A stretch of 64,000 nt of DNA. It comes from Elusimicrobiota bacterium (GTDB taxonomy: Bacteria > Elusimicrobiota > Elusimicrobia > UBA1565 > UBA9628). A model generated the notes under the pieces. It was not told the origin of the DNA. It worked only from the letters and a program-made list of their open reading frames with translations, and did no database searches. The stretch spans positions 1 to 64,000 of the forward strand of contig DAIDHS010000012.1 of NCBI GenBank assembly GCA_027451985.1, in the 5' to 3' direction. The translations under genes were made by a program, and so were the position numbers. Shown here in pieces: positions 1 to 64,000 of the stretch (positions are counted from its first letter, which is position 1; each line of letters starts with the position of its first letter).

Positions 1-77
1 ACCCTTTCCCCATACCTGCCTATCCTACAGCAGGTCTTCAATTCCTCAAAGTGTTGCACTAGCATATTGAACTTGTG
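1..77. other. Short leading intergenic piece
   Basis: There is no gene in these first bases. They lie just past the stop codon of the minus-strand dioxygenase gene. Positions 59-80 can form a small stem (CTAGCA with TGCTAG) that includes the stop codon, but no T-run follows, so I do not call a terminator. Confidence 0.4.
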
Positions 78-875
78 CTAGGCCCCGAAGGCGAAGATGC
101 GGCGCAGGCCCGAGCCGTAGCGCACGCTGCGGTGCAGGTGGCGGGGCCGGGCGCCCTCGGCCGCGCCCAGGGCGAAGAAGAGCGGGTCGAAGTGCTCGGG
201 CGTGGGCGCGGCTTTGGCCGCCTCGGGCGCCAGGCGCCGGTAGTCGCAAAGCTCGCCGATTTTGCCGGCGTCTAGACGCTCCAAAACCCAGGCGTCGAAG
301 GCCTTGGCCCAGGCGTCCTCGGGCGCGGCGTCGTCGCCCAGGCGCAGGAGGCGAAGGTTGTGCACCAAAGCGCCCGAGGCCAGGAGCAGCACGCCCTCTT
401 GCCGCAGCGGCGCCAGGGCCAGGCCCACGCCCATGATTTTGCGCGGGTCCTCTCCGGCCGGCACGGAGAGCTGCACCACGGGCACGTCGGTCTTGGGGTA
501 GACGCGCGAAAGGGGCGCCCACGCGCCGTGATCTAAGGGGCGCTTGGCGTCCTCGCGCGCGACAACGCCCGCCTGGGCCAGCCGCCGCACCACGTCCGCG
601 GCCAGCTCCGGGCTGCCCGGGCAGGGGTAGTCGAAGTCGTAGAACTCCCTGGGAAAACCGGAATAGTCGTGCACGATGCCGGGCGCCGCGGACGCGCTCA
701 CGCCCAGGCTTTCGCGCGCAAGCCAATGCCCGGACATGACCACGACGGCCTTGGGGCGCGGCAAAGTCTTGCCCAGTTCGGCCAAGGCGAAGGCGTAGTC
801 GTCGTCCATGAAGGCCGGCAACGGCCCCAGGTCGGTGACGAATGCCGCGGGCAGCGCGGCGGGCTGGGGGCTCAT
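78..875 (-). CDS. LigB/DODA-type extradiol ring-cleavage dioxygenase family protein
   Basis: A 265-residue protein of the LigB superfamily (4,5-DOPA dioxygenase extradiol / YgiD type). Known members are cytosolic non-haem metal enzymes that open catechol-type rings. Visible family motifs are SGHW near residue 49, the GFPREFYDFDYP stretch, DHGAWAPL, LVHNLR and EHFDPLFFALGAA near the C-terminus. The N-terminal motif that normally carries the first metal-ligand histidine (F-I-S-H-G-x-P) reads FVTDLGP here, so one of four expected ligands seems absent. The ATG overlaps the upstream protease gene's stop by four bases (ATGA), so the two are probably translationally coupled. Family assignment is firm; activity and substrate are uncertain because of the missing histidine. 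Confidence 0.85.
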   Translation of the reverse strand: MSPQPAALPAAFVTDLGPLPAFMDDDYAFALAELGKTLPRPKAVVVMSGHWLARESLGVSASAAPGIVHDYSGFPREFYDFDYPCPGSPELAADVVRRLAQAGVVAREDAKRPLDHGAWAPLSRVYPKTDVPVVQLSVPAGEDPRKIMGVGLALAPLRQEGVLLLASGALVHNLRLLRLGDDAAPEDAWAKAFDAWVLERLDAGKIGELCDYRRLAPEAAKAAPTPEHFDPLFFALGAAEGARPRHLHRSVRYGSGLRRIFAFGA

Positions 876-1804
876 GCGGGCTTGTCTTCCTTGGGCGTCA
901 CCGCGGCGTTCATCAGCACGCGGCCGCGGATGATGGTGAGATACCCTTTGACGCCGATGCTTTCCTCGCTCAAAAGCCGGTGCAGGTCGTCCGTACCGCG
1001 CACGGTTTGGCCGTTGAAGCCCGTAATCACGTCGCCCTCGGTCAGCGCCGCCTCGGCGGCCGGGCTTCCCGGCTCGACGCCCACGACCAGGATGCCGCCG
1101 TCTTGCGAGACCCCGCGCAGGGACTTGGCGTGGGGGGAAAGCGCCACGTTTTGCCCGGCCACGCCCAGATAGCCCCGGCGGATGCGGCCTTTCTTTAGAA
1201 GCTCGCGCGCCACGAACTTGGCCGTGTCGATGGGCACGGCGAAGCACAGGCCTTGCGCGGGCAAAATGACCGCGGTGTTGACGCCCACGGCGCGCCCGAG
1301 CGCGTCCAACAGCGGCCCGCCCGAGTTGCCGGGGTTTAAGGCGGCGTCCGTCTGGATGACGTCGTCGATGAGCCGGCCAGACTGCGAGCGCAGGCTCCGC
1401 CCCAAGGCGCTCACCACTCCGGCCGTGACCGTGGTCTGAAAGCCGTAGGGATTGCCGATGGCGACGACCAACTGGCCGGGCTTCAAGCCCCGCGAATCGC
1501 CCAAGGACAAAGAGGGCAGGCCCGCGCCCTGCACGCGCAGCAGGGCCAGGTCCGTGCCGGGATCCTCGCCGACGAGCTCGGCCGTCAGGCTCTGGCCCTC
1601 GGGCAAGACGGCGTCCAAGCCGTCCGATCCGTGCACCACGTGGCTGTTGGTGATCGCGTGGCCGTCCGCGGTGAACAAAAAACCCGAGCCCGAGCCCGCC
1701 GGCTTTCCGCCCTTGCGCGCGTGGATGTTTAAGACCGCGGGCGAGGCCTTGGCCGCGGCCCCGGTCACGGCGCGGGAATAGGAGTCAAGCGCTGCCTGGT
1801 CCAT
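872..1804 (-). CDS. HtrA/DegP-like serine protease with PDZ domain
   Basis: A 310-residue S1C family protease. The trypsin-like domain spans about residues 15-195, with the triad visible as His55 (TNSHVV), Asp85 (GTDLALL) and Ser161 (NPGNSGGPLL). A single PDZ domain follows at about 205-300. There is no signal peptide or membrane anchor, unlike DegP or DegS, so it may act in the cytoplasm as a quality-control protease. The start at 1804 is supported by AAGGAAAGAGG upstream, and a TATATA box lies just before it. It is followed directly by the dioxygenase gene through an ATGA overlap. Confidence 0.9.
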   Translation of the reverse strand: MDQAALDSYSRAVTGAAAKASPAVLNIHARKGGKPAGSGSGFLFTADGHAITNSHVVHGSDGLDAVLPEGQSLTAELVGEDPGTDLALLRVQGAGLPSLSLGDSRGLKPGQLVVAIGNPYGFQTTVTAGVVSALGRSLRSQSGRLIDDVIQTDAALNPGNSGGPLLDALGRAVGVNTAVILPAQGLCFAVPIDTAKFVARELLKKGRIRRGYLGVAGQNVALSPHAKSLRGVSQDGGILVVGVEPGSPAAEAALTEGDVITGFNGQTVRGTDDLHRLLSEESIGVKGYLTIIRGRVLMNAAVTPKEDKPA

Positions 1805-1831
1805 GGCCGCCTCTTTCCTTATATATGGGGC

Positions 1832-2440
1832 CTACGCCTTGAATTTGCCCTCGAAGACCAGCTCCGCCAAGGGCTTGCGGTCGGAGGGGGCTTCGCGCTC
1901 CTGCAAGGCCGGGGACAAATCCTCCTTGCGCCCGGGCTTGCCCACCGCGATCATGGCCTGCACGTCGAAGTTGTCCGGAATGCCCAGCTCGGCTTTAGCC
2001 CGGGCGTAATCGAAGCCCGCCATGCCGTGGGCGACCAAGCCTTTAAGCGAGGCCTGCAGCGCCAAGTTCTCCCACGCGGCGCCCGTGTCGAAGGCGTGCG
2101 TGCGCGAGACCGTGGTCTTGCCCTGGTAGACCGATTCGCGTTGTGAGACGACCACAATCAGGGCCGCGGCGTTCTTGGCCCAGCTTTGGTTGAACTCGAC
2201 CATCAAGCCCACGAATTTGGCCCACTCGGCGCTCTCGCGCGTCGCGTAGACAAAGCGCCAGGGCTGGATATTGGAGGAGGACGGCGCCCAGCGCGCGGCC
2301 TCAAAGAGCGACAAGAGCTCCTCGCGGCTTAAGGCTTCGCCCGAAAGGGCGCGGGGCGACCAGCGCGCGGGAAATATATTGTCGACGGCGTGCTCGGCCT
2401 TGCGGGTTTTGACTGCGTCTGCGAGGGTTGCTGCGGTCAT
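1832..2440 (-). CDS. Nitroreductase family FMN-dependent oxidoreductase
   Basis: A 202-residue nitroreductase-fold protein. The FMN-binding signature is RWSPR followed by EAARWAPSSSNIQPWRF (about residues 27-64), and the C-terminal half has the usual GKPGRKED-like segment. Such enzymes reduce quinones, nitroaromatics or enals with NAD(P)H as cytosolic dimers; the substrate here cannot be told. The ATG has AGGAG eight bases upstream and lies behind a near-perfect promoter at 2480-2508. It ends 27 bases before the protease gene and could be co-transcribed with it. Confidence 0.88.
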   Translation of the reverse strand: MTAATLADAVKTRKAEHAVDNIFPARWSPRALSGEALSREELLSLFEAARWAPSSSNIQPWRFVYATRESAEWAKFVGLMVEFNQSWAKNAAALIVVVSQRESVYQGKTTVSRTHAFDTGAAWENLALQASLKGLVAHGMAGFDYARAKAELGIPDNFDVQAMIAVGKPGRKEDLSPALQEREAPSDRKPLAELVFEGKFKA

Positions 2441-2462
2441 GGGGCGTCTCCTGGGTCTAAAC

Positions 2463-2476
2463 TGACTATCTGGTCA
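2463..2476. promoter_or_regulatory. Candidate operator at the nitroreductase transcription start
   Basis: TGAC and GTCA half-sites lie six bases apart, right over the expected transcription start of the nitroreductase promoter. Redox-sensing regulators of nitroreductases often bind palindromes here. The repeat is short and could be chance. Confidence 0.3.
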
Positions 2477-2479
2477 TTT

Positions 2480-2508
2480 ATTATACGGCGCCAAAGCCCG
2501 CGCGTCAA
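2480..2508 (-). promoter_or_regulatory. Sigma70-type promoter of the nitroreductase gene
   Basis: On the minus strand, TTGACG (2508-2503), a 17-base spacer and a perfect TATAAT (2485-2480). It places the transcription start near 2473, about 33 bases before the ATG. Confidence 0.8.
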
Positions 2509-2519
2509 GGGGGAGGGAC

Positions 2520-4718
2520 TTAAGGCAGGCGCAAGGAACGGCTTTGCCCGCGCTTCATCACGAAGCGCCTGGTCACGGTCTTCGGGTGCTTGCCGCGCTC
2601 TACGGAGCGCACGGTCACGGCAAGTTTGCCGCCGTCCAAGAGGCGGTAGGTGACGGAGACCAGCCTGTTTTGGAAAGGCAGGTCGGTCAAGCTCAGCGTG
2701 CGCCCCGGGATGGTCCAGGGAATGTGCGGCGAAAGAGTCAGCGTGCCCGTAAAGCCGTTTTCGCTCACGCCGTAGACCGAGTGCACCACGGCGTAGAGCC
2801 CCAGCGAGTTCCACAGCGTCGAGAAAGAGCTGAGCTCTCCCTTGGTCTGGTCCACGTCCATGGCTTCCGGCAGCGCGTCCGGATAAACCGACAAGAGCTG
2901 GGACATTTGCTTGGTGAGCCGCAAGAAATCCGCGCTGCGGCCGGCGGTGGTCTGCGCCGCGGCTTCCAGGAAATTGGCGAAGGGCCAGATGCCGCCGTCG
3001 TTGAACACGGGCTTTGCGCCGTAGGGCTGGGAGTCGGCGTGGCCCAGGCCGCCGGGGGTCTTCAAGTCATTGTCCGCGGCCTTGAGCACCCGGCCCCAGC
3101 GCGCGCGGGGGAACACGCCCCACAATATCCCCAGGCTCTGCCCGACTTCGTCGTACTTGGGGCTGTAGCCGCCTGGCTTGTTGGGATCGACGAAATCGGC
3201 GTAGGAGCCCACGCCCGGCATCCAGAAGCCGCCGTCTTTGACCGCGGCGTTTAGCGCGGCCTTCACCGCTTGGCTGCGCTGTTCCCACACTTTCGATTGC
3301 CGCGCCTGGCCCACGTCCTCCAACATCCGCGCGACGCGGTCCAGCGCCGCCGAGAAGAGCACCTGCTGGTAGACGTTGGCTTTGCCCTTCAAGATGGCCT
3401 GCAGGGTGGGCCAGTCCCGCCAGGTGTCCAAGCCCCCGCCGCGGTCGACCAGCATGTCTTGGCGGTCGCGCGATTTCCACATCGCGTTCATGCGCTTTTC
3501 CAAGAGGGGGAGGTTCGCTTGCAAAAACGCCTTGTCGCCGGTCATGCGCGCGTAGTGCTCGCTGGCAATGGTCAGCATGGAGGTGCCGTCTTGTCCCGCC
3601 ACGAAGCCGCCCTGGATGGCGCTTTCCAAAGTCGTGCGCGTGCGCGCGGGCTCGAAGTACGTCGCGGCCAGGCTTCCGTAGCCAGAGTCGCGCGCCCAAA
3701 TCTCCGGATGGCCGTACTTGGCCGCGGTGAAGCCTCCGTTTTCCGCGGCGAAGTCCGAATTGAGAATGTACTTGAGCTCGTTGAGCGCGTCGACCGCGTG
3801 CGTGCCGGTCTTGAAGGCTCCGTCTTCCCAAATCAGCTTGTGCCAGCGGGCGGCGGACTCTTTCTGCGCGCGAAGAACGTCGCGCGGGCCGCGCCCGGCG
3901 ATTTCTTCATAGGCCGCGCGGGCCAAGGCCGGGCTCGTGCCCACGGCCAGCACGAAATCGAGTTCGGCCGAGCGTCCGGGGGCGAGGCTGATCGTCATCT
4001 CGGCGCCAAAGGCGCCTTGTCCCGCTGGGGAAAACGCCGGCGCGCGCGCGGCGCCGACCAAGCCCGCGTCCGCGGCCAAAGTTCCCTTGGCGTTTTGCGC
4101 CGCGACGGCGCCGAGGCCCGGGTCCCACGCCGCCTGCGCGCCGCAGGGTGGCTTAAAGCTGGAGGTGTAGGGGTACTCGGCTTCCGCGAGGCAAGGGGTG
4201 AAGCGGGCCGCGAGCGTGAGCGCGCTCTTGGCGCGTCCGGCGTTGGCGACCGTGTAGCGTTCTACGAGAACGCGCGGCGCGGCCGAGTCGGTGGAAAGAA
4301 ACTGGCGCTCCGTCATTTGCCAGGGGCCCTCGCGCGTTTCAATCGTCCGCACCCCGTCCGCGAACGTTTGGCGCGTGAGCGTGCCCCGGGAGAATCCGGA
4401 GCGCGATTTGAAATCCAGGGCCAGCGGCGAGCCGGCGGATTGTGCGTCCAGGTAAATGTCGTCCGGCCGCTTTTTGTTCCCGAAGTCGGGGTAATTGCCA
4501 AAGAGGAGCTCGATATCTCCCGAGGGGGAGAAGCGGGCGACCAAGTTGTTGCTGGGGTTGTAAAGCTGGTAGGGCTGGGAGGTCTTGCCGCCGGGCAGAA
4601 TCCAGGACTTGGTGCGCTCGTCGAAGGAGAAGCTTTTTCCGCGCCACTGCGCGCGTCCGGGGCGGGCGAGCAAAGCCAGCGCCGCCAGGCCGGCGGCCGC
4701 GCCAAGTGTTTTTTTCAT
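2520..4718 (-). CDS. Secreted (alpha/alpha)-barrel glycoside hydrolase-like protein
   Basis: A 732-residue exported protein. The signal peptide covers about residues 1-24 (KK, a hydrophobic run, then ARPGRA before Q). An N-terminal beta-sandwich-like region (about 25-290) is followed by a helical region with the hallmarks of six-hairpin glycosidases such as GH15, GH65 and GH116: a DALNELKYILNSD segment, EIWARDSGYGSLA, GGLDTWRDWPT, a repeated NDGGIWPFANFLEA and a late beta domain. The substrate is probably an oligosaccharide or glucoside; the exact GH family is not clear. The start at 4718 is chosen because it begins the signal peptide and has AGGA upstream; a start at 4823 would run across the divergent promoter. 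Confidence 0.7.
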   Translation of the reverse strand: MKKTLGAAAGLAALALLARPGRAQWRGKSFSFDERTKSWILPGGKTSQPYQLYNPSNNLVARFSPSGDIELLFGNYPDFGNKKRPDDIYLDAQSAGSPLALDFKSRSGFSRGTLTRQTFADGVRTIETREGPWQMTERQFLSTDSAAPRVLVERYTVANAGRAKSALTLAARFTPCLAEAEYPYTSSFKPPCGAQAAWDPGLGAVAAQNAKGTLAADAGLVGAARAPAFSPAGQGAFGAEMTISLAPGRSAELDFVLAVGTSPALARAAYEEIAGRGPRDVLRAQKESAARWHKLIWEDGAFKTGTHAVDALNELKYILNSDFAAENGGFTAAKYGHPEIWARDSGYGSLAATYFEPARTRTTLESAIQGGFVAGQDGTSMLTIASEHYARMTGDKAFLQANLPLLEKRMNAMWKSRDRQDMLVDRGGGLDTWRDWPTLQAILKGKANVYQQVLFSAALDRVARMLEDVGQARQSKVWEQRSQAVKAALNAAVKDGGFWMPGVGSYADFVDPNKPGGYSPKYDEVGQSLGILWGVFPRARWGRVLKAADNDLKTPGGLGHADSQPYGAKPVFNDGGIWPFANFLEAAAQTTAGRSADFLRLTKQMSQLLSVYPDALPEAMDVDQTKGELSSFSTLWNSLGLYAVVHSVYGVSENGFTGTLTLSPHIPWTIPGRTLSLTDLPFQNRLVSVTYRLLDGGKLAVTVRSVERGKHPKTVTRRFVMKRGQSRSLRLP

Positions 4719-4730
4719 TCGGGCATTCCT

Positions 4731-4759
4731 ATGATAGGCCGGAGCCGCCGTTCGGGCAA
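4731..4759 (-). promoter_or_regulatory. Promoter of the glycosidase-like gene
   Basis: TTGCCC (4759-4754), 17 bases, TATCAT (4736-4731) on the minus strand. Transcription would start only about six bases before the ATG at 4718. Confidence 0.55.
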
Positions 4760-4809
4760 GAAGCGATGGGCCCAGGCGGGCCTGGGACCAAAGGCCGCGG
4801 GCGGGTTGA

Positions 4810-4815
4810 TATAAT
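4810..4815 (+). promoter_or_regulatory. Perfect -10 box directly before the membrane protein start
   Basis: TATAAT ends six bases before the ATG at 4822, so the predicted transcription start is on or beside that A. The GGAGG between box and ATG is too close to work as a normal ribosome site. No convincing -35 was found. Confidence 0.6.
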
Positions 4816-4821
4816 GGAGGC

Positions 4822-6426
4822 ATGCCAGGGCACGCGCGCGGGGCGAAGCTCCCCGCCTTTGCGGTTCCCCGGCCGACGTTCTTTTTTCAAGCCGCGGCGC
4901 TTTTGGCCCTTCTGGTTTTCTACGGCATGTTCCTGTGCCAGAAAATAGACTTCGCGACCGCGGACCTGGGCCGGCACCTCATGAACGGCTCCATCATCCT
5001 CAAGTCCTGGACCGTGCCCGAGACCAACCTCTACTCCTACACCTACCCCGCCTTCCACGCCATCGACCACCACTGGGGCACGGGCGTGATTTTTTTCCTG
5101 ATTCAGCGCGCCTTCGGCTTCAAGGGCCTCTCCGTGTTCGCCATCGTGATGGGGCTTTTGACTTTCCTGGTGCTCTTCGATTTGGCGCGCCGCGTCTCCT
5201 CCTTCGAGGCCGCGGCCTTCTGCGCCGCGGTAGTCATCCCCTGCCTGGGCGATCGGGCCGAAATCCGCCCGGAGATGTTCAGCTATCTCTTGGGGGCGAT
5301 TTTCCTCTGGGTCTTGTGGCGCTACCGTGACAACGCCGTGTCCGAGCGCCCGCTCTACGCCCTGCCGTTTCTGGAGATTCTCTGGGTGAATCTCCACATC
5401 TACTTCTTCCTGGGGCCATGGATTTGCGGCGCCTTCCTTATAGACGCCGGCTGGGATTACGTGCGCGACCGGCGCTCGGCCAGGCGCTTGAAGGCCATGG
5501 CGCTGCTGCTGTCGGCGCTCGCCGCGGCCACGCTGTTCAATCCCATGGGCTTTCAAGGCGCGGTCTACCCGGCCTTCATCTTCAATAATTTCGGCTACCG
5601 CCTGCTGGAGAACCAGTCGGTCTGGTTCATCGCGCGGCTCTTCAAGTACCCGCCCACGCCCTATTTCGAGGCGGCCTTCGCGCTCTTGGCCGCCTCGTGG
5701 CTGGCCGTGTGGTACTTTCTGCGCCGCCGCTTCTCCCCGGCGCAGCTGCTCTTGAGCGTCTTTTTCAGCGCGGCGGCGTGGTTCGCGGTGCGCAACTTCA
5801 CGATGTTCGCCTACTTCGCCCTGCCGCTGGCCGCGGCCAACTGGGGCGCGGTCATGAAGGTGACGCGGACGCCGGCGTGGCTCAAATCCTGGCTCCTGCC
5901 CGCGGCCGCCTTGGTTGCCGTCGCCATGCTGCGCCTGGATCCGGCCTATTTTATCCAGCGCTGGCGCGGGAACTTCGGCCTGGGCTTGGCGCCGGGCGTG
6001 GAGGATTCGGCGAATTTTTTCCTCAAGAACGGCCTTGCGGGCCCCGTCATGAACAACTATGACAATGGCGGCTACCTCATCTACAACCTCTACCCGCAGG
6101 AGCGCGTCTTCGTGGACAACCGGCCCGAAGCCTACCCCGCCTCGTTTTTCCGCGATGTCTACGTGCCCATGCAGCAAAGCGACGCCAAGTGGCGGCAAAT
6201 GGAGAAGCGCTACGGCTTCAACGCCATCTTCTTCGACTGGCACGACCTGACGCCATGGGGACAGTCCTTCATCATCCGCCGAGTGCGCGACCCACATTGG
6301 GCGGCGGTCTACGCGGACCGCTACGACGTCATCCTGCTCAAGCGCAACGCGCGGAACGCCGCCTTGATCGCGCGCTACGAGCTGCCGCGGGACGCCTTCG
6401 GCGTTTCCCACCCCGCCGGGCGCTAG
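4822..6426 (+). CDS. Polytopic GT-C-like membrane protein
   Basis: A 534-residue integral membrane protein with about nine to ten hydrophobic segments, the first near residues 19-38. A loop containing DLGRHLMNG and the pair DHHWGTG after the first segment resembles the first external loop of GT-C glycosyltransferases, where acidic residues bind the lipid-phosphate sugar donor. The last 130 residues are soluble and include MNNYDNGGYLIYN and FVDNRPEAYP, a pattern seen in uncharacterised membrane proteins of this architecture. A role in moving sugars to lipid or protein is inferred; no substrate can be named. It is divergent from the secreted glycosidase-like gene. Confidence 0.65.
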   Translation: MPGHARGAKLPAFAVPRPTFFFQAAALLALLVFYGMFLCQKIDFATADLGRHLMNGSIILKSWTVPETNLYSYTYPAFHAIDHHWGTGVIFFLIQRAFGFKGLSVFAIVMGLLTFLVLFDLARRVSSFEAAAFCAAVVIPCLGDRAEIRPEMFSYLLGAIFLWVLWRYRDNAVSERPLYALPFLEILWVNLHIYFFLGPWICGAFLIDAGWDYVRDRRSARRLKAMALLLSALAAATLFNPMGFQGAVYPAFIFNNFGYRLLENQSVWFIARLFKYPPTPYFEAAFALLAASWLAVWYFLRRRFSPAQLLLSVFFSAAAWFAVRNFTMFAYFALPLAAANWGAVMKVTRTPAWLKSWLLPAAALVAVAMLRLDPAYFIQRWRGNFGLGLAPGVEDSANFFLKNGLAGPVMNNYDNGGYLIYNLYPQERVFVDNRPEAYPASFFRDVYVPMQQSDAKWRQMEKRYGFNAIFFDWHDLTPWGQSFIIRRVRDPHWAAVYADRYDVILLKRNARNAALIARYELPRDAFGVSHPAGR

Positions 6427-6444
6427 CCGGGCTGCGGCCGCGTC

Positions 6445-7716
6445 CTAATACGCGGGCTTGATGCGGGAAAGCCCGTCTTCGAATCGCTTCTTGAAGCCGG
6501 GCGACAAGACGTCCGCGCAGGCGGCGTAGCGGATGAAGGGCTCATCCGCGCCGCTTTGGGGCGCCGCGTCGAAGTGCACGCCCACGATGCCGGCCTGCGC
6601 GATGGCCAGCGCGTTGAAGGCGCGGGCGGGGGGAAATCCGTGGCGCCGCGCGTAGGCCGCCACGTCCTCTGCGAAGGCGCGCTTGGGAATTTTCCAGAGG
6701 GTGAAGAACCCCGCGTCGGCGCGGCAGGCGGGTTTTAAGCCGGCCGCCGTAAAGCGTTTGACCAGGTAGTCCATGCGGGCCCTGTAGAGGCGGCGCAGAC
6801 CCTCAAGCGTTTTTTTGGCTTGGCTTCGATTTGAGAAGAATTCCCCGTAGGCCGCCATGACCGAGGGCACGGGGCCCGAGTCCGTGTTCCCCTTGATGAC
6901 CAGGAAATCCTCCACGAAATCCCTGGAGCCGGCCACGGCGCCCAGGCGCGCGCCCGGGTCGCTGAAGGACTTGCTCACGGAGTAGAGTTCCAGCCACTCC
7001 AAGGCGGGATATTTCGCCGCGGCGCGGGCCAAGGACACGTGGTTGGGCCCGGAGAGCCCGACGTAGGCCGCGTCGTTGACCAGGCGCACGCGGTGCTTTA
7101 AGCAGTAGCGGATGAGCTCGTCCCACTCGGCTTGGGAGGCCGCGACCGAGGTGGGGTTGCCGGGACGGATGAGGAAAATCAAGTCCGGCGCGCGGCCGCC
7201 GGATTTTTTAAGCGCGGCTTTGAGGCGCGATAGCTTGGGCTTCATGCCGTCTTCGGACAAAAGCGGCCAGACCACGCGCTCGGCGCCCAGGTAGCCGCCC
7301 CAGGCTCCGACCACGTCGTAGGCCGGCAGGCACGAGGCGAAGCGGAAAGCGCGGCCTTTTTTGCGCGCGGCGGCCAGGCCGCAGACGAGCGGAATCATCG
7401 CGGTCGCGGTCTTGATGCCCGCGATGGGAAGTGCTGCGAGGTGCGGGTGGTCTTGGACGCGCAGGCCCGAGTGCAGCTCCACCATGGCCTCGGCGAAGCC
7501 GCGCAGGTTCTTGGCCTCGGCGTAGGTGTGGTAGTCGTAGCCCGGGTCCTTAGCAAAGCGCGCCTGCAAGCGGCGGATGTCCGCGGGCGGCACGCCGTCC
7601 GGGTTGCCCAGAGACAAGTTCAAGGGCTCTTGGCCGGTCTCGCGGCGGTAGCCGTCTACGAGCGCGTAGATGGACTGGAACAGGTTGACGCCTTGGGCGG
7701 GGATGCGGCGGCTCAT
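6445..7716 (-). CDS. PLP-dependent class I/II aminotransferase
   Basis: A 423-residue fold-type I aminotransferase. Visible features are the N-terminal NLSLGNPDG motif, RPGNPTS at 184-190 (the NPxNPTG equivalent), Asp215 and Tyr218 (NDAAYVGL) near the cofactor, and the Schiff-base Lys249 in YSVSKSFSDPGARLG. Family members move amino groups between amino and keto acids in the cytosol. The SVSKSFSDPGAR form of the lysine motif is close to LL-diaminopimelate and alanine-type enzymes, but the substrate is open. A -10 box lies just before the ATG. Confidence 0.88.
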   Translation of the reverse strand: MSRRIPAQGVNLFQSIYALVDGYRRETGQEPLNLSLGNPDGVPPADIRRLQARFAKDPGYDYHTYAEAKNLRGFAEAMVELHSGLRVQDHPHLAALPIAGIKTATAMIPLVCGLAAARKKGRAFRFASCLPAYDVVGAWGGYLGAERVVWPLLSEDGMKPKLSRLKAALKKSGGRAPDLIFLIRPGNPTSVAASQAEWDELIRYCLKHRVRLVNDAAYVGLSGPNHVSLARAAAKYPALEWLELYSVSKSFSDPGARLGAVAGSRDFVEDFLVIKGNTDSGPVPSVMAAYGEFFSNRSQAKKTLEGLRRLYRARMDYLVKRFTAAGLKPACRADAGFFTLWKIPKRAFAEDVAAYARRHGFPPARAFNALAIAQAGIVGVHFDAAPQSGADEPFIRYAACADVLSPGFKKRFEDGLSRIKPAY

Positions 7717-7725
7717 GTCGCAGTG

Positions 7726-7731
7726 ATGATA
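7726..7731 (-). promoter_or_regulatory. -10 box just before the aminotransferase start
   Basis: TATCAT on the minus strand ends nine bases before the ATG at 7716, predicting a leader of a few bases at most. The -35 region is weak. Confidence 0.45.
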
Positions 7732-7796
7732 GCCAACTCCGGCCCGGCCGGAAAAGCCCCTTGCGCGGATCCCGGGGGCCTGTTAAGCTTAGGGAC

Positions 7797-9035
7797 GTGA
7801 AAACCTGGATGGCCGCGCTGGCTGCCGCGCTTCTGGCCGCCGCGCCCGTCTGCGCGCAAAACTCGGGCGATTCCGGCTTCATCCAGGGGCTTTCCGCCGT
7901 CAGCGTCTCGCCGGGCTTCGTCTTGGCGGCCAAGAAAATACGCGTCAACGCGCTCGCGGGGGAATACGCCCGGGACATCGCGGCGCTTTTGGGCTGGTAC
8001 GGCCAAGCCGACGCGCGGCCGGGCCTCGACCCCGCGGCCATGTCCGCCGTCGTGGTCAAGGGCCTTAAATCCGGCGCCTACGACGGCGTCATCTTCGGAG
8101 AGTCGCACGGCAACGCGCGGGAGCAGGCCGCGGCGCGGCTCATCATCGGGAACATTCTCGCGAGCGGCGTCAAGGTGGGCGCATTCATGTCCGAGGCGAC
8201 GCAGGTCCAGGGCGGCAAGCCCGTGGGGCTTTTTGCGCCGGATCAATTCGCCAAGGCGGGCGTGCCTACGGGACTCTTCGTCAACCAGTTCAACCCGGAG
8301 CCGGACGTCGCCCGGGGCCTCAAGATGGCGGGCTCGGGCCTCCTCATCACCTACACGGGTTCGGCGCACACCTCGCGCAAGATGCGGGACTTCGTCTACA
8401 AGACGCTCAAGGAGTCGGACCTGCATTGGGAGAAGTATTTCCCCGGCCGGCCGACCGTGGAGGAGTCGTTCTTGCGCCACGGCAAGCGGCCCATCATCGT
8501 CGCCATGCTGGAGGAGTCCACGGTGCTCGACTGGATCGAATACCTCGAGCTCCGGGATGCGACCAAGGACAAAAGCCTGGAGCAGTTCCGGGAGAATTTG
8601 ATCGCGCTTGACCGCGCCTGGAAAAGGCAGGCCGGGCGCTTCGCGCGGCGTCAGACTGTCGGCTTCATCCAGGCGCCCGGGCAGCCCAATTTGTACCTGG
8701 GCATCGCGCCCACGGACCGGCGGCCTCTGGAGTTGGAAGCTTTGGAGAAGGCCGCTTCGGAATCGGCATTTGACCGTTGGCTGGGCGCCGGCAAGGTCGC
8801 CAGCGCCGAGTCCGAGGCGCAGAGTTCGTGCTCGGCTCTTGGGGCTTGCAACACGCAGTATCAAGTCTACGTCTACAGCGGTCCGGAGGAGAGTCTGCCC
8901 GCCTGCGCCTACGGCCCGGTCAAGGCCAAGGGCGGGAGCGTGACCAAGCCGTGCTTCGACAGCTCTTCGGGCGGCTTCTCGGGCCAGTACGGGGACGTCT
9001 TCGCCCGCGTCGTCCCCCAATCGAGCCTTCCTTAA
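7797..9035 (+). CDS. Secreted protein with GExHG motif, ChaN/EreA-like
   Basis: A 412-residue exported protein. A GTG start is chosen because it begins a clean signal peptide (about residues 1-20, ending PVCA before Q) and has AGGGA upstream. The body carries IFGESHGNAREQAAA near residue 100 and, later, TYTGSAHTSRKM. GExH plus a downstream GSxH are typical of the EreA/ChaN-like and TraB/TIKI-like superfamily, which includes haem-binding and hydrolytic proteins. The C-terminal 90 residues hold four or more cysteines (SCSALGAC, PAC, PCFD), which may form disulfides outside the cytoplasm. Function is unknown; the superfamily link is an inference from motifs only. Confidence 0.6.
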   Translation: MKTWMAALAAALLAAAPVCAQNSGDSGFIQGLSAVSVSPGFVLAAKKIRVNALAGEYARDIAALLGWYGQADARPGLDPAAMSAVVVKGLKSGAYDGVIFGESHGNAREQAAARLIIGNILASGVKVGAFMSEATQVQGGKPVGLFAPDQFAKAGVPTGLFVNQFNPEPDVARGLKMAGSGLLITYTGSAHTSRKMRDFVYKTLKESDLHWEKYFPGRPTVEESFLRHGKRPIIVAMLEESTVLDWIEYLELRDATKDKSLEQFRENLIALDRAWKRQAGRFARRQTVGFIQAPGQPNLYLGIAPTDRRPLELEALEKAASESAFDRWLGAGKVASAESEAQSSCSALGACNTQYQVYVYSGPEESLPACAYGPVKAKGGSVTKPCFDSSSGGFSGQYGDVFARVVPQSSLP

Positions 9036-9052
9036 AACGGCGCCGTCCGGCT

Positions 9053-9604
9053 CTAGGCGGAGAGCTCCTTCACGTACCAGCGGTCGCAGCCGAAGTGCCC
9101 GGTCTTGCCCATGGGCTTATCGAGGGGAACAAAGCCGTTTTTCTCGTAGAGCGCGCGGGCCCGGGTCATGCGCTCCAAGGTCTCCAGGTAGCAGCGCGCA
9201 TAGTCCATTTCTCGCGCGGCCTTGAGGCACTCCTTGAGCGCGGTCTGGCCGGCGCCCAAGCCCCGGAGCTCCGGAAGAAAATACATCTTGCGCAGCTCGC
9301 ACACGCCCTGCGGGCCGTTTTCCAGCGGGCCGATGCCCGCGCCGCCCTTGACCGCTCCGTCGACGCTGACCACGAAATAGGCGTGGCCGGGGCGCGAGTA
9401 GGCCTTCGAGATGAAATCGACTTCGAGGTCGCTGATGGCGAAACCCGCGCCGCAGGCGCCGAACTCGGGCATCACCGCGCGGATGATGCGGGCCAGGACG
9501 GGATCGTCTTCCGCGCGGACGGGCCGCAGCGCAAAGCCCGGCACCGCGCGCGGAGCGCGCAGTACTGGGCCGCATAAGGAAAGTGAGTTGCGGCCCGGCA
9601 CCAT
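9053..9604 (-). CDS. GNAT-family N-acetyltransferase
   Basis: About 183 residues with a GNAT core: LRKMYFLPELRGLGAGQTAL is the beta4/alpha3 acetyl-CoA loop (R-x-x-G-x-G/A pattern), preceded by the VEE-like VAVDG strand region and followed by ARALYEKNGFVPL. Such enzymes acetylate small molecules or protein amines; the target is unknown. The start is uncertain: the ATG at 9604 lies four bases past the stop of the zinc-ribbon gene and lacks a clear ribosome site, and a GTG about 20 codons in is also possible. It is the last gene of the isoprenoid/hopanoid operon. Confidence 0.75.
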   Translation of the reverse strand: MVPGRNSLSLCGPVLRAPRAVPGFALRPVRAEDDPVLARIIRAVMPEFGACGAGFAISDLEVDFISKAYSRPGHAYFVVSVDGAVKGGAGIGPLENGPQGVCELRKMYFLPELRGLGAGQTALKECLKAAREMDYARCYLETLERMTRARALYEKNGFVPLDKPMGKTGHFGCDRWYVKELSA

Positions 9605-9608
9605 CGGA

Positions 9609-9899
9609 TTAGTTGCCGCTGGAGCGCTGGTGGCCGCCTTCGACTTCGCAGGCGCACCAGTCGGGATGCGGCGTGCCATCCTTCCAGCCGAACTTCTCGA
9701 GGTTGGTCTTGACCCAGCAGGGGTAGCAGAGCATGAGCCGGTTGATGGGCTTGGTCTCGCCGCAGCGGCGGCACAGGCCGTCCTTGGGCGGCTTTTTCTG
9801 GTTGAGGCGCCGCGCGTCCTTCTCGTCCTTGGGCTCCTCGACGGGCAGCTCCGTCTCTTGAATCTGCTTCGTCGGGGCGTCTTGCAGTTCCGTGGTCAT
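9609..9899 (-). CDS. Small zinc-ribbon protein
   Basis: A 96-residue protein. The first 40 residues are polar and charged; a CRRCGETKPINRLMLCYPCW ribbon (two CxxC knuckles) and a WCACEVEGGH tail follow. It is probably a zinc-binding adaptor or nucleic-acid-binding protein. Its ATG overlaps the stop of the next small gene upstream by four bases (ATGA). The function is not recognised. Confidence 0.65.
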   Translation of the reverse strand: MTTELQDAPTKQIQETELPVEEPKDEKDARRLNQKKPPKDGLCRRCGETKPINRLMLCYPCWVKTNLEKFGWKDGTPHPDWCACEVEGGHQRSSGN

Positions 9900-10090
9900 G
9901 GTCCGACTCCTCTGTTGCACCGGCGGCACCAGGCTCCGATGCGTCCGTTGGTGGATTTGCGGGTAAGCTTCAGAAATTCGCGGCAGCCGGGGCAGTAGAC
10001 GTCCAATCCTGAGATATCCAGGCCGGGATAATCCTTTTCGAAGGCCTCCTGGCTCATGTGCCTGGGCTGAATCCACTTCCCGTCGCGCAT
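9896..10090 (-). CDS. Very small zinc-ribbon protein
   Basis: A 64-residue protein with CPGC and CRRC knuckles about 20 residues apart, which together make one four-cysteine zinc ribbon. It starts four bases after the ispH stop and overlaps the following zinc-ribbon gene by four bases. Tight packing in the operon supports a real gene. Role unknown. Confidence 0.65.
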   Translation of the reverse strand: MRDGKWIQPRHMSQEAFEKDYPGLDISGLDVYCPGCREFLKLTRKSTNGRIGAWCRRCNRGVGP

Positions 10091-10093
10091 CGC

Positions 10094-11074
10094 TCAACGT
10101 CCTGGTTTTCCTTTGACGAGCTGGTCGAGTTCGTAGGGAAGGGCGAAGTGCATGTCCTCCTCGACGGTCTCGAACTCCTCGACCGTGGAGACGCCGAAGT
10201 GGTCGCGGCAGTACTTGATGGTCTCCTGAACCAGCACCTCGGGAGCCGAGGCGCTGGCGGTCAGGCCCAGCGTGTGCACGCCGGAGAGCCACTCTTCCTT
10301 GATGCCCGAGGCGCGCTCGATGAGGTAGGACTTGACGCCCTGGCCGCGCGCGACCTCGCACAGGCGCAGGGAGTTGGAGCTGTTGGGCGCGCCCAAGACC
10401 AAAAGAAGGTCCACGTGCGGGACCATGGCTTTGACCGCGTTCTGGCGGTTCTGCGTGGCGTAGCAGATGTCGTCCTTGGCCGGTTGGCGCAGGTTGGGAA
10501 AGCGCTTCTTCAAAACCTCCACGATCTGCTTGGTGTCGTCCAGGGACAGCGTCGTCTGCGTGAGATAGGCGACCTTGTCGGGGTCCGCGACGTGGACGGT
10601 CTCCGCTTCCTTGGGCGTGCCCACGATCTGGATGTGCTCGGGCGCCTCGCCCATGGTGCCGATGGCCTCGACGTGCTCGGCGTGGCCGATGAGAATGATG
10701 GAAAACCCGCGCTTGGCCAGAGCGATGGCCTCCAGGTGCACCTTGGTCACCAGCGGGCAGGTGGCGTCGATGACCTTGAGCTTGCGGGCCTTGGCCTCCT
10801 GCTCGACTTGCGGGCTCACGCCGTGGGCCGAGAAGACCAGCCACGCGCCCGCCGGCACCTCCTGCAGGTCCTCGACGAACACCGCGCCCTTGGCGCGCAG
10901 CTCGTCCACGACGTAGCGGTTGTGGATGATTTCGTGGCGGACGTAGACGGGCTTGCCGCAGATCTCGAGAGCCTTCTCCACCACGTCGATGGCGCGCACC
11001 ACTCCGGCGCAGAAGCCCCGGAGCTTGGCCAGCACCAGCTTGTCGATTTTGACCTTCGTCTGGGTTTCAATCAT
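10094..11074 (-). CDS. ispH: 4-hydroxy-3-methylbut-2-enyl diphosphate reductase
   Basis: A 326-residue cytosolic enzyme of the last MEP-pathway step, which turns HMBPP into IPP and DMAPP with a 4Fe-4S cluster. The three cluster cysteines are Cys22 (GFCAGV), Cys106 (DATCPLV) and Cys204 (DICYATQNRQ). Substrate-binding histidines sit at 51 (IIHNRYVV), 84 (SAHGVSP) and in GHAEHVEA near 131-134. NSSNSLRL and SASAPE phosphate-binding motifs are present. The ATG has GGAGA upstream. It follows dxs by 20 bases. Confidence 0.97.
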   Translation of the reverse strand: MIETQTKVKIDKLVLAKLRGFCAGVVRAIDVVEKALEICGKPVYVRHEIIHNRYVVDELRAKGAVFVEDLQEVPAGAWLVFSAHGVSPQVEQEAKARKLKVIDATCPLVTKVHLEAIALAKRGFSIILIGHAEHVEAIGTMGEAPEHIQIVGTPKEAETVHVADPDKVAYLTQTTLSLDDTKQIVEVLKKRFPNLRQPAKDDICYATQNRQNAVKAMVPHVDLLLVLGAPNSSNSLRLCEVARGQGVKSYLIERASGIKEEWLSGVHTLGLTASASAPEVLVQETIKYCRDHFGVSTVEEFETVEEDMHFALPYELDQLVKGKPGR

Positions 11075-11094
11075 GGGATGTCTCCAGTTCTCGC

Positions 11095-13008
11095 TCAGCT
11101 CGGGCTCGCCGCGGGCGCCGGCGCGGTTTTCTTGGCGGCGGACTTGCCCATCCACTCCGCGACGCGCTGGTAAATCTTGGGCGCGGAGAGGCCCACCATG
11201 TCGTAGAGAAGGGCCGGGGCGCCGTGCTCGACGAAGTGGTCGGGCAGGCCCAGGCGCAAGACTTCGGCCTTCAAGCCCAGTTCGTCCATGGCTTCCAGAA
11301 CCGCCGAGCCGAAGCCGCCCTCAAGGACGTTGTCCTCGACGGTGACCAGACGCGGGGTCTTGGCGCAGGCTTCCTTCAAAAGCTCCGTGTCCAAGGGCTT
11401 CACGAAGCGCATGTTGAGGACTCCGGCCGAGATGCCGATGTCTTCGAGCTCCCGCGCGGCCTCAAGCGCCGGGTGCACGCGCGAGCCGATGGCGACCAAA
11501 GTGACGTCCTTGCCGTCTTTTAAGCGCACGCCCTTGCCCACGGGCAGGGCCTTGGGCTCGGGGTCCATGGCCACTCCCACGGAGGCGCCGCGCGGGTAGC
11601 GCACGCTCGACGGCCCGTCAATCGTGAGCGCCGTGCGCAGCATGTGCTGCAATTCGTTCTCGTCGGCCGGCGCCATGACCGTCAGGTGCGGCAGCATGCG
11701 CAGGTAGGAGTAGTCGAAGACGCCGTGGTGCGTGGGGCCGTCTTCGCCGACCAAGCCCGCGCGGTCCAAGGCCAGGACCACGGGGAGCTTCTGCAGGCAG
11801 ATGTCGTGCTCGATTTGGTCGTAGGCGCGCTGCAGGAAGGTCGAGTAAATCGCGACGACCGGGCGGTAGCCCTCGCAGGCCAGGCCCCCGGCGAAAGTGA
11901 CCGCGTGCGGCTCGGCTAGGCCCACGTCGAAGAAGCGGCGCGGGAAGCGTTCGCGCATGGCGTCCATGCCGGTGCCCTCGGGCATCGCGGCGGTGATGCC
12001 GACTACACGCGGGTCGCGTTCGCTCTCTTTGGCGATGGCCTTGGCGAAAACCGCGGTGTAGGAGGGCGGCTGGGGCTTCGCCGCGGCGGACTTAGCGAAC
12101 TCGCCGGTCGCCGGGTCGAACTTGCCCGGGCCGTGCCACTTGATGGCGTCGGCTTCGGCCGGAGCGTAGCCCTTGCCTTTCTTGGTGACGCAGTGGAGAA
12201 GCACCGGGCCCTTGATCTCCTTGATGTGCCGCAGCACTTCGACTAAGCGCACCACGTCATGGCCGTCCACGGGGCCGAAGTAGGCGAAGCCCATTTCCTC
12301 GAAGAGCATGCCGGGGAACAGGAGCACGCGCGCGCGCTTGGCAAAGCGCATGATGCTGGCCCCCCAGAACTTAAAGCGCGCCAAGAATTTGGCGACCGAC
12401 TCGCGGGCGCCGCGCACAGCGCCCAAAGTCAGCAGTTTGGTCAAAAACACGCCCAGGGCGCCCACGCGGTGGGAGATGAACATCTGGTTGTCGTTTAAGA
12501 CCACCAGCAGGTCGCTCTGGAGCATGCCCGCGTTCTGCAGGCCCTCGTAGGATTCGCCGCCGGTCATGCAGCCGTCCGAGACCACGGCCACGACCTTGTT
12601 CTTCTCACCCTTCAAGTCCCGCGCCACGGCCATGCCCAGCGCCGCGGAAATCGCGGTCGAGGCGTGGCCCGCGCCGAAAGCGTCGTAGGGGGACTCGGAG
12701 CGCTTCAAGAAACCCGAGATGCCGCCGTACTGCCGGATGTTGGCGAGCTTCTCGCGCCGGCCGGTCAGGACCTTGTGGCCGTAGGTCTGGTGCCCGGTGT
12801 CCCAGACCAGCTTGTCCTTGGGCGTGTTGAAGACGTAGTGCAGGGCTACGGTGATGTCGGCGCAGCCCAGGCTCGAGCCGAAGTGTCCGCCGATTTTAGC
12901 GACGGTGTTGATGAGGTACTCGCGCACCTCGGCGACCACCTTGGGCAGCTTGTCAACGCTTAACTTGCGCAAATCTTCCGGGCTGTTGATCTTGTCCAAA
13001 AGTTCCAT
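11095..13008 (-). CDS. dxs: 1-deoxy-D-xylulose-5-phosphate synthase
   Basis: A 637-residue thiamine-diphosphate enzyme, close to the usual length of about 620. It condenses pyruvate and glyceraldehyde 3-phosphate in the first MEP-pathway step. Visible: FGSSLGCADITVALHYVF near the N-terminus, DTGHQTYGHK, the ThDP motif SDGCMTGG...LQNAG, the transketolase pyrimidine-binding domain (FDVGLAEPHAVTFAGGLA) and the C-terminal transketolase domain. It starts one base after the prenyl synthase gene ends, so the two are likely co-translated. A short alanine-rich tail ends the protein. Confidence 0.97.
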   Translation of the reverse strand: MELLDKINSPEDLRKLSVDKLPKVVAEVREYLINTVAKIGGHFGSSLGCADITVALHYVFNTPKDKLVWDTGHQTYGHKVLTGRREKLANIRQYGGISGFLKRSESPYDAFGAGHASTAISAALGMAVARDLKGEKNKVVAVVSDGCMTGGESYEGLQNAGMLQSDLLVVLNDNQMFISHRVGALGVFLTKLLTLGAVRGARESVAKFLARFKFWGASIMRFAKRARVLLFPGMLFEEMGFAYFGPVDGHDVVRLVEVLRHIKEIKGPVLLHCVTKKGKGYAPAEADAIKWHGPGKFDPATGEFAKSAAAKPQPPSYTAVFAKAIAKESERDPRVVGITAAMPEGTGMDAMRERFPRRFFDVGLAEPHAVTFAGGLACEGYRPVVAIYSTFLQRAYDQIEHDICLQKLPVVLALDRAGLVGEDGPTHHGVFDYSYLRMLPHLTVMAPADENELQHMLRTALTIDGPSSVRYPRGASVGVAMDPEPKALPVGKGVRLKDGKDVTLVAIGSRVHPALEAARELEDIGISAGVLNMRFVKPLDTELLKEACAKTPRLVTVEDNVLEGGFGSAVLEAMDELGLKAEVLRLGLPDHFVEHGAPALLYDMVGLSAPKIYQRVAEWMGKSAAKKTAPAPAASPS

Positions 13009-13929
13009 TTAACGGTCCCTCGCAATCACGTAGTCGGCCAAATCCCGGAGGATTTGACCTTTTGGTCCGAACGGCGAAATTTTGCGCTGCGCCAGCGCGA
13101 CGAGCGCCCGGGCCTTGGCGCGGGCCTTGTCCAGGCCGTAGAGCGCGGCGTAGGTCAGCTTCTGGTTCTGCGCGTCGGAGCCGTTCTTGCCGAGCTTCTT
13201 CTTGTCCCCGACCACGTCCAAGACGTCGTCCGCGATTTGGAAGGCCAGGCCCATGGCCTCGCCGTACTCGCGCAAGGCGCGGCGCTTGGCCGCGGAAGCC
13301 CCGGCGAGAATCGCGCCGGCTTCCAGGCTCGCGGCGATGAGCGCGGCGGTTTTCCTGAGGTGAATCTGCTCCAAGACGCGGGCGGGATTAAAGCCGTGGT
13401 TCTTGCCCTTCCATTCCTCGGCTTCCAGGTCCGCCACTTGGCCGCCGACCATGCCCTGGGTGCCGGCGCCTTGGGCCATCACGCGGATGAGTTCGGCCGT
13501 CGAGCGGGCGTCCAGGCCCAAGTCGCGCGCGTTGTCTGCCGCGGCCTCGAAGGCGTAGGTCAAAAGCCCGTCGCCGGCCAGAATCGCCATGGCTTCGCCG
13601 AAGACCTTGTGGTTGGTGGGCTTGCCGCGGCGCAAATCGTCGTCGTCCATGGCGGGCAAATCGTCGTGGATGAGCGAGTAGGTGTGGATCATCTCCATGG
13701 CCGCCGCGGCCTTGAGCACCTTCTCCGGCTTGGTCCCGCAGGCCTCGGCCGCGGCCATGACCAGGATGGGGCGCAGGCGCTTGCCGCCCGCGAAAATCGA
13801 GTAGCGCATGGCGTCGCGGATGGTTTTGGGCTCGCCGCCCTTGGGCTTGAAGAGCTTGGCCAAGGCCTTGTCCGCCAGGGCCAGGCGGCTCTTCAAGTAG
13901 GCGTCGAGGCGGGTTTGGGTCACAGGCAC
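13009..13929 (-). CDS. ispA: Polyprenyl (farnesyl/geranylgeranyl) diphosphate synthase
   Basis: About 306 residues. This class I trans-prenyltransferase condenses IPP with allylic diphosphates. The first aspartate-rich motif is HDDLPAMDDDD and the second is FQIADDVLD; GGKRLRP and GGQVAD are also present. The start is a GTG; I prefer 13929 because GGAGGAG lies eight bases upstream, although a GTG at 13923 exactly overlaps the hpnG stop. In this operon it most likely makes farnesyl diphosphate for squalene and hopanoids, but chain length cannot be read with certainty. Confidence 0.93.
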   Translation of the reverse strand: MPVTQTRLDAYLKSRLALADKALAKLFKPKGGEPKTIRDAMRYSIFAGGKRLRPILVMAAAEACGTKPEKVLKAAAAMEMIHTYSLIHDDLPAMDDDDLRRGKPTNHKVFGEAMAILAGDGLLTYAFEAAADNARDLGLDARSTAELIRVMAQGAGTQGMVGGQVADLEAEEWKGKNHGFNPARVLEQIHLRKTAALIAASLEAGAILAGASAAKRRALREYGEAMGLAFQIADDVLDVVGDKKKLGKNGSDAQNQKLTYAALYGLDKARAKARALVALAQRKISPFGPKGQILRDLADYVIARDR

Positions 13930-14651
13930 GGCAGGAACTCCTCCAGGACTTGGGCCAGGACGGCCATGCCGCGACGCTGGCGCCGCCCGATGGACCAAAG
14001 CTGGCCCAGCTTTCCCGCGTGCGCGGCCGCGAATTTAATCAGGCTCGCGGCGTCCTCGCCCGCTGGCGCTTCCATCGGGAGTTCGTCGTTCATCCCGTCT
14101 AAAATTACGCGCAAAGCCGGCGCGGGAAGGTCCCGGGTCTTGGCCCAGCGCCGCACCGCGGCGGTTTCCATGTCCACGGCCAGGGCTCCGGCCTTCTCGC
14201 CCAAGGCTTTTTTCGCCGCAGGCGCCAGGACGGAGGCCGGGGAATCGGCGATGGCGCCGAAGCGAAGAACGGCGCCCGCTTTTTGCGCGGCGGCGCGGAC
14301 GGCCTCCTTGAGCAAGTCGTTTCCTTCCGAAAAATCCGCCACGAGATCGCCGGGTTGGACCTGGGTTTGCAGCGAACCCGCCAGGCCGACGCTCAGGACG
14401 CAGGAAAAATTCCGCGAGGCGGGCAGGGCCGCCAAGGCGCGGGCAACGTTGTCCGCGCCCATGCCGGTCTTTAAGAGTTCCACCGGCGTTTTGCCGGCCC
14501 GGCCGAGGGATAGACCCTCGGCCTCGGCGTTTAATCCCAGTCGTTTGGCCAAGGGATCCGCTTCCCAACGCGTCGCGGCGCAAAGAAGAATCCGGGTGGG
14601 ACGGAGGCGGGCCGTGTCGCGGGAGGCGGGCGATTCCGTCATCGTGTTCAT
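13920..14651 (-). CDS. hpnG: Hopanoid-associated nucleoside phosphorylase (HpnG-like)
   Basis: A 243-residue member of the purine nucleoside phosphorylase / MTA-SAH nucleosidase superfamily. The VDMETAAV motif carries the catalytic glutamate region, and LSVGLAGSL the phosphate/ribose loop. HpnG releases adenine from adenosylhopane, giving a ribosyl-hopane intermediate for side-chain building. Its place between hpnA and the prenyl synthase, behind hpnH and the cyclase, supports this over general MTA/SAH salvage. Its ATG overlaps the hpnA stop by four bases. Confidence 0.85.
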   Translation of the reverse strand: MNTMTESPASRDTARLRPTRILLCAATRWEADPLAKRLGLNAEAEGLSLGRAGKTPVELLKTGMGADNVARALAALPASRNFSCVLSVGLAGSLQTQVQPGDLVADFSEGNDLLKEAVRAAAQKAGAVLRFGAIADSPASVLAPAAKKALGEKAGALAVDMETAAVRRWAKTRDLPAPALRVILDGMNDELPMEAPAGEDAASLIKFAAAHAGKLGQLWSIGRRQRRGMAVLAQVLEEFLPCL

Positions 14652-15679
14652 GCCGGAGCTAAATCCTTTTCAGCCTTATGAGCGCGGCCTTTGACGTAGC
14701 CGTTGTCCGTGAAGTAGCGCACGGCTTCGCGCAGGGCGTCTTCGGCCGGGCGGGGGGAGTAGCCCAGCTCGCGCTTGGCCTTGCCGGAGTCGAACCACAT
14801 GTAGTGCCGCGCCATGCGCACGGCGTCCAAGGGCGCCAGAGGCTCGCCGCCGAAGAGCCCGGCGCGCGCGCTGTCCAAGGCGGCGAAGGCGTAGGCCACG
14901 GCGTAGGGCGTCTTGAACTTGGGAGGCTTGGCGCCGGAGACGCGCGCCAAGAGAAAGAGGATGTCCTTTAAGGTGAGGTTCTCGCCGCCCAGGATGTAGC
15001 GTTCGCCCACGCGGCCCTTCAAGGCGGCCGAGAGATGCCCCTGCGCCACGTCCTGGACCGAGACGACGTTCAAGCCCGTGTCGATGTAGGAGGGCATGCG
15101 GCCGCTCAAAAAATCCACCACGATTTTTCCGGTGGGCGTGGGCTTGACGTCGTGCGCGCCGATGGGCGCCGCGGGGTTGACCACCACGACCGGCCGCCCC
15201 TTGCGGGCCAGCTCCAGCACGGCCTGCTCGGCCAGAAACTTGGATTTTTTGTACGCGCCCACGATTTTTTCGGGGCCGGGGTAAAAAGAATTTTCATCGG
15301 TGGGCGCTCGGCCACCGGAAACCTTGACCGTGGCCACGCTCGAGCAGTGCACCACGCGCTCGGCGCCGGCCTTGGCCGCGGCCTCAACCACGTTGATGGA
15401 GCCCTGGACGTTGGCGGCCGTCATCTCTTCGGGGTTGGGCACCCAGACGCGGTAGTCGGCCGCGATGTGGAAGACGTAGCGCGCGCCCTGGGCGCCGCGC
15501 GAGAGGGCCTCGGACGAGAGCAAATCGCCCTCCACGATTTCGACGGCCAGGCCGTCCAAGTTCCTGCGGTTGGAGCCGGGCCGGGCCAAGGCCTTGACCT
15601 TGAAGCCCTTGTCCAGCAGGAGCCGCACGAGGTTGGCGCCGACGAAGCCCGTGCCGCCCGTGACGAAAACTGTGTCCAT
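14648..15679 (-). CDS. hpnA: Hopanoid-associated NAD-dependent sugar epimerase (HpnA-like)
   Basis: A 343-residue extended SDR protein. It has the N-terminal TGGTGFVGANL dinucleotide loop, SSVATV, the YKKSKFLAE catalytic YxxxK and a NPAAPIGAHDVKPTPTG stretch typical of the HpnA/dihydroflavonol-reductase-like group. HpnA genes occur in hopanoid clusters, but the reaction is not settled. The ATG overlaps the hpnH stop by one base (TGATG). Confidence 0.9.
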   Translation of the reverse strand: MDTVFVTGGTGFVGANLVRLLLDKGFKVKALARPGSNRRNLDGLAVEIVEGDLLSSEALSRGAQGARYVFHIAADYRVWVPNPEEMTAANVQGSINVVEAAAKAGAERVVHCSSVATVKVSGGRAPTDENSFYPGPEKIVGAYKKSKFLAEQAVLELARKGRPVVVVNPAAPIGAHDVKPTPTGKIVVDFLSGRMPSYIDTGLNVVSVQDVAQGHLSAALKGRVGERYILGGENLTLKDILFLLARVSGAKPPKFKTPYAVAYAFAALDSARAGLFGGEPLAPLDAVRMARHYMWFDSGKAKRELGYSPRPAEDALREAVRYFTDNGYVKGRAHKAEKDLAPA

Positions 15680-16830
15680 CAAGCGCGCGGAGTGAGCGAG
15701 CCCTCCTCGCTCCGGGACTCGGTTTTGGCCGCGGCAGGGGCTGCGGCCGCGAGCGTCTCCTGGTAGCTGGCGTCCGGGCGGCGCGGGTAGGCTTTCTTGG
15801 CCTTCGTGGGGCCGTGGATGGAGGCGTAGTCGCGCACCAGCTCGAAGAACTTGGACCAGCTGGAGAAGCCGTCCTTGACCGCGGTGGGCTCGAAGCCGCA
15901 GTGGGTCATGCAGTTGGCGCACTTGGGGTTGCCCGAGGCGTGGCCGTACTGGGACCAATCGGTGGTCTCCAAGAGCTCCTTGTAGGTCTTGGCGTAGCCC
16001 GCGTCGGCCATGAGGTAGCAGGGCTTCTGCCAGCCGAAGACGTTGCGCAAAGGCAGGCCCCAGGGCGTGCAGTCGTAGTCGCGCTTGCCCTCGAGGAAAT
16101 CCAGGTAGAACGGGCTGTGGTTGAAGTCCCAGCCCTTCTGGCGCCAGTCCTTCAAGGTCTCGCGGAACCAGGCCTTGGTCTGCTCGTTCTTGAGGAAGAT
16201 GTCCTGCTGGGGCGCCTTCTCGTAGGCGTAGCCCGGGGAGATCATCATGCCGTCGGCGCCCATGCTCATGACCTCGTCGAAGAATCGGCGGAACTCCTCC
16301 GACTTCTCGCCTTGGAAGATGGTGGTGTTGGTCATAACCTGGAAGCCCTTGGACTTGGCGAGCTTGATGGCGGCCACCGCCGTTTTGTAGACGCCGTCGC
16401 GGCACACCGCGCGGTCGTGGGTCTTCTCCAGGCCGTCTAAGTGGATGGAGAAGATGAGGTTGGGGCTGGGCTTGAACTTGTGGATGTTGCGCTCGAGCAG
16501 AATGGCGTTGGAGCAGAGATAGACGAACTTGCCGCGCTCGATGAGGCCCGAGACGATGCGCTCGATTTCCGAGTGCACCAGGGGCTCGCCGCCGGCTACG
16601 GTCACCACGGGCGCGCCGCACTCCTCGGCCGCCTCCCAGCACTCCTCGGGAGTCAGGCGCTTGCGCAGAATTTCAGTGGGGTACTGGATTTTGCCGCAGC
16701 CCGCGCACTCGAGGTTGCAGGCGAAGAGGGGCTCGAGCATCATGACCACGGGGTACTTCTCGACGCCCTTTAACTTCTGGGCGACGAGGTATTTGAAAAC
16801 GGACATCTGCATCTGCCACGGGGAAGGCAT
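15679..16830 (-). CDS. hpnH: Adenosyl-hopene transferase, radical SAM (HpnH)
   Basis: A 383-residue radical SAM enzyme. The cluster motif CNLECAGC gives Cys38, Cys42 and Cys45. GGEPLVH is the SAM-binding GGE motif, and a C-terminal cysteine group ([13 protein letters not shown]) matches HpnH. HpnH adds an adenosyl group to diploptene, the first step of C35 bacteriohopanepolyols. It starts 11 bases after the cyclase gene ends. Near-full family length with an alanine-rich C-terminal tail. Confidence 0.96.
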
Positions 16831-16841
16831 AAGTTATTCTC

Positions 16842-18881
16842 CTAGGATCGCGCCGCGGACGGCGCGCCCAAATCTTGTTCCTGCTTTTTGAGAAGCTTGA
16901 GGTAGGTCCCCAAGGCTTGCAGCGGGAAGTAGCGCCGGTACATGGTGTACTCGAGATAAAAAACTTTGGGGAAGCCCGTGCCGGTGTACTCCGTCTCGTC
17001 CCACGAGCCGTCCTGCTTCTGCGTCGCGATGAGGTGGGCCACGCCGCGGGCCACGGACTCGTCCATGACTCCGGCGGCCATCAAGCCCATGACGGCCCAG
17101 GCGGTCTGCGACGGCGTGGAGGGGCCGCATCCTTTCTTCGCCGGGTCCGCGTAGGTTTCGCAGGTCTCGCCCCAGCCGCCGTCTTCCTTCTGCACGGACT
17201 TGAGCCACGCCACGGCCTTCTGGATGTAGGGCTGGCTCATGTCCTCTTCGATGGCGGCCAAGCCCCGCAGGACCTGCCAGGTGCCGTAGACGTAGTTGAC
17301 GTTCCAGCGACCGAACCACGAGCCGTCCGCCTCCTGGTCCTCGCGGATGAAGCGCACGGCCTTTTCCACGCAGGCGTAGCTCCGGTCGTAGCCGACGTAG
17401 CCCAGAAACTCCAGCACCCGCCCGGTGATGTCCACGGACGGCGGATCGATCATGGCGTTATGGTCGGCGAAGGGTATCTTCGTGAAAATCGCCTTGGTGT
17501 TGTCCTTGTCGAAGGCGGCCCAGCCGCCGTCCTCGCACTGCATGGAAAGCACCCAATTGAGGCCTCGCAGGCAGGCTTTTTCGCGGGCTTGGGAGAGCGG
17601 ATCCTCCAGATGCACGTGGCGCAAGGCCAGCATGACCATGGCGCTGTCGTCGACGTCCGGGTAAAACGGGTTGTTGAACTCGAAGTACCAGCCGCCGGGC
17701 TGGCCCTGGGGGTTGTTGACCTTCCAGTCGCCGGCGATCTTGACCTCTTTGGAGATCATCCAGCGCGTGGCCTTGACCAAGGCGGGGTGGTCGCTGGCCA
17801 GGCCCGACTCGGCCAGGGCGATGACGGAAATCGCGGTGTCCCAGACCGGAGACCAGCTGGGCTGCATCTCGAGCTTGGAGCCGGGAACCTCCAAGAGTTC
17901 CAGGGCCCGCATTTGATCCTTCAGGCGCGGATCCGTGTCCGGGTAGCCCAGGCACTTCATGGCCATGATGGTGTTGACGATGCCGGGGTAGATGGCGCCG
18001 AGTCCGTCGGAATCCTGCAGGCGCTCCAAAACCCAGTCCTCGGCCAGGCGCAGGGCCCATTTGCGGATCCAGTGCCCGCCGTGGCCTTCGATGGTCTTCA
18101 AGCCCTTGTCCCAAAGGAGGAAAAAAGAGGTCCAGGAGATCGCGCCGTGCGGAGCGACGGCCTCCTTGAGCGGCACGTGGCGCCGGGAATCGGGGAAAAG
18201 CTCGTCCAAGACGGCGTGCGGAGGGCATTGAATCTTCGGCTGGGTCGCCCAGACGATGCTCAGGGGGATGACGATGGAGCGCGTCCACGACGAAACCTGG
18301 TAAATGTTGAAGTAGAACCACTTGGGGAAGAGCATGAGCTCGGGCGGAATGGTGGGCACGCCGCGCCAATCGTACTGGCCGAAGACGGCCATGTAGAACT
18401 TGGTGTAGGTGTTGACCTTGTGGATGCCGCCCAACTCCTTGATGCGATGGCGCGCCGCGGCCAGGCGCGGATCGTCGGGCGAGTGGCCCGCGAACTTTAG
18501 CGCCCAGTAGGCCTTGACCGTGGCGGAGATGTCCGCCGGCCCGTTGCGGTAAATGGGCCAGCCGCCGTCTGGAAGCTGCTCGCTCAGGATGTGATCGGCC
18601 AAGCCCCGAATTTTGGGGGAATTGCCCTGCCCCAGGAAATTGAGGAGCATGATGGTGTCCGACTCCAGCGTCGTGTCGGCGCGCAGGGGCTCGTACCAAT
18701 AGCCGTCCTCCTGGTTCTGGATGCCCAGCAGGGAGTTCTGCGCGCGGGCGATGCTTTCCTTGAGGTCTTTCGGGGCGTCCGCGTGGGCGTGCGCAGCGCG
18801 GCGGGAGGGCTTGAGGTTCTCCGTCCAGCCGTCCGGTTTTTTATCAGCCGCGAGCCAATTGGAGACGAGGTTTTTAATCAT
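16842..18881 (-). CDS. shc: Squalene-hopene cyclase
   Basis: A 679-residue membrane-associated cyclase that turns squalene into diploptene or diplopterol. The catalytic DXDD motif is DVDD at 409-412. Several QW repeats are visible (QNQEDGYW, QLPDGGW, QCEDGGWAAF, QEADGSWFGRW, QKEDGGWGE, QKQDGSWDE). It is the first gene of the operon and has its own strong promoter ending 12 bases before the ATG; the predicted leader is only about six bases and no Shine-Dalgarno sequence is seen. No squalene synthase or HpnC/D/E genes are in the window. Confidence 0.97.
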   Translation of the reverse strand: MIKNLVSNWLAADKKPDGWTENLKPSRRAAHAHADAPKDLKESIARAQNSLLGIQNQEDGYWYEPLRADTTLESDTIMLLNFLGQGNSPKIRGLADHILSEQLPDGGWPIYRNGPADISATVKAYWALKFAGHSPDDPRLAAARHRIKELGGIHKVNTYTKFYMAVFGQYDWRGVPTIPPELMLFPKWFYFNIYQVSSWTRSIVIPLSIVWATQPKIQCPPHAVLDELFPDSRRHVPLKEAVAPHGAISWTSFFLLWDKGLKTIEGHGGHWIRKWALRLAEDWVLERLQDSDGLGAIYPGIVNTIMAMKCLGYPDTDPRLKDQMRALELLEVPGSKLEMQPSWSPVWDTAISVIALAESGLASDHPALVKATRWMISKEVKIAGDWKVNNPQGQPGGWYFEFNNPFYPDVDDSAMVMLALRHVHLEDPLSQAREKACLRGLNWVLSMQCEDGGWAAFDKDNTKAIFTKIPFADHNAMIDPPSVDITGRVLEFLGYVGYDRSYACVEKAVRFIREDQEADGSWFGRWNVNYVYGTWQVLRGLAAIEEDMSQPYIQKAVAWLKSVQKEDGGWGETCETYADPAKKGCGPSTPSQTAWAVMGLMAAGVMDESVARGVAHLIATQKQDGSWDETEYTGTGFPKVFYLEYTMYRRYFPLQALGTYLKLLKKQEQDLGAPSAARS

Positions 18882-18893
18882 GGGAGGCTTTCA

Positions 18894-18923
18894 ATTATAG
18901 CGAATTCCGCGGGAGGCGTTCAA
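18894..18923 (-). promoter_or_regulatory. Promoter of the hopanoid/isoprenoid operon
   Basis: TTGAAC (18923-18918), an 18-base spacer and a perfect TATAAT (18899-18894) on the minus strand. Transcription should begin near 18887, about six bases before the cyclase ATG, and could serve ten genes down to 9053. Confidence 0.8.
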
Positions 18924-19080
18924 TTTCGGCTTCCGAACGCGCAGGAGCGGCTTAAGGCGAATTCCAGGGCGCGGTTATGCACGCCTTCCATTATAATCCG
19001 GAATCGCCGCGGCTTCATGGGCCGCTGGTCCTAGTCCGCGCGGGAAAAGGGCCTAGGGGCGTTTGGGGTACGGTGGAGGG

Positions 19081-20373
19081 CTAGGCGGCTTTGGGAGCGA
19101 ATTTGGGCCACAGGGCCTTCAAGAGGTAGCCGAGCGCCAGTATGGCGAGGCTCCACCAAATCTGCTGCACGCCGCCCTGCGAGCCCAGCCAGAGGGTCGT
19201 GGCGACGCCGGCGATGGGAATGAGCAGGCCGCCGGGCAGGCGCCAGCCCTTGCCGACGTGATGCTCGTGGTGGCGGCGCTGGCGCAAGAAGGGCACGGCC
19301 GCGCAGGTGGAAACGTACTGCGCGCAGACCACGACGTTGCTGAAGTCAACCAGCTTGTCGAAGTTGAGGAACAGCGTCAGCGTAAACACGGCTGCGGCGT
19401 TGGCCAGGATGGCGACGTAGGGCGTCTGGAATTTTTTGTGGAGCTTGGCCAGTGCGGGGGGCAGATGGCCGTCTTCGGCCAGGGAGAAAAGATAGCGCGG
19501 CGTGACGATGGCTGATCCGGCGTTGTAGCCGGCGGTGGAAAAGAGCGCGGCCAGGACCATGATGACGGCCCAAATCGGGCCCAGCCCCGCGCCGGCCGCG
19601 TCGGCCAACGGCTTGGTCGATCCGGCCAGATGCGCGCTCAAGCCGACGGCTGTCGCCTGCACGGCCATGTAGAGCAGCGCCGCCAGGGAGAGCGAAATGA
19701 TGATGGCCAGGGGAATGTTCTTTTCCGGATTCTCGGTTTCTCCGGCCGGCACGGGGACGGATTCAAAGCCTTGGAAGGCGAAGTAGGCGAGGAAGCAGGC
19801 TTCACCGAGCGGTTTCCAGCCGTGCGGGGCGAAAGGGTGGTAGAACGCCGCGGTGATGTGCGGCAGGCCCAGGAGCACGAAGAACCCCAACGGGATGAGC
19901 TTCGCCGCGGTGAAGAAATCCGAAGTCCAGGCGCCGAGCTTCACGCCGCGGTAGTTGATGGCGTAGAGGGCCGAAAGAACGCAGATGGCGACGATTTTCG
20001 CGGCCCAAACCCCGCTGAAGGCCGGATTGAAGTGCCCCAGGTAGGCCGCGATGCCGTTGGCCACGGCGGCGCCGCTGAAAATCTGCGTGATCCAGGACAT
20101 CCAGCCGATGCCGTAGCCGACGCCCGGCCCGAAGGCCTCGCAGGCGTAGAGATAACTGCCGCCGGTCTGCTGGAAATGAGACGAGGCCTCGGCGTAGCAG
20201 AGGCCCACGCTGATGAGCAGAAGCCCGGTCAGGCCGAAGGCGACGATGGAGGCGGGTCCGAGAAATCCCACGAGGAGTCCGGGAAAAAGAAAGACCCCCG
20301 AGCCCACGATGGCGTTGATGCCGATGCAGGAGAGGTCGAACAGGTTTAAGGTGCGTTTGCCTTCCGAGTGCAT
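19081..20373 (-). CDS. APC-family amino acid permease
   Basis: A 430-residue inner-membrane permease with about twelve hydrophobic segments. The first helix has the APC signature IGINAIVGSGVFLFPG (unwound GSG motif that binds the substrate backbone), and FAFQGFESV near the sixth helix is typical. It probably imports or exchanges an amino acid or amine. The substrate is not readable. It lies six bases after the TauE/SafE-like gene and is the last gene of a three-transporter group. About 200 bases upstream of the cyclase (18882-19080) hold only the cyclase promoter. Confidence 0.85.
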   Translation of the reverse strand: MHSEGKRTLNLFDLSCIGINAIVGSGVFLFPGLLVGFLGPASIVAFGLTGLLLISVGLCYAEASSHFQQTGGSYLYACEAFGPGVGYGIGWMSWITQIFSGAAVANGIAAYLGHFNPAFSGVWAAKIVAICVLSALYAINYRGVKLGAWTSDFFTAAKLIPLGFFVLLGLPHITAAFYHPFAPHGWKPLGEACFLAYFAFQGFESVPVPAGETENPEKNIPLAIIISLSLAALLYMAVQATAVGLSAHLAGSTKPLADAAGAGLGPIWAVIMVLAALFSTAGYNAGSAIVTPRYLFSLAEDGHLPPALAKLHKKFQTPYVAILANAAAVFTLTLFLNFDKLVDFSNVVVCAQYVSTCAAVPFLRQRRHHEHHVGKGWRLPGGLLIPIAGVATTLWLGSQGGVQQIWWSLAILALGYLLKALWPKFAPKAA

Positions 20374-20379
20374 TGGTTT

Positions 20380-21267
20380 TTAGTCTCCCGCCGCCGCCGA
20401 GCGGATCATGGCGGCGGCCGTATAGGTCACGACCGCTATAACGAGCCAGCGCAGGATTTTCAAGGGCAAGGATTTGACGATGTAGGCGGCGATGAGCACG
20501 CCCGGGATGCCGCCCAGAGCTAGCGCCAGCGCCGTGCCCGGGCTATAGCGTCGCTTGCGCATGAATTGGGGGCTGGCCACGGGCATCAAAAAGGCGCAGG
20601 ACCCCATCATGATAGGAAACGCCGCCTGCGGGTTCATGCCCAGGAGGCTGACCAGAACCATGCAGGGGGCGTAGAGCCCTATGCCCAAGGTCATGAGCGC
20701 GCCGAGGATTAAGTTGCCGCCCAAGCCCAGAGCCAGGCGCGCGCCGGATAAATTTTGCGCCGCGCCACCGGCGGGGAAAAGGCCCAGGTTCGACATCAGG
20801 AAAAACGCGGCCGCGGCCAAGAGCGCCGCGCCCATGCCGAGTTGGATTTTGCGCTTAGGGAGAGACGCGACCACGCCCGCGCCCAGCCACGCGCCCAGAA
20901 TCGACGCGCCGATCATGAGGACCAGGGTCTTGGCGCCGACCTCCACCGCGGCCATGAAGGCGAAGGCCTCAAGAAACGTGGGCACTGTGTCGCCGATGTT
21001 GAGCGTGCCCGGAATGAGTTCGTCCGGCACCAGCTTGAAAATCTTGAAGAGCGAGGTCTGCTGGGCGTAGGAGCCGATGCCCAAGGTGTCGAAAAAATTG
21101 GTGGTGAAACCGATGAGGAGCTCGATGCCGCTCGGGCGCAGGCGTCCTTCTTGCGCGCCCGCGTCGCGGCGTTTCTTGATTGCGAGCAAGTCCGCGGCCC
21201 AGAGGGCGGCGAACGCCGCGGCGAAAAGGCCTAGTGCCAGCAGAAGCAGGGACCGCGCGCTGGCCAC
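20380..21267 (-). CDS. TauE/SafE-family permease
   Basis: About 295 residues and eight or so hydrophobic segments. The N-terminal half (GFTTNFFDTLGIGSYAQ) and the C-terminal half (GIGLYAPCMVLVSLLGMNPQAAFPIMM) form the inverted repeat of the TauE/SafE (DUF81) family, which moves sulfite, sulfoacetate or other small organic anions. The start is uncertain: a GTG at 21267 just past the upstream gene's stop gives the first helix at the N-terminus but has no clear ribosome site. It sits between two APC permeases on the same strand. Confidence 0.75.
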   Translation of the reverse strand: MASARSLLLLALGLFAAAFAALWAADLLAIKKRRDAGAQEGRLRPSGIELLIGFTTNFFDTLGIGSYAQQTSLFKIFKLVPDELIPGTLNIGDTVPTFLEAFAFMAAVEVGAKTLVLMIGASILGAWLGAGVVASLPKRKIQLGMGAALLAAAAFFLMSNLGLFPAGGAAQNLSGARLALGLGGNLILGALMTLGIGLYAPCMVLVSLLGMNPQAAFPIMMGSCAFLMPVASPQFMRKRRYSPGTALALALGGIPGVLIAAYIVKSLPLKILRWLVIAVVTYTAAAMIRSAAAGD

Positions 21268-21277
21268 GGGATCGGGG

Positions 21278-22807
21278 CTAGGCGACGGGGGCCGGCTTTT
21301 GCTGTTCTTGCGCGAGCTTGCGGCGGTGCTGAGCCATGATGCTATGATGGCGACCGTAGAAGAAGTAGATGGCCAAGCCGATGAGGAGCCAGACGATGAG
21401 CCGGATCCAGTTCTCAACCGGCAGGGAGAACATCAGCAGCAGGCAGAATGCGATGCCTAGGATGGGGAAGAGCGGCACCATGGGGCAGCGGAAGGGCCGC
21501 TCCGCGTCGGGGTTGGTCTTGCGCATGATGAGCACGGCCGCGCAGACCATGACGAAGGCCAAAAGCGTGCCGATGTTGACTAATTCGGCGAGGATGCGCA
21601 ATGGAATAAACGCGCCCAGGAGCGCCACCACGATGCCGGTCAGGATGGTCGATTTCCAGGGGGTCTTGAAGCGCTCGTGGATAGCCGCGAAAAACTTGGG
21701 CGGCATGAGGCCGTCGCGCGCCATGGCCAGGAAGATGCGGGGTTGGCTCAGCATCATGACCAGCAGCACCGAAGTGATGCCGGCCAGGGCTCCGAAGGAA
21801 ACCAGGAACTGCGCCCAGGGCAAGCCCACTTGCAAAAACGCGTGGGAGATGGGGGCGTCGATGTTGATCTTGTTGTAGGGCACCATGCCGGTGATGACCG
21901 CGGTCACGGCGATGTAGAGCACGGTGCAGATGATGAGGGACGCGATGATGCTGATGGGGACGTCTCTCTGCGGGTTTTTGGCTTCTTCAGAGTAGGCGGA
22001 GAGGGAGTCGAAGCCGATATAAGCGAAGAAAATGACCGCGGCGCCGGCCAGCATGCCCAGCGGATCTCCGCCCGGGCTGGTTCGCCCGTAGATGGTCTTG
22101 CCGAAAAAGCTCAAGCCTCCGTAGCCGAAAGGCGCGAAGGGGTGCCAGTTCTGCGGGTGGATGTAGAAAGCGCCGACCACGATGACGAAGAGCACGATGA
22201 GGAGTTTCACGGCGACGATGACGGCATTGACCGTCGCGCTTTCTTCGATGCCGACAACGAGAATGTAGGTCATGATGAGAGCGATGACGATGGCGGGGAA
22301 ATCCATGACCGTTCCCGTGGCGAAAAGGTGGCCCGTGGCCGGGTTGAAGTCGAACGGGGCGTCCCGCAGAATATAAGGAATATGAAGGCCGAAGGAGCTG
22401 ATGAGATCCTGGAAGTAGTGGGACCACCCGTGCGCCACGGTCGCGGCCGCGACCGTGTATTCCAGAATCAGATCCCAGCCGATGATCCAGGCAAAAAGCT
22501 CGCCCAGGGTCGCATAGGCGTAAGTGTAAGCCGAGCCTGTGACAGGCACCATGGCTGCGAACTCCGCGTAGCAAAGGGCCGCGAACACGCAGGTAACGCC
22601 GGAGACGATGAAGGAAAGGATGAGCGCGGGGCCGGCTTTATCGTGCGCGGCCACGCCGGTCAGGACGAAGATGCCGGTGCCGATAATGGCGCCGATGCCC
22701 AGCGCCGTCAGGCCGATGGGGCCTAGTGCGCGCTTTAAGCGGTTCTCGCCCTCCATTTCCTCAAGGAGGAGCTTCAGCGGCTTTTTGGCGAAGAGATCCT
22801 TGATCAC
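21278..22807 (-). CDS. Cationic amino acid transporter-type APC permease
   Basis: A 509-residue permease with twelve or more hydrophobic segments. IGIGAIIGTGIFVLTG in helix 1 and GSAYTYAYATLGELFAWIIG place it in the CAT/YfnA-like branch of the APC superfamily, with the C-terminal extra helices of that branch. It starts at a GTG with AAGGGG upstream. A promoter lies at 22840-22868, so this is the first gene of the three-gene transporter group. Confidence 0.88.
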   Translation of the reverse strand: MIKDLFAKKPLKLLLEEMEGENRLKRALGPIGLTALGIGAIIGTGIFVLTGVAAHDKAGPALILSFIVSGVTCVFAALCYAEFAAMVPVTGSAYTYAYATLGELFAWIIGWDLILEYTVAAATVAHGWSHYFQDLISSFGLHIPYILRDAPFDFNPATGHLFATGTVMDFPAIVIALIMTYILVVGIEESATVNAVIVAVKLLIVLFVIVVGAFYIHPQNWHPFAPFGYGGLSFFGKTIYGRTSPGGDPLGMLAGAAVIFFAYIGFDSLSAYSEEAKNPQRDVPISIIASLIICTVLYIAVTAVITGMVPYNKINIDAPISHAFLQVGLPWAQFLVSFGALAGITSVLLVMMLSQPRIFLAMARDGLMPPKFFAAIHERFKTPWKSTILTGIVVALLGAFIPLRILAELVNIGTLLAFVMVCAAVLIMRKTNPDAERPFRCPMVPLFPILGIAFCLLLMFSLPVENWIRLIVWLLIGLAIYFFYGRHHSIMAQHRRKLAQEQQKPAPVA

Positions 22808-22839
22808 TCTGGCACCCCTTGTGCTTAAAAACTTTTTTC

Positions 22840-22868
22840 ATTATACTCAACGCGCGCCGAGAAAGCAA
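22840..22868 (-). promoter_or_regulatory. Promoter of the transporter group
   Basis: TTGCTT (22868-22863), 17 bases, TATAAT (22845-22840) on the minus strand, about 33 bases before the GTG start of the APC permease. It is back to back with the start of the Mpo1-like gene. Confidence 0.65.
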
Positions 22869-22898
22869 AAAAATATTTTTGATTTCGTCTGTTTTTCC

Positions 22899-22904
22899 TA
22901 TCAT
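22899..22904 (+). promoter_or_regulatory. -10 box before the Mpo1-like gene
   Basis: TATCAT ends seven bases before the ATG at 22912; an AGGA touches the ATG. This predicts an mRNA starting at or beside the ATG. Confidence 0.5.
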
Positions 22905-22911
22905 AGTAGGA

Positions 22912-23328
22912 ATGGCCCCGCGCTGGCTGGACTTTCGGGCGAATCTTTCGGATTACGCCCGCTATCACGAACATCCGGGCAACCGCCTTTGCCACGCCAT
23001 GGGCATTCCGCTCATCATGCTGGCTGTTGTCCGGTGGACCCAGTGGCCCGGTCTGCCCTGGATTCCGGGCGCGGCCGCAGTCCTTCCTTTATATATTTAT
23101 TGGGACGCGGGTCTGGGACTGGCCATGGCCGGGGTCATCCTGTTCATGGCCACCGTCGCACCCCTGTTGAGTCCGGGCGCCGTCTGGGGAGCCTTCATTC
23201 TCGGTTGGATTTTTCAGTTCGTGGGGCACGCGGTATTCGAGAAGAAAAGCCCCGCCTTCACGCGCAACCTTATTCATCTGCTGGTCGGGCCGATGTGGAT
23301 TCTGAAGAAGGCATTGACACGCAAGTAG
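22912..23328 (+). CDS. Mpo1/YGL010w-like (DUF962) membrane protein
   Basis: A 138-residue membrane protein with three or four hydrophobic segments. The signature is near the N-terminus: YHEHPGNRLCHAMGIPL with His19, His21, Asn24 and His28, plus GHAVFEKKSPA later, matching the family of yeast Mpo1. Yeast Mpo1 is an iron-dependent dioxygenase that shortens 2-hydroxy fatty acids; bacterial members are mostly uncharacterised. The start is set by the motif position and the -10 box seven bases upstream. Confidence 0.75.
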   Translation: MAPRWLDFRANLSDYARYHEHPGNRLCHAMGIPLIMLAVVRWTQWPGLPWIPGAAAVLPLYIYWDAGLGLAMAGVILFMATVAPLLSPGAVWGAFILGWIFQFVGHAVFEKKSPAFTRNLIHLLVGPMWILKKALTRK

Positions 23329-23342
23329 TGACGCGTTATCCT
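23314..23342 (+). promoter_or_regulatory. Promoter upstream of the first Rieske gene
   Basis: A perfect TTGACA (23314-23319), 17 bases, TATCCT (23337-23342), overlapping the end of the Mpo1-like gene. The leader to the Rieske ATG would be about 177 bases. The rest of 23343-23525 has no gene; it holds a small ACCGG/CCGGT hairpin without a T-run. Confidence 0.6.
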
Positions 23343-23525
23343 ATTAGATATAGCGAGCATCCAGGCGGATTGAGCACCGACCCCGCTTCGCCACCTAGCC
23401 CCTCCGAAGCAACCCGTCTTAAGCCCGCAACAAGCCGCCCGCGGCTCCCTTCGCCTTGTTTTTTGACCGGCGTCCGGTGGCGTTGGCGGCATAACGGCGG
23501 CGCGAGAGCGCAAGGAGGCAAAAAC

Positions 23526-24080
23526 ATGGATCAGGATCGGCCAGGAACGGTTGTGCCGCAGGCTCCGGATACGCCTGAAAAAAAGCGTTCCACGGGACAG
23601 CCGTCCTCAGGAATGAGCCGCGGCCAGTTCCTGCTGGCTGGCTACGGGGCGCTGGCCGCTTTCGGCGCCGTTTTGGCCGGCTCTGCGGGGCGTTTTTTCT
23701 TTCCCAACGTCATCTATGAGCCCTCCGCCATCTTCAACGCGGGGCCGATGAAAGATTTCAGCCCGGGCGTGTCCTTGAAATGGATCAACAAGCAGGTCTG
23801 GGTCGTGCGCAACTCCAAGGGCGTCTACGCGCTCATCGCGATTTGCCGCCACCTGGGCTGCACCCCGAACTGGTTCCAGGATCAGCAGCTCTTCAAGTGC
23901 CCCTGCCACGGCTCGGTCTACAATCTGCAGGGCATCATTATCGCGGGCCCGGCGCCGCGCAATCTGTGGCGGCCGCACCTGGAGATTGCCTCCACCGGCG
24001 ATTTGATCGTGGATAAAAGCATCGTCCAGGACACGCCGCCCATGTACTACGAGCCGCCGTTTTTTCTGCCGTTGTCCTGA
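23526..24080 (+). CDS. Rieske iron-sulfur protein of a bc-type complex, copy 1
   Basis: A 184-residue Rieske subunit. After a 35-residue polar N-terminus, a membrane anchor ([20 protein letters not shown]) holds it in the inner membrane. The 2Fe-2S ligands are in CRHLGC and CPCHGS. It passes electrons from quinol at cytochrome b to cytochrome c haems. AAGGAGG lies upstream of the ATG. It is nearly identical through the anchor and cluster domain to the next gene, and differs mostly in the N-terminal 30 residues and the last 15. Confidence 0.95.
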   Translation: MDQDRPGTVVPQAPDTPEKKRSTGQPSSGMSRGQFLLAGYGALAAFGAVLAGSAGRFFFPNVIYEPSAIFNAGPMKDFSPGVSLKWINKQVWVVRNSKGVYALIAICRHLGCTPNWFQDQQLFKCPCHGSVYNLQGIIIAGPAPRNLWRPHLEIASTGDLIVDKSIVQDTPPMYYEPPFFLPLS

Positions 24081-24185
24081 AATTTTTTGCGGGCGGGGGG
24101 AATATTTCGTGGATCGCCGTGGAGTGGCGGGCCGTAAAGCGCCGATTTTTATCAACGATTGAGGAAATATTTTTCCCAAGCGGTG

Positions 24186-24214
24186 TTGACAAATCGAAAT
24201 TGAAGTGTTAACCT
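24186..24214 (+). promoter_or_regulatory. Promoter between the two Rieske genes
   Basis: A perfect TTGACA (24186-24191), 17 bases, then TAACCT (24209-24214). It gives the second Rieske gene and the bc-complex genes behind it their own start, about 17 bases before the ATG. Confidence 0.55.
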
Positions 24215-24237
24215 GATCCGCAAGGATTTAAAGAGCA

Positions 24238-24795
24238 ATGAGTGAGGATCAGTTAAAAAGTTCCGCTTCCGTAGCTTCAGCCGTTTCCCCGGTCAAGCCG
24301 CCCCCATCAGCCAAGCCCTCTTCCGGAATGAGCCGCGGCCAGTTTTTGCTGGCGGGCTACGGAGCCTTGGCTGCGTTCGGCGCGGTCATCGCGGGTTCGG
24401 TCGGGCGCTTTTTCTTTCCCAACGTCATCTATGAGCCTTCGGCCATCTTCAATGCGGGCTCGGTCAAGGATTTCAACTCCGGCGTATCCCTGAAGTGGAT
24501 CAACAAGCAGGTTTGGGTCGTTCGCACTTCCAAGGGCCTCTACGCCCTCATCGCGATTTGCCGCCACCTGGGCTGTACCCCGAACTGGTTCCAGGATCAG
24601 CAGCTCTTCAAGTGCCCTTGCCACGGCTCGGTCTACAATCTGCAGGGCACCATCATCGCGGGCCCGGCGCCGCGCAATCTCTGGCGGCCGCATCTCGAGA
24701 TCGCCACCACCGGTGATTTGATCATCGACAAGAGCATCGTTCAGGACTCATCCCCGATGCGCGACGAGCCGCCGTTCTTCCTGCCCATTTCCTAG
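24238..24795 (+). CDS. Rieske iron-sulfur protein of a bc-type complex, copy 2
   Basis: A 185-residue paralogue of the preceding gene with the same anchor and the same CRHLGC and CPCHGS cluster motifs. AAGGA precedes the ATG. It lies nine bases before the cytochrome b gene, so it is the likely constitutive partner of that subunit; copy 1 would be the alternative. The pair shows a recent tandem duplication or long-term gene conversion. Confidence 0.95.
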
Positions 24796-24803
24796 GCTTG
24801 CGA

Positions 24804-26459
24804 ATGCCAGATCTCGAAGAACTTAAGAGCGAAGTCGTCAACTCCCAGATTTGGCGCAGCATTTTCCGCGGCGGCCTGTGGAGCGACACGCCGCGTGACC
24901 GGGCCAACCACATGATTGGCAACGTGTGGCTGCACATCCAGCCCGCGAAGGTCCGCAAGCGGGCCTTAGAGTGGACCTACACGTGGGGTTTGGGCGGCAT
25001 CTCATTTTTCCTCTTCCTAGTCCTGGTCGCCAGCGGCGTGCTGCTCATGTTTTACTACCGGCCCGTCCCCGGCTTGGCCTTCAGAGACATCAAGGATCTG
25101 ACTTACGCCGTGACCTTGGGCAAGTTCCTGCGCAATATCCACCGCTGGGCGGCGCAGGCCATGGTCCTCATCGTCATCCTGCACATGCTCCGCGTGTTCC
25201 TAACGGGCGGCTACAAGCGGCCCCGCGAATTCAACTGGTGCGTGGGCGTCATCCTGCTCACCCTGACTCTGTTCTTGTCCTTCACCGGCTACCTGCTTCC
25301 CTGGGATCAGCTCGCGCTTTGGGCCGTGACCGTGGGCACCAACATGGCGGGCGCGACGCCCTTTTTGGGCAACGCCGGGCCATTCGGCGCGTCCCTGATG
25401 CACATGCAGATGAACAACGACATCCGCTTCGTGCTTCTGGGCGGTACCACGGTCGGCGCCAATACTCTGGTCCGATTCTACGTCTTGCACTGCGTCGCGG
25501 TGCCCCTGCTTTTGGGCGTCCTTATCATTCTGCATTTCTGGCGCGTCCGCAAGGACGGCTTCTCGGCCGCGCCCTACGGCGACGTCACGGAGCCCAAATT
25601 GGACACCTGGCCCAACCTCATCAAGCGCGAGTATATCGCGGCGGCGGCCTGCCTTCTGGTTTTGATGGTGTGGGCTTTGCTGGTCAACGCGCCCCTGGAC
25701 GTGATCGCCAACCCGCATGCCACGCCTAACCCGGAAAAAGCTCCTTGGTATTTCGTGGGGCTCCAGGAAATGCTGGTTTATTTCGATCCGTGGATCGCGG
25801 GCGTCATGGTCCCCAACTTGATCATCGTCGGCTTGATGGCTATCCCTTTTATCGATCCGAGCCCCAAGGGCGTCGGCCGCTACGCGTTTAAGGAACGGCC
25901 TTTCGCCAACACGATGTTCCTTATGGGCATTATCATGTGGTTCTGCTTCATCTTCATGGGGGAGTTCTGCCGGGGGCCGAACTTCGTGTGGTATTGGCCG
26001 TGGCAGTCTTGGCTGATGCAGAAGCCCGCGCCGCCGCCGACGTGGAATTTGTTCGGCCCGACGGGGGTGGGCAAGTTCCCGCTGGCCCTGGGACTGCCGG
26101 CTCTCGGGCTCCCCGTCCTGGCGATTATGTTTTTGCCCAAGCTAATCCAGAAAAACTTGAGCCTCGCGAAGGCCGCGCTGGCCTGCTTCGCGGGCTTCGT
26201 CGTGGTTGCCTTTGCGTTGCGCTACGGCGCGCACGTTCCTTTGAGCCAAGGCGCGTGGATCGTGTTCTTCGGCACGTTCATCTCGTTTTTTGGGGTGCTC
26301 ATTCCCCAGCGGCACATCCGCGGCCTTGATTGGGCGCGCTACCTGGTGACCATGGTGCTCGTCGTCTGTACCATGGGCCTCTTGGTCAAGATTTGCGCGC
26401 GCTTGGCGTTCAACATCAAGTATTTGGTAACCATCCCGTCCGTGTTCTTGAACGTATAA
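24804..26459 (+). CDS. Cytochrome b of a bc-type quinol:cytochrome c reductase
   Basis: A 551-residue integral membrane protein that oxidises quinol and carries two b haems. The haem ligands are His113 and His127, and His229 and His244. The Qo-site PEWY-type motif reads APWYF, followed by [13 protein letters not shown]. The N-terminal (b6-like) and C-terminal (subunit IV-like) halves are fused, and about 100 extra residues with three more hydrophobic segments follow. The ATG at 24804 is preferred over a TTG two codons earlier. It is followed three bases later by the pentaheme cytochrome gene. Confidence 0.94.
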
Positions 26460-26462
26460 CCC

Positions 26463-27878
26463 ATGTATAGAAAACTTTTCGTCCTTTTCAACTTCGCTCT
26501 CGTGGCGGTCTTGGGCTGCGCCATTTGGCGCAGCAGCCATCCGATGTGGAAGGTCTACCAGCGCAACTACTACAACATGGCCGCGGACGCGATGGAAAAG
26601 CAAGCGGGCGAGATGAAAGACCCCAAGGCTGCCGCCGTTCTCCGGGAGAAAGCCGAGGAGCTCCGCCACACGCCGCTTCAAATCAAGCAGATCTTGACCG
26701 TCTTCGGTGGAGTCGATCGGTGCACCACCTGCCACGTGGCCATGGACGAGTTCGTCAACCCGACCATGAAGAACGATTTCACGCAGCAGCCCTACGCCGC
26801 CCATCCGCTGGTCGACGGCATGGACATTAACAAGATGCACAACTTCCAGAAATACGGCTGCACAGTCTGCCACCAAGGCCAGGGCATGGCCACGACCGCC
26901 AAGGACGCCCACGGTTTTGTGGACAACTGGCAGAAGCCTCTCTTAAAAGGGAAGTACATCGAGGCGGCCTGTGCGCGCTGCCACGCCAATTTCGAGCACG
27001 CCAAGGGCATGGAGTTCGTGGCGCTGGGCAAGAAGCTCTTCTACAAGCACGGCTGCCAAGGCTGCCACGCCATCAACGGAGTCGGCCAGACCGTCAGCGT
27101 GGACCTGGGAAACATCGCGGACAAGCCGCTGGAGCGCATCGAGCCCTACAACTTCTCGCTCATCCGCATCAACGGCAAGCCGCTGCCCAAGGATCAGTGG
27201 ACTCTGCAGAACTGGATTTTCGCGCATGTCGCCAGCGACCCCGAGTCTTTCGTTCCCAACGACCCTCTGGCCAAGTACAACCCGGAGCCAATCGCTCCCA
27301 GCGGCATGGTCAATTGGACGGCCAACGACGCCGCCGGCCACCGGGAGTTGAGCGAGCAGGACGCCGAAGCCATCACGGCGTTCCTGCTGTCCTTGACGCA
27401 CGAGCAGATTCCCTATCAATACCACGTCGCCGGCATCGGGCCGATGCCGGACCCGGACCCGCACTTCACGGACCCCGTTGCGCACGGCAAGTACGTCTTC
27501 GAGAAGTACGGTTGCGCCGCCTGCCACGGGCTTTTGGGAGCCAAGGGCCGACGCAACTTCAACGCCCTGGGGCCCGGCCAAGTGCCTCTCGATCGGTACG
27601 CCAAGCTCACCGATCCGCAGAAGATCGCGGAAATGGCCAAGGGGCGCGAGCCGACTTTGACCCAGGTGGTGGGAACCTACGATCACCAGGAGCTCGTCAA
27701 CAAGATATCCGACGGCGTGCCGGAGACCGCCGTCGCGCGGTATAATCCCAACGGTCCGATGCCGCCGCTCTACATGCCGGCGTGGAAGGAGCGCGGCCTC
27801 AAGGGTAAGGAATTGAACGATTTGGCGACATGGCTCCTGACTATCGGCCAAAGTAATCAGTCTCAAGGAGGATTCTAG
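26463..27878 (+). CDS. Pentaheme c-type cytochrome of the bc complex
   Basis: A 471-residue cytochrome with an uncleaved-looking N-terminal membrane anchor (about residues 5-22). Five CXXCH haem sites begin at residues 87, 133, 170, 198 and 351. It takes the place of cytochrome c1 and should accept electrons from the Rieske protein on the outer face of the inner membrane. A large insert between haems 4 and 5 has no haem site. The gene is part of the Rieske-cytochrome b operon. Confidence 0.93.
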   Translation: MYRKLFVLFNFALVAVLGCAIWRSSHPMWKVYQRNYYNMAADAMEKQAGEMKDPKAAAVLREKAEELRHTPLQIKQILTVFGGVDRCTTCHVAMDEFVNPTMKNDFTQQPYAAHPLVDGMDINKMHNFQKYGCTVCHQGQGMATTAKDAHGFVDNWQKPLLKGKYIEAACARCHANFEHAKGMEFVALGKKLFYKHGCQGCHAINGVGQTVSVDLGNIADKPLERIEPYNFSLIRINGKPLPKDQWTLQNWIFAHVASDPESFVPNDPLAKYNPEPIAPSGMVNWTANDAAGHRELSEQDAEAITAFLLSLTHEQIPYQYHVAGIGPMPDPDPHFTDPVAHGKYVFEKYGCAACHGLLGAKGRRNFNALGPGQVPLDRYAKLTDPQKIAEMAKGREPTLTQVVGTYDHQELVNKISDGVPETAVARYNPNGPMPPLYMPAWKERGLKGKELNDLATWLLTIGQSNQSQGGF

Positions 27879-27880
27879 TC

Positions 27881-28594
27881 ATGAGAAACTATTTCAAGTA
27901 TTTGGGCTTGGCGCTGGGGGTGGTGACGGCGTTCTCCTTCATGGCCCTGGTCAACACCGTTTCCGTATCGGCCGCCGGCAAGAGCGCGGCCGAGCTGCAG
28001 CGCGAGCAGGCTCTGGCTAACCCCTACCCCAACGATTTGGGCCCCGATCGCCTCGACGCCGCGACGATGAAGGCTTACCCGGCCAAGTTCTTCACAGGCC
28101 TGGCCGCGGCGGAGAAGCTCATGGCCAAGGACGATCACACCGGCCAGCTTCCGGCCGACACGGGCGGCTACGCCCTGATGCTGGTTCGTTGCTCCACCTG
28201 CCACAGCGCGGCGCGGCCCTTGAACAGCCGCTTCGTCGAAGTCCCCGGCGAAGGCAAGCCCGGCACCCCGGCTTACATCGCCTCGGCCGCGGCGGCCATG
28301 AAGAAGCTCAAGGCCGAGCAGCCTGAGCTCTTCGACGCAAAGAATGCCGGCGTGTGGGAAGTGGGCGATCACATTTGGAGCCGCTACGTGCACCGGATGA
28401 TGAACAAGCCCGGTTGCCCGGTCAACGGCGTCGAGGGCAAGAAGATTTGGGAGTTCCTGGTCTACGACGGCATGCACCGCAAGGTCGGCGCCGCCGCCGC
28501 GGCCTGGAAGGCCCATCAAGACAAGCTGATTGACGAGTTCAAGGCGAAGTATCCCAAGCGCTACGCCGAACTTAAGGAAGATAACGACCTTTAA
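27881..28594 (+). CDS. Monoheme c-type cytochrome
   Basis: A 237-residue exported cytochrome. A signal peptide or anchor covers about residues 1-32. The single haem site is CSTCH, and RMMNKPGC offers candidate axial methionines. A lysine- and glutamate-rich helical tail ends it. It is the last gene of the bc operon, two bases after the pentaheme gene, with GGAGG in the end of that gene as ribosome site. It may be an extra subunit or the electron carrier leaving the complex. Confidence 0.9.
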   Translation: MRNYFKYLGLALGVVTAFSFMALVNTVSVSAAGKSAAELQREQALANPYPNDLGPDRLDAATMKAYPAKFFTGLAAAEKLMAKDDHTGQLPADTGGYALMLVRCSTCHSAARPLNSRFVEVPGEGKPGTPAYIASAAAAMKKLKAEQPELFDAKNAGVWEVGDHIWSRYVHRMMNKPGCPVNGVEGKKIWEFLVYDGMHRKVGAAAAAWKAHQDKLIDEFKAKYPKRYAELKEDNDL

Positions 28595-28612
28595 ACGCGG
28601 CTTGCAGCCGCC

Positions 28613-28654
28613 TCATCCCGGTCTTTTTTATGAAAAGGCCGGGATGATTTTTTT
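28613..28654 (+). terminator. Rho-independent terminator of the bc operon
   Basis: A 15-base-pair stem (28613-28627 with 28633-28647, one G-U pair), a five-base loop and seven T directly after. It closes the Rieske-cytochrome operon 18 bases past the last stop. Confidence 0.95.
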
Positions 28655-28664
28655 CTAGGCTGCC

Positions 28665-29810
28665 ATGCGCGTCGCCGTCGTTTATGGTCGGAGCCCTTCC
28701 GGCCATGCGGCGGCCGCTGTCGCCCTGGAAGCAGGTCTGCGCGCCTGCGGCGCCGAATGTTTTCGCGTCAGCGCCGCCGCGGACATCAACCCTCTCTTGG
28801 GCCCGCTTCTGGATAAGCTCTATATTGGCATCCTTGAGCATTGCCCATGGTTTTGGCGCACGGTCTACGATCATCCGGCGATTGTCGCAGCCGCAGGCGT
28901 TTTTAGGCGCTTATACTGGCGGTTGAGAGCCTCCAAGGTTCTGAACGCGATTGCGCAGCTCGAACCGGACGTGCTCGTCTGCACGCACGCCGCCCCGCTT
29001 TCCGTCCTGGCTCTGGGCCGGAGATTCGGCTTGGTGCGGCCTAAACTCGTCGCCTGCCCAACGGATTACGACGTCCATTCCTTCTGGCTCTGCCCGGAGG
29101 TGGACTTGTACCTGGCGCCCTCCGCATTTGCGGCCGGCCGCCTGACGGCTTCGGGGGCCGAGCGGGCGCGGATCGTTGAGGCAGGCATCCCCATCTGGGA
29201 GGAATTCGCGCGCCCTCTGGCCAAGACCGAGGCGCGGCGCGGCCTTGGCTTGCCTGAGCGAGGGCCCGTGCTTCTTATCTCAGGGGGCAGCCGGGGCCTC
29301 GGCCGGTTGTCTCAGGCGGCCCAGGCCATGCTTGAGGAATTCCCGCAATCCACGGTCGCTGTCCTTTGCGGGGAAAACAAGAGGCTTTGGTCCGCGCTTC
29401 GTTCCGCACCGTTGCGCCGGCCACGCTTGGTGCCCTACTTGGGAGCGGATAGGACGACGATACGGAGGCTCATGGCCGCGGCCGATCTGCTGATCGGCAA
29501 GGCGGGGGGAGTGACCTTGGCGGAATCTTCGGCCGTCGGCTTGCCCGTGGTTTTTTGGGAGATTCTCCCGGGCCAGGAGGAGAGAAACGCCCGCTTTTGG
29601 CTTGGCGCCGGGGCGGCGCGCCAGGCGCATTCGCTGCGAGAGCTTATCCGCGCCGTTGCCGATCTGCTCGGCAATCCGGCCGAGGCGGCGCGATTGCGCG
29701 GCAATGCGGCGGCGTTGGGCCGCCCGAGGGCGGCTTGGACCGGGGCGCAAGCCGTGCTTGCTATCGGGGCCGAGTCAGCGGGCAGTGAAAGCTTGACGGC
29801 CGCGCTTTAA
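28665..29810 (+). CDS. GT28-family glycosyltransferase, MGDG synthase/MurG-like
   Basis: A 381-residue GT-B fold transferase. The N-terminal half has the RSPSGHAAAA loop and an ACPTDYDVHSFW segment as in monogalactosyl-diacylglycerol synthases. The C-terminal half has LLISGGSRGLG, LIGKAGGVTLAESSAVGLP (the UDP-sugar-binding GGxxxxE-type motif) and a PGQEERN loop. It probably moves a sugar from a nucleotide donor to a lipid at the membrane surface. It starts ten bases past the terminator; its 3' end overlaps the convergent CbiX-like gene by 36 bases. Confidence 0.8.
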   Translation: MRVAVVYGRSPSGHAAAAVALEAGLRACGAECFRVSAAADINPLLGPLLDKLYIGILEHCPWFWRTVYDHPAIVAAAGVFRRLYWRLRASKVLNAIAQLEPDVLVCTHAAPLSVLALGRRFGLVRPKLVACPTDYDVHSFWLCPEVDLYLAPSAFAAGRLTASGAERARIVEAGIPIWEEFARPLAKTEARRGLGLPERGPVLLISGGSRGLGRLSQAAQAMLEEFPQSTVAVLCGENKRLWSALRSAPLRRPRLVPYLGADRTTIRRLMAAADLLIGKAGGVTLAESSAVGLPVVFWEILPGQEERNARFWLGAGAARQAHSLRELIRAVADLLGNPAEAARLRGNAAALGRPRAAWTGAQAVLAIGAESAGSESLTAAL

Positions 29811-30689
29811 GACCCATAACGCCAAACGCGGATCGGGCGCCAAGGTGCGGTCATCCCAGGCATAGGGCAGGCCGCGCAATATCTTCACGATGTGAGTCTC
29901 TATGCCGCCGCGGGAGATGAGTTCGGGAATGACCAAAGCGCGGCCGCCGTTCTTGCCGGCTTTTTTGACCAATGCGCGCAAAGCAGCGTCGGCCCTGGCC
30001 TTGACGGGCGGCGGAGCGTCGTCCCGAATTGTGGCGGCCCAAGCGTTCTTGAAGCCTCCCGCCTCCTTGATTTGACGGCACAGGCTGCGCATGGTTCGGA
30101 GCCAGATCTCGTTTTCGGCCTTGTCCACCGGCCCGTGCCCGACCAGAATGATGGTTTCCTTCGAAGGATCGCGGCTGAGCGCCTTCGCCCGATCAATGAG
30201 GATGCTCGCGACCAGCGGATCGTCGTCCAAGGCATGAGTCATGATGAGCTTCGCGTGAATGGTGACGCGCTTGTGAGGATCAAAGTCCATGCCGGCCATA
30301 TGTAGCACCATCGGGGGAAGCCTCTTCATGGCCTTGATGAAAACCATCGATGGCGTCGCTCTGAGGTGCAGGGCGTATCGGGTCTGATCCATCACCTCGG
30401 AATGGGAGTTGATGAAGAGCGGCACCACGGCGATGCGTCTGATGCCGCGGGCCTCAAGCCGGTCGATGCCCGCCTGCATGGCGTCCGGCGCGGCCATGCC
30501 GAACGCGACCTCAGCGGGAGTGCGCTTGTTGACCGCGTTTCGAATGCCGGCGACCTGGGAGTCCCATTCTTGTCCGGCGCCGTGAGCTAGAATCAAGATT
30601 CCGTACGGGGCACGGCTCCGGGGGGGCTTGGCTGGAGATGCGCCCCGTCCCGGAAGCGCAAGAGCCAGCAGAAGAGAAAGGAGGGTCAT
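29775..30689 (-). CDS. CbiX-like class II chelatase family protein with signal peptide
   Basis: A 304-residue protein with two CbiX-like half-domains: ILILAHGAG (His36) begins the first, and ILVGHGPVD begins the second. Class II chelatases of this family insert cobalt, nickel or iron into tetrapyrroles. The N-terminus has a hydrophobic signal-like segment (residues 1-18), odd for a usually cytosolic enzyme. It follows hemA with a four-base ATGA overlap, which supports a tetrapyrrole role. Exact metal and substrate are unknown. Confidence 0.78.
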   Translation of the reverse strand: MTLLSLLLALALPGRGASPAKPPRSRAPYGILILAHGAGQEWDSQVAGIRNAVNKRTPAEVAFGMAAPDAMQAGIDRLEARGIRRIAVVPLFINSHSEVMDQTRYALHLRATPSMVFIKAMKRLPPMVLHMAGMDFDPHKRVTIHAKLIMTHALDDDPLVASILIDRAKALSRDPSKETIILVGHGPVDKAENEIWLRTMRSLCRQIKEAGGFKNAWAATIRDDAPPPVKARADAALRALVKKAGKNGGRALVIPELISRGGIETHIVKILRGLPYAWDDRTLAPDPRLALWVLKRGRQAFTAR

Positions 30690-31756
30690 GCGGCCTTGGT
30701 TGGCGTCGGCACGTTGGAATGCTTGAAGCTCGCCTCCTGTCCGCTGCCCAGGGATTTTTCCCAGAGCGAGAACTCCCGGCTTTTGTCCGTCACGATTTCG
30801 CGCGCCCTGGAGAGTTCCACGCCGCGTTTTTTCATGTTGTCGGCGACGACGGACTCCAAGTCCTCGAGGCGGTAGACGTAGACGTGGTCGATGCCGTGCG
30901 CCGATTCCTCGACGTTCCGGGGCATAGCGATGTCCAGGATGAACAGGGAACGCCCTTGCCGAGCCTTCGCGGCTTGGCGGATCATGTCGGTGGTCAGGAC
31001 CGGACGATCGGAGGAAGTCGACGCGATGACGATGTCCGCGCGCTCCAGGGCCGAGGGGAGCTCTTCCCAGGGCGCAGCTTCCGCCAAAAATTGAGCCGCG
31101 AGCGCCCGAGCCTTGCCCCAGGTTCTGTTGACCACGGTCAGGCGCATGATTTTTTGGCTGATGAGATGGCGCGCGGTTGTTTCGGCCATTGAGCCGGCGC
31201 CGACGACAAGAGCCGTGGCGCCCTGAAGCCCGCCAAAGATGGTCTGCGCCAACTGCACGGAAACCGAGGCCACCGAGGTCTGCCCGATGGCGACGCCCGT
31301 CTCGCTGCGGACCTTCTTCCCCACGTAGAGCGCCCGTTGGAACAGAACGTTGAAATACTTGCCGGTCATTCCGGCGGCGTGCGCCGCCTCATAAGCTTCC
31401 TTGACCTGGCCCAGGATCTCCGTTTCGCCGACCACCAGCGAATCCAAGCCGGAGGCCACTTCGAAGAGATGCTTGACGGCCGCCTCGCCGTTGTAGCGGT
31501 AGGCGTGCTGGGAGATGGGTCCGCCCGAGACTTGCTCAAGCCATGCCGTGATGCGGTCATCTTGGCGGGAGTCTCCTTCGGGGGTTAGAAAGTAGACTTC
31601 GAAGCGGTTACAGGTGGATAAAACGGCCGCCTCGGTCGTTCCTTCGGCCTTGATTCTCTTGGCCAATTCCGAGGCCGACAGGAGCGCCAGCCGCTCTCTG
31701 ACCTCCAGCGGAGCGCTCTTGTGGTTAAGGCCCAGGACGGCCAAGCTTCGCTCCAT
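30686..31756 (-). CDS. hemA: Glutamyl-tRNA reductase
   Basis: A 356-residue enzyme for the first step of C5-pathway haem synthesis: glutamyl-tRNA to glutamate-1-semialdehyde. The active-site nucleophile is Cys49 in STCNR. SGLDSLVVGETEILGQV and the VVGAGSMAE NADPH loop are intact. The protein is short: E. coli HemA has 418 residues, and here most of the C-terminal dimerisation domain seems missing after the spinal helix. It lies 22 bases after ccsA and overlaps the CbiX-like gene. Confidence 0.93.
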   Translation of the reverse strand: MERSLAVLGLNHKSAPLEVRERLALLSASELAKRIKAEGTTEAAVLSTCNRFEVYFLTPEGDSRQDDRITAWLEQVSGGPISQHAYRYNGEAAVKHLFEVASGLDSLVVGETEILGQVKEAYEAAHAAGMTGKYFNVLFQRALYVGKKVRSETGVAIGQTSVASVSVQLAQTIFGGLQGATALVVGAGSMAETTARHLISQKIMRLTVVNRTWGKARALAAQFLAEAAPWEELPSALERADIVIASTSSDRPVLTTDMIRQAAKARQGRSLFILDIAMPRNVEESAHGIDHVYVYRLEDLESVVADNMKKRGVELSRAREIVTDKSREFSLWEKSLGSGQEASFKHSNVPTPTKAA

Positions 31757-31778
31757 GGCGGCGGGGCCCTTTTCTCGC

Positions 31779-32633
31779 TCAACCCCCGCCGGAGAGGTAT
31801 CCGTGGAGCGGGCTCAGGAAGTTGACGCCCAGGAACGTGAAGAGCACGCAGGCGAAGCCCACCATGGAGACGTAAACCGCTTTCTTGCCGCGCAGGCCTT
31901 TGACGAAGCGCATGTGCAGATAGCCGGCGTAGACCAAGGCCGTGATGAGCGCCCAGGTCTCCTTCGGATCCCAGCCCCAGAAGCGGCCCCAAGCGCTATA
32001 GGCCCAGATGCCGCCCATGATGATGCCTACGGTCAGGACTGGGAAGGCCCAGACGATTATGCGGTAGTTGAGGTTGTCGAGCTCCTCGATGGAGGGCAGG
32101 CGGTAGCAGAGCTCGCTCGGCTTGCGGGATTTGATTTGGTGCTCCTGGATGAGGAGCGCCACGCCCACGCCAAAGGCGTTGCCGAAGGCCGCGTAGGAAG
32201 TCATGAGGATCACGGGGTGGATGTTGATCCAGTAGTTCTGCAGGGCCGGAACCAAGCCCTCCACGGCTGGATTGGCGAAGATGAGCGCGGATCCGGTGCC
32301 GATGGCGGCCCAGGGGAGGACGAAGGCGCCCAAAATACCCAGTTGGTGCCGGCTTTCGATGACGAAGAACACCGCCACGGTGGCTAAGGACAGGAAAGAG
32401 AGCGCGCCGAAGAAGGAATTGATGGGGAAGTAATACCGGTTGTCCGGGATTTTCCAGAAATAATGCATCCCGAAGCCGAAGCTCGCCAAGTGCAGGGCCA
32501 AGCCGGCGGCAACCAGGCGGAACATCCAGCGGCTCCATTTCTCGTCCTTGTTGTATAAGTAGACGAAGGCCGCGGCCGTGGCCAAGGAGTAGAAGGCCCA
32601 CGCTCCCTTGAGAAATAGCACTTCGTAGTTCAT
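31779..32633 (-). CDS. ccsA: Cytochrome c biogenesis protein CcsA/ResC-like
   Basis: A 284-residue membrane protein with about eight hydrophobic segments and the tryptophan-rich haem-handling motif WGRFWGWDPKE near residue 230. With ResB it forms system II cytochrome c synthase, which exports haem and links it to CXXCH sites. Conserved histidines occur in MHYFW, IHPVIL and near GYLHMR. It starts one base before the end region of resB and precedes hemA, a common gene order. Its clients include the cytochromes encoded just upstream. Confidence 0.9.
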   Translation of the reverse strand: MNYEVLFLKGAWAFYSLATAAAFVYLYNKDEKWSRWMFRLVAAGLALHLASFGFGMHYFWKIPDNRYYFPINSFFGALSFLSLATVAVFFVIESRHQLGILGAFVLPWAAIGTGSALIFANPAVEGLVPALQNYWINIHPVILMTSYAAFGNAFGVGVALLIQEHQIKSRKPSELCYRLPSIEELDNLNYRIIVWAFPVLTVGIIMGGIWAYSAWGRFWGWDPKETWALITALVYAGYLHMRFVKGLRGKKAVYVSMVGFACVLFTFLGVNFLSPLHGYLSGGG

Positions 32634-32634
32634 G

Positions 32635-34146
32635 TTAGGAAACCTCCACGATCGGATTTTCCGTCAGTCGAAAATTATCCTCGGATTTAAGCTCCGTGCG
32701 CAGCGACTTGGCCAGGCTCCTGAACTCGGCCTCGTACTCCCGCACTCCGCGCGAACTCCAGGCGCCTAGGTTGACGCGGCAGGATCCGGCTCCGGAGGAT
32801 TCCAGCAGCACCCAAATCCTCCGGCGGTGCATGTAAAAGAGCGCGATCATTCCTAGGAGCCACATAATGGCGCCCAGGACGACGATGGGAAAGCCGGGAT
32901 CGTAGGCGACCTGGATGCCGGAAAACAGGATCGGATCGACGGCCGCCAACTGGAATGGCGGCGAAGGGGCGTGAGTGAGTTGGCCGTTGGCGTCCTCGGT
33001 AAAGCACAAATCCGGATAGTTCTGGAGAAGCCAGAGCGGCGAGGTTTGATGCGGTCCCACGCTGAACATCAGGCGCACGGCGGGGTTCTTCAAGTCCAGG
33101 GACGCGGTGTCCGCCTGCCCGTCCGTGATGGTGAAGTTGGGCAACATCATGTCGGCCTCGACGGTGAAAGGGGTTCCGGGAATCTTGACGGGGGTGCGCT
33201 GCGGTAGCTTGAGCGTCTCTTTGCCCAGCTTTAAGGTGACGCTTCGGAACATGCCGCCCGCGCCCCAGGAGGCCTGGTAGAAGCGCACGCCGTTGATGTC
33301 CAGCGGGTGGTTGACCCGGATGATCTTCTGGCCCAGAAGCTGGTCTCCGGCCATCACGCGGGCGTTCGAGGCGAAGAGCTTGGGCTCCATCGTGCCGTGG
33401 TAATACTCGATGGTGAACTTGTCGACGTAGACGTCGATGGGCTCCTTCATGTTCCAGGGATGGCCCCAGAACAGCTGCTCGACCCGCTGCGCGAACGAAC
33501 GCGGATCGAACATGTGCTGCATGCGCCGCGATCCGCCCTCCAGGACCGGGACCATCTCCACGAAGCCGAAGACGCTGCGGATGAGCGCCCCAATCAGAAT
33601 GACGACGAGGCCGATGTGGGCAAAATAGGATCCCCAACGCTGGATGCGGTGCTTGGTGGCGGTGAAGGCTCCGGCTTGCCCCGGCAGGAAAAATTCTTCT
33701 TTGACGTGGTAGCCTTCGCGTTTGAGGTGCCCGCGCGCCGCAAGCCAGGCGTCTTCGAGGCCCATTTTGGAGCCGAAGAAAGCCTGGAAGGGCTTGAGCT
33801 TCAATGCGGCTTCCTTCTTGTCCAGGTGCTTTTCCAGATCCTCCTCATTGGTCAGCTCGGGGGGCAGGGACACGATGCCGACATCGGGCGGCTTGTTCCA
33901 GAGTTTGCAGAGCACGACGTCCACGGCCATCAAGGCCAGGATGCCCATGAACCACCAGCTGTGGTAGAGGTCGAACATGCCGAAAAAGCTGAAGAACTTG
34001 GTCCACAAGGGGTGCGCCTGCATGAAGGCGTTGGCTTTCTGCGGCTCCTGGCCGAGTTGGGGCAGGATGGTGCCGACGGCGGCGAAAAAGGCGATGAGGG
34101 AACCCAGGAAGATGTTGAAACGAATGGAGCGAAGGATGCGTGTCAT
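32635..34146 (-). CDS. resB: Cytochrome c biogenesis protein ResB
   Basis: About 503 residues. Three N-terminal hydrophobic segments, a large external domain (about 190-420), then a last membrane segment (PIVVLGAIMWLLGMIALFYM) match ResB. The early motif RSIRFNIFLGSLIAFFAAVGT is typical. It partners CcsA in system II cytochrome c maturation. I prefer the ATG at 34146 because the one at 34161 sits directly against the -10 box; the difference is five residues. Confidence 0.88.
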   Translation of the reverse strand: MTRILRSIRFNIFLGSLIAFFAAVGTILPQLGQEPQKANAFMQAHPLWTKFFSFFGMFDLYHSWWFMGILALMAVDVVLCKLWNKPPDVGIVSLPPELTNEEDLEKHLDKKEAALKLKPFQAFFGSKMGLEDAWLAARGHLKREGYHVKEEFFLPGQAGAFTATKHRIQRWGSYFAHIGLVVILIGALIRSVFGFVEMVPVLEGGSRRMQHMFDPRSFAQRVEQLFWGHPWNMKEPIDVYVDKFTIEYYHGTMEPKLFASNARVMAGDQLLGQKIIRVNHPLDINGVRFYQASWGAGGMFRSVTLKLGKETLKLPQRTPVKIPGTPFTVEADMMLPNFTITDGQADTASLDLKNPAVRLMFSVGPHQTSPLWLLQNYPDLCFTEDANGQLTHAPSPPFQLAAVDPILFSGIQVAYDPGFPIVVLGAIMWLLGMIALFYMHRRRIWVLLESSGAGSCRVNLGAWSSRGVREYEAEFRSLAKSLRTELKSEDNFRLTENPIVEVS

Positions 34147-34161
34147 TTGAGGCTTAAACAT

Positions 34162-34190
34162 ATTCTACTCTTTTGCGTCCGGTTTGTCCC
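34162..34190 (-). promoter_or_regulatory. Candidate promoter of the resB-ccsA-hemA operon
   Basis: GGGACA (34190-34185), 17 bases, TAGAAT (34167-34162) on the minus strand. Transcription would begin near 34155, about nine bases before the preferred resB ATG. Confidence 0.5.
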
Positions 34191-34206
34191 GGCCGCGGAG
34201 ATTTCG

Positions 34207-35613
34207 CTAGGAAATCATGAAGCTCCAAGCGGCGTAGCGCCCGGAGTGCGACAAGGAGACGCCCCAGTCCTGGACTTTGCCGCCCTGGAGAACCTTCGGC
34301 GCTCCTCCGTCATCGGTGAATGCCAGAAGCGCGGGGGATGAAATTTCGTCCGAGGATTCGGCGATGAACTCCAGGCATTTTCCTCGGGCGAATTCATGCG
34401 GATCGTCCCCGGGGGGGATTTCCGCCACATCCCATAAAACATCTCCAGGGGTCTCATCGTCTCCGATGAATCCGCCGCGCAGCACCGCGACGCAGTGGAC
34501 TTTGTCCTCGTCCTCGTGCGTGAAGCGGACGTCGACTTGCGCCCCCGTGGGCAGGTGGACGACCTTGCGGCGGAACAAATCCGCCTGCAGCATTAAAAAG
34601 CCTCCCTGCGGCGTTTGGATGCCCGATTGGGTCAGCGCCTTGTGCGCAGCCTCCTTGGCCGCGATGAATTTGCAGGCCTCGGCGAAGCGCTTAAATCCCG
34701 GCGGGAGGGCTTCCAGGGATTTTTGCTCCCGGGCGGTCAGGTGCCGCGACATCCACTCGGGATCCGTCTCGCCGCTTTCGGCGTCGAAATGCTCCGCCAG
34801 CCGGGGGGACTTTAAGTCGAGCACATCGTTGCCTCCGCAGTTCTTGGGAAGAGAGCTCGCCGCGAACCACTCCTCCTGCAGATCGGCCAAAGTGTCGAAG
34901 AGCCGCTGGGCGATGGCGCGGGGCGTGGTTTCCCCGGGGAGAACCGCGGGAATGAGCGCGCCGTAGGACCGGAAGGTTTCGTCGCGCCTGGGCACGGCCG
35001 TGGTATAAAGCTGATGATCGCCGCGCACGTAGAGGCAGAGAAACTTGGCGTTGGGGGCCTCCAGAGCCAGGCGACCCAGGAAATCCTTGGGGCGGTGCCG
35101 TTCAAGCCAGCCTGAGCGTTCCCGTCCGGCCTCGGGGTACATGAAGACGGCCTCGCCCCGCTTCAAGAGCCATTCGCACTTGGCGAAGACTCTTTTGCGC
35201 CACCGCTCCGAGGCGGCGTCTTCTCCCTCGCGCAAGAACGGGATGCAGCGGCACAGGTACATCAGCGTGCGCACGGAGATTTTCTTAGGCAGCGAGCCTA
35301 AGTGGTAATAGTTCCGGTATTCCGGCGTGGACCAGGGGATGAGGCGCGTGCGGTGAAGCTTCTTCCATGGGACTACGGCGGCGAAAACCAGGAAGGAATC
35401 GATGAGGGTCAGGTGATTGGCGGCCCAAAATACGGGGCCGTCGTGGGCGTCCAACTCCCTCCAGATTTTCTCCTGGAACTCGCGGGCGTTGGAAAAACGG
35501 TAGCGGAAGCGCCAGCGCAGGACGACGCGGATGAAGGCGTAAAGCGGCGCTGCGGCAAGCACCGAAAGCCAGCGCTGGATGCGGAGGCTTGCGATGTCTT
35601 TGGATGAAAGCAA
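34207..35613 (-). CDS. PlsC-like acyltransferase fused to a 4'-phosphopantetheinyl transferase
   Basis: A 468-residue two-domain protein. Residues about 15-215 are a PlsC/LPLAT acyltransferase: His67-x4-Asp72 (NHLTLID) and the substrate motif YPEAGRERSG at 159-168. Residues about 255-468 look like a phosphopantetheinyl transferase: GNDVLDL at 261-267, the magnesium/CoA motif AAKEAAHK at 318-325 (Lys320, Glu321, Lys325), and a terminal GVSLSHSGRYAAW. The second domain would load acyl carrier proteins, the first would use acyl-ACP or acyl-CoA to acylate a lipid. It lies eight bases after a coiled-coil gene on the same strand, next to the fatty-acid-like cluster. Confidence 0.8.
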   Translation of the reverse strand: MLSSKDIASLRIQRWLSVLAAAPLYAFIRVVLRWRFRYRFSNAREFQEKIWRELDAHDGPVFWAANHLTLIDSFLVFAAVVPWKKLHRTRLIPWSTPEYRNYYHLGSLPKKISVRTLMYLCRCIPFLREGEDAASERWRKRVFAKCEWLLKRGEAVFMYPEAGRERSGWLERHRPKDFLGRLALEAPNAKFLCLYVRGDHQLYTTAVPRRDETFRSYGALIPAVLPGETTPRAIAQRLFDTLADLQEEWFAASSLPKNCGGNDVLDLKSPRLAEHFDAESGETDPEWMSRHLTAREQKSLEALPPGFKRFAEACKFIAAKEAAHKALTQSGIQTPQGGFLMLQADLFRRKVVHLPTGAQVDVRFTHEDEDKVHCVAVLRGGFIGDDETPGDVLWDVAEIPPGDDPHEFARGKCLEFIAESSDEISSPALLAFTDDGGAPKVLQGGKVQDWGVSLSHSGRYAAWSFMIS

Positions 35614-35621
35614 AGAGGCCT

Positions 35622-36527
35622 TTAGGCCAGGGCTCGCTCGGCTTCCTGAAGGCTTTGACGCAGGAGCGCCCGGATCTCCTCGATCTTGGCCTGGATGACG
35701 GGCGTGCGCTGAGAGGCTTCGCGGGCGACGGTGCCAGACACCGTGAGCTTCTGCGCGCTCATCTTGAGCCGCGTGCGGACCTCGGCTTCCTCGGCGCGCA
35801 GGGCGGCCAGCCGCTCGGCGTCGTTCGTGGCGGAGACGCCCTTAATCTTGTCCTCAAGGACGGTCAGTTCCTGGCGCAGCGAATCGTAGGCGGCCTGGTC
35901 GTTCTGGCCGATTTTCTGCCGGGAGGTGGCGAACGCCGCGGAATCGGCGATGAGAGCCTCGTAGGCCCGGGCTTGGTCGCAGAGAGCTTTAAGGTTGGCC
36001 TTGGCCTCGTCCTTCTCGGTGCCAGAGAGCTTCTCGATTCGCGCGACGAGCTTCTTTAAGGCATCGTTGGTGCGCCAGCCCTCGCCGATGGAAGTGATGT
36101 AGGCGAAGGAGACGACCTTGGACAAATAAGCGTCGTTCTTGGGCATGTGGCCCAGGTCCATGAGCATCTTAATGGAAAGGCCCGGCGTCGCGGCCGTGGC
36201 GTCCTGGCCGTCCAAGATGCGGAGTTTCCCCAACTCACCGTCCTCGAGCTTGAATTCGGCGCTGCCCTCGGACACAGGCACACGTTTCGTTTTCTTGGTC
36301 AGAAACTGCCTTTCGATGGACATGGTGATGTCGGCCAGGTTGGAGGACTCGATGCCCATGCCGATGATGTGGCCCAGAAACGGCGTATTGGCGTCGGCCT
36401 TGGACCAGTTGCCCTCGTTGGTGGCGTACTTTTTGACGCCGGCGATGATGCGCTTCTCGGCCTCTTCGGGAGTGATGGTGTTCAAATCCGTCGCTTCGAT
36501 GGTCGCTTCCTTGCGCTTGAATGCCAT
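35622..36527 (-). CDS. Unknown coiled-coil-rich protein
   Basis: A 301-residue soluble protein of no family I recognise. The N-terminal 150 residues are mixed (TPEEAEKRIIAGVKKYAT, then LGHIIGMGIESSNLADIT); the last 160 are highly charged and helical with heptad-like leucines and alanines, probably coiled coil. No signal peptide or cysteine cluster. The start is set by an ideal AAGGAGG six bases before the ATG. It is followed eight bases later by the acyltransferase/PPTase gene, so the two share an mRNA. Confidence 0.7.
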   Translation of the reverse strand: MAFKRKEATIEATDLNTITPEEAEKRIIAGVKKYATNEGNWSKADANTPFLGHIIGMGIESSNLADITMSIERQFLTKKTKRVPVSEGSAEFKLEDGELGKLRILDGQDATAATPGLSIKMLMDLGHMPKNDAYLSKVVSFAYITSIGEGWRTNDALKKLVARIEKLSGTEKDEAKANLKALCDQARAYEALIADSAAFATSRQKIGQNDQAAYDSLRQELTVLEDKIKGVSATNDAERLAALRAEEAEVRTRLKMSAQKLTVSGTVAREASQRTPVIQAKIEEIRALLRQSLQEAERALA

Positions 36528-36564
36528 AATTACCTCCTTAAAATAGAGTCCCTCTTCTTTGGTC

Positions 36565-36570
36565 ATTTTA
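36565..36570 (-). promoter_or_regulatory. Candidate -10 box of the coiled-coil/acyltransferase pair
   Basis: TAAAAT on the minus strand, about 38 bases before the ATG at 36527 with its strong ribosome site. The -35 is not clear. Confidence 0.35.
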
Positions 36571-36633
36571 GCAATTTGCGGGCGGATATCATCGCTGTAA
36601 TCCCTTTCGTGGCACGCCTGAGCCGCAAAAAGG

Positions 36634-36639
36634 TATAAA
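36634..36639 (+). promoter_or_regulatory. -10 box before the tandem FabA gene
   Basis: TATAAA (followed by T) ends ten bases before the ATG at 36650. No Shine-Dalgarno sequence is seen between them, again implying a very short leader. Confidence 0.45.
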
Positions 36640-36649
36640 TTTAACCAGA

Positions 36650-37786
36650 ATGACGCTCAAAGAATTCCCAACAAAGGCCAGCTTCAGTCAAGATGAAATT
36701 ATTGCCTTGGCGCCGCAACTGCCGGTATCGTTGCTGCTGCCTTTCCATGAAATTCCTCTTATTCGTTGGGATGCGGTTTCGGGAACTGGCCGCATCGAGG
36801 CCTTGAGGCGCAACCGTCCGGACGAGTGGTTCTACGCCTGCCACTTCCTAGGCGATCCGGTCATGCCGGGCTGTTGGGGCATCGACGCGCTCTGGCAGTG
36901 CCTGATCTTCTTCGCCGCCTGGCGGGGAATCAAGGGCTGCGGCAGGGCGCTAGGGATGGAGAATGTTTCCTTTTTCGGCCAGATACGGCCCTACGATGGA
37001 ATTATCCGCTACACCGTCGATGTTTTGTCGTGCGAAACCTCGGAAGGCGAAACGCTGCTGGGCGGTAAGGGCGCGGTCGAGGTTGATGGGATGCCCGTCT
37101 ATTCCGCCGGCCAAGTGCAAGTCGGCACTGATTTTTGGCAAAGCGACGGGGCTAAAGCGCCGGCGGTCTTGCGTCGTCCGGCCCCGCCTTTGACCGAGCC
37201 GTTGAGCTATGAGGAGTTCATGGCCAAGACCGGCTTTAGTCCGGCTGAAATATTGGCCGTCTCGCAAGGCACTCTGGTGAAGGACTGCCCCATAGAGTTG
37301 GGGCTTCTGCCGTCTTCCTTGATGCTTGAAATAGGCGAGGTCCACGAAATCCGCCGAGACCCCGCCCTGGGCACCGGACGAATCATCGCCTCGCGGCGAG
37401 TCGATGCGGGCGATTGGTTTTATCCCATGAATCACGGGATCAAGCCGACGGCGCTCTCCATCGACGCGGTCTGGCAACTCATGGGCCTGTTTCTGGCTTG
37501 GAGCGGGAACGCTGGAACGGGGCGAGCTCTCGGATTCGAGCAGGTCGAGGTTTTCGATGAAATCAAACCGAGCGACCGGGAATTGATCTACGACGTCAGC
37601 GTCTTGAAGCTCGTGCACGCGGGCAACGGCGACGCCTTCATCAACGCCGATGCGCGAGTCGTCGCCGACGGCCGCCCGATTTTAAACTGTGTCAACGTGC
37701 GCGTCGGCTGCCACCGTGGCATCCGCTATTCGGATTATCCGATTCAAAACGAGATGGCATTGGGCGGCAAGCTCAAAATCAAGTAG
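36650..37786 (+). CDS. Tandem FabA-like dehydratase didomain
   Basis: A 378-residue protein made of two FabA-type hotdog domains. Domain 1 (about 25-165) has the complete active-site stretch FYACHFLGDPVMPGCWGIDA with His65 and Asp79, as in 3-hydroxydecanoyl-ACP dehydratase. Domain 2 (about 210-370) keeps the fold and Asp272 but its matching stretch, FYPMNHGIKPTALSIDA, is three residues shorter and lacks the HF-x-GDPVMPG core. Tandem FabA domains are known from PUFA synthase PfaC subunits. It probably forms double bonds in ACP-bound chains. It is convergent with the KAS II gene nine bases away. Confidence 0.85.
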   Translation: MTLKEFPTKASFSQDEIIALAPQLPVSLLLPFHEIPLIRWDAVSGTGRIEALRRNRPDEWFYACHFLGDPVMPGCWGIDALWQCLIFFAAWRGIKGCGRALGMENVSFFGQIRPYDGIIRYTVDVLSCETSEGETLLGGKGAVEVDGMPVYSAGQVQVGTDFWQSDGAKAPAVLRRPAPPLTEPLSYEEFMAKTGFSPAEILAVSQGTLVKDCPIELGLLPSSLMLEIGEVHEIRRDPALGTGRIIASRRVDAGDWFYPMNHGIKPTALSIDAVWQLMGLFLAWSGNAGTGRALGFEQVEVFDEIKPSDRELIYDVSVLKLVHAGNGDAFINADARVVADGRPILNCVNVRVGCHRGIRYSDYPIQNEMALGGKLKIK

Positions 37787-37795
37787 CATCCACTT

Positions 37796-39103
37796 CTATT
37801 TCCCGTCCCAACGCTTAAAGAGCAGGCAGCCGTTGACGTCCCCGAAGCCAAACGACGCCTTGATGACGTAGTCGAGTTGCGCCTGCCGCGCCTGGCGCGG
37901 AATGCTGTTGGCGATTTTGGCGATTTGGGGGTGGACCTCATCGCAGTTGATGGACGGGTGCACATAGCCGTTGGCGATCTCATCCACGGCCGCGACGCAC
38001 TCCAAGGCGCCCGCCGCGCCCAAGCTGTGGCCGATCATGGACTTGGTGGATTGGATGCGGGGGAATTTCTCGGGCGGTAATTCCAAAGCCTTAAGCCAAC
38101 TCGCGATTTCGCGCGGGTCGGCGCCCGTGGAGGTCAAATGTCCGTTGATGAGCGAGATTTGAGAGGGCTCAATACCCGAGTCCTCGATGACGCGCCGGAT
38201 GCAGCGCACGACGCCGTCGGGGTTGGGGAAGGTCATGGTACCGCCGTCTCTTTGCCCGCCCGAGTTGCAAAAGGCGGAGACAAGCTCGCAAATGATTTTG
38301 GCCCCGCGCTTTTGGGCGGAGTCTATGGTTTCCAAACGTAAAACGCCCGCGCCGCCGGAGGGCACAAAGCCGCAGGCGCCCGCGCCCATGGGCTGCGAGC
38401 CCTTTTCCGGAGATTCGTTAAAGCGCGAGCACAAAACGTCTCTCATCGCGTCAAAGCCCGCCCAGATGCCGTAGTGCGTGCCCTCGGCGCCTCCCGCGTA
38501 CATGGAGTCGGCAAATCCCATCTGGATGTGTTTCCACGCCTCGAAAATCGCCTCGGTGCCGGTGTTGCAGGCCGAGCTGTTGGAGCTGGTCTGTCCACCC
38601 AGGCCCAAGAAGCGCCCGATGGCCACGGAGACCGAGCTGTTCATCACCTTGGGCACGATGTCGGCACCCATGGGAATCGTGCCGCGGCCGGGCTCTTGCT
38701 TCTTGGCCTCGGCCATGACTGGGGTCAACTCCTGGAAAACCGTGTCCATTCCTCCGATACCGCAGCCCATGATGGCGCCGGTATTCCAGTCGACCGGGCT
38801 TGTTTGGTAGTTCTTGGGGTCGACCGTCGCGCCTGAGTTTTTAGCGCACTCAACCGCAGCCAAGACCGCGTAAATCATGGCCTCGCTCATCTTGTGGTAA
38901 TCGGCCTCGGGAAGAATACCCAGGATGTAATCCTCATCGATGGGGGGAACGCCGCCGATTTGACAGGCGAAATTGAGATCCCGTAGTTCCTCGTGCCAGC
39001 TGATGCCGGATTTGCCGGCCTTTAGGGCCTCGCGATAGGCCTGGACGCCCACGCCGTTGGGCGCCACCGCTCCCAACCCCGTCACCACCACGCGCTTTCT
39101 CAT
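37796..39103 (-). CDS. 3-oxoacyl-ACP synthase, KAS II (FabF-like)
   Basis: A 435-residue condensing enzyme that extends acyl-ACP with malonyl-ACP. The catalytic triad is Cys179 (NSSACNTGTEA), His322 (INGHLTSTGAD, where NAHGTST is usual) and His359 (KSMIGHSLGAAG), with Lys354. It overlaps the FabZ-like gene by four bases. The variant NGH motif and the acidic insert set it apart from housekeeping FabF, so a special chain or polyketide-like role is plausible. Confidence 0.9.
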   Translation of the reverse strand: MRKRVVVTGLGAVAPNGVGVQAYREALKAGKSGISWHEELRDLNFACQIGGVPPIDEDYILGILPEADYHKMSEAMIYAVLAAVECAKNSGATVDPKNYQTSPVDWNTGAIMGCGIGGMDTVFQELTPVMAEAKKQEPGRGTIPMGADIVPKVMNSSVSVAIGRFLGLGGQTSSNSSACNTGTEAIFEAWKHIQMGFADSMYAGGAEGTHYGIWAGFDAMRDVLCSRFNESPEKGSQPMGAGACGFVPSGGAGVLRLETIDSAQKRGAKIICELVSAFCNSGGQRDGGTMTFPNPDGVVRCIRRVIEDSGIEPSQISLINGHLTSTGADPREIASWLKALELPPEKFPRIQSTKSMIGHSLGAAGALECVAAVDEIANGYVHPSINCDEVHPQIAKIANSIPRQARQAQLDYVIKASFGFGDVNGCLLFKRWDGK

Positions 39104-39591
39104 TTTAGGCTCTCCAAATTTTTAGGCACCCACAAGCCCGAGGTTTTGCAGGAGAATATCTCCTCGCCGTCCTTTGGCCCACCCATGAATTGAATCTCCA
39201 CGGTGCTCACGACTTTGTTTTTGCGGAAATACCCATCCTCGCCGAAGGTGGCCTGGGCCGCGACCTTGTCACCCGGCCGCACCGTTTTCTTGAACAAACC
39301 GCGCTCAACTTCGGTGAAAAATCCCACGAGGGTTTTTAATTCCTCAGGCGAGACCTTGCTGCCCATGTGGTAGATGCCCCAGGCCACGTTGCCGGTCTGC
39401 GCGGCCATCTCGATGAGCTTGACGCCCGGCACCACGGGATTGCCCGGGAAGTGCCCGGCGCAGTCTTCTTCCTTCCAAGTGTAGCAGGTCAGGATGTGCT
39501 CTTCGTCGATTTCTAAGATCTCGTCGATGAAGCGCATGGGCCGCTGCTGCGGCACCAGGGCCAGGACTTCCTGCGGGGTCAAATCGTTCAT
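39100..39591 (-). CDS. FabZ-like 3-hydroxyacyl-ACP dehydratase
   Basis: A 163-residue hotdog protein. GHFPGNPVVPGVKLIEMAAQ gives His47 and Glu61, the FabZ-type catalytic pair. It should dehydrate 3-hydroxyacyl-ACP in the same pathway as its neighbours. It lies 15 bases after the FabG gene and overlaps the KAS II gene. Confidence 0.9.
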   Translation of the reverse strand: MNDLTPQEVLALVPQQRPMRFIDEILEIDEEHILTCYTWKEEDCAGHFPGNPVVPGVKLIEMAAQTGNVAWGIYHMGSKVSPEELKTLVGFFTEVERGLFKKTVRPGDKVAAQATFGEDGYFRKNKVVSTVEIQFMGGPKDGEEIFSCKTSGLWVPKNLESLK

Positions 39592-39606
39592 GGCCTCTCC
39601 TTTTAT

Positions 39607-40332
39607 TTAGAGCCCCATGCCGCCATCGACGTTCAAGATGGCGCCGTTTAGGTAGTCGTTCTCGATGAAGTGGCAGACGGCCTGGGCCACGGCTTCAGGC
39701 GCGCCGAAATCGCCCAGCGCGATTTGGGAGAGAATCTTGCCCTTGATTTCGGGCGCGATGGAGTCGGTCATGGGCGTTTGGATGAATCCCGGCGCGACGG
39801 CGTTCACGCGCACGCCGCGCGGGCCCAGCTCCGCGGCGAACTGCTTGGTGAGCGCCTCCAAGGCCGCCTTCGAGGCGCGGTAGAGCGCGCTGCCCACCAA
39901 GGCCGTGCGCGCCAGGACCGAACTCACGTTGACGATGACGCCCGAGCCCGAGGCGGCCATCTCCTTGCCGAAATCGCGCATCAAAAGCGCCGGGCTCTTC
40001 AAGTTGACGCCGATAATCGCGTCGAAGGACGCATCCTCGATTTGCAACGCCGGCTCGTGCGGCTTATCCACGCCGGCGTTGTTGACCAGGATGTAGGGCG
40101 TTCCCTCCTTCATGACGGCGTCCAACAGGGCCTCGCGCCCGGCCGCGGACGAGAGATCGGCCGAGACCACGAAAGATTCCGGAATCTCCACGCGCAAGGC
40201 CTCGGCGGACTTCTGGTTGCCGCGGCAGTGCAGGCAGACGCGGATTTCACCCTCGGATTTCTCGTGGATGGCCTTGGCCACGGCGCGGCCGATGCCGCCC
40301 GAGGCTCCCGTCACGACCGCGATGTCCTTCAT
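39607..40332 (-). CDS. 3-oxoacyl-ACP reductase (FabG-like SDR)
   Basis: A 241-residue classical short-chain dehydrogenase. It has the TGASGGIG NADP(H) loop, NNAG at 84-87 and the catalytic Ser138, Tyr151 and Lys155 (YRASK). The C-terminus IENDYLNGAILNVDGGMG is typical of FabG. It should reduce 3-oxoacyl-ACP. It is three bases after the KAS III gene and clearly part of the same transcription unit. Confidence 0.92.
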   Translation of the reverse strand: MKDIAVVTGASGGIGRAVAKAIHEKSEGEIRVCLHCRGNQKSAEALRVEIPESFVVSADLSSAAGREALLDAVMKEGTPYILVNNAGVDKPHEPALQIEDASFDAIIGVNLKSPALLMRDFGKEMAASGSGVIVNVSSVLARTALVGSALYRASKAALEALTKQFAAELGPRGVRVNAVAPGFIQTPMTDSIAPEIKGKILSQIALGDFGAPEAVAQAVCHFIENDYLNGAILNVDGGMGL

Positions 40333-40335
40333 GCC

Positions 40336-41334
40336 TTATAAAACCTCCATGTATCCGCCGCCCCAGGCCAGGCCCGAACCCAGCACCGCATAGACGATCT
40401 TGTCGCCCTTGCACAGCTTGTTCAAATTCTGCGCGATGACCGAGGGGCAGCCCGCAGCCGCGATGTTTCCCTGCGCCTGGACGTTGCGGAGATGCTTTTC
40501 CGGCGGCAGGTGCAAGTGCCCGATGATGGAGTCCTGCATGACGTAGTTGGCCTGGTGCGCCACGGTGTAGGCGTCCTCGGCGTAGAGCCCCTTTTTCTGG
40601 GCGATGTCCTCGAACATCTCGCAGGTCTTGCGGATGGAGAACTCGCGCACCGCGGCGCCGTTTTGCGCGAAGTGCCCGGCTGCGTCGATGGCGATGTCGT
40701 CGGCGCCCTTGGGGTCGGTCTCGAAAATCATGGGCTCGACCAAGAGGCGCCCGGCGTGCTTGGCCGAGAGGACTTCCGCGGCCGCGCCGTCGCCCCAAAT
40801 GTAGCCGTCCACGTTTTTGGGTGAATAGTCCGTGCGCGTGGTGTACGCGCTGGTCTGCACGCAGAGGATGAATTCCGGGAGCTTCGGCTCCATGTCCGAA
40901 AGCGCCTGCATATGCCGGGCGAATGATGAGCACGCGCTGTTGACGTCGCAGTGGGGGCCGGAGCCTATGCCCAGCGCTTTGGCGATCAGGTTCGCGGTCG
41001 AGGGAATGGTCTCAAAGGGAGTGTCGCAGTTGGCGATGACGAGGCCGATTTTCTCCACCGGCACTCCGGCCTGCGCCAAAGCCTTTCGCGCGGCTTTGGC
41101 GCCCAAGGCCACGGGCGTTTCGCCCCGGGCGCGAGCGTGCACCAGGGCTTGGTTCGGATTTTGGTTCTTCGTCTCTAGAATGTAGTCCTTGCTCAGGACA
41201 GAATAGCGCGTGTAGATGCCCAGGCGGGATTTGACCCAGTCCGGCCCGCGCTCGAGGCCTATTTGTTCATGGAGAAACTCGTTGGTGATTTCGGTCTCGG
41301 GGAGATAATAGCCCATCCCCAGGATGGAGAGCAT
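40336..41334 (-). CDS. 3-oxoacyl-ACP synthase III (KAS III/FabH-like)
   Basis: A 332-residue thiolase-fold starter enzyme. The triad is Cys135 (NSACSSF), His260 (AHQANY) and Asn290 (QGNIAAAGCPSV). It would load an acyl-CoA or acyl-ACP starter and do the first condensation with malonyl-ACP. It sits four bases after the FabI-like gene. The starter unit cannot be read from sequence. Confidence 0.92.
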   Translation of the reverse strand: MLSILGMGYYLPETEITNEFLHEQIGLERGPDWVKSRLGIYTRYSVLSKDYILETKNQNPNQALVHARARGETPVALGAKAARKALAQAGVPVEKIGLVIANCDTPFETIPSTANLIAKALGIGSGPHCDVNSACSSFARHMQALSDMEPKLPEFILCVQTSAYTTRTDYSPKNVDGYIWGDGAAAEVLSAKHAGRLLVEPMIFETDPKGADDIAIDAAGHFAQNGAAVREFSIRKTCEMFEDIAQKKGLYAEDAYTVAHQANYVMQDSIIGHLHLPPEKHLRNVQAQGNIAAAGCPSVIAQNLNKLCKGDKIVYAVLGSGLAWGGGYMEVL

Positions 41335-41338
41335 GCGG

Positions 41339-42313
41339 CTAAATCCCGGAGATGGACTCGCCGCCGTCGACCGTGATGACGGCGCCGTTGGTCCAGGAGA
41401 GCCCCGGCAGGCACAGGGCGTAAATCATCTCGGCGACGTCTTCGGGGGTGGTCAGCCGGTGGAAGGGGTTGCGCAGGCGGGCCTGGGCCTTCATCAAATC
41501 GAAGTTGGGAATGGCGTTGCCGGCCGGGGTGTCCGTGATGCCTGCCTGCAGCACGTAGGAGCGCGCGCCGTAGGGCGCCAATTCCAGAGCCATGGCGCGG
41601 GAACTGGCCTCCAGGGCGCATTTCGCCGCCGAAACCGCGGCATAGCCGCGCCAAGCGACTTCATTGCCCTCCGAAGTCATGGCCACGAGTCGTGCGTCCT
41701 TGCTCAGCAGGCCGTCCTTGAGCAGTTCCCGGCCCCAGAGCAGGTAGTCGTAGCCCATCATCCAGACGGTTTTCTCGAGATCTTCCTGCTCCAAGAGATT
41801 GTCTTTGTAGGGAATTTTGCTTTCCGCCAAGGTGTAAAGGGCGTCGCAGCCCTTTTGGTGGAAGGCGTCGTTGACCGCCGTCTTGAGGATGTCCGGAGAG
41901 GCCTGCACTCCGTGCGCCGAAAGCGCCTCGGAAAGCCCTTTGAGGGCCTGGCCGCGGAAATCGGGAGCCTTTGCGTCCACCATGAGCTTGCAGGCCCCCG
42001 CGGCGATGGAGTGCATGAAGAGGTGGACCTTGCCCGGCCCGGCGTTCGCCGCGATGCTTTCAAAGACTTCGCCGCGCCCGTCGTCATCGAAAAGGTTGAC
42101 GTTGTGGGAGACGAGCTTCACGCCTTGGGCGCGGATTTCGTCGAAGTGGGGCTTGATGAGGGTTTCGACCGCGCCTTCTTTGTCCTTGTGGGCGATTAAG
42201 ATGTTTATTCCGGCCTGGGCCAGGCGTTTGGCCGCGGCCAAGCCGAAGCCCGAGGAGCCGCCCAAAATCACGGCCCAGAGGCCCGAACTTTCGAAACGGC
42301 GATCGCGGTCCAT
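41339..42313 (-). CDS. FabI-like enoyl reductase of the SDR superfamily
   Basis: A 324-residue SDR protein with an N-terminal ILGGSSGFGLA nucleotide loop. The active-site spacing is Tyr224-x6-Lys231 (YAAVSAAK), the FabI arrangement and not the classical YxxxK. It is about 60 residues longer than E. coli FabI because of an insert around residues 105-185. It probably reduces a trans-2-enoyl-ACP, but the insert leaves the substrate open. Confidence 0.78.
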   Translation of the reverse strand: MDRDRRFESSGLWAVILGGSSGFGLAAAKRLAQAGINILIAHKDKEGAVETLIKPHFDEIRAQGVKLVSHNVNLFDDDGRGEVFESIAANAGPGKVHLFMHSIAAGACKLMVDAKAPDFRGQALKGLSEALSAHGVQASPDILKTAVNDAFHQKGCDALYTLAESKIPYKDNLLEQEDLEKTVWMMGYDYLLWGRELLKDGLLSKDARLVAMTSEGNEVAWRGYAAVSAAKCALEASSRAMALELAPYGARSYVLQAGITDTPAGNAIPNFDLMKAQARLRNPFHRLTTPEDVAEMIYALCLPGLSWTNGAVITVDGGESISGI

Positions 42314-42363
42314 AAAAGAATTACTGGAAACTTGGCGCCGGAGAGGTCCGGCCGCCCGGCGGC

Positions 42364-42648
42364 CTACTTTTGGACTTCGAGGAGCTTCTTTTTGACCAAC
42401 TCACCGATGAGCGCGGACGCGTCTTTTTTCGCTTTCGCTTCATCGACGTCGTACTCCTCGCAGACGGCTTCTACGGCGGCGTCCAAGTCCGCTCCCTGGC
42501 CCAGCTTCTCCCAGATCAGAACGCCGACCTCGTTGAGCGAGAAATATTCGCTCGATTCCAGATCGAGAATGACGGCTTCCTTGTCCACCTGGCGCCACGC
42601 GGCGCGCTCGGCGTGTTTGTACTTCACGGATTCGTTTTTGGTCGCCAT
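42364..42648 (-). CDS. PqqD-like small protein
   Basis: A 94-residue protein with the PqqD pattern: AVILDLESSEYFSLNEVGVL followed by IWEKLGQG and a helical C-terminal half. PqqD domains bind peptides for RiPP enzymes; no precursor peptide or radical SAM partner lies next to it. It is 50 bases upstream of the FabI-like gene on the same strand and could be its first co-transcribed gene. No DSL-type phosphopantetheine site is present, so it is not an acyl carrier protein. Confidence 0.75.
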   Translation of the reverse strand: MATKNESVKYKHAERAAWRQVDKEAVILDLESSEYFSLNEVGVLIWEKLGQGADLDAAVEAVCEEYDVDEAKAKKDASALIGELVKKKLLEVQK

Positions 42649-42697
42649 GAATGGGTTGCCTCTCGTCTCAAATTAAATACGGAAACTCCAGAACATC

Positions 42698-43456
42698 CTA
42701 ATATATTTCCCCGTTCTGCGCAATCGGAGATGCGAGGCGGATGAAGGTTTCGATGTTGCCCTTGGGGCCGTGGACCGGCGATTCGAAAACGCCTGTTTCC
42801 CGCAGGCCTAAAGCGGCGGCGGCTTCCCGAATTTTGGCGAGGGCCGCGGCGCGCGCTGAGGGGTCGCGCACGACGCCCTTGGGGGCGAGTTTGGGGCCGA
42901 CTTCAAATTGAGGTTTGACCAGCGCGAGAAGCACCCAGGGGCTCTTTAGGCAGGAGGCGATGGCCGGCAGCACCAGGGTTAGGGAAATGAAGGAGACGTC
43001 GACCGTGGCGAAGTCGGGCGCCGGGGCGAAAAGCGCCGGGTCCAGGCTCCGGGCGTGAGTTTTCTCGATGCTGACGACGCGCGGGTCGGCCGCGATCTTG
43101 GCGTGAAGCTGGCCGTGTCCGACATCGACGGCGTAGACGCGTGCGGCGCCCTCCTGTAGCAAGCAGTCGGTGAAGCCTCCTGTCGAAGCGCCCACATCGA
43201 GGCAGATTCGCCCTCGGGGCGAGGAGCCCAGGCCCTGAAGCGCCGCTGCGAGCTTCAAGCCTCCGCGAGACACGTAAGGACATGGAGAGCGGACTTCGAT
43301 GGCGGCGTCCTCGTCAATAAGGGTTCCGGCTTTAGTTTGAGCTCTGCCTTCCACGAACACCTGTCCGGCCATGAGGCAGGCCTTGGCTTTGGCGCGGGTG
43401 GGAGCCAGGCCGCGCAGGACCAGCATCTCGTCGGCTCGGACGCGGTTTTTTTTCAT
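42698..43456 (-). CDS. tlyA: TlyA-type rRNA 2'-O-methyltransferase
   Basis: A 252-residue cytosolic protein: an N-terminal S4 RNA-binding domain (about 1-60) and an FtsJ-like Rossmann domain with the SAM loop CLDVGASTGGFTDCLL. VDVSFISL and LVKPQFEVG match TlyA, which methylates cytidines in 16S and 23S rRNA and was also called hemolysin A. It lies 34 bases after the HAD gene. Confidence 0.93.
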   Translation of the reverse strand: MKKNRVRADEMLVLRGLAPTRAKAKACLMAGQVFVEGRAQTKAGTLIDEDAAIEVRSPCPYVSRGGLKLAAALQGLGSSPRGRICLDVGASTGGFTDCLLQEGAARVYAVDVGHGQLHAKIAADPRVVSIEKTHARSLDPALFAPAPDFATVDVSFISLTLVLPAIASCLKSPWVLLALVKPQFEVGPKLAPKGVVRDPSARAAALAKIREAAAALGLRETGVFESPVHGPKGNIETFIRLASPIAQNGEIY

Positions 43457-43490
43457 GCCCTCTGCGGCTGGCCGCCGCGAGTGGATGGGG

Positions 43491-44171
43491 TCAAAGCGCG
43501 ATGCCCAAGCCGGATAATTGCGCGCGCAGGTCGGAGGGATTTTTGTAGAGCACTCCGTTGATGCCCAATTTTCGCGCGCCCGCGACGTTTTCCTTGAGAT
43601 CGTCTATGAACGCGGCTTCGTGCGCCTCCACGCCGGCCCGGCGCAGAGCGGAGAGGTAGATTTCCGGCTGCGGTTTGCGCAGGCCCAGGCGATAGGAGAG
43701 CAGGGCGCCGTGCACGCGTTTGGGGAACGCGTAATTGCTGCGGATGAAGTCGTAGTGCAGAGCGTTGGTGTTGGAGAGCAGGTAGACCTTGTGCCGAGAG
43801 CGCACGGTCTCCAGTATTTTTTCCGTTTCCGTTTCCGGAGTAAAATCGCACCAGGCCTTGCAAAAGACGCTCCAGCTTTCCTTGTATCCCAGTTTCGTGC
43901 GGAATATTTTGAAAAATTCCGCGGGCGTCAAGAGCCCGCGCTCGAGCTTGTCGGGCAGATGATCAATCCAGAAATAGCCGGCGATGGCCAGGGGGGAGCG
44001 TCCGGTGGCTTTTGAAACATGGCGGACAAAATTCTTGGAATTGAAGCGCAGCAGGACATTTCCTATGTCGAAGAAGACGGCGCGGATGTCCGCCTTTTTT
44101 TCGCTTCGCGCTGCGGCTTTGCGGGAAGACGCGCCGTCAGATGGAGATGGACGGCGGAAGGAACGGGACAT
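43491..44171 (-). CDS. HAD-superfamily hydrolase
   Basis: About 226 residues. HAD motif I is VFFDIGNVLL (nucleophile Asp), motif II is LLSNTNALH, the motif III lysine is in LRKPQPEIY, and motif IV is AFIDDLKENVAGA. This is the HAD-IA (epoxide hydrolase/haloacid dehalogenase-like) phosphatase subgroup. The start is uncertain: the ATG at 44171 overlaps the end of the upstream gene by 35 bases and lacks a ribosome site, and the fold proper begins some 25 residues later. Confidence 0.82.
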   Translation of the reverse strand: MSRSFRRPSPSDGASSRKAAARSEKKADIRAVFFDIGNVLLRFNSKNFVRHVSKATGRSPLAIAGYFWIDHLPDKLERGLLTPAEFFKIFRTKLGYKESWSVFCKAWCDFTPETETEKILETVRSRHKVYLLSNTNALHYDFIRSNYAFPKRVHGALLSYRLGLRKPQPEIYLSALRRAGVEAHEAAFIDDLKENVAGARKLGINGVLYKNPSDLRAQLSGLGIAL

Positions 44172-45075
44172 TCGCGTTAGGAATATGCGTGATTCCCCAT
44201 CTGACGGCTTTGTCGGCGTGATTTTTTTTGACATTGAGAACGATGGGAGAAACCGAAATAATCTTGTCTCCCCAGTCCGTGTGCACGCGCGCTTGAGAGG
44301 GCGATATTTGGTTGATTTCCATGATGGTCGGATCCACCAGCCAATGCGCGCACTTGAGGCCGGAGACCTGCAAGTCCCCGGGGCCGTGAATGGTCCAGCG
44401 AACGACGTTGGAGGTGACGATGAGGACGTTGGATGAGTGTCCGTGGTCCTCAGCGTATGTATAGCGAAAATCGCTCCTATCCATGAGCATGGTCATGTGT
44501 CCTTGCCCTATGATTAGGCCCAGCATATGGTATGGTTTGCCGTCCTGCGACACCCCTTCAGCCGGGACCATGCTGTCCAATGCGTATTTGCTCATGATGG
44601 CGGCCACGTCCGGGCCATCGACGAAATAAATCTTGTTCTCCGTCCAGGACGGGTTGGTGAAAAGCTCGAGCGCGTTGTAGCCTTCCGCGACGGCTTGGCC
44701 GACCATGAGATCGGCTGCGGCAAGGCTTAAGCGCCGAGCCAGGGCGGAATTGGCCTGGGGCAGCGCTTCATATAGAAGATCCGTTTCATGTTGATTGAGC
44801 GGAGTCAGACTGGTCCAAAGGGTGTCCGGAACGATGGGAGGCTCCTGCGCGGCCGCCATCCGCTGGACAGGCGCGGCTGCCGGCGCTGGAGCGGGGGCCA
44901 TGGGCAGGGAGTGGAAGCGTAGTGAGGCCGCTCCGGTTCCGTCAAAACTTTGTGCCGAGAAAACATTCTCAAGGTGGACGGCTTGGGGAAACGCGGCGGC
45001 GTTGGCGAGAGAGGTGCCTAAAATCGCAACGGCTGCGGCGGCGGCTCTGCGGAGTCCGGTCGATGCTTGTAGCAT
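44137..45075 (-). CDS. Unknown secreted protein
   Basis: About 312 residues with a signal peptide (GLRRAAAAAVAILGTSLANA). An alanine/proline-rich linker (PAPAPAAAP) at about 55-70 precedes a globular domain. The latter has no motif I recognise; it is rich in histidine and aspartate (MLGLIIGQGHMTMLMD, YAEDHGHSSN, IHGPGDLQ), which might hold a metal. The ATG at 45075 is chosen because the one at 45087 overlaps a perfect -10 box. Confidence 0.65.
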   Translation of the reverse strand: MLQASTGLRRAAAAAVAILGTSLANAAAFPQAVHLENVFSAQSFDGTGAASLRFHSLPMAPAPAPAAAPVQRMAAAQEPPIVPDTLWTSLTPLNQHETDLLYEALPQANSALARRLSLAAADLMVGQAVAEGYNALELFTNPSWTENKIYFVDGPDVAAIMSKYALDSMVPAEGVSQDGKPYHMLGLIIGQGHMTMLMDRSDFRYTYAEDHGHSSNVLIVTSNVVRWTIHGPGDLQVSGLKCAHWLVDPTIMEINQISPSQARVHTDWGDKIISVSPIVLNVKKNHADKAVRWGITHIPNANVPFLPPSISI

Positions 45076-45085
45076 GACTGTCCGC

Positions 45086-45115
45086 ATTATACTCCGGCCT
45101 TTTCGAGCCTTGCAA
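45086..45115 (-). promoter_or_regulatory. Promoter of the unknown secreted protein gene
   Basis: TTGCAA (45115-45110), 18 bases, TATAAT (45091-45086) on the minus strand. The -10 ends ten bases before the chosen ATG, so the leader is a few bases at most. Confidence 0.65.
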
Positions 45116-45290
45116 GTCCCGTTGGGCCTAAAAGATGAAGAGGGCTAAGGGCCTAGCCGGGCTGGGCGGCGCGGATGTCTTCGGCCTCTGCCTTAATGAA
45201 TACGCTGGGAGTGCTCCCAATGGTCTTTGCCTCGTTTGGATATTCCATCTCCAAAACAAGGAATTACGTGGTGAACATCAAGTCTGTGGA
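45092..45290. other. Intergenic stretch beside the acquired glycosyltransferase
   Basis: About 200 bases without a gene I can support. Short open frames exist on both strands, but none has a ribosome site or a recognisable family. Base composition falls towards the glycosyltransferase, so it may be flanking DNA or gene debris that came with it. Confidence 0.4.
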
Positions 45291-46427
45291 TCAATGGGGC
45301 GATGTCGGCGGCAGAGATTTTATTGCCAAGCGCTCGTGGAGTGCGACGACGGCGTGGCCGTAGGTTTCGAGGGTATGGGTGGAGGCAAATGTAGGAGCAA
45401 GTGCCGCTAATCTTGCGCGTAGGTCCGGTTGGCACGCAAGTTGTTCCATCGCCGCCGCCAAGGCATCTGGGGAAAGTTCATCAAGAACGAAAACGCGTGC
45501 TTCGCCGGCAAGCAATTCGGCCGCGCCAGCCCGCGCGCCGGCAATAACCGGAACTCCACAGGCAAGTGCCTCAAGTATCGTCATTCCGAACTCTTCCCAT
45601 GGGGCGGCGTGCACATAAACATTGAGCGCGTGATAGAATCGTTCAACATCGACCTGAGGTTGACGGAAGAACACGCGGTCTGCGATGTCAAGTTGAGAAG
45701 CTAAGTGCAGGTAGCGCCCGGGCCTTGACTCCTTGCCAACGATTAAGGCATGCACGCCTGGAATTTTCCGTGAGATTAAGGCAAAGGCGCGTAAGAAGGA
45801 TGGGAGTCCGCGTTTTTCAAAATCACCGGAGCTTACGAGCCCAAATAGAAGAGCTTCCGATGATAATCCGAGTTCCGCGCGTAGGTTGGCGCCAAGCCGT
45901 GCACGATCGGTGAAGCTGAAACGGCGCTGGTCAAAGCCTGGATAGACAACCTCGATCATCTCTTTTGGCACCTGAAAGCGCCGGATCACATCGTCCTTCA
46001 TTATTTGTGAGTTGGCAATGAGTATCTGAAAATGGCGCCCTGAAAGCTGAAGAGCGTGGAAACGGCCCCCCGCATCCGACTCCGGCAAAGGGAGTCCAGT
46101 CAGAGCTTCATGCGCCGCATGTACGCAGTTATGCAAACTTAGTATATCCTGATCAAAGATGTCTCCGTGGCCATGCACGATATTCGCACTGCGGACCATG
46201 CGCGAAGCTAATTCTGCGAAGAAGCGCCGTTTCAACCATGAGCCCCATGGCCAACGTATCATTGGGTGTGGAACTGCACCGACAGCCCGTACAGCGGCAC
46301 CATCAATTTTCTCAGCAAAGATATCAACTTCCCACCCCGCTGCAGTCGCAGCCGCAGCCTCGGCGAGGATAAGGCGCACTGCGCCCGAAAGGCCTTTGAC
46401 GCGTCGCGCAGCGATTGCCAGTCTCAT
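45291..46427 (-). CDS. GT4-family glycosyltransferase, probably acquired
   Basis: A 378-residue GT-B fold transferase. The donor-site EX7E motif is in APWEEFGMTILEALACGVPVI, and FGLVSSGDFEKRGL marks the start of the C-terminal domain. Such enzymes use nucleotide sugars to build lipopolysaccharide, capsule or glycolipids. I start at ATG 46427, giving MRLAIAARRVKGLSGA; no ribosome site is visible. The gene is noticeably poorer in G+C than its surroundings (for example 28 of 60 bases at 45961-46020), which suggests transfer. The 200 bases behind it (46428-46629) hold nothing recognisable. Confidence 0.85.
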   Translation of the reverse strand: MRLAIAARRVKGLSGAVRLILAEAAAATAAGWEVDIFAEKIDGAAVRAVGAVPHPMIRWPWGSWLKRRFFAELASRMVRSANIVHGHGDIFDQDILSLHNCVHAAHEALTGLPLPESDAGGRFHALQLSGRHFQILIANSQIMKDDVIRRFQVPKEMIEVVYPGFDQRRFSFTDRARLGANLRAELGLSSEALLFGLVSSGDFEKRGLPSFLRAFALISRKIPGVHALIVGKESRPGRYLHLASQLDIADRVFFRQPQVDVERFYHALNVYVHAAPWEEFGMTILEALACGVPVIAGARAGAAELLAGEARVFVLDELSPDALAAAMEQLACQPDLRARLAALAPTFASTHTLETYGHAVVALHERLAIKSLPPTSPH

Positions 46428-46629
46428 GATGAATGGGCAGTGCAAGGAGGAGTGGCCGGAACAGGCCAAGTCTCAATGATGCCGATGCGGCGCCGTCTGG
46501 GCGACAAAAAAATAATGAACTCGTTAAATAGCGTCTGGACTGTCTTGCTAAAAACAAACCCAAACTTATAGGTCATTTCCGATTACCCAGGCTGACTGCG
46601 AGAACCCGGCGGGGCGTTGCGCGAGACGT

Positions 46630-46863
46630 TTAGGAGTCCTCCCAGGACTTCTTGAGCAGCTTCCCTTGATCCTTGATGAGCACTTCGACCTTGGCCTTGG
46701 CGTCCTCCAGTTGCCGGCTTAGGTCTTTAGCCAAGCCGACGCCCTTCTCGAATGTCTCCAGAGATTCTTCCAGGCCGTGCTTGCCCGATTCGAGATCGCC
46801 GACCAAGTCCTCGAGTTTCTTGAGGCGCTCCTCGAAGGAGTCCTTCTTAGCGTTTTTCGTCAT
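46630..46863 (-). CDS. xseB: Exodeoxyribonuclease VII small subunit
   Basis: A 77-residue helical protein with FEERLKKLEDLVGDLESGKH and LEESLETFEKGVGL, the XseB signature. It binds the large subunit to form the enzyme that degrades single-stranded DNA. Its ATG overlaps the end of xseA by 17 bases. It is the last gene of the infC operon. Confidence 0.93.
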   Translation of the reverse strand: MTKNAKKDSFEERLKKLEDLVGDLESGKHGLEESLETFEKGVGLAKDLSRQLEDAKAKVEVLIKDQGKLLKKSWEDS

Positions 46864-48079
46864 TGGATACCTCGCATTCGATTTGGCCCTCGGCCAAGCG
46901 CAGCCGAAGCCTATCTCCGGCGCGCACTTGTCCGGCCCGGCGCAGAATTTCAAGGCCGGGAAGCTTCTCCGCGATGGCGTAGCCGCGCGAAAGAACCTTA
47001 AGCGGGCTGTAGGCCTCGAGCCTGGCAGCGTTGAGCGAAAGCGCGCGCTTGGCATCGAGCAGTGTCTGCGTCATGCCGTCCTCAAGCCGCATCCACAACT
47101 CGTCCAGTAAGCGGGCCAATTCCTCATAAATTCTCTCAGGGCTCTGCAGAAGCGGATGCGCCGCGGCGCGCGCAAGCCTCTCGGACAAAACCTGCATCTT
47201 TTCTTTCAGGCAGTCGGCTAAGTCCTGCTCCGAAGATTCGACTCGCCCGAGCACGGCGCGCCAATCGGGCGCCGCCAACTCGGCCGCCGCCGAGGGCGTG
47301 GGCGCGCGCCGGTCCGCGACGAAGTCGGCGATAGTGAAATCAGTCTCGTGGCCCACGCAGGAGACGACGGGAATCTCCGACTCCGCGATGGCGCGGGCCG
47401 TGATTTCCTCGTTGAAGGCCCACAAGTCCTCCATTGAGCCGCCGCCGCGGCCGACTAGGAGGACGTCGGTCTCGGGCAAAAGCGCGTTGAAGTCGCGCAC
47501 GGCTTGGGCGATTTCCTCGGCGGCGCCATCGCCTTGGACCTTGACCGGATAGACCAGCAAGCGGGCCAGCGGCCAGCGGCGCCCCAGCACCGAAATCATG
47601 TCGTGCACGGCGGCGCCCTGGCCCGAGGTCACCACGCCGACGCTCATGGGAAATTCCGGCAGAGGCTTCTTGCGCGACTCATCGAAGAGCCCCTCAGCGG
47701 CCAGCCGGGCCTTTAACTGCTCGAAGGCCAGCTGCAGCGCGCCTTTTTCCCGCGGCTCCATCGCGGCGATGACGAACTGCAGGTCGCCGCGCTTTGCGTA
47801 AGACGAGACCCGCCCGCGGACCAGTACCTTGAGCCCGTCCTCGGGCTTAAACTTGAGGCCGAGGGCCGCGCCCTTGAAGAGCACCGCGCGGATCTGCGCC
47901 TCCTCGTCCTTGAGCGTCAGGTAGGTGTGCCCGGATGGGTAGAGCCGGCAGTTGGAGATTTCGCCCTCCATCCATATTCCGGGAAGACTGTTCTCCAGCA
48001 CATCATGGACGAGCTCGTTGACTTCTGAGACGGTATAGATTCTGGCGTCGGCCGGAGCCGCGGGGCTAGTCTTGGCCAT
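46847..48079 (-). CDS. xseA: Exodeoxyribonuclease VII large subunit
   Basis: A 410-residue nuclease subunit. An OB-fold (about 10-105) binds single-stranded DNA; the catalytic domain shows VVTSGQGAAVHDM, RGGGSMEDLWAFN and VGHETDFTIADFVADRRAPTPSAAAE. The C-terminal helical arm is shorter than in E. coli XseA (456 residues). It overlaps rarA by 14 bases. Confidence 0.95.
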   Translation of the reverse strand: MAKTSPAAPADARIYTVSEVNELVHDVLENSLPGIWMEGEISNCRLYPSGHTYLTLKDEEAQIRAVLFKGAALGLKFKPEDGLKVLVRGRVSSYAKRGDLQFVIAAMEPREKGALQLAFEQLKARLAAEGLFDESRKKPLPEFPMSVGVVTSGQGAAVHDMISVLGRRWPLARLLVYPVKVQGDGAAEEIAQAVRDFNALLPETDVLLVGRGGGSMEDLWAFNEEITARAIAESEIPVVSCVGHETDFTIADFVADRRAPTPSAAAELAAPDWRAVLGRVESSEQDLADCLKEKMQVLSERLARAAAHPLLQSPERIYEELARLLDELWMRLEDGMTQTLLDAKRALSLNAARLEAYSPLKVLSRGYAIAEKLPGLEILRRAGQVRAGDRLRLRLAEGQIECEVSNDEKR

Positions 48080-49406
48080 CGCCGCCGCTCCCGGCGCGCG
48101 CGCGCAGGGCGTCCAAGCGCTTCTTGATTTCCGCCTCGCCGCCCAGGCTTCCCGGCTCGTAGAAGCGCACGGGTTCGGGCATGTACTCCTGCTTCACGTA
48201 GTGGCCGGGATAATCGTGGGCGTACTTGTAGCCGGCTCCATGGCCGCGGCTCTCGGCGTCCATGTTCGCGTCGCGCAAATGAAGGGGAACTTCCCGGCGC
48301 GGGCCGGTTTTGACTTCCGACAGGGCGGCGTCGACGGCCAGGTAGGCCGAGTTGGACTTGGGCGCCGCGGCGACGTAGACCACGGCCTCGGCCAATGGGA
48401 TCCTGGCTTCCGGCATGCCCAGGGACTCGACCGCCTTGAACGCGGCGTCCGCGATGAGGAGCGCCCGAAAATCGGCCAAGCCCACATCCTCGGCCGCGCA
48501 GATGAGGATCCTCCGGGCGATGAAGCGCGGGTCCTCGCCCGCGGCCAGCATCTTGGCCATCCAGTAGAGCGCGGCGTCGGGGTCCGAGCCCCGCATGGAC
48601 TTGATAAAGGCGGAAATGTGGTCGTAGTGATCGTCGGACTTCTTGTCGTAGCGGATTTGCCGCCGCTGGATGGATTCTTCCGCGACCTCGAGGCTCACGC
48701 GCCGGCGGCCGTTGACGGGCGCGGTGGAGAGGACGGCCAACTCCAGGGCGTTTAGGAGCCTGCGCGCGTCGCCGCCGCAAAAGCGGAGCAGGTGCGCGGC
48801 CGCCTCGGGAGACAGCTCGGCTTTATAGGCGCCCAAGCCGCGCGGTTCGTCTTTGAGCGCGCGTTCCATGAGGCGCTTGAGGTCGTCCTCCGAAAGGGGC
48901 TCGAACTCGAAGGCGGTCACGCGAGAGAGCAGCGCGGCGTTGACGGAAAAAGAGGGGTTCTCGGTGGTGAGGCCGATCATCATGACCTCGCCGCGTTCGA
49001 CGGCGGGCAAAAGAGCGTCCTGCTGGCTGCGGTTGAAATGGTGGATTTCGTCGACCACCAGCAGCGTGGGCTTGCCCAGGCTTAAGTCGTAGCGCGCGGC
49101 CTCCAGGGCCTTCTTGATGTCTGCGACGCCGGCGGCCACGGCGTTGATGGCTTCCACCTTGGAGTCGATGGAGCGGGAGACGATGGCGGCAAGGCCGGTC
49201 TTGCCGCAGCCGGGAGGCCCGAAGAAAATGGCGGAGGAGAATTTCTTCGACTCGATGAGGCGGCGCAGCATGCGGCCCGGGCCGAGAATTTTTTCCTGGC
49301 CGAAAAATTCATCGAGGCTCTGCGGCGTCATGCGCGCGGCCAGCGGCCGAGAATCCAGGGCCTGACCGCCTCGGAAAAGCTCGCCTTGCTTGGAATCCTG
49401 CGGCAT
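48066..49406 (-). CDS. rarA: Replication-associated recombination protein A (RarA/MgsA)
   Basis: A 446-residue AAA+ ATPase acting at stalled replication forks. Walker A is GPPGCGKT at 63-70; Walker B and its extension read LLVVDEIHHFNRSQQD. The C-terminal MgsA domain (RGSDPDAALYWMAKML and the HLRDANMD region) is complete. The ATG overlaps the zapA stop by one base (TGATG). Confidence 0.95.
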   Translation of the reverse strand: MPQDSKQGELFRGGQALDSRPLAARMTPQSLDEFFGQEKILGPGRMLRRLIESKKFSSAIFFGPPGCGKTGLAAIVSRSIDSKVEAINAVAAGVADIKKALEAARYDLSLGKPTLLVVDEIHHFNRSQQDALLPAVERGEVMMIGLTTENPSFSVNAALLSRVTAFEFEPLSEDDLKRLMERALKDEPRGLGAYKAELSPEAAAHLLRFCGGDARRLLNALELAVLSTAPVNGRRRVSLEVAEESIQRRQIRYDKKSDDHYDHISAFIKSMRGSDPDAALYWMAKMLAAGEDPRFIARRILICAAEDVGLADFRALLIADAAFKAVESLGMPEARIPLAEAVVYVAAAPKSNSAYLAVDAALSEVKTGPRREVPLHLRDANMDAESRGHGAGYKYAHDYPGHYVKQEYMPEPVRFYEPGSLGGEAEIKKRLDALRARAGSGGDGQD

Positions 49407-49711
49407 CAGGGGGCGGCGCCGGCGGCCGAGAGCGAGGACTCCAGTGTCCGGGAGAGCTCTTCCACTTTCCTCTCGAAGAAGAGCCGCTCAGTCTCGCGCG
49501 CCTCTTTCTCCCGGGCGAGCTCGGCGGCGTAGGCCAGCGCCGTCAGCACGGCGAGTTTCGAGCTGTCCGCGATTTTCTCATTCTGCTCGGCGATCTCCCG
49601 GATTTTTTCGTCGACCTTCTGGGCCAGGGAGCTGATCTCGATGGGCGTCAGACCCTCGATCTCGACCGTGAGGCGGCGGCGGAAAATTTCGACGTCGACC
49701 TTGTCGTTCAT
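49406..49711 (-). CDS. zapA: Cell division protein ZapA
   Basis: A 101-residue protein with the ZapA pattern: VEIFRRRLTVEIEGLTPIEI near the N-terminus, a KVDEKIREI helix and a long C-terminal coiled coil. ZapA bundles FtsZ filaments at mid-cell. Its ATG overlaps the preceding coiled-coil gene by four bases. The zapB-zapA pair next to pheT is a common arrangement. Confidence 0.85.
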   Translation of the reverse strand: MNDKVDVEIFRRRLTVEIEGLTPIEISSLAQKVDEKIREIAEQNEKIADSSKLAVLTALAYAAELAREKEARETERLFFERKVEELSRTLESSLSAAGAAP

Positions 49712-49938
49712 CCGATTTTCTCCAGCTTGCGGGAAATTTTGAGCAGCCGCGCGCGCAAACGAGCCTGCGAGGAGGCTCCGGCCATGAGGCGCTTGACCTG
49801 GTCTTTGAGGCTCTGGTTCTCGGCCGCAAGCTTCGCCGTCTGCTTGGTCAGACGGGCGTTATCCTCGGAGAGCTGGCGCAGCCTTTTGGCGGAGGCTTCA
49901 GCCAAGGACTCCAGTTTCTTGAGACCGTGGAGCGTCAT
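49708..49938 (-). CDS. ZapB-like coiled-coil protein
   Basis: A 76-residue protein that is nearly all coiled coil (leucine heptads in LEKIG, LRQLSEDNARL, LAAENQSLKDQVKRL). Its length, place just before zapA and position behind pheT suggest a ZapB-type division factor, though such sequences carry little family signal. It starts within the last codons of pheT and overlaps zapA. Confidence 0.6.
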   Translation of the reverse strand: MTLHGLKKLESLAEASAKRLRQLSEDNARLTKQTAKLAAENQSLKDQVKRLMAGASSQARLRARLLKISRKLEKIG

Positions 49939-52370
49939 GCCCCGCGCAGGCGCGCGCCCATGTTTTTCTCCAGGGCGCCCATGAGGTTTTGGACGGCCGA
50001 AGAGACTTCCTCGTCGGTTAAAGTGCGATCCGCCCGTCCGAAGGAGAGCCGCAGGGTCATGCTGATTTTTCCGGCCTCGACGGCTTTTCCAGAAAAAACG
50101 TCCGTCAAGGCGACGTCCTTTAAATTTTCTCCCGCGGCTGCGCGGATGACTTTGTCGATTTTGGCGTAGCGCGCGCTCTTGGGCACGACGACCGAGAGGT
50201 CCCGCCAGGATCCGGGGAATTGGCTGTAGGGCGCGAACTTGGCGGCCGGTCCGGCGGAGAGCGCCGACAAGGCCTCCAGGTCGAGCTCGAAGATGCAGAC
50301 CGTCCGCGCCCCGAAGTCCCAGGCCGCGGCGGCTTGGGGGTGCAGGCAGCCGACGAAACCCAGGAAAGTTCCCGAACCCGAGGCGGCGGCCGCGCGCTGG
50401 CCGGGGTGGAACAATCTGTCCAAATCGGACCAGCCGGGGCCCGCCGGAGTTCCGTCACCGGAGTCGGCGTGGAAAACCGTCTGGGCCGAGGAGGGCAGCA
50501 AGTTTTCGACGACGCCCTTAAGGCGGTAGAAGTCGTAGTCGACGTTGAGTGCGCCGCGCCAGAACGGCTCGCAGGCGGCTCCGCTCACGACTCCGGCGGC
50601 GCGCCAGTCCTCAATGACGGCGCCGTTTTCCATGCGGTAGGTCTTGCCAATTTCAAAGAGCCGCACCGATCGGGCGCCGCGGCTGAAATTAAGCGCCGCG
50701 TTTTGCAGAAGCCCCGGCAACAGGCTTGGCCGCAGCACCGCGCCCTCCTCGGAGAGGGGGTTGGCGGGCCGGGCCCAAGAGGCCGCTTCCGTTTGCCGCG
50801 CGGCGGCGAGGATTTTTTCCGATATGAAATCCTGATTGAAAGCTTCCAAGAGCCCCGCCGCGCACATGCGCGCGCGGCAGCGCAGGATGGTTGCGGCGAT
50901 GGGTGCCAGCCGCGAGGCCGCCGCCGGCGCCGAGACCAGAGCGCGGGCGGGAATCCGTCCGTAGCCCAGGAGCCTGGCGGCCTCCTCGGCCAAATCCCAC
51001 TCAGTGGCCAAGTCCCGGCGGTAGGTCGGAGGGGTGAATTCGATACCGTTTCCCGCGGCGCTATGCTTGGCGGCGATTCGGCCAAGCGCCGCGGAAATTT
51101 CCGCCGGCGTGAAATCGGATCCGAGGATTTCGTTGATGCGCCCGGCCGAAACCGTAATCGGCTGGGGAGCGGAGGGCTGCCGTCCCGCCGCTCCTTCGGC
51201 CGGGGCCTGGACGGATTTTCCGCACAGCTCCCGGATCATCTGCTCCGCCATGGCCGCGGCCAGCGGCGCCGCCGCGGGATCCGTGCCGCGCTCGAAGCGG
51301 TAGGAGGAATCGGAGCGCAGGCGCAAGATTTGCGAGGTCCGGCGCACCGCGACGGGCGCGAAATAGGCGCTTTCCAGTAGAATTTTTTTGGTCTTGTCCG
51401 TGATGGAACTCTCCAGGCCGCCCATGACGCCCGCGACGGCCGATGGTTTTTGCGCGTCCGCGACCACGAGGCACTCGGCGGTCAAATCGTAGGTCTTGCC
51501 GTCCAGGGCGGCCAGGCGCTCGCCGGACTTGGCGTAGCGCACGACGATTTCGCCGCCCGCGATCTTATCGCAATCAAAGGCGTGCAGAGGCTGCCCCAAG
51601 TCCATGAGCACGTAGTTGGTGATGTCGACCAGCGCGTTGATGGGGCGCAGGCCCACGGCTTCAAGTCGCGCGCAAAGCCAGCCCGGGCTGGGCCGAATTT
51701 CCAGGCCCGAGAAAACTTTGCCTAGATAAAGCGGGCAGGCATCCGGAACGGCCAGGGCAATCTTAAGCTCCGTTGCGGCTTTAAGCGGCGCGGCCGGTTC
51801 TCTCCGCTTGAGCGGCAAAGACAGCGCCGCCGAAAGCTCGCGCGCCAAGCCCAAGTGGGACAGACAGTCCGGCCGGTTGGGCGTGACTTCGACCTCCAGG
51901 ACCACGTCCGGCTTGGCCAGCGATGAGCTTAAGTCCGCGCCGGTCGCGGTGTCTGGTTTTAAAATGAGGATGCCGCCATGATCCGAACCCAGTCCCAACT
52001 CCGCCGCGGAGCAGAGCATGCCGTGCGACTCCACCCCGCGGATGACGGTCTTGGCCAGCGTCCGTCCGCCGGGGAGCTTGGCTCCGGGCTTGGCCAGGGG
52101 GACGATTTGGCCGGCCGCGATGTTCTTGGCGCCGCAGACCACGGAGAACACCTCGCCTCCCGACTCCACCGAGCAGAGGGAGAGCCGGTCCGCGTTGGGG
52201 TGCTTGCCCACGGACAAAATTTTCGCGGCCGCAACGCCGGAGAAGGCCGCGCCGCGCCGCTCGACGCCCGAGACCTCCAGGCCCAAGCCCAGGAGCGTCT
52301 TGGACAAATCGTCCGCGCCTAAATCCAGCGACGGAAGATAGTCCTTGAGCCAGTCAAGCGAGATTTTCAT
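49935..52370 (-). CDS. pheT: Phenylalanyl-tRNA synthetase beta subunit
   Basis: An 811-residue subunit. Order: N-terminal B1, a tRNA-binding OB domain (about 39-150, GKHPNADRLSLC), the B3/B4 editing domain (HAFDCDKIAGGEIVVR region), B5, the catalytic-like domain (about 470-690) and the C-terminal FDX-ACB domain (YSQFPGSWRDLSVVV). It pairs with PheS as an alpha2beta2 enzyme. The start at 52370 overlaps the pheS end by 17 bases and gives the family-typical MKISLDWLKDYL. Confidence 0.97.
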   Translation of the reverse strand: MKISLDWLKDYLPSLDLGADDLSKTLLGLGLEVSGVERRGAAFSGVAAAKILSVGKHPNADRLSLCSVESGGEVFSVVCGAKNIAAGQIVPLAKPGAKLPGGRTLAKTVIRGVESHGMLCSAAELGLGSDHGGILILKPDTATGADLSSSLAKPDVVLEVEVTPNRPDCLSHLGLARELSAALSLPLKRREPAAPLKAATELKIALAVPDACPLYLGKVFSGLEIRPSPGWLCARLEAVGLRPINALVDITNYVLMDLGQPLHAFDCDKIAGGEIVVRYAKSGERLAALDGKTYDLTAECLVVADAQKPSAVAGVMGGLESSITDKTKKILLESAYFAPVAVRRTSQILRLRSDSSYRFERGTDPAAAPLAAAMAEQMIRELCGKSVQAPAEGAAGRQPSAPQPITVSAGRINEILGSDFTPAEISAALGRIAAKHSAAGNGIEFTPPTYRRDLATEWDLAEEAARLLGYGRIPARALVSAPAAASRLAPIAATILRCRARMCAAGLLEAFNQDFISEKILAAARQTEAASWARPANPLSEEGAVLRPSLLPGLLQNAALNFSRGARSVRLFEIGKTYRMENGAVIEDWRAAGVVSGAACEPFWRGALNVDYDFYRLKGVVENLLPSSAQTVFHADSGDGTPAGPGWSDLDRLFHPGQRAAAASGSGTFLGFVGCLHPQAAAAWDFGARTVCIFELDLEALSALSAGPAAKFAPYSQFPGSWRDLSVVVPKSARYAKIDKVIRAAAGENLKDVALTDVFSGKAVEAGKISMTLRLSFGRADRTLTDEEVSSAVQNLMGALEKNMGARLRGA

Positions 52371-53418
52371 CGAATTGGGAGAGGAAGCGCTGATCGTTTT
52401 CGTAGAAGAGCCGCATATCCGAGACGCCCAGGCGCAGCATGGCCACGCGCTCAACGCCCACGCCGAAGGCGAAGCCCGACCACTGCGCGGGATCCAGACC
52501 CACGGCCTTGAACACGTTCGGATTGACGACGCCCGCGCCCAGAATTTCCATCCAGCCCGAGCGTTTGCAGGCGGAGCATCCGGAGCCGCCGCAGAACAGG
52601 CACCGGACGTCGACTTCGGTCGAGGGCTCGGTGAAGGGGAAATAGGAAGGCCGGTAGCGCGTCTGGGTGCCGGAGCCGAAAAGCTCCTTCAGGAAGAAAT
52701 CGAGCGTGCCTTTTAAGTCCGCAAAAGAGACGCCTTTGTCCACGGCTAAGCCTTCGATCTGATGAAAAACGGAGGAATGGGAGGCGTCGACCTCCTCGTG
52801 GCGGAAGACGCGTCCGGGGCAGATGATGCGCAGGGGAGGCTTCTGCTTCTCCATTACCCGCACCTGGACTGGAGAGGTGTGCGTGCGCAACACGCCAGGC
52901 GCGTCCTTCAGGTAAAAGGTGTCGAGCATGTCCCTGGCCGGATGGTGCTTGGGGATGTTGAGCGCCTCGAAATTGTGCCGCTCGGTTTCCACGTGGGGGC
53001 CTTGCGCCAGTGAAAATCCCATCAAAGTGAGGATACGCGTCATTTCGTCCATGACCAAGGTCAGTGGATGCAGGCGTCCGCGCGGCTCGCGGTAGGAGGG
53101 CAGGGTGACGTCCAGGCTTTCGTTCGCCAGCTTGGACTGCAGGAGCTCGTCCTCAAGCTCCGCCTGACGACGGGCCACGGCGGTCTCGATGCCGCTTTTG
53201 AGCTTCTGCGCTTGCGGCCCCAGCGCACGCTTGTCTTCGGGGGCCAGATCCTTAAGGAGCTTGAGGAGCTCGGTTAGTTCGCTTTTGCGTCCCAGATATT
53301 TGACCCGAAAAAGCTCCAAGTCTTCGAGAGTCGCAAGGCAGTCCAGCGCGGACGCGGCGAAATCCGAGCGCACGGCCTCAAGCCGTGCTTCCCAGTTCTT
53401 GCGGCTAATTTCTGGCAT
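52354..53418 (-). CDS. pheS: Phenylalanyl-tRNA synthetase alpha subunit
   Basis: A 354-residue class II synthetase subunit that activates phenylalanine. A coiled-coil N-terminus (about 1-95) precedes the catalytic core. Motif 2 has CPGRVFRHEEVDASHSSVFHQ; motif 3 is GFAFGVGVERVAML. FDTFYLKDAPGVLRTHTSP is typical. The 75-base gap before it contains rival inverted repeats and a T5 run next to the ATG. Confidence 0.97.
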   Translation of the reverse strand: MPEISRKNWEARLEAVRSDFAASALDCLATLEDLELFRVKYLGRKSELTELLKLLKDLAPEDKRALGPQAQKLKSGIETAVARRQAELEDELLQSKLANESLDVTLPSYREPRGRLHPLTLVMDEMTRILTLMGFSLAQGPHVETERHNFEALNIPKHHPARDMLDTFYLKDAPGVLRTHTSPVQVRVMEKQKPPLRIICPGRVFRHEEVDASHSSVFHQIEGLAVDKGVSFADLKGTLDFFLKELFGSGTQTRYRPSYFPFTEPSTEVDVRCLFCGGSGCSACKRSGWMEILGAGVVNPNVFKAVGLDPAQWSGFAFGVGVERVAMLRLGVSDMRLFYENDQRFLSQFDENLA

Positions 53419-53493
53419 GCAAAAAGGTCCAACGCTCGGACGCCGACTTCCCGGCGCCGGAACGAAAGAGCGTTCCCTTGAAGAGATTCGGTT
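53419..53493 (-). promoter_or_regulatory. Attenuator-like leader between rplT and pheS
   Basis: Two mutually exclusive pairings are visible. GGAACG (53459-53464) can pair with CGTTCC (53471-53476); alternatively AACGCTC (53431-53437) pairs with GAGCGTT (53468-53474) and encloses a GC-rich inner stem. On the transcribed strand a run of five T follows the second structure, a few bases before the pheS ATG. Confidence 0.4.
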
Positions 53494-53847
53494 TTAGGAA
53501 GCGCCGCCGGACGCCAAGGACACCAGCTTCTTGAACGAAGCGCCGTCCCGGATCGCCATCTCGGAGAGCATCTTGCGGTTTAAGGTCACGCCGGCCTTCT
53601 TCAAGCCCGAAATGAAGCGCCCGTAGGGAATGCCGTGCTCACGGCAGGCGGCATTGATGCGGGTGATCCACAGGGAGCGGAAATCCCCTTTGCGGTCCTT
53701 GCGGCCGACGTATGAAACCGCCAGGGAACGCTCGACGGCCTGTTTGACTTGGCGCCATTTGCGGCTCTTGTCCGAGTAAAAGCCCTTGGCGAGCTTGAAC
53801 TTTTTTTTCTTATGGCGGCGGGTGGTGACTCCGGATTTTATTCTCAT
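53494..53847 (-). CDS. rplT: 50S ribosomal protein L20
   Basis: A 117-residue protein of the normal L20 length. The basic N-terminus (RIKSGVTTRRHKKKKFKLAKG) and the globular end (NRKMLSEMAIRDGASFKKLV) are typical. L20 binds 23S rRNA early in assembly and in other bacteria represses its own operon. It follows rpmI by three bases. Confidence 0.98.
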   Translation of the reverse strand: MRIKSGVTTRRHKKKKFKLAKGFYSDKSRKWRQVKQAVERSLAVSYVGRKDRKGDFRSLWITRINAACREHGIPYGRFISGLKKAGVTLNRKMLSEMAIRDGASFKKLVSLASGGAS

Positions 53848-53850
53848 GGC

Positions 53851-54048
53851 TTATGCGTAAGGCAGGAAGCGCGACATTGTCCGTCCTTCGGTTCCGGTCA
53901 ACTCGTTCTTGCGGTTGAGGGAACGCCTCCGGTCGTTCTTCATGGGGGCGATGAGATGGCGCCGGCCGGGCCTGTAGTGCCGCCACTTGCCGGACGCCGA
54001 TTTCGAAAAGCGCTTTTTGGCGCCGCTGTGCGATTTTATTTTCGGCAT
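53851..54048 (-). CDS. rpmI: 50S ribosomal protein L35
   Basis: A 65-residue basic protein with the L35 pattern [20 protein letters not shown] and a C-terminal [16 protein letters not shown] precedes the ATG. It lies between infC and rplT, the classic order. Confidence 0.97.
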
Positions 54049-54064
54049 GCAATTCTCCCGAATC

Positions 54065-54607
54065 CTATCGTTTGGGTATTAAAGTCATGGACATGCGGTT
54101 GCGGTCGGACAGCGGGGACTGCTCCACTGAGGCGACCTCGGCCAGGCGCTCCTGGATGGAAAGGAGCAATTTCCTGCCCAAGTCCTGGTGCGCCATCTCG
54201 CGCCCGCGAAAGACCACGGTGATGCGGACCTTGTCCCGGGCCGTCAAGAATTCCGTCATGTGCTTGATCTTCACGTCCAAATCGTGCTGCCCGATGTGGG
54301 GCTTGATGCGCACTTCCTTGAGGAATCCCGCCTTCTGATTTCGGTGGGACTCCCGCTCCTTCTTCTCCTGCTCATACCGGTACTTGGAATAATCCAAAAC
54401 CTTGCAGACAGGCGGATTGGCTTGAGGCGCGATTTCGATCAAATCCATTCCGCGGGTCCGGGCCAGGGCCAAGGCTTCATTAATGGACTTGATGCCGATC
54501 TGGGTGCCGTCCGAATCGATGAGGCGGACCGTCGCCGCCGAAATCCTGTTGTTGATGCGGACGGTGTCGTTGGACCTGCCGCCGAACCTGTTGTTTTGGT
54601 TGTTGAT
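54065..54607 (-). CDS. infC: Translation initiation factor IF-3, probable AUC start
   Basis: A 180-residue factor that binds the 30S subunit and checks start codons. The N-domain ([32 protein letters not shown]) and C-domain ([26 protein letters not shown]) are complete. No ATG, GTG or TTG lies at the right place; the frame is open upstream. An ATC at 54607 with GGGAG/GAGGG upstream gives exactly the E. coli length of 180. infC is known for rare start codons (AUU, AUC, AUA), which IF-3 uses to limit its own synthesis, so I infer an AUC start. Confidence 0.93.
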
Positions 54608-54668
54608 GGCGTCCCTCTCCCGATTTAAAATACGGCCTCTCGCCAGCGCTCCAGAAAGACCGACGCTG

Positions 54669-54697
54669 ATGATATCAACTTCGTCCGGTCGCGTCAA
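54669..54697 (-). promoter_or_regulatory. Promoter of the infC operon
   Basis: TTGACG (54697-54692), exactly 17 bases, TATCAT (54674-54669) on the minus strand. The leader to the infC start is about 55-60 bases. It may serve ten genes down to xseB. Confidence 0.75.
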
Positions 54698-54724
54698 GAG
54701 CGCAATTCCGGCGGGATGATGGGT

Positions 54725-54754
54725 TTGACAGGGCATTTTCGATTTTTTTAAAAT
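54725..54754 (+). promoter_or_regulatory. Promoter of the cupredoxin-like gene
   Basis: A perfect TTGACA (54725-54730), 18 bases, TAAAAT (54749-54754). Transcription would start near 54761, about 40 bases before the ATG at 54801. It is divergent from the infC promoter, with the -35 boxes about 28 bases apart. Confidence 0.7.
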
Positions 54755-54800
54755 TAATCGGCTCGGGCAGGCGGATTCGCAGGTGCTTAAGAGGTCACTG

Positions 54801-55349
54801 ATGAAAAAAGCGGTCGTCGTCTCCATCCTCATCGCATCCGGTTCGGCCGTTGCCATGGCGCAAATCGGTCCAGCGCCGACGCTTTCCCAGGCTTTTTCGC
54901 GGCTCGGCCGAGCGCTCAAGCCCGCCGCGGCCCGCTTGACCGCTCCATCCGGTGCGGAGCTTCAAGCGGCGCGAGCCTCCGCCGGCATCCCGCAGAAGGT
55001 GGGTTTTAACCTCGAATGGTCGGGCCACCGCTGGCGCTTGTTCCCGAATCCGAACCCGCCGTTTTCGGGCCTGCGCATCGCGGTTTATGAAGGCCAGAAA
55101 GTAAGCCTGATGCTTTCCAACCCGGTCTGGGCCGGGCAGGACGACGGCGCAAGCTTCGAAGTCGACGGCTTGAGCGCAGTGGTCAACGGCAAACCAAGCC
55201 GCGGCATCCATGTGTGGCTCCCTGTCGCGGTCGGCCGGGCGACGGTGGATTTCGTCGCGCCGTCGAGCGAGGGTTTCTACCCTATTTATTCGACCTACTC
55301 CGGGACATCCGACGGCCCCATTGGCCAAATCGTGGTCCTGAAGCCTTAG
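54801..55349 (+). CDS. Secreted cupredoxin-like protein without copper ligands
   Basis: A 182-residue exported protein: signal peptide at about 1-21 (KKAVVVSILIASGSAVAMA before Q), a helical stretch, then a beta-sandwich-like domain (about 70-182). IAVYEGQKVSLMLSNP, the ASFEVDGL strand and GFYPIYSTYSGTSDGPIGQI echo the cupredoxin layout, but the Cys/His/Met ligand positions are not occupied. AAGAGG lies before the ATG. Function unknown; the cupredoxin link is my inference. Its end is seven bases before the LpxL-like gene. Confidence 0.6.
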   Translation: MKKAVVVSILIASGSAVAMAQIGPAPTLSQAFSRLGRALKPAAARLTAPSGAELQAARASAGIPQKVGFNLEWSGHRWRLFPNPNPPFSGLRIAVYEGQKVSLMLSNPVWAGQDDGASFEVDGLSAVVNGKPSRGIHVWLPVAVGRATVDFVAPSSEGFYPIYSTYSGTSDGPIGQIVVLKP

Positions 55350-55355
55350 CCGGCT

Positions 55356-56282
55356 TTGAACTTCTTTCTCGCAGTCATCCTTTACGGGCTCTTGTTTGTC
55401 CTGGGCTCTGCAGTTAGTTTCCTGCCTCGCAGCCTTGAACTTGCCTTGGGGCGGACGCTCGGGCGCCTGACAATGCTCCTGGCGCCGTCGAGGCGCCGCA
55501 TCGCCGAGGAAAACATGCGTCGCTGCCTGCCGGAGCTTTCCCAGGAGCAACGCGCGCGGCTTCTGCGGGAAAACTTCGAGCACTACGGAGTCCTGGCCCT
55601 TGAAATCCTGCATATGTTCTCCCCGATTCCCGGCCATTACCGCCGCTATGCCGCCCGCGTCGCCCGATTGGAGGGATTCGAGCATTGGAATCGGGCGGCG
55701 GATAAGGGCAAGGGCGTTCTTTTCGTTTCGGCGCATCTGGCGAATTGGGAATTCGCAGCCAGCGCCGCGGCTTTGAAGGGAATACCAATCACCATTACGA
55801 CCAGGTTTTTGAAGCCTAAATGGCTGCACCGCAAAATGGAGGCGGCGCGGCTCTCCACCGGGGTGCGCGCCCTATATCAGCCGCGAACCCTGCCCGGAGT
55901 CCTGCGGGCTCTTCGGGCCAACGAAGCCGTGACCTTTGTCATGGATCAATACGCTCCTCCTCCCATGGGAACATGGGCCGTCTTTTTTGGCGCCAAAGTC
56001 CATACGCTCGCCGCCGTCGGGAGCATCGCCCAGCGCACCGGAGCGGCGATTATTCCGGCCAAACAGCGCCGGACGCCCGATGGCATCGTGCACATCGTTC
56101 TTGAGCCGGAGTTGGACTTGGGGAACGCCGCCGGCGATCCGGACAAGGCCGCGCAAATCCTGGTTTCACGGGTCGAGAAATGGATCCGCGAGGAGCCCAG
56201 GCAGTGGCTTTGGGTGCACAGGCGGTTCAAAAATGCGGTCTGGCCCGATTCCGCCGCGGCCGTTTCGCCCCGGGCCTCTTGA
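55356..56282 (+). CDS. LpxL/HtrB-like lysophospholipid or lipid A acyltransferase
   Basis: A 308-residue membrane-anchored acyltransferase. One hydrophobic segment at about 3-22 leads into the LpxL-like fold; the catalytic pair is His127-x4-Glu132 (SAHLANWE), and VTFVMDQYAPPPMGTWAVFFG is the family's second landmark. It would move a secondary acyl chain to lipid A or a similar outer-membrane lipid. The start is a TTG seven bases past the upstream stop. It overlaps the hydrolase gene by one base. Confidence 0.85.
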   Translation: MNFFLAVILYGLLFVLGSAVSFLPRSLELALGRTLGRLTMLLAPSRRRIAEENMRRCLPELSQEQRARLLRENFEHYGVLALEILHMFSPIPGHYRRYAARVARLEGFEHWNRAADKGKGVLFVSAHLANWEFAASAAALKGIPITITTRFLKPKWLHRKMEAARLSTGVRALYQPRTLPGVLRALRANEAVTFVMDQYAPPPMGTWAVFFGAKVHTLAAVGSIAQRTGAAIIPAKQRRTPDGIVHIVLEPELDLGNAAGDPDKAAQILVSRVEKWIREEPRQWLWVHRRFKNAVWPDSAAAVSPRAS

Positions 56283-57121
56283 TGGCGGAGGCTCGGTCTT
56301 TTCGTACGGCGGACGGCGCGCTGGCTCTTCGTCTTTGGCCGTCCGAGGGCAAGAGGCCGCTTTTGATGGTGCACGGCATGGCGGGAAACTCTCATTGGTG
56401 GGACGCCGCCGCGCCGTTGCTGTCCCGCGATTTTGAGCCCGCTGCCCTTGACTTGAGCGGACACGGGGACAGCGCTTGGCGCGAAGACGGCGAATATTCC
56501 GGTGAGGCGTTCGTGGAGGATATCGAGCGCGCTCGCGCGACTTTGGGCTGGGATAAATTTATTCTGTGTGGGCATTCCTTCGGGGCGCGGATGGCTCTGG
56601 ATTACGCCATTAAGAATGCAGGACAGCTTGCGGCCCTTGTCTGCGCGGACTTCATGCCGGAATACCGCGAGCCTAACCCGCGGAGAAAAAGCTTCCGGGC
56701 CAAGCTCAAGCCGCGCCAGCCGTTCTACGGGAACCGGGAAGACATTATCGGGCGCTTCCATTTGCAGCCGCCCGGCAACTGCATGACTCCCGAGCGAATT
56801 CGCGCCTTGGCGGAGTCGTGCGTGCGGCAGGGGGAGAGAGGCTTCACCTGGAAAACGGACTGGCGGATTTTCACGTTCCAATATCAGAGCGCGTGGCCTG
56901 TTTTCCCGAAGTTGAACATGCCCTGCCTTGTCATTCGCGGCGAGTTCAGTACGGTAATGGACCGGAAGGACTTCGACGCGGTGGTTCGGGCCGTGCCCGG
57001 AGCCCAGGGCGTCGAAATCCCGGGTTCCTTCCATCATGTTTCCTTGGATAAGCCGGAAGATTTCGCCGCCGCCGTTTCCGGATTCGCCTTAGGAATCGAG
57101 AAAAAGGCGCTGACATCGTGA
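56282..57121 (+). CDS. Alpha/beta-hydrolase
   Basis: A 279-residue cytosolic hydrolase. The oxyanion motif VHGMAGNSHWW (about 30-40), the nucleophile Ser99 in GHSFGA, and SFHHVSLDKPEDF with the catalytic histidine near the end define the fold. It probably cleaves an ester or thioester; no specific substrate can be read. It is joined by TGATG overlaps to the acyltransferase before it and the Nudix gene after it, so the three are likely translated together. Confidence 0.88.
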   Translation: MAEARSFRTADGALALRLWPSEGKRPLLMVHGMAGNSHWWDAAAPLLSRDFEPAALDLSGHGDSAWREDGEYSGEAFVEDIERARATLGWDKFILCGHSFGARMALDYAIKNAGQLAALVCADFMPEYREPNPRRKSFRAKLKPRQPFYGNREDIIGRFHLQPPGNCMTPERIRALAESCVRQGERGFTWKTDWRIFTFQYQSAWPVFPKLNMPCLVIRGEFSTVMDRKDFDAVVRAVPGAQGVEIPGSFHHVSLDKPEDFAAAVSGFALGIEKKALTS

Positions 57122-57582
57122 TGAGGACCAAATCCAAGCATTATGTCGCTACGGGCTACGTCGTCCGCGGCGGCAGGACTCTCCTTTTATTTCATAAGAA
57201 ATTGCAAATGTGGCTGCCGCCCGGCGGACATATAGAGGAGGGAGAGCTTCCCGAGGAAGCTTTGCGCCGGGAGATTCGGGAAGAAACGGGTCTTGAGGTG
57301 GAGATCGTCTCTCCCAAGGTCGCCCCGGACCCTGCGGAGCCCGAGGTCCGCTATCTCCACATCCCCAGCCACGTGCAGCTGGAGCACATTCCCAATCATC
57401 CGGATCACGTCGATTTGGTTTATTTTTGCAGGGCGCTGGACGGCGACGCCGTTTTTTCCGTCCGAGAGCACGAGGACATGCGCTGGCACGGTCCGGAGGA
57501 TCTGGAAAAACCACACGTGCGCGCGGAAGTGCGGCGCACGGGACTTGAGGCCATCCGTTATGTTGGAAACCTTGTCTCTTGA
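57121..57582 (+). CDS. Nudix hydrolase
   Basis: A 153-residue protein with a complete Nudix box: GGHIEEGELPEEAL then RREIREETGLE (Gx5Ex7REUxEExGU). It hydrolyses a nucleoside diphosphate linked to another group; the substrate is unknown. It is the last gene of the acyltransferase-hydrolase-Nudix trio. Confidence 0.92.
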   Translation: MRTKSKHYVATGYVVRGGRTLLLFHKKLQMWLPPGGHIEEGELPEEALRREIREETGLEVEIVSPKVAPDPAEPEVRYLHIPSHVQLEHIPNHPDHVDLVYFCRALDGDAVFSVREHEDMRWHGPEDLEKPHVRAEVRRTGLEAIRYVGNLVS

Positions 57583-57686
57583 CCGGGGCCGGCAAAAACA
57601 TACACAATTGAGCCGTTCAGCCGGACTTGGGCCTCGCAAGGCGCGGGCCGGTCCGGGACCTCAGATGTCAAATGGAGAAGATGAAA

Positions 57687-57944
57687 ATGCCTAAAGCCGC
57701 CAACGCCGCATTCATGAAGGAGTTGACGATCAGCCCCGCTTTGGCCAAGATCGTCGGAACGAAGCCTCTGCCTCGCACCCAGGTCGTCAAGAAGCTCTGG
57801 GACTACATCAAGAAGAACAAGCTTCAGGACATGAAGAACAAGCGCAACATCAACGCGGACGAGAACTTGAAGGCTGTTTTCGGCGGCAAGTCCACCGTCA
57901 GCATGTTCGAAATGACCAAGCTCGTCAGCAAGCACCTGAGCTGA
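57687..57944 (+). CDS. Standalone SWIB/MDM2-domain protein
   Basis: An 85-residue protein that consists of one SWIB domain: TISPALAKIVGTKPLPRTQV, then KKLWDYIKKNKLQD, KNKRNINADENLKAVFG and MFEMTKLVSKHL. In eukaryotes SWIB sits in chromatin remodellers; in Chlamydiae and a few other bacteria it occurs alone or on topoisomerase I. A DNA- or nucleoid-related role is inferred. The start is set by GGAGAAG upstream of the third of three close ATGs. Confidence 0.9.
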   Translation: MPKAANAAFMKELTISPALAKIVGTKPLPRTQVVKKLWDYIKKNKLQDMKNKRNINADENLKAVFGGKSTVSMFEMTKLVSKHLS

Positions 57945-57948
57945 TCTC

Positions 57949-58311
57949 TTGTCGACTCGTTCAATCGCGGGGAAGGCGGCGGTTCTGGCTCTGACCGCCG
58001 CTTTCCTCGGAGGTTGCGGCATTCTTTATACGGGCATCCAAGAGCCTTATTCCTACCGTTCCGCTTCGCCTATCGACGTCAAGGCTGGTCCCTCGGATCC
58101 CATCGTCAGCGGTGAGTCCTGCAACCGGAGCGTGCTGTTTCTGGTCAGCTGGGGCGACGGCGGATACGAGGGAGCGGTGGCCTCGGCTCTTAAAGGCGAC
58201 ACCAGCGACGTCCTTTACGACGTGAAGGCGGACGTCAAGGTCCGAGCCTACCTTCTAGGCCTCTACACGCAAACCTGCACGGTCGTAACTGGCAAGATCG
58301 GAAAGCTTTAA
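57949..58311 (+). CDS. TRL-like lipoprotein
   Basis: A 120-residue protein with a lipoprotein signal peptide (TAAFLGGC lipobox, cysteine near residue 23). The mature part (GILYTGIQEPYS, SCNRSVLFLVSWGDGG, an alternating VKADVKVRA strand, then TCTVVTGK) matches the TRL-like family, first known near tRNA genes; its function is not established. It starts at a TTG four bases after the SWIB gene. Confidence 0.75.
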   Translation: MSTRSIAGKAAVLALTAAFLGGCGILYTGIQEPYSYRSASPIDVKAGPSDPIVSGESCNRSVLFLVSWGDGGYEGAVASALKGDTSDVLYDVKADVKVRAYLLGLYTQTCTVVTGKIGKL

Positions 58312-58353
58312 GCCGCGCCGCGGGCGCCCGCCTAGGTCATAAGTCCTACTGAG

Positions 58354-58454
58354 CGTTGGGCCTATTGTTGGCTAGCGTCTGGACCCAACGACCCTATCAG
58401 GGAATGGGTCTTATATACAACAATTAACGCGCGCTGGGCGCGTGCGCCCGCGTT
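58354..58454 (+). promoter_or_regulatory. Structured promoter and leader of the giant protease/ATPase gene
   Basis: Rival inverted repeats (CGTTGGG 58354-58360 with CCCAACG 58384-58390; GACCC 58382-58386 with GGGTC 58406-58410) precede a TATATA box at 58412-58417. Directly after the predicted start, AACGCG (58426-58431) and CGCGTT (58449-58454) enclose a GC-rich inner stem, giving a hairpin at the very 5' end of the mRNA. The rest of 58312-58482 holds no gene. Confidence 0.45.
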
Positions 58455-58482
58455 CGCATTCCGGATAGAAAGGACATTGGCA

Positions 58483-61400
58483 ATGGGAATTAAGTCGCGC
58501 GGAGTGGCGGTCAAGATTTTGGCGCTCGGAGTTGCTTCCGCGCTTGTCCTGGTTTCTCCCGGACTTGGTTGCTACGGCGTCCTGGCCGCGGGGATGGAAG
58601 CTTCCGACGCCGTCGTCGAAGCTCCCGCAAACCTCTCGTTGCCTCAGTCAACCGTTTCCGGCTATGCTCTGCCGGACGTGGTCGCGCCCGGAAATTCCGA
58701 TGGCTTGAACGTTCCCGATCTGATTGAGAACCTCCTGGGCGCTCCATCTCTGACTCCCGCGGAGGACGCTCTCCTCAAGGCCGTCCGCGCCGCGGTCGGA
58801 TCGCCGGAAAAAAGCGCTGTCGCTGAGGCGCGGGTCGCGGCGGCCGCGACTCAAGCCAGATCTCGGGCGGATTCCCTGCCCGAGGAGATACGGGCGGCGG
58901 GGCTCAGCGGCGACGTCTCCGGCTTGAAGCTCGCGGTGGCGAACGTCGGCGCCTATCGCGATTTGCTAGATGCTCAGCGGCTCAAGACTTTGGGCGGCGC
59001 CGAGCAAGATTTGGCGGGCATGGAGTCGCGGCAAGTCGAGGCCTCCGTCGCGCGGGCGCGGCGGCTTTGGCGGAGCCCGGCTCCCGCGGGCGTCGAAGCG
59101 GGCGCCGCAGCCCCGGACTCGTCGTCGGCCGGCAAACTGAAGCCGTCGAGCCATGCGGCCGTTTTGGAAGACGCGGCCGTGCCGGCGCTCGGCCGAACGC
59201 CCCTGAAGGCCGGCCTCGCGCGCAAGGCCGCAGGCTTCGGAGCGATGGGGCGGTGGCGCAAGCTTTTAAGCGGAACCGCCGTCGTCGGCGGAATCGCCGC
59301 TCTTGTGCTGACCCATGGCGCGGCCCTGAGCGCCGGCGCTTTTCTTTACGGCGCGGCGCTGATGACGGGCATCCTCCTGCATGAAACGGCGCATTTGTAC
59401 GTGGCGCGCCGCTTAGGAGACGACACGGCCCATCGCTTTGGGCAGGGCAGTCTCAATCCCTTCAAGCATGTCGATCCGTGGGGCACCGTGCTGCTGCCTT
59501 TCCTGAGCTTGGTCGCCAGCACGACGTTCCTGCATGTTCCGTTGCTTTTGGGCTGGGCCAAACCTATCCCCGTGGACTACAATAAGCTGGCCGACCCCAA
59601 GCGGGATGCGGCCAAGGTCGCTTTCGCAGGACCGGCGATTAACGCGATTGCGGGGGCGGTCTCTTGGGGCGCGCGTTTGGCGTTGGTCGCTGGCGGCGTC
59701 GTGTCCGCGGGAAGTCTGGCCGCTACGGCGCTCCAAGCCGTCGCCGTAGTCAATCTTGCCATGGCGGCCTTCAATCTTTTGGCGCCGCTGCCCCACGCCG
59801 ACGGATTCAAAATCGGCATCCGCTGGTGGCCGACCCGCGCTTACCGTTCCGCGTGGACGCGCAATCCGGGATTGCCCGGAGGCGCTTACCAAGGGATTTT
59901 CCGCCGCCTCTATGAAGGCCCTGCCAATCCGCTCTCGTGGCTTTCGCGCCGCGGGCTTTCGCCGCGCCGCGTGCAGCACCTGACCTGGGGGCTGAGCTTG
60001 GCCGTGTTCGCGGCCGCGTCGTTGGCCGGATATTTTTGGCTGGGTCTGCCGATTGCCGGCATCGCGCTGGCCTGCAGCCAAGCCTATTACTGCATCTACG
60101 AGAAGGTGCAGAACGAGGAGGCGGTCAAGTCTTTGCGCGGCATCCTGGGCGGTTGGGCCAGCTGGGCGGCGGACTTGGCGGAAAAAGGCGAGCTTCGTTC
60201 CGAGGTGGACAGCGAGCGTTTCGAGAACATCATGGCCGAAGTTTTGGACGGCGATTTGATGGACGAAGTCATTGATTCCAAGGGCTTCGACGCCCTCTCT
60301 AACGACGAGAAATGGAGCCGCTTTCAGGGCGCGTTCATCAACCGGGCCGCGGAGGCGCTCCACGCCGACCCGCGCGGCCTGCCCGATGACGACGTCTCGG
60401 CCATCCGGCAGAAGCTTTTCGAGAGCCAGGACGGCCAAGCCAGGCTGGCCCAATTGCGCCGCTGGATGGAGCAGCGGTGGGACGGCCGCGATATTTGGTC
60501 GCGCTGGCGCACCGAGAAGCGCAAGCGCCGCGATAATCAGAATTCGAGCGGGCAGAGCTCCGAAACGGTCAAGAAGGCCGGTGAAACTTTGGGAATGTTG
60601 GCTCTGGCGGTTCTGGGAACGATGGCGCTGGGCCCGCATATTTTAGGTGCGCACGCGGCGCTGGCCGCCACGCCGCTGGGGCTGCTGCTCGGGTCCATCG
60701 AGGAAGCGCCGGCAGGTTCGGACGCCGCGTCGGAACAGCCGCCAGTAGCGGTTCCGGCGGAATCATCTGCGGGGGCGCCTACCTCGGGCCGCGCACCCAT
60801 GGAGCCATTTTTAGAAGTTGCGGGAAGCCAATCCGTGGGCCTTTCCCGGGAAGAAGACAAGTTCCTCAAGGCCATGTTCGGCCGCCGCGTGCTGGAGGAA
60901 ATCCGACTGGAGGACGGCCCCCCGGTTATCGGCCGCCTTCAAGAAATGAACAAGATGGTGCCGGTCATCGCATCTCCCAGCGGAGACACGAACAGCGTGA
61001 TTTTGGTGGGCAAGGCGGGCGTGGGTAAGACCGCCATCGTCCGCAAGCTCCTCCAGGCCATCGCCTTCTCCCGCCGGCAGGAAAATCCGGAGAGCACCTT
61101 CCGCATTTCGAGCTTGGATGATCGCTATTTCCTGTCCGTGGATCCGAGCCAGATTCTGGAGCAGGAAGAGCCGACGGCCGCCCTTGCCAGCATCATCCAT
61201 ATCCTCGCTAAGTTCAATAAAAAGGAGGGCAAAAAAGGGGCGAAGGTTGTCCTGGTCATCGACGAGGTGCACACTCTGTTCGCCAGCCAGCAGTACGGGG
61301 AGCGCTTCAAGAATCTTTTGAAGAAGCCCATGGAGAGGGGCGACGTGACCATCCTCGCCGGAACGACCGAAGAGGAGTACAACAAATACGTCCGGCCGGA

Positions 61401-63828
61401 CGAGGCCATCAAGCGCCGCTTTAAGCGCATCGACGTCAACGAGTACGACGTCGCGCAGTCCCTGCGGGCCCTGCAAGAGTCGCGGGAGTACTATCAGCAG
61501 CGCTACGGCGTGAGCATCGAACCGGGCGCGCTCAGAGCTGCGGCCGAGAACTCTCACGTGGATGGGGAAGTCTTCCTTCCCGGACGTGCGTTCCACTATC
61601 TCATCGAGGCGCTGCGCGACGCCGATTTCCAGAGTCGCCGCGACCGCCTTTCGCTCGCCGTTCAGGACAAGATGAGCGAGCTGGAATACGCGATGAAGCG
61701 GCTCGAGGAAGAGAAGGCCAAGCTTTTTAAGGCGGAATCGGACGCCGCGGCCGAAGACGGGCCCGAAACGCCGAGCGTCATTGATTTGGAGAACGTCTCC
61801 GCGAGGCTGGTCGAAGATTTGGTGTCGCTCTACCGCCTGCGCAGGGCCGTCCCCACGGACGGCGTTCCGAGCGTCAGCGCGCAGATGGTCAACGACAAGA
61901 TTGTCGAGGAAACGGGCGTCGCTACCAATCAACTGACCTTGGGCCGCGAGGACATGAGCAAATACGTCGAGATGGAGGCGGCCCTGAACAAAGTCGTGGT
62001 GGGCCAGGAAGAGGCGGTCCACGTGATCTCGGACGCCGTGCGACGCAGCAAATCTGGGCTGCACGACTCCGAGGATGAGCCCATCGGCGTCTTTTTGCTG
62101 ACCGGCCCCACCGGCACGGGCAAGACCTATTTCGCCAAGAAGCTCGCGAAGTTCCTTTTCGGCAGCGAGGACGCCATGGTCCGGCTCGACATGTCCGAGT
62201 ACATGCAGCCGCACGAGGTCGCCAAGATGACCGGCGCGCCCCCGGGCTACGTCGGTTTCGAGCAGGGTGGAACGCTGACGGAGGCCGTTCGCAAGCATCC
62301 CTACAGCGTGGTGCTTTTCGACGAGATCGAAAAAGCCAACCCGGCGGCTTGGCTCATCCTCCTGCAGGTCTTGGCGGACGGACGCTTGACCGACGGACGC
62401 GGCAGGACCGTCAGCTTCAAAAACACCATCGTCCTCATGAGTTCCAACGTCGGGATGATGAGCATCGATTTGGGCCCCTACGAAAAGGCTTATGCGGAGT
62501 TGAAGGCGCGGTGGGACGCTTCGGAGGGGGAATCGACCCGGCGCGCCGAGGTCGAGGCCCAGCTCGCGGAGTTCGGCGTTCGGATGGCGCGCGAAATTCG
62601 GGAGAAAGTCCTCGTTGCGACCAACGAGGCCATGACCGGGACGTTTCCTCCCGAGTTCCGCGGCCGCCTTCAGTACGATCCCATCGTCTTCAACCCCATG
62701 ACCATGGCGATGATGGAGAAAATCGCGCCGCTCGAGCTGGAAAAGGTCCGCAACAAGGTGGCGCAGCGGGGGAACGAGCTCGAATGGACGCCCGAGGTGG
62801 TCAAAATCCTCGTCCACGAGGGCTATAGCGTGGACAAGGGCGCGCGGCCGTTGCGCAACGCCATCAAAAACCTCGTGGAGTCGCCCATTTCCCGTGAAAT
62901 TTTGAATTCCGCCGTTCAAGGCGGGGTCCAAGCCGGACCCAAGCTCATTCGGTTGACTGCCGCCAACGGTAAAATCAAGGTGGCTGTGGAGGCTATGCCG
63001 GCCAAGCCGGCCGTGAAGGCGCCTCCCGTCGAAGCGGTTTCGTTCGAGTTGTTCGACCGCCTTGTGACTTTGGTGGAGCAGGCTGTTGAGGAGGACGCCG
63101 AGGTGGGTCTGACCCGGGAAATTCTCGATCGATGGATTCTTGACGAGATCAACGCCCATCCTGAGGCGGATGCGACCGCCGCCGCCGTGCCGGCGCAAGC
63201 CCCCGCCAAGAGAGAGACGCGGGAGGCTGCGGCGCCACAGGAGCCTTCGGCGCCGCAACAGTCCCGGATTTTCTGGGCTCAAAGCGAGGCACCTGATTTG
63301 GGTGTGCAAAGCGCGGAAATTATCCGGGGCGCGCGGGAGACCGCCAAGGAGTTCCGGACCGGGGCGGCGCGGCAAATCAAGGAGGCTTTGGAGCGGGAGC
63401 GGTATCCGAAAGGCGTCTGGGACACCCTGTTGCGCTCCGTGCCCAGCGAGACCGAGCCTTATGAAGGGTGGCTCAAGGTGTTCCTGCGCCGCGCGGACGT
63501 GGGGCAAGGCGCCGGGATCAAGGTCCGCTACCGGATTGGTCCTGATTCCGCAGTCATTGCGGTGCATCGGAACGGGCCTTTGGGCGAGGACGAGGCGCGC
63601 TTTTTGAAGACACATTTCACCGGCCGGGTCCCGGCCAGCGCCCAAGAGTCCGCCGAACGGGCCGAAGGCGGCAATATTTTGGAGCAGGACAGCTCGAGCC
63701 GTCTTTACTTCGAGCTTTATCGTCTCCTATCCGCCATCCCCGGCGCGGGCCTCGGGTATTCGACCGGCGCTTCCGGAACGGACTATTGGGTGGAGATTCC
63801 CAATCCCGGCGTGCATGGCTCGCGGTAA
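58483..63828 (+). CDS. Giant M50 intramembrane protease fused to a ClpB/ClpC-like double AAA+ ATPase
   Basis: A 1,781-residue protein. Residues 1-37 look like a signal peptide; 40-235 are helical. The M50 (site-2-protease-like) domain spans about 250-460: zinc motif HETAH at 300-304, the AFAGPAINA helix, and the third ligand Asp440 in LPHADGF. More hydrophobic segments lie near 500-540 and 705-740. AAA+ D1 has Walker A GKAGVGKT (843-850) and Walker B with Asp927-Glu928; the KYRGEFE-type pore loop is missing. D2 has GPTGTGKT (1208-1215), the pore loop GYVG, Asp1280-Glu1281 and sensor-2 GAR (1453-1455). The last 270 residues are not recognised. I infer a membrane unfoldase-protease in one chain, analogous to FtsH. 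AAGGA precedes the ATG. Confidence 0.88.
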   Translation: MGIKSRGVAVKILALGVASALVLVSPGLGCYGVLAAGMEASDAVVEAPANLSLPQSTVSGYALPDVVAPGNSDGLNVPDLIENLLGAPSLTPAEDALLKAVRAAVGSPEKSAVAEARVAAAATQARSRADSLPEEIRAAGLSGDVSGLKLAVANVGAYRDLLDAQRLKTLGGAEQDLAGMESRQVEASVARARRLWRSPAPAGVEAGAAAPDSSSAGKLKPSSHAAVLEDAAVPALGRTPLKAGLARKAAGFGAMGRWRKLLSGTAVVGGIAALVLTHGAALSAGAFLYGAALMTGILLHETAHLYVARRLGDDTAHRFGQGSLNPFKHVDPWGTVLLPFLSLVASTTFLHVPLLLGWAKPIPVDYNKLADPKRDAAKVAFAGPAINAIAGAVSWGARLALVAGGVVSAGSLAATALQAVAVVNLAMAAFNLLAPLPHADGFKIGIRWWPTRAYRSAWTRNPGLPGGAYQGIFRRLYEGPANPLSWLSRRGLSPRRVQHLTWGLSLAVFAAASLAGYFWLGLPIAGIALACSQAYYCIYEKVQNEEAVKSLRGILGGWASWAADLAEKGELRSEVDSERFENIMAEVLDGDLMDEVIDSKGFDALSNDEKWSRFQGAFINRAAEALHADPRGLPDDDVSAIRQKLFESQDGQARLAQLRRWMEQRWDGRDIWSRWRTEKRKRRDNQNSSGQSSETVKKAGETLGMLALAVLGTMALGPHILGAHAALAATPLGLLLGSIEEAPAGSDAASEQPPVAVPAESSAGAPTSGRAPMEPFLEVAGSQSVGLSREEDKFLKAMFGRRVLEEIRLEDGPPVIGRLQEMNKMVPVIASPSGDTNSVILVGKAGVGKTAIVRKLLQAIAFSRRQENPESTFRISSLDDRYFLSVDPSQILEQEEPTAALASIIHILAKFNKKEGKKGAKVVLVIDEVHTLFASQQYGERFKNLLKKPMERGDVTILAGTTEEEYNKYVRPDEAIKRRFKRIDVNEYDVAQSLRALQESREYYQQRYGVSIEPGALRAAAENSHVDGEVFLPGRAFHYLIEALRDADFQSRRDRLSLAVQDKMSELEYAMKRLEEEKAKLFKAESDAAAEDGPETPSVIDLENVSARLVEDLVSLYRLRRAVPTDGVPSVSAQMVNDKIVEETGVATNQLTLGREDMSKYVEMEAALNKVVVGQEEAVHVISDAVRRSKSGLHDSEDEPIGVFLLTGPTGTGKTYFAKKLAKFLFGSEDAMVRLDMSEYMQPHEVAKMTGAPPGYVGFEQGGTLTEAVRKHPYSVVLFDEIEKANPAAWLILLQVLADGRLTDGRGRTVSFKNTIVLMSSNVGMMSIDLGPYEKAYAELKARWDASEGESTRRAEVEAQLAEFGVRMAREIREKVLVATNEAMTGTFPPEFRGRLQYDPIVFNPMTMAMMEKIAPLELEKVRNKVAQRGNELEWTPEVVKILVHEGYSVDKGARPLRNAIKNLVESPISREILNSAVQGGVQAGPKLIRLTAANGKIKVAVEAMPAKPAVKAPPVEAVSFELFDRLVTLVEQAVEEDAEVGLTREILDRWILDEINAHPEADATAAAVPAQAPAKRETREAAAPQEPSAPQQSRIFWAQSEAPDLGVQSAEIIRGARETAKEFRTGAARQIKEALERERYPKGVWDTLLRSVPSETEPYEGWLKVFLRRADVGQGAGIKVRYRIGPDSAVIAVHRNGPLGEDEARFLKTHFTGRVPASAQESAERAEGGNILEQDSSSRLYFELYRLLSAIPGAGLGYSTGASGTDYWVEIPNPGVHGSR

Positions 63829-64000
63829 TCGCCCGCTTCGCGCCCTCGCTCTTTCGCTGAGCGCCGGCCTTGTCCTTGCTTCACCGGGCGTCGGCGCCTA
63901 CTCCGCTTTCGCGGCGGAAATCGCGCCTGAACAAGCGCCTTCCATTGAGGGATCCGCTCCGAGCCTGAGCGTTCCCGACCTCGTTTCCCAAGCGCAGGGA
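63815..64000 (+). CDS. Partial gene, N-terminal paralogue of the giant protein
   Basis: The first 62 codons of a gene that runs off the window. It starts 14 bases before the giant gene's stop, so it is likely translationally coupled. The N-terminus is signal-peptide-like (LVLASPGVGAYSAFAAE) and mirrors that of the giant protein (LVLVSPGLGCYGVLAAG), and both continue into a VPDLV/VPDLI motif (SLSVPDLVSQ, and LNVPDLIEN in the giant). The two are probably related. Confidence 0.7.
   Translation, partial: MARGNRPLRALALSLSAGLVLASPGVGAYSAFAAEIAPEQAPSIEGSAPSLSVPDLVSQAQG

Follow-up and report, generated by a model that had tools for sequence, protein, structure and literature searches.

A single gene encoding both a site-2-protease-type M50 domain and two Clp-type AAA+ modules was identified in the window, the 64,000 nt stretch (contig DAIDHS010000012.1, positions 1 to 64,000) of an Elusimicrobiota genome analysed here. 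With a probability of roughly 55 %, its product is a membrane-anchored ATP-dependent proteolytic machine, in which an inner-membrane S2P-type M50 protease is joined to a cytoplasmic two-ring HSP100-type motor. The fusion protein or its parts were widespread in a search of 57 related genomes. The components are known; a conserved family in which they are covalently joined appears to be new, and no description of an M50-AAA+ fusion was found in the open-access papers searched. Intramembrane proteases are not known to require ATP, and the membrane proteases that do depend on ATP make their cuts outside the bilayer. With a conserved fusion of the two, it can be tested directly whether intramembrane proteolysis can be driven or cleared by an unfoldase.

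The gene occupies positions 58483-63828 of the window on the forward strand and encodes 1781 aa in one frame without an internal stop, from an ATG with an AGGA approximately 8 nt upstream. The first-pass annotation had placed the M50 domain and both AAA+ modules on one chain, which holds: they share this frame, the same fusion is present in relatives, and a Pfam scan of the protein found Peptidase_M50, AAA, AAA_2 (180.9 bits), and ClpB_D2-small. A scan upstream of the gene for regulatory sequences gave nothing convincing. Shortly upstream, at 57627-57944, lies a gene for a small SWIB/MDM2-domain protein (105 aa). The features of the gene are as follows.

58483..58590, + strand, aa 1-36: signal-peptide-like leader (MGIKSRGVAVKILALGVASALVLVSPGLGCYGVLA, followed by A), with a positive n-region, a hydrophobic core, and an AxA-like c-region
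58591..59247, + strand, aa 37-255: Ala/Pro-rich N-domain, with a homologue in the N-domain that the next gene encodes (BLASTP)
59248..59892, + strand, aa 256-470: M50/site-2 protease membrane domain (Pfam PF02163, motif conservation, AlphaFold/Foldseek)
59380-59394, + strand, aa 300-304: HETAH, M50 motif
59797-59811, + strand: Asp440 within ADGFK, M50 motif
59893..60582, + strand, aa 471-700: conserved hydrophobic hairpin and helical linker with an invariant C-I-x-E-K (alignment A1, AlphaFold helices)
60583..60690, + strand, aa 701-736: second hydrophobic hairpin (hydropathy, alignment)
60880..61887, + strand, approximately aa 800-1135: AAA+ module D1, without pore loop 1 and with a short ClpC-like middle region (Pfam AAA; loop and spacing tests)
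61888..62937, + strand, approximately aa 1136-1485: AAA+ module D2, with a helical insertion at the position of the ClpP loop of ClpC (Pfam AAA_2, ClpB_D2-small)
62245-62256, + strand: GYVG pore loop of D2
63340..63810, + strand, approximately aa 1620-1776: C-terminal domain, predicted GHKL/HATPase_c fold with a degenerate nucleotide site (AlphaFold, Foldseek)
63815..64000, + strand, running to contig position 67624: first part of the next gene (1269 aa)

The Pfam score of the M50 domain is 27.7 bits against a cut-off of 27.2, rising to 35.5 bits once a neighbouring match within the frame is included. Its motifs are conserved: HETAH at 300-304 and Asp440, both picked out in the first-pass annotation, are where they were reported, and the HExxH with its Asp, the NxxP, and the GP motifs are invariant in 16/16 homologues (alignment A1). 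The protein therefore has the motif set of an M50 protease, an HExxH plus the Asp of NxxP..DG in predicted membrane helices. In the AlphaFold model the domain has a pLDDT of 77, with low confidence over the latter half of the linker hairpin; the top Foldseek match of the M50 model is mjS2P (3b4r; probability 0.97, E only 0.18). The second hydrophobic hairpin is missing from three homologues (L040, L047, and L051). The fusion shares the HExxH, GP/N, and NxxP..DG motifs, membrane core, and re-entrant segment of S2P/M50 proteases (mjS2P, RseP, YwhC-like); unlike these, it has no PDZ or CBS domain and is covalently linked to AAA+ rings.

Likewise, the Walker motifs reported as intact in both AAA+ modules, and the GYVG in D2, were all found in place. 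D1 has a Walker A (GKAGVGKT at 843) and a Walker B (VVLVIDE at 922), and D2 has a Walker A (GPTGTGKT, 1208), GYVG (1255), a Walker B (VVLFDE, 1276), and a sensor-2 GARP (1453). Across the homologues, the Walker A Lys, the Walker B Asp-Glu, and the Arg fingers of both modules are invariant or nearly so, the sole Walker A exception noted being a Gly-to-Ser change in L047. The closest solved chains over this part are ClpB and ClpC. Two AAA+ modules, Walker A and B motifs, Arg fingers, and the D2-small domain are together the features of an HSP100 (Clp) ATPase, and all are present.

The two loops by which Clp proteins are told apart were compared with standalone ClpB and ClpC of the same phylum as controls; this ClpC has both KYRGEFE and [LIVM]G[FL], and ClpB has KYRGEFE only. 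The suggestion that D1 lacks the KYRGEFE pore loop is borne out across the family, since no fused member has the motif and every standalone ClpB and ClpC scanned does. Of the two modules, D2 alone has an aromatic pore loop (GYVG), an aromatic residue being found there in 14/15 homologues. The ClpP-docking loop, [LIVM]G[FL] in D2, had no match in the fused members (in L042, L050, and L055 the scan spans a short stretch only, with a chance PE[FL] match) and is present in the standalone ClpC proteins; in most fused members this region is replaced by an inserted helical segment of 48-161 residues. The spacing between D1 and D2 is 225-235 in fused members, compared with 218 in ClpC and 282 in ClpB. 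Because this is near to ClpC and well below ClpB, the fused members have no long ClpB M-domain. Therefore, the fusion protein is neither a ClpB disaggregase, as it lacks D1 pore loop 1 and the long middle domain and scores 412.9 bits against a cut-off of 1232 for the NCBIfam ClpB model, nor a ClpA/ClpC-type partner of ClpP, as it lacks the docking loop. In a tree of D2, the 16 fused sequences form one clade (support 98/93) of common ancestry, to which ClpB and other giant AAA+ proteins are nearest; branches are long, that of the window protein included, and the outer order is unsure.

Compared with ClpB/Hsp104 and ClpC/ClpA (HSP100), the fusion is therefore alike in its two AAA+ modules, D2-small domain, GYVG loop, and sensor 2, whereas it differs in the missing D1 pore loop 1, long M-domain, and ClpP loop, in the helical insertion, which lies between sensor 1 and the Arg finger, and in its N-terminal membrane protease. 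The fusion also raises the question of how a double Clp ring can operate when it lacks both the first pore loop and ClpP. FtsH, i-AAA, and m-AAA proteases are likewise single chains with a membrane anchor, an HExxH Zn protease, and an AAA+ motor; however, their protease is an M41 placed C-terminal to one ring, whereas that of the fusion is an intramembrane M50 placed N-terminal to two Clp-type rings. No M41 is among the families listed by Pfam for the fusion protein, in which the order is M50-AAA-AAA, therefore it is not an FtsH, which is encoded separately in the genome. Because ordinary FtsH, ClpP, ClpC, ClpB, and Lon are all encoded separately there, the fusion is an addition to these proteases.

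The C-terminal domain has no Pfam match, although its sequence had hinted at a decayed HATPase_c domain, and its AlphaFold model (pLDDT approximately 90) is predicted to have the Bergerat (GHKL) fold: 50/50 of the Foldseek matches listed are GHKL-type (best E 1.7e-3), and the TM-score to SpoIIAB is 0.66-0.70. Neither the N-box Asn nor the DxGxG of GHKL proteins is conserved (alignments A3 and A4), an invariant Lys being present instead. Because the ATP-binding residues of GHKL proteins are not conserved, the domain probably serves in binding or regulation.

As a membrane-anchored proteolytic machine, the fusion would work as follows. The M50 domain would cut transmembrane helices close to the cytosolic face, and a hexamer formed via D1 and D2 would engage the cytosolic end of the substrate, presumably a membrane protein, or of its fragment. 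In Clp motors the substrate passes from D1 to D2, and because the M50 domain is N-terminal to D1, the hexamer would pull the polypeptide out of or away from the membrane, and so away from the intramembrane active site. D2, with its GYVG loop, would be the threading ring, and D1 would be a ring for ATP-dependent assembly that does not grip the substrate. The polypeptide would be released at the D2 face, rather than pushed into the M50 protease, and the motor would not feed ClpP; pulling away from the protease agrees with the missing ClpP loop. A probable role of the GHKL-like domain and of the downstream modules, the latter supplied in trans by the next gene, is to select or hold substrates. 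As far as is known to us, RseP works without an unfoldase. Small membrane proteins and the remnants of signal peptides are cleared by it (PMC10470546), and the fusion could extend the range of such clearance.

It is possible, although considerably less probable, that the AAA+ rings do not thread at all and are instead an ATP-regulated platform for oligomerisation or gating, switching the M50 protease on and off in regulated intramembrane proteolysis. The family-wide loss of the D1 pore loop would suit such a role, as would a C-terminus with an anti-sigma/kinase-like GHKL fold and a degenerate site, and signalling is the typical role of M50 proteases (PMC4597795, PMC10470546). However, a static platform would have little use for the aromatic pore loop retained by D2 in 14/15 homologues, or for the Walker B motifs and Arg fingers of both rings.

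The threading motor is placed in the cytosol on evidence that is in part contradictory. The N-terminal signal-like segment had been said to raise a topology question, and the question is genuine: judged by sequence pattern, 17/17 homologues whose N-terminus is complete start with a leader, as does the product of the second gene, and this leader is at odds with the loop charges. Read literally, the leader predicts export of the N-domain, and because an even number of TM segments follows, the AAA+ rings would then also be outside. The three short loops that would be periplasmic in the canonical M50 orientation have zero Lys or Arg in 16/16 homologues, and the cytosolic loops between the M50 helices have 3-9 each. 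In the canonical S2P orientation the re-entrant loop is entered from the cytoplasmic side (PMC4597795). In the homologue from genome G222, a TM segment separates the AAA+ and C-terminal part from an M14 carboxypeptidase. Carboxypeptidases of this type are usually extracytoplasmic, and the layout agrees with an ATPase in the cytosol and export of the carboxypeptidase. Intact ATP sites require ATP, and these sites, the loop charges, and the M50 fold together predict that everything is cytosolic. A cytosolic ATPase is favoured over the leader-based reading, although the presence of the leader is then unexplained; because the leader prediction contradicts the positive-inside and fold evidence, an ATPase outside the cytoplasm, against which the first-pass annotation had warned, keeps a small share of the probability.

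The leader is not confined to the fusion. In the same genome, beside the ordinary copies, a Lon paralogue (G000:C4; L124:918-3473, minus strand) starts MKRIKFSTATLAAIAIAAWPLCVPSLSRAQA; its ORF is 851 aa from the first start and has no TM segment past the leader. An FtsH paralogue there (G000:C29; L119:1316-4372, minus strand; 1018 aa) starts MKNAAAKALAVLLSAFVVWLAPGLGLGRALAQ. Relatives also carry leader-bearing Lon and FtsH paralogues, with the Walker motifs, Ser, and HExxH intact in most; in the Lon paralogues the Walker motifs and Ser are intact, the Lys mostly so, and there is mostly no TM segment. When the N-terminal half of Lon was searched for across the class, every match was to ordinary Lon AAA+ sequence. 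In G004, a gene for a leader-bearing LonB/LonC-type AAA+ protease (L038:1007-4348) ends 4 nt before the M50-Clp fusion, with which it probably forms one operon. Where AAA+ proteases can work is a separate question posed by the leaders common to the fusion and to the Lon and FtsH paralogues. Based on these paralogues, the Lon-type gene next to the G004 fusion, and the leaders of all 17 homologues and of the split-off second gene, it could be proposed that the whole catalytic part of the fusion is extracytoplasmic, as part of a group of ATP-dependent proteases with leaders (M50-Clp, Lon, and FtsH). This is unlikely, since the positive-inside statistics and the canonical S2P orientation (PMC4597795) point the opposite way and no ATP source is known on that side. 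It is similarly doubtful that the three form a second ATP-dependent protease set, beside the ordinary cytosolic one, at least part of which works on the outer side of the inner membrane or beyond it; if they did, ATP would be needed where it is not known to be present.

For the distribution of the fusion, 341 genomes of the phylum were searched with the A1 profile, which covers the M50 domain plus linker. The same fusion is present in 24 of them, with matches of 318-789 bits that reach into the linker; among the matches listed, the remainder score 145 bits or less and are mostly standalone M50 proteins of approximately 215 aa. These 24 genomes belong to five families of one class, mostly within one order. 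In homologues read with a complete frame, the M50 domain and both AAA+ modules are always in one open frame, and most of the 24 fused members have intact M50 and AAA+ active sites. The first-pass annotation had proposed a search for M50 plus ClpB/ClpC architectures across genomes, and within the phylum the fusion does recur. In other phyla, a scan with short peptide patterns of one protein, too narrow to show absence there, gave a single match, to a proteobacterial MAG that has a standalone M50. That the fusion is degenerate and non-functional, or an artefact of annotation or assembly, is scarcely credible, since, although the M50 score is barely above the Pfam cut-off and the window protein has a long branch, the catalytic residues are conserved among homologues at 33-50 % identity, in 24 genomes and several families, and the artefact is refuted. 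An assembly join or frameshift as the origin of the fusion, a risk named in the first-pass annotation, is ruled out by the open frame and the occurrence of the fusion in other genomes.

Homologues vary in their accessory parts. A module of approximately 80 aa is present in 0-11 copies per homologue, mostly between the hairpin and D1, and a helical tail follows the C-terminal domain; neither has a Pfam match above the cut-off. In the window genome, these modules and the tail are in the second gene, the start of which overlaps the end of the fusion gene by 14 bases and which encodes a leader, an N-domain, the modules, and a helical C-terminal region, with no clear TM segment. Its N-domain is 29 % identical to that of the fusion (BLASTP, E 5e-11), and these are the only 2 copies in the genome. 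In G004, the parts of the fusion and of the second gene are one chain of 2288 aa. No shared neighbour of the fusion gene is evident in the neighbour lists, save the second gene here and the Lon-type gene in G004.

Elusimicrobiota are rich in huge proteins according to a survey (PMC11573180), with which the giant chains seen here agree. For example, the G222 protein (L085:3353-18418) is a 5022 aa chain with the M50 domain, two AAA+ modules, GHKL-like domain, TM segment, and M14 carboxypeptidase. In G005 (L093:2531-8146), a leader, a divergent M50, two AAA+ modules, the C-terminal domain, and an FGE-sulfatase domain are on a single chain. An open frame of 17755 aa (L086-L088, G047:C5, approximately 20000-62000) strings together many domains, beginning with S8, M48, two MGDG synthase, DUF885, MscS, PLD, and PD-(D/E)XK domains and continuing with M50, AAA+, M14, a second AAA+ pair, DUF5117/DUF4953, and M48.
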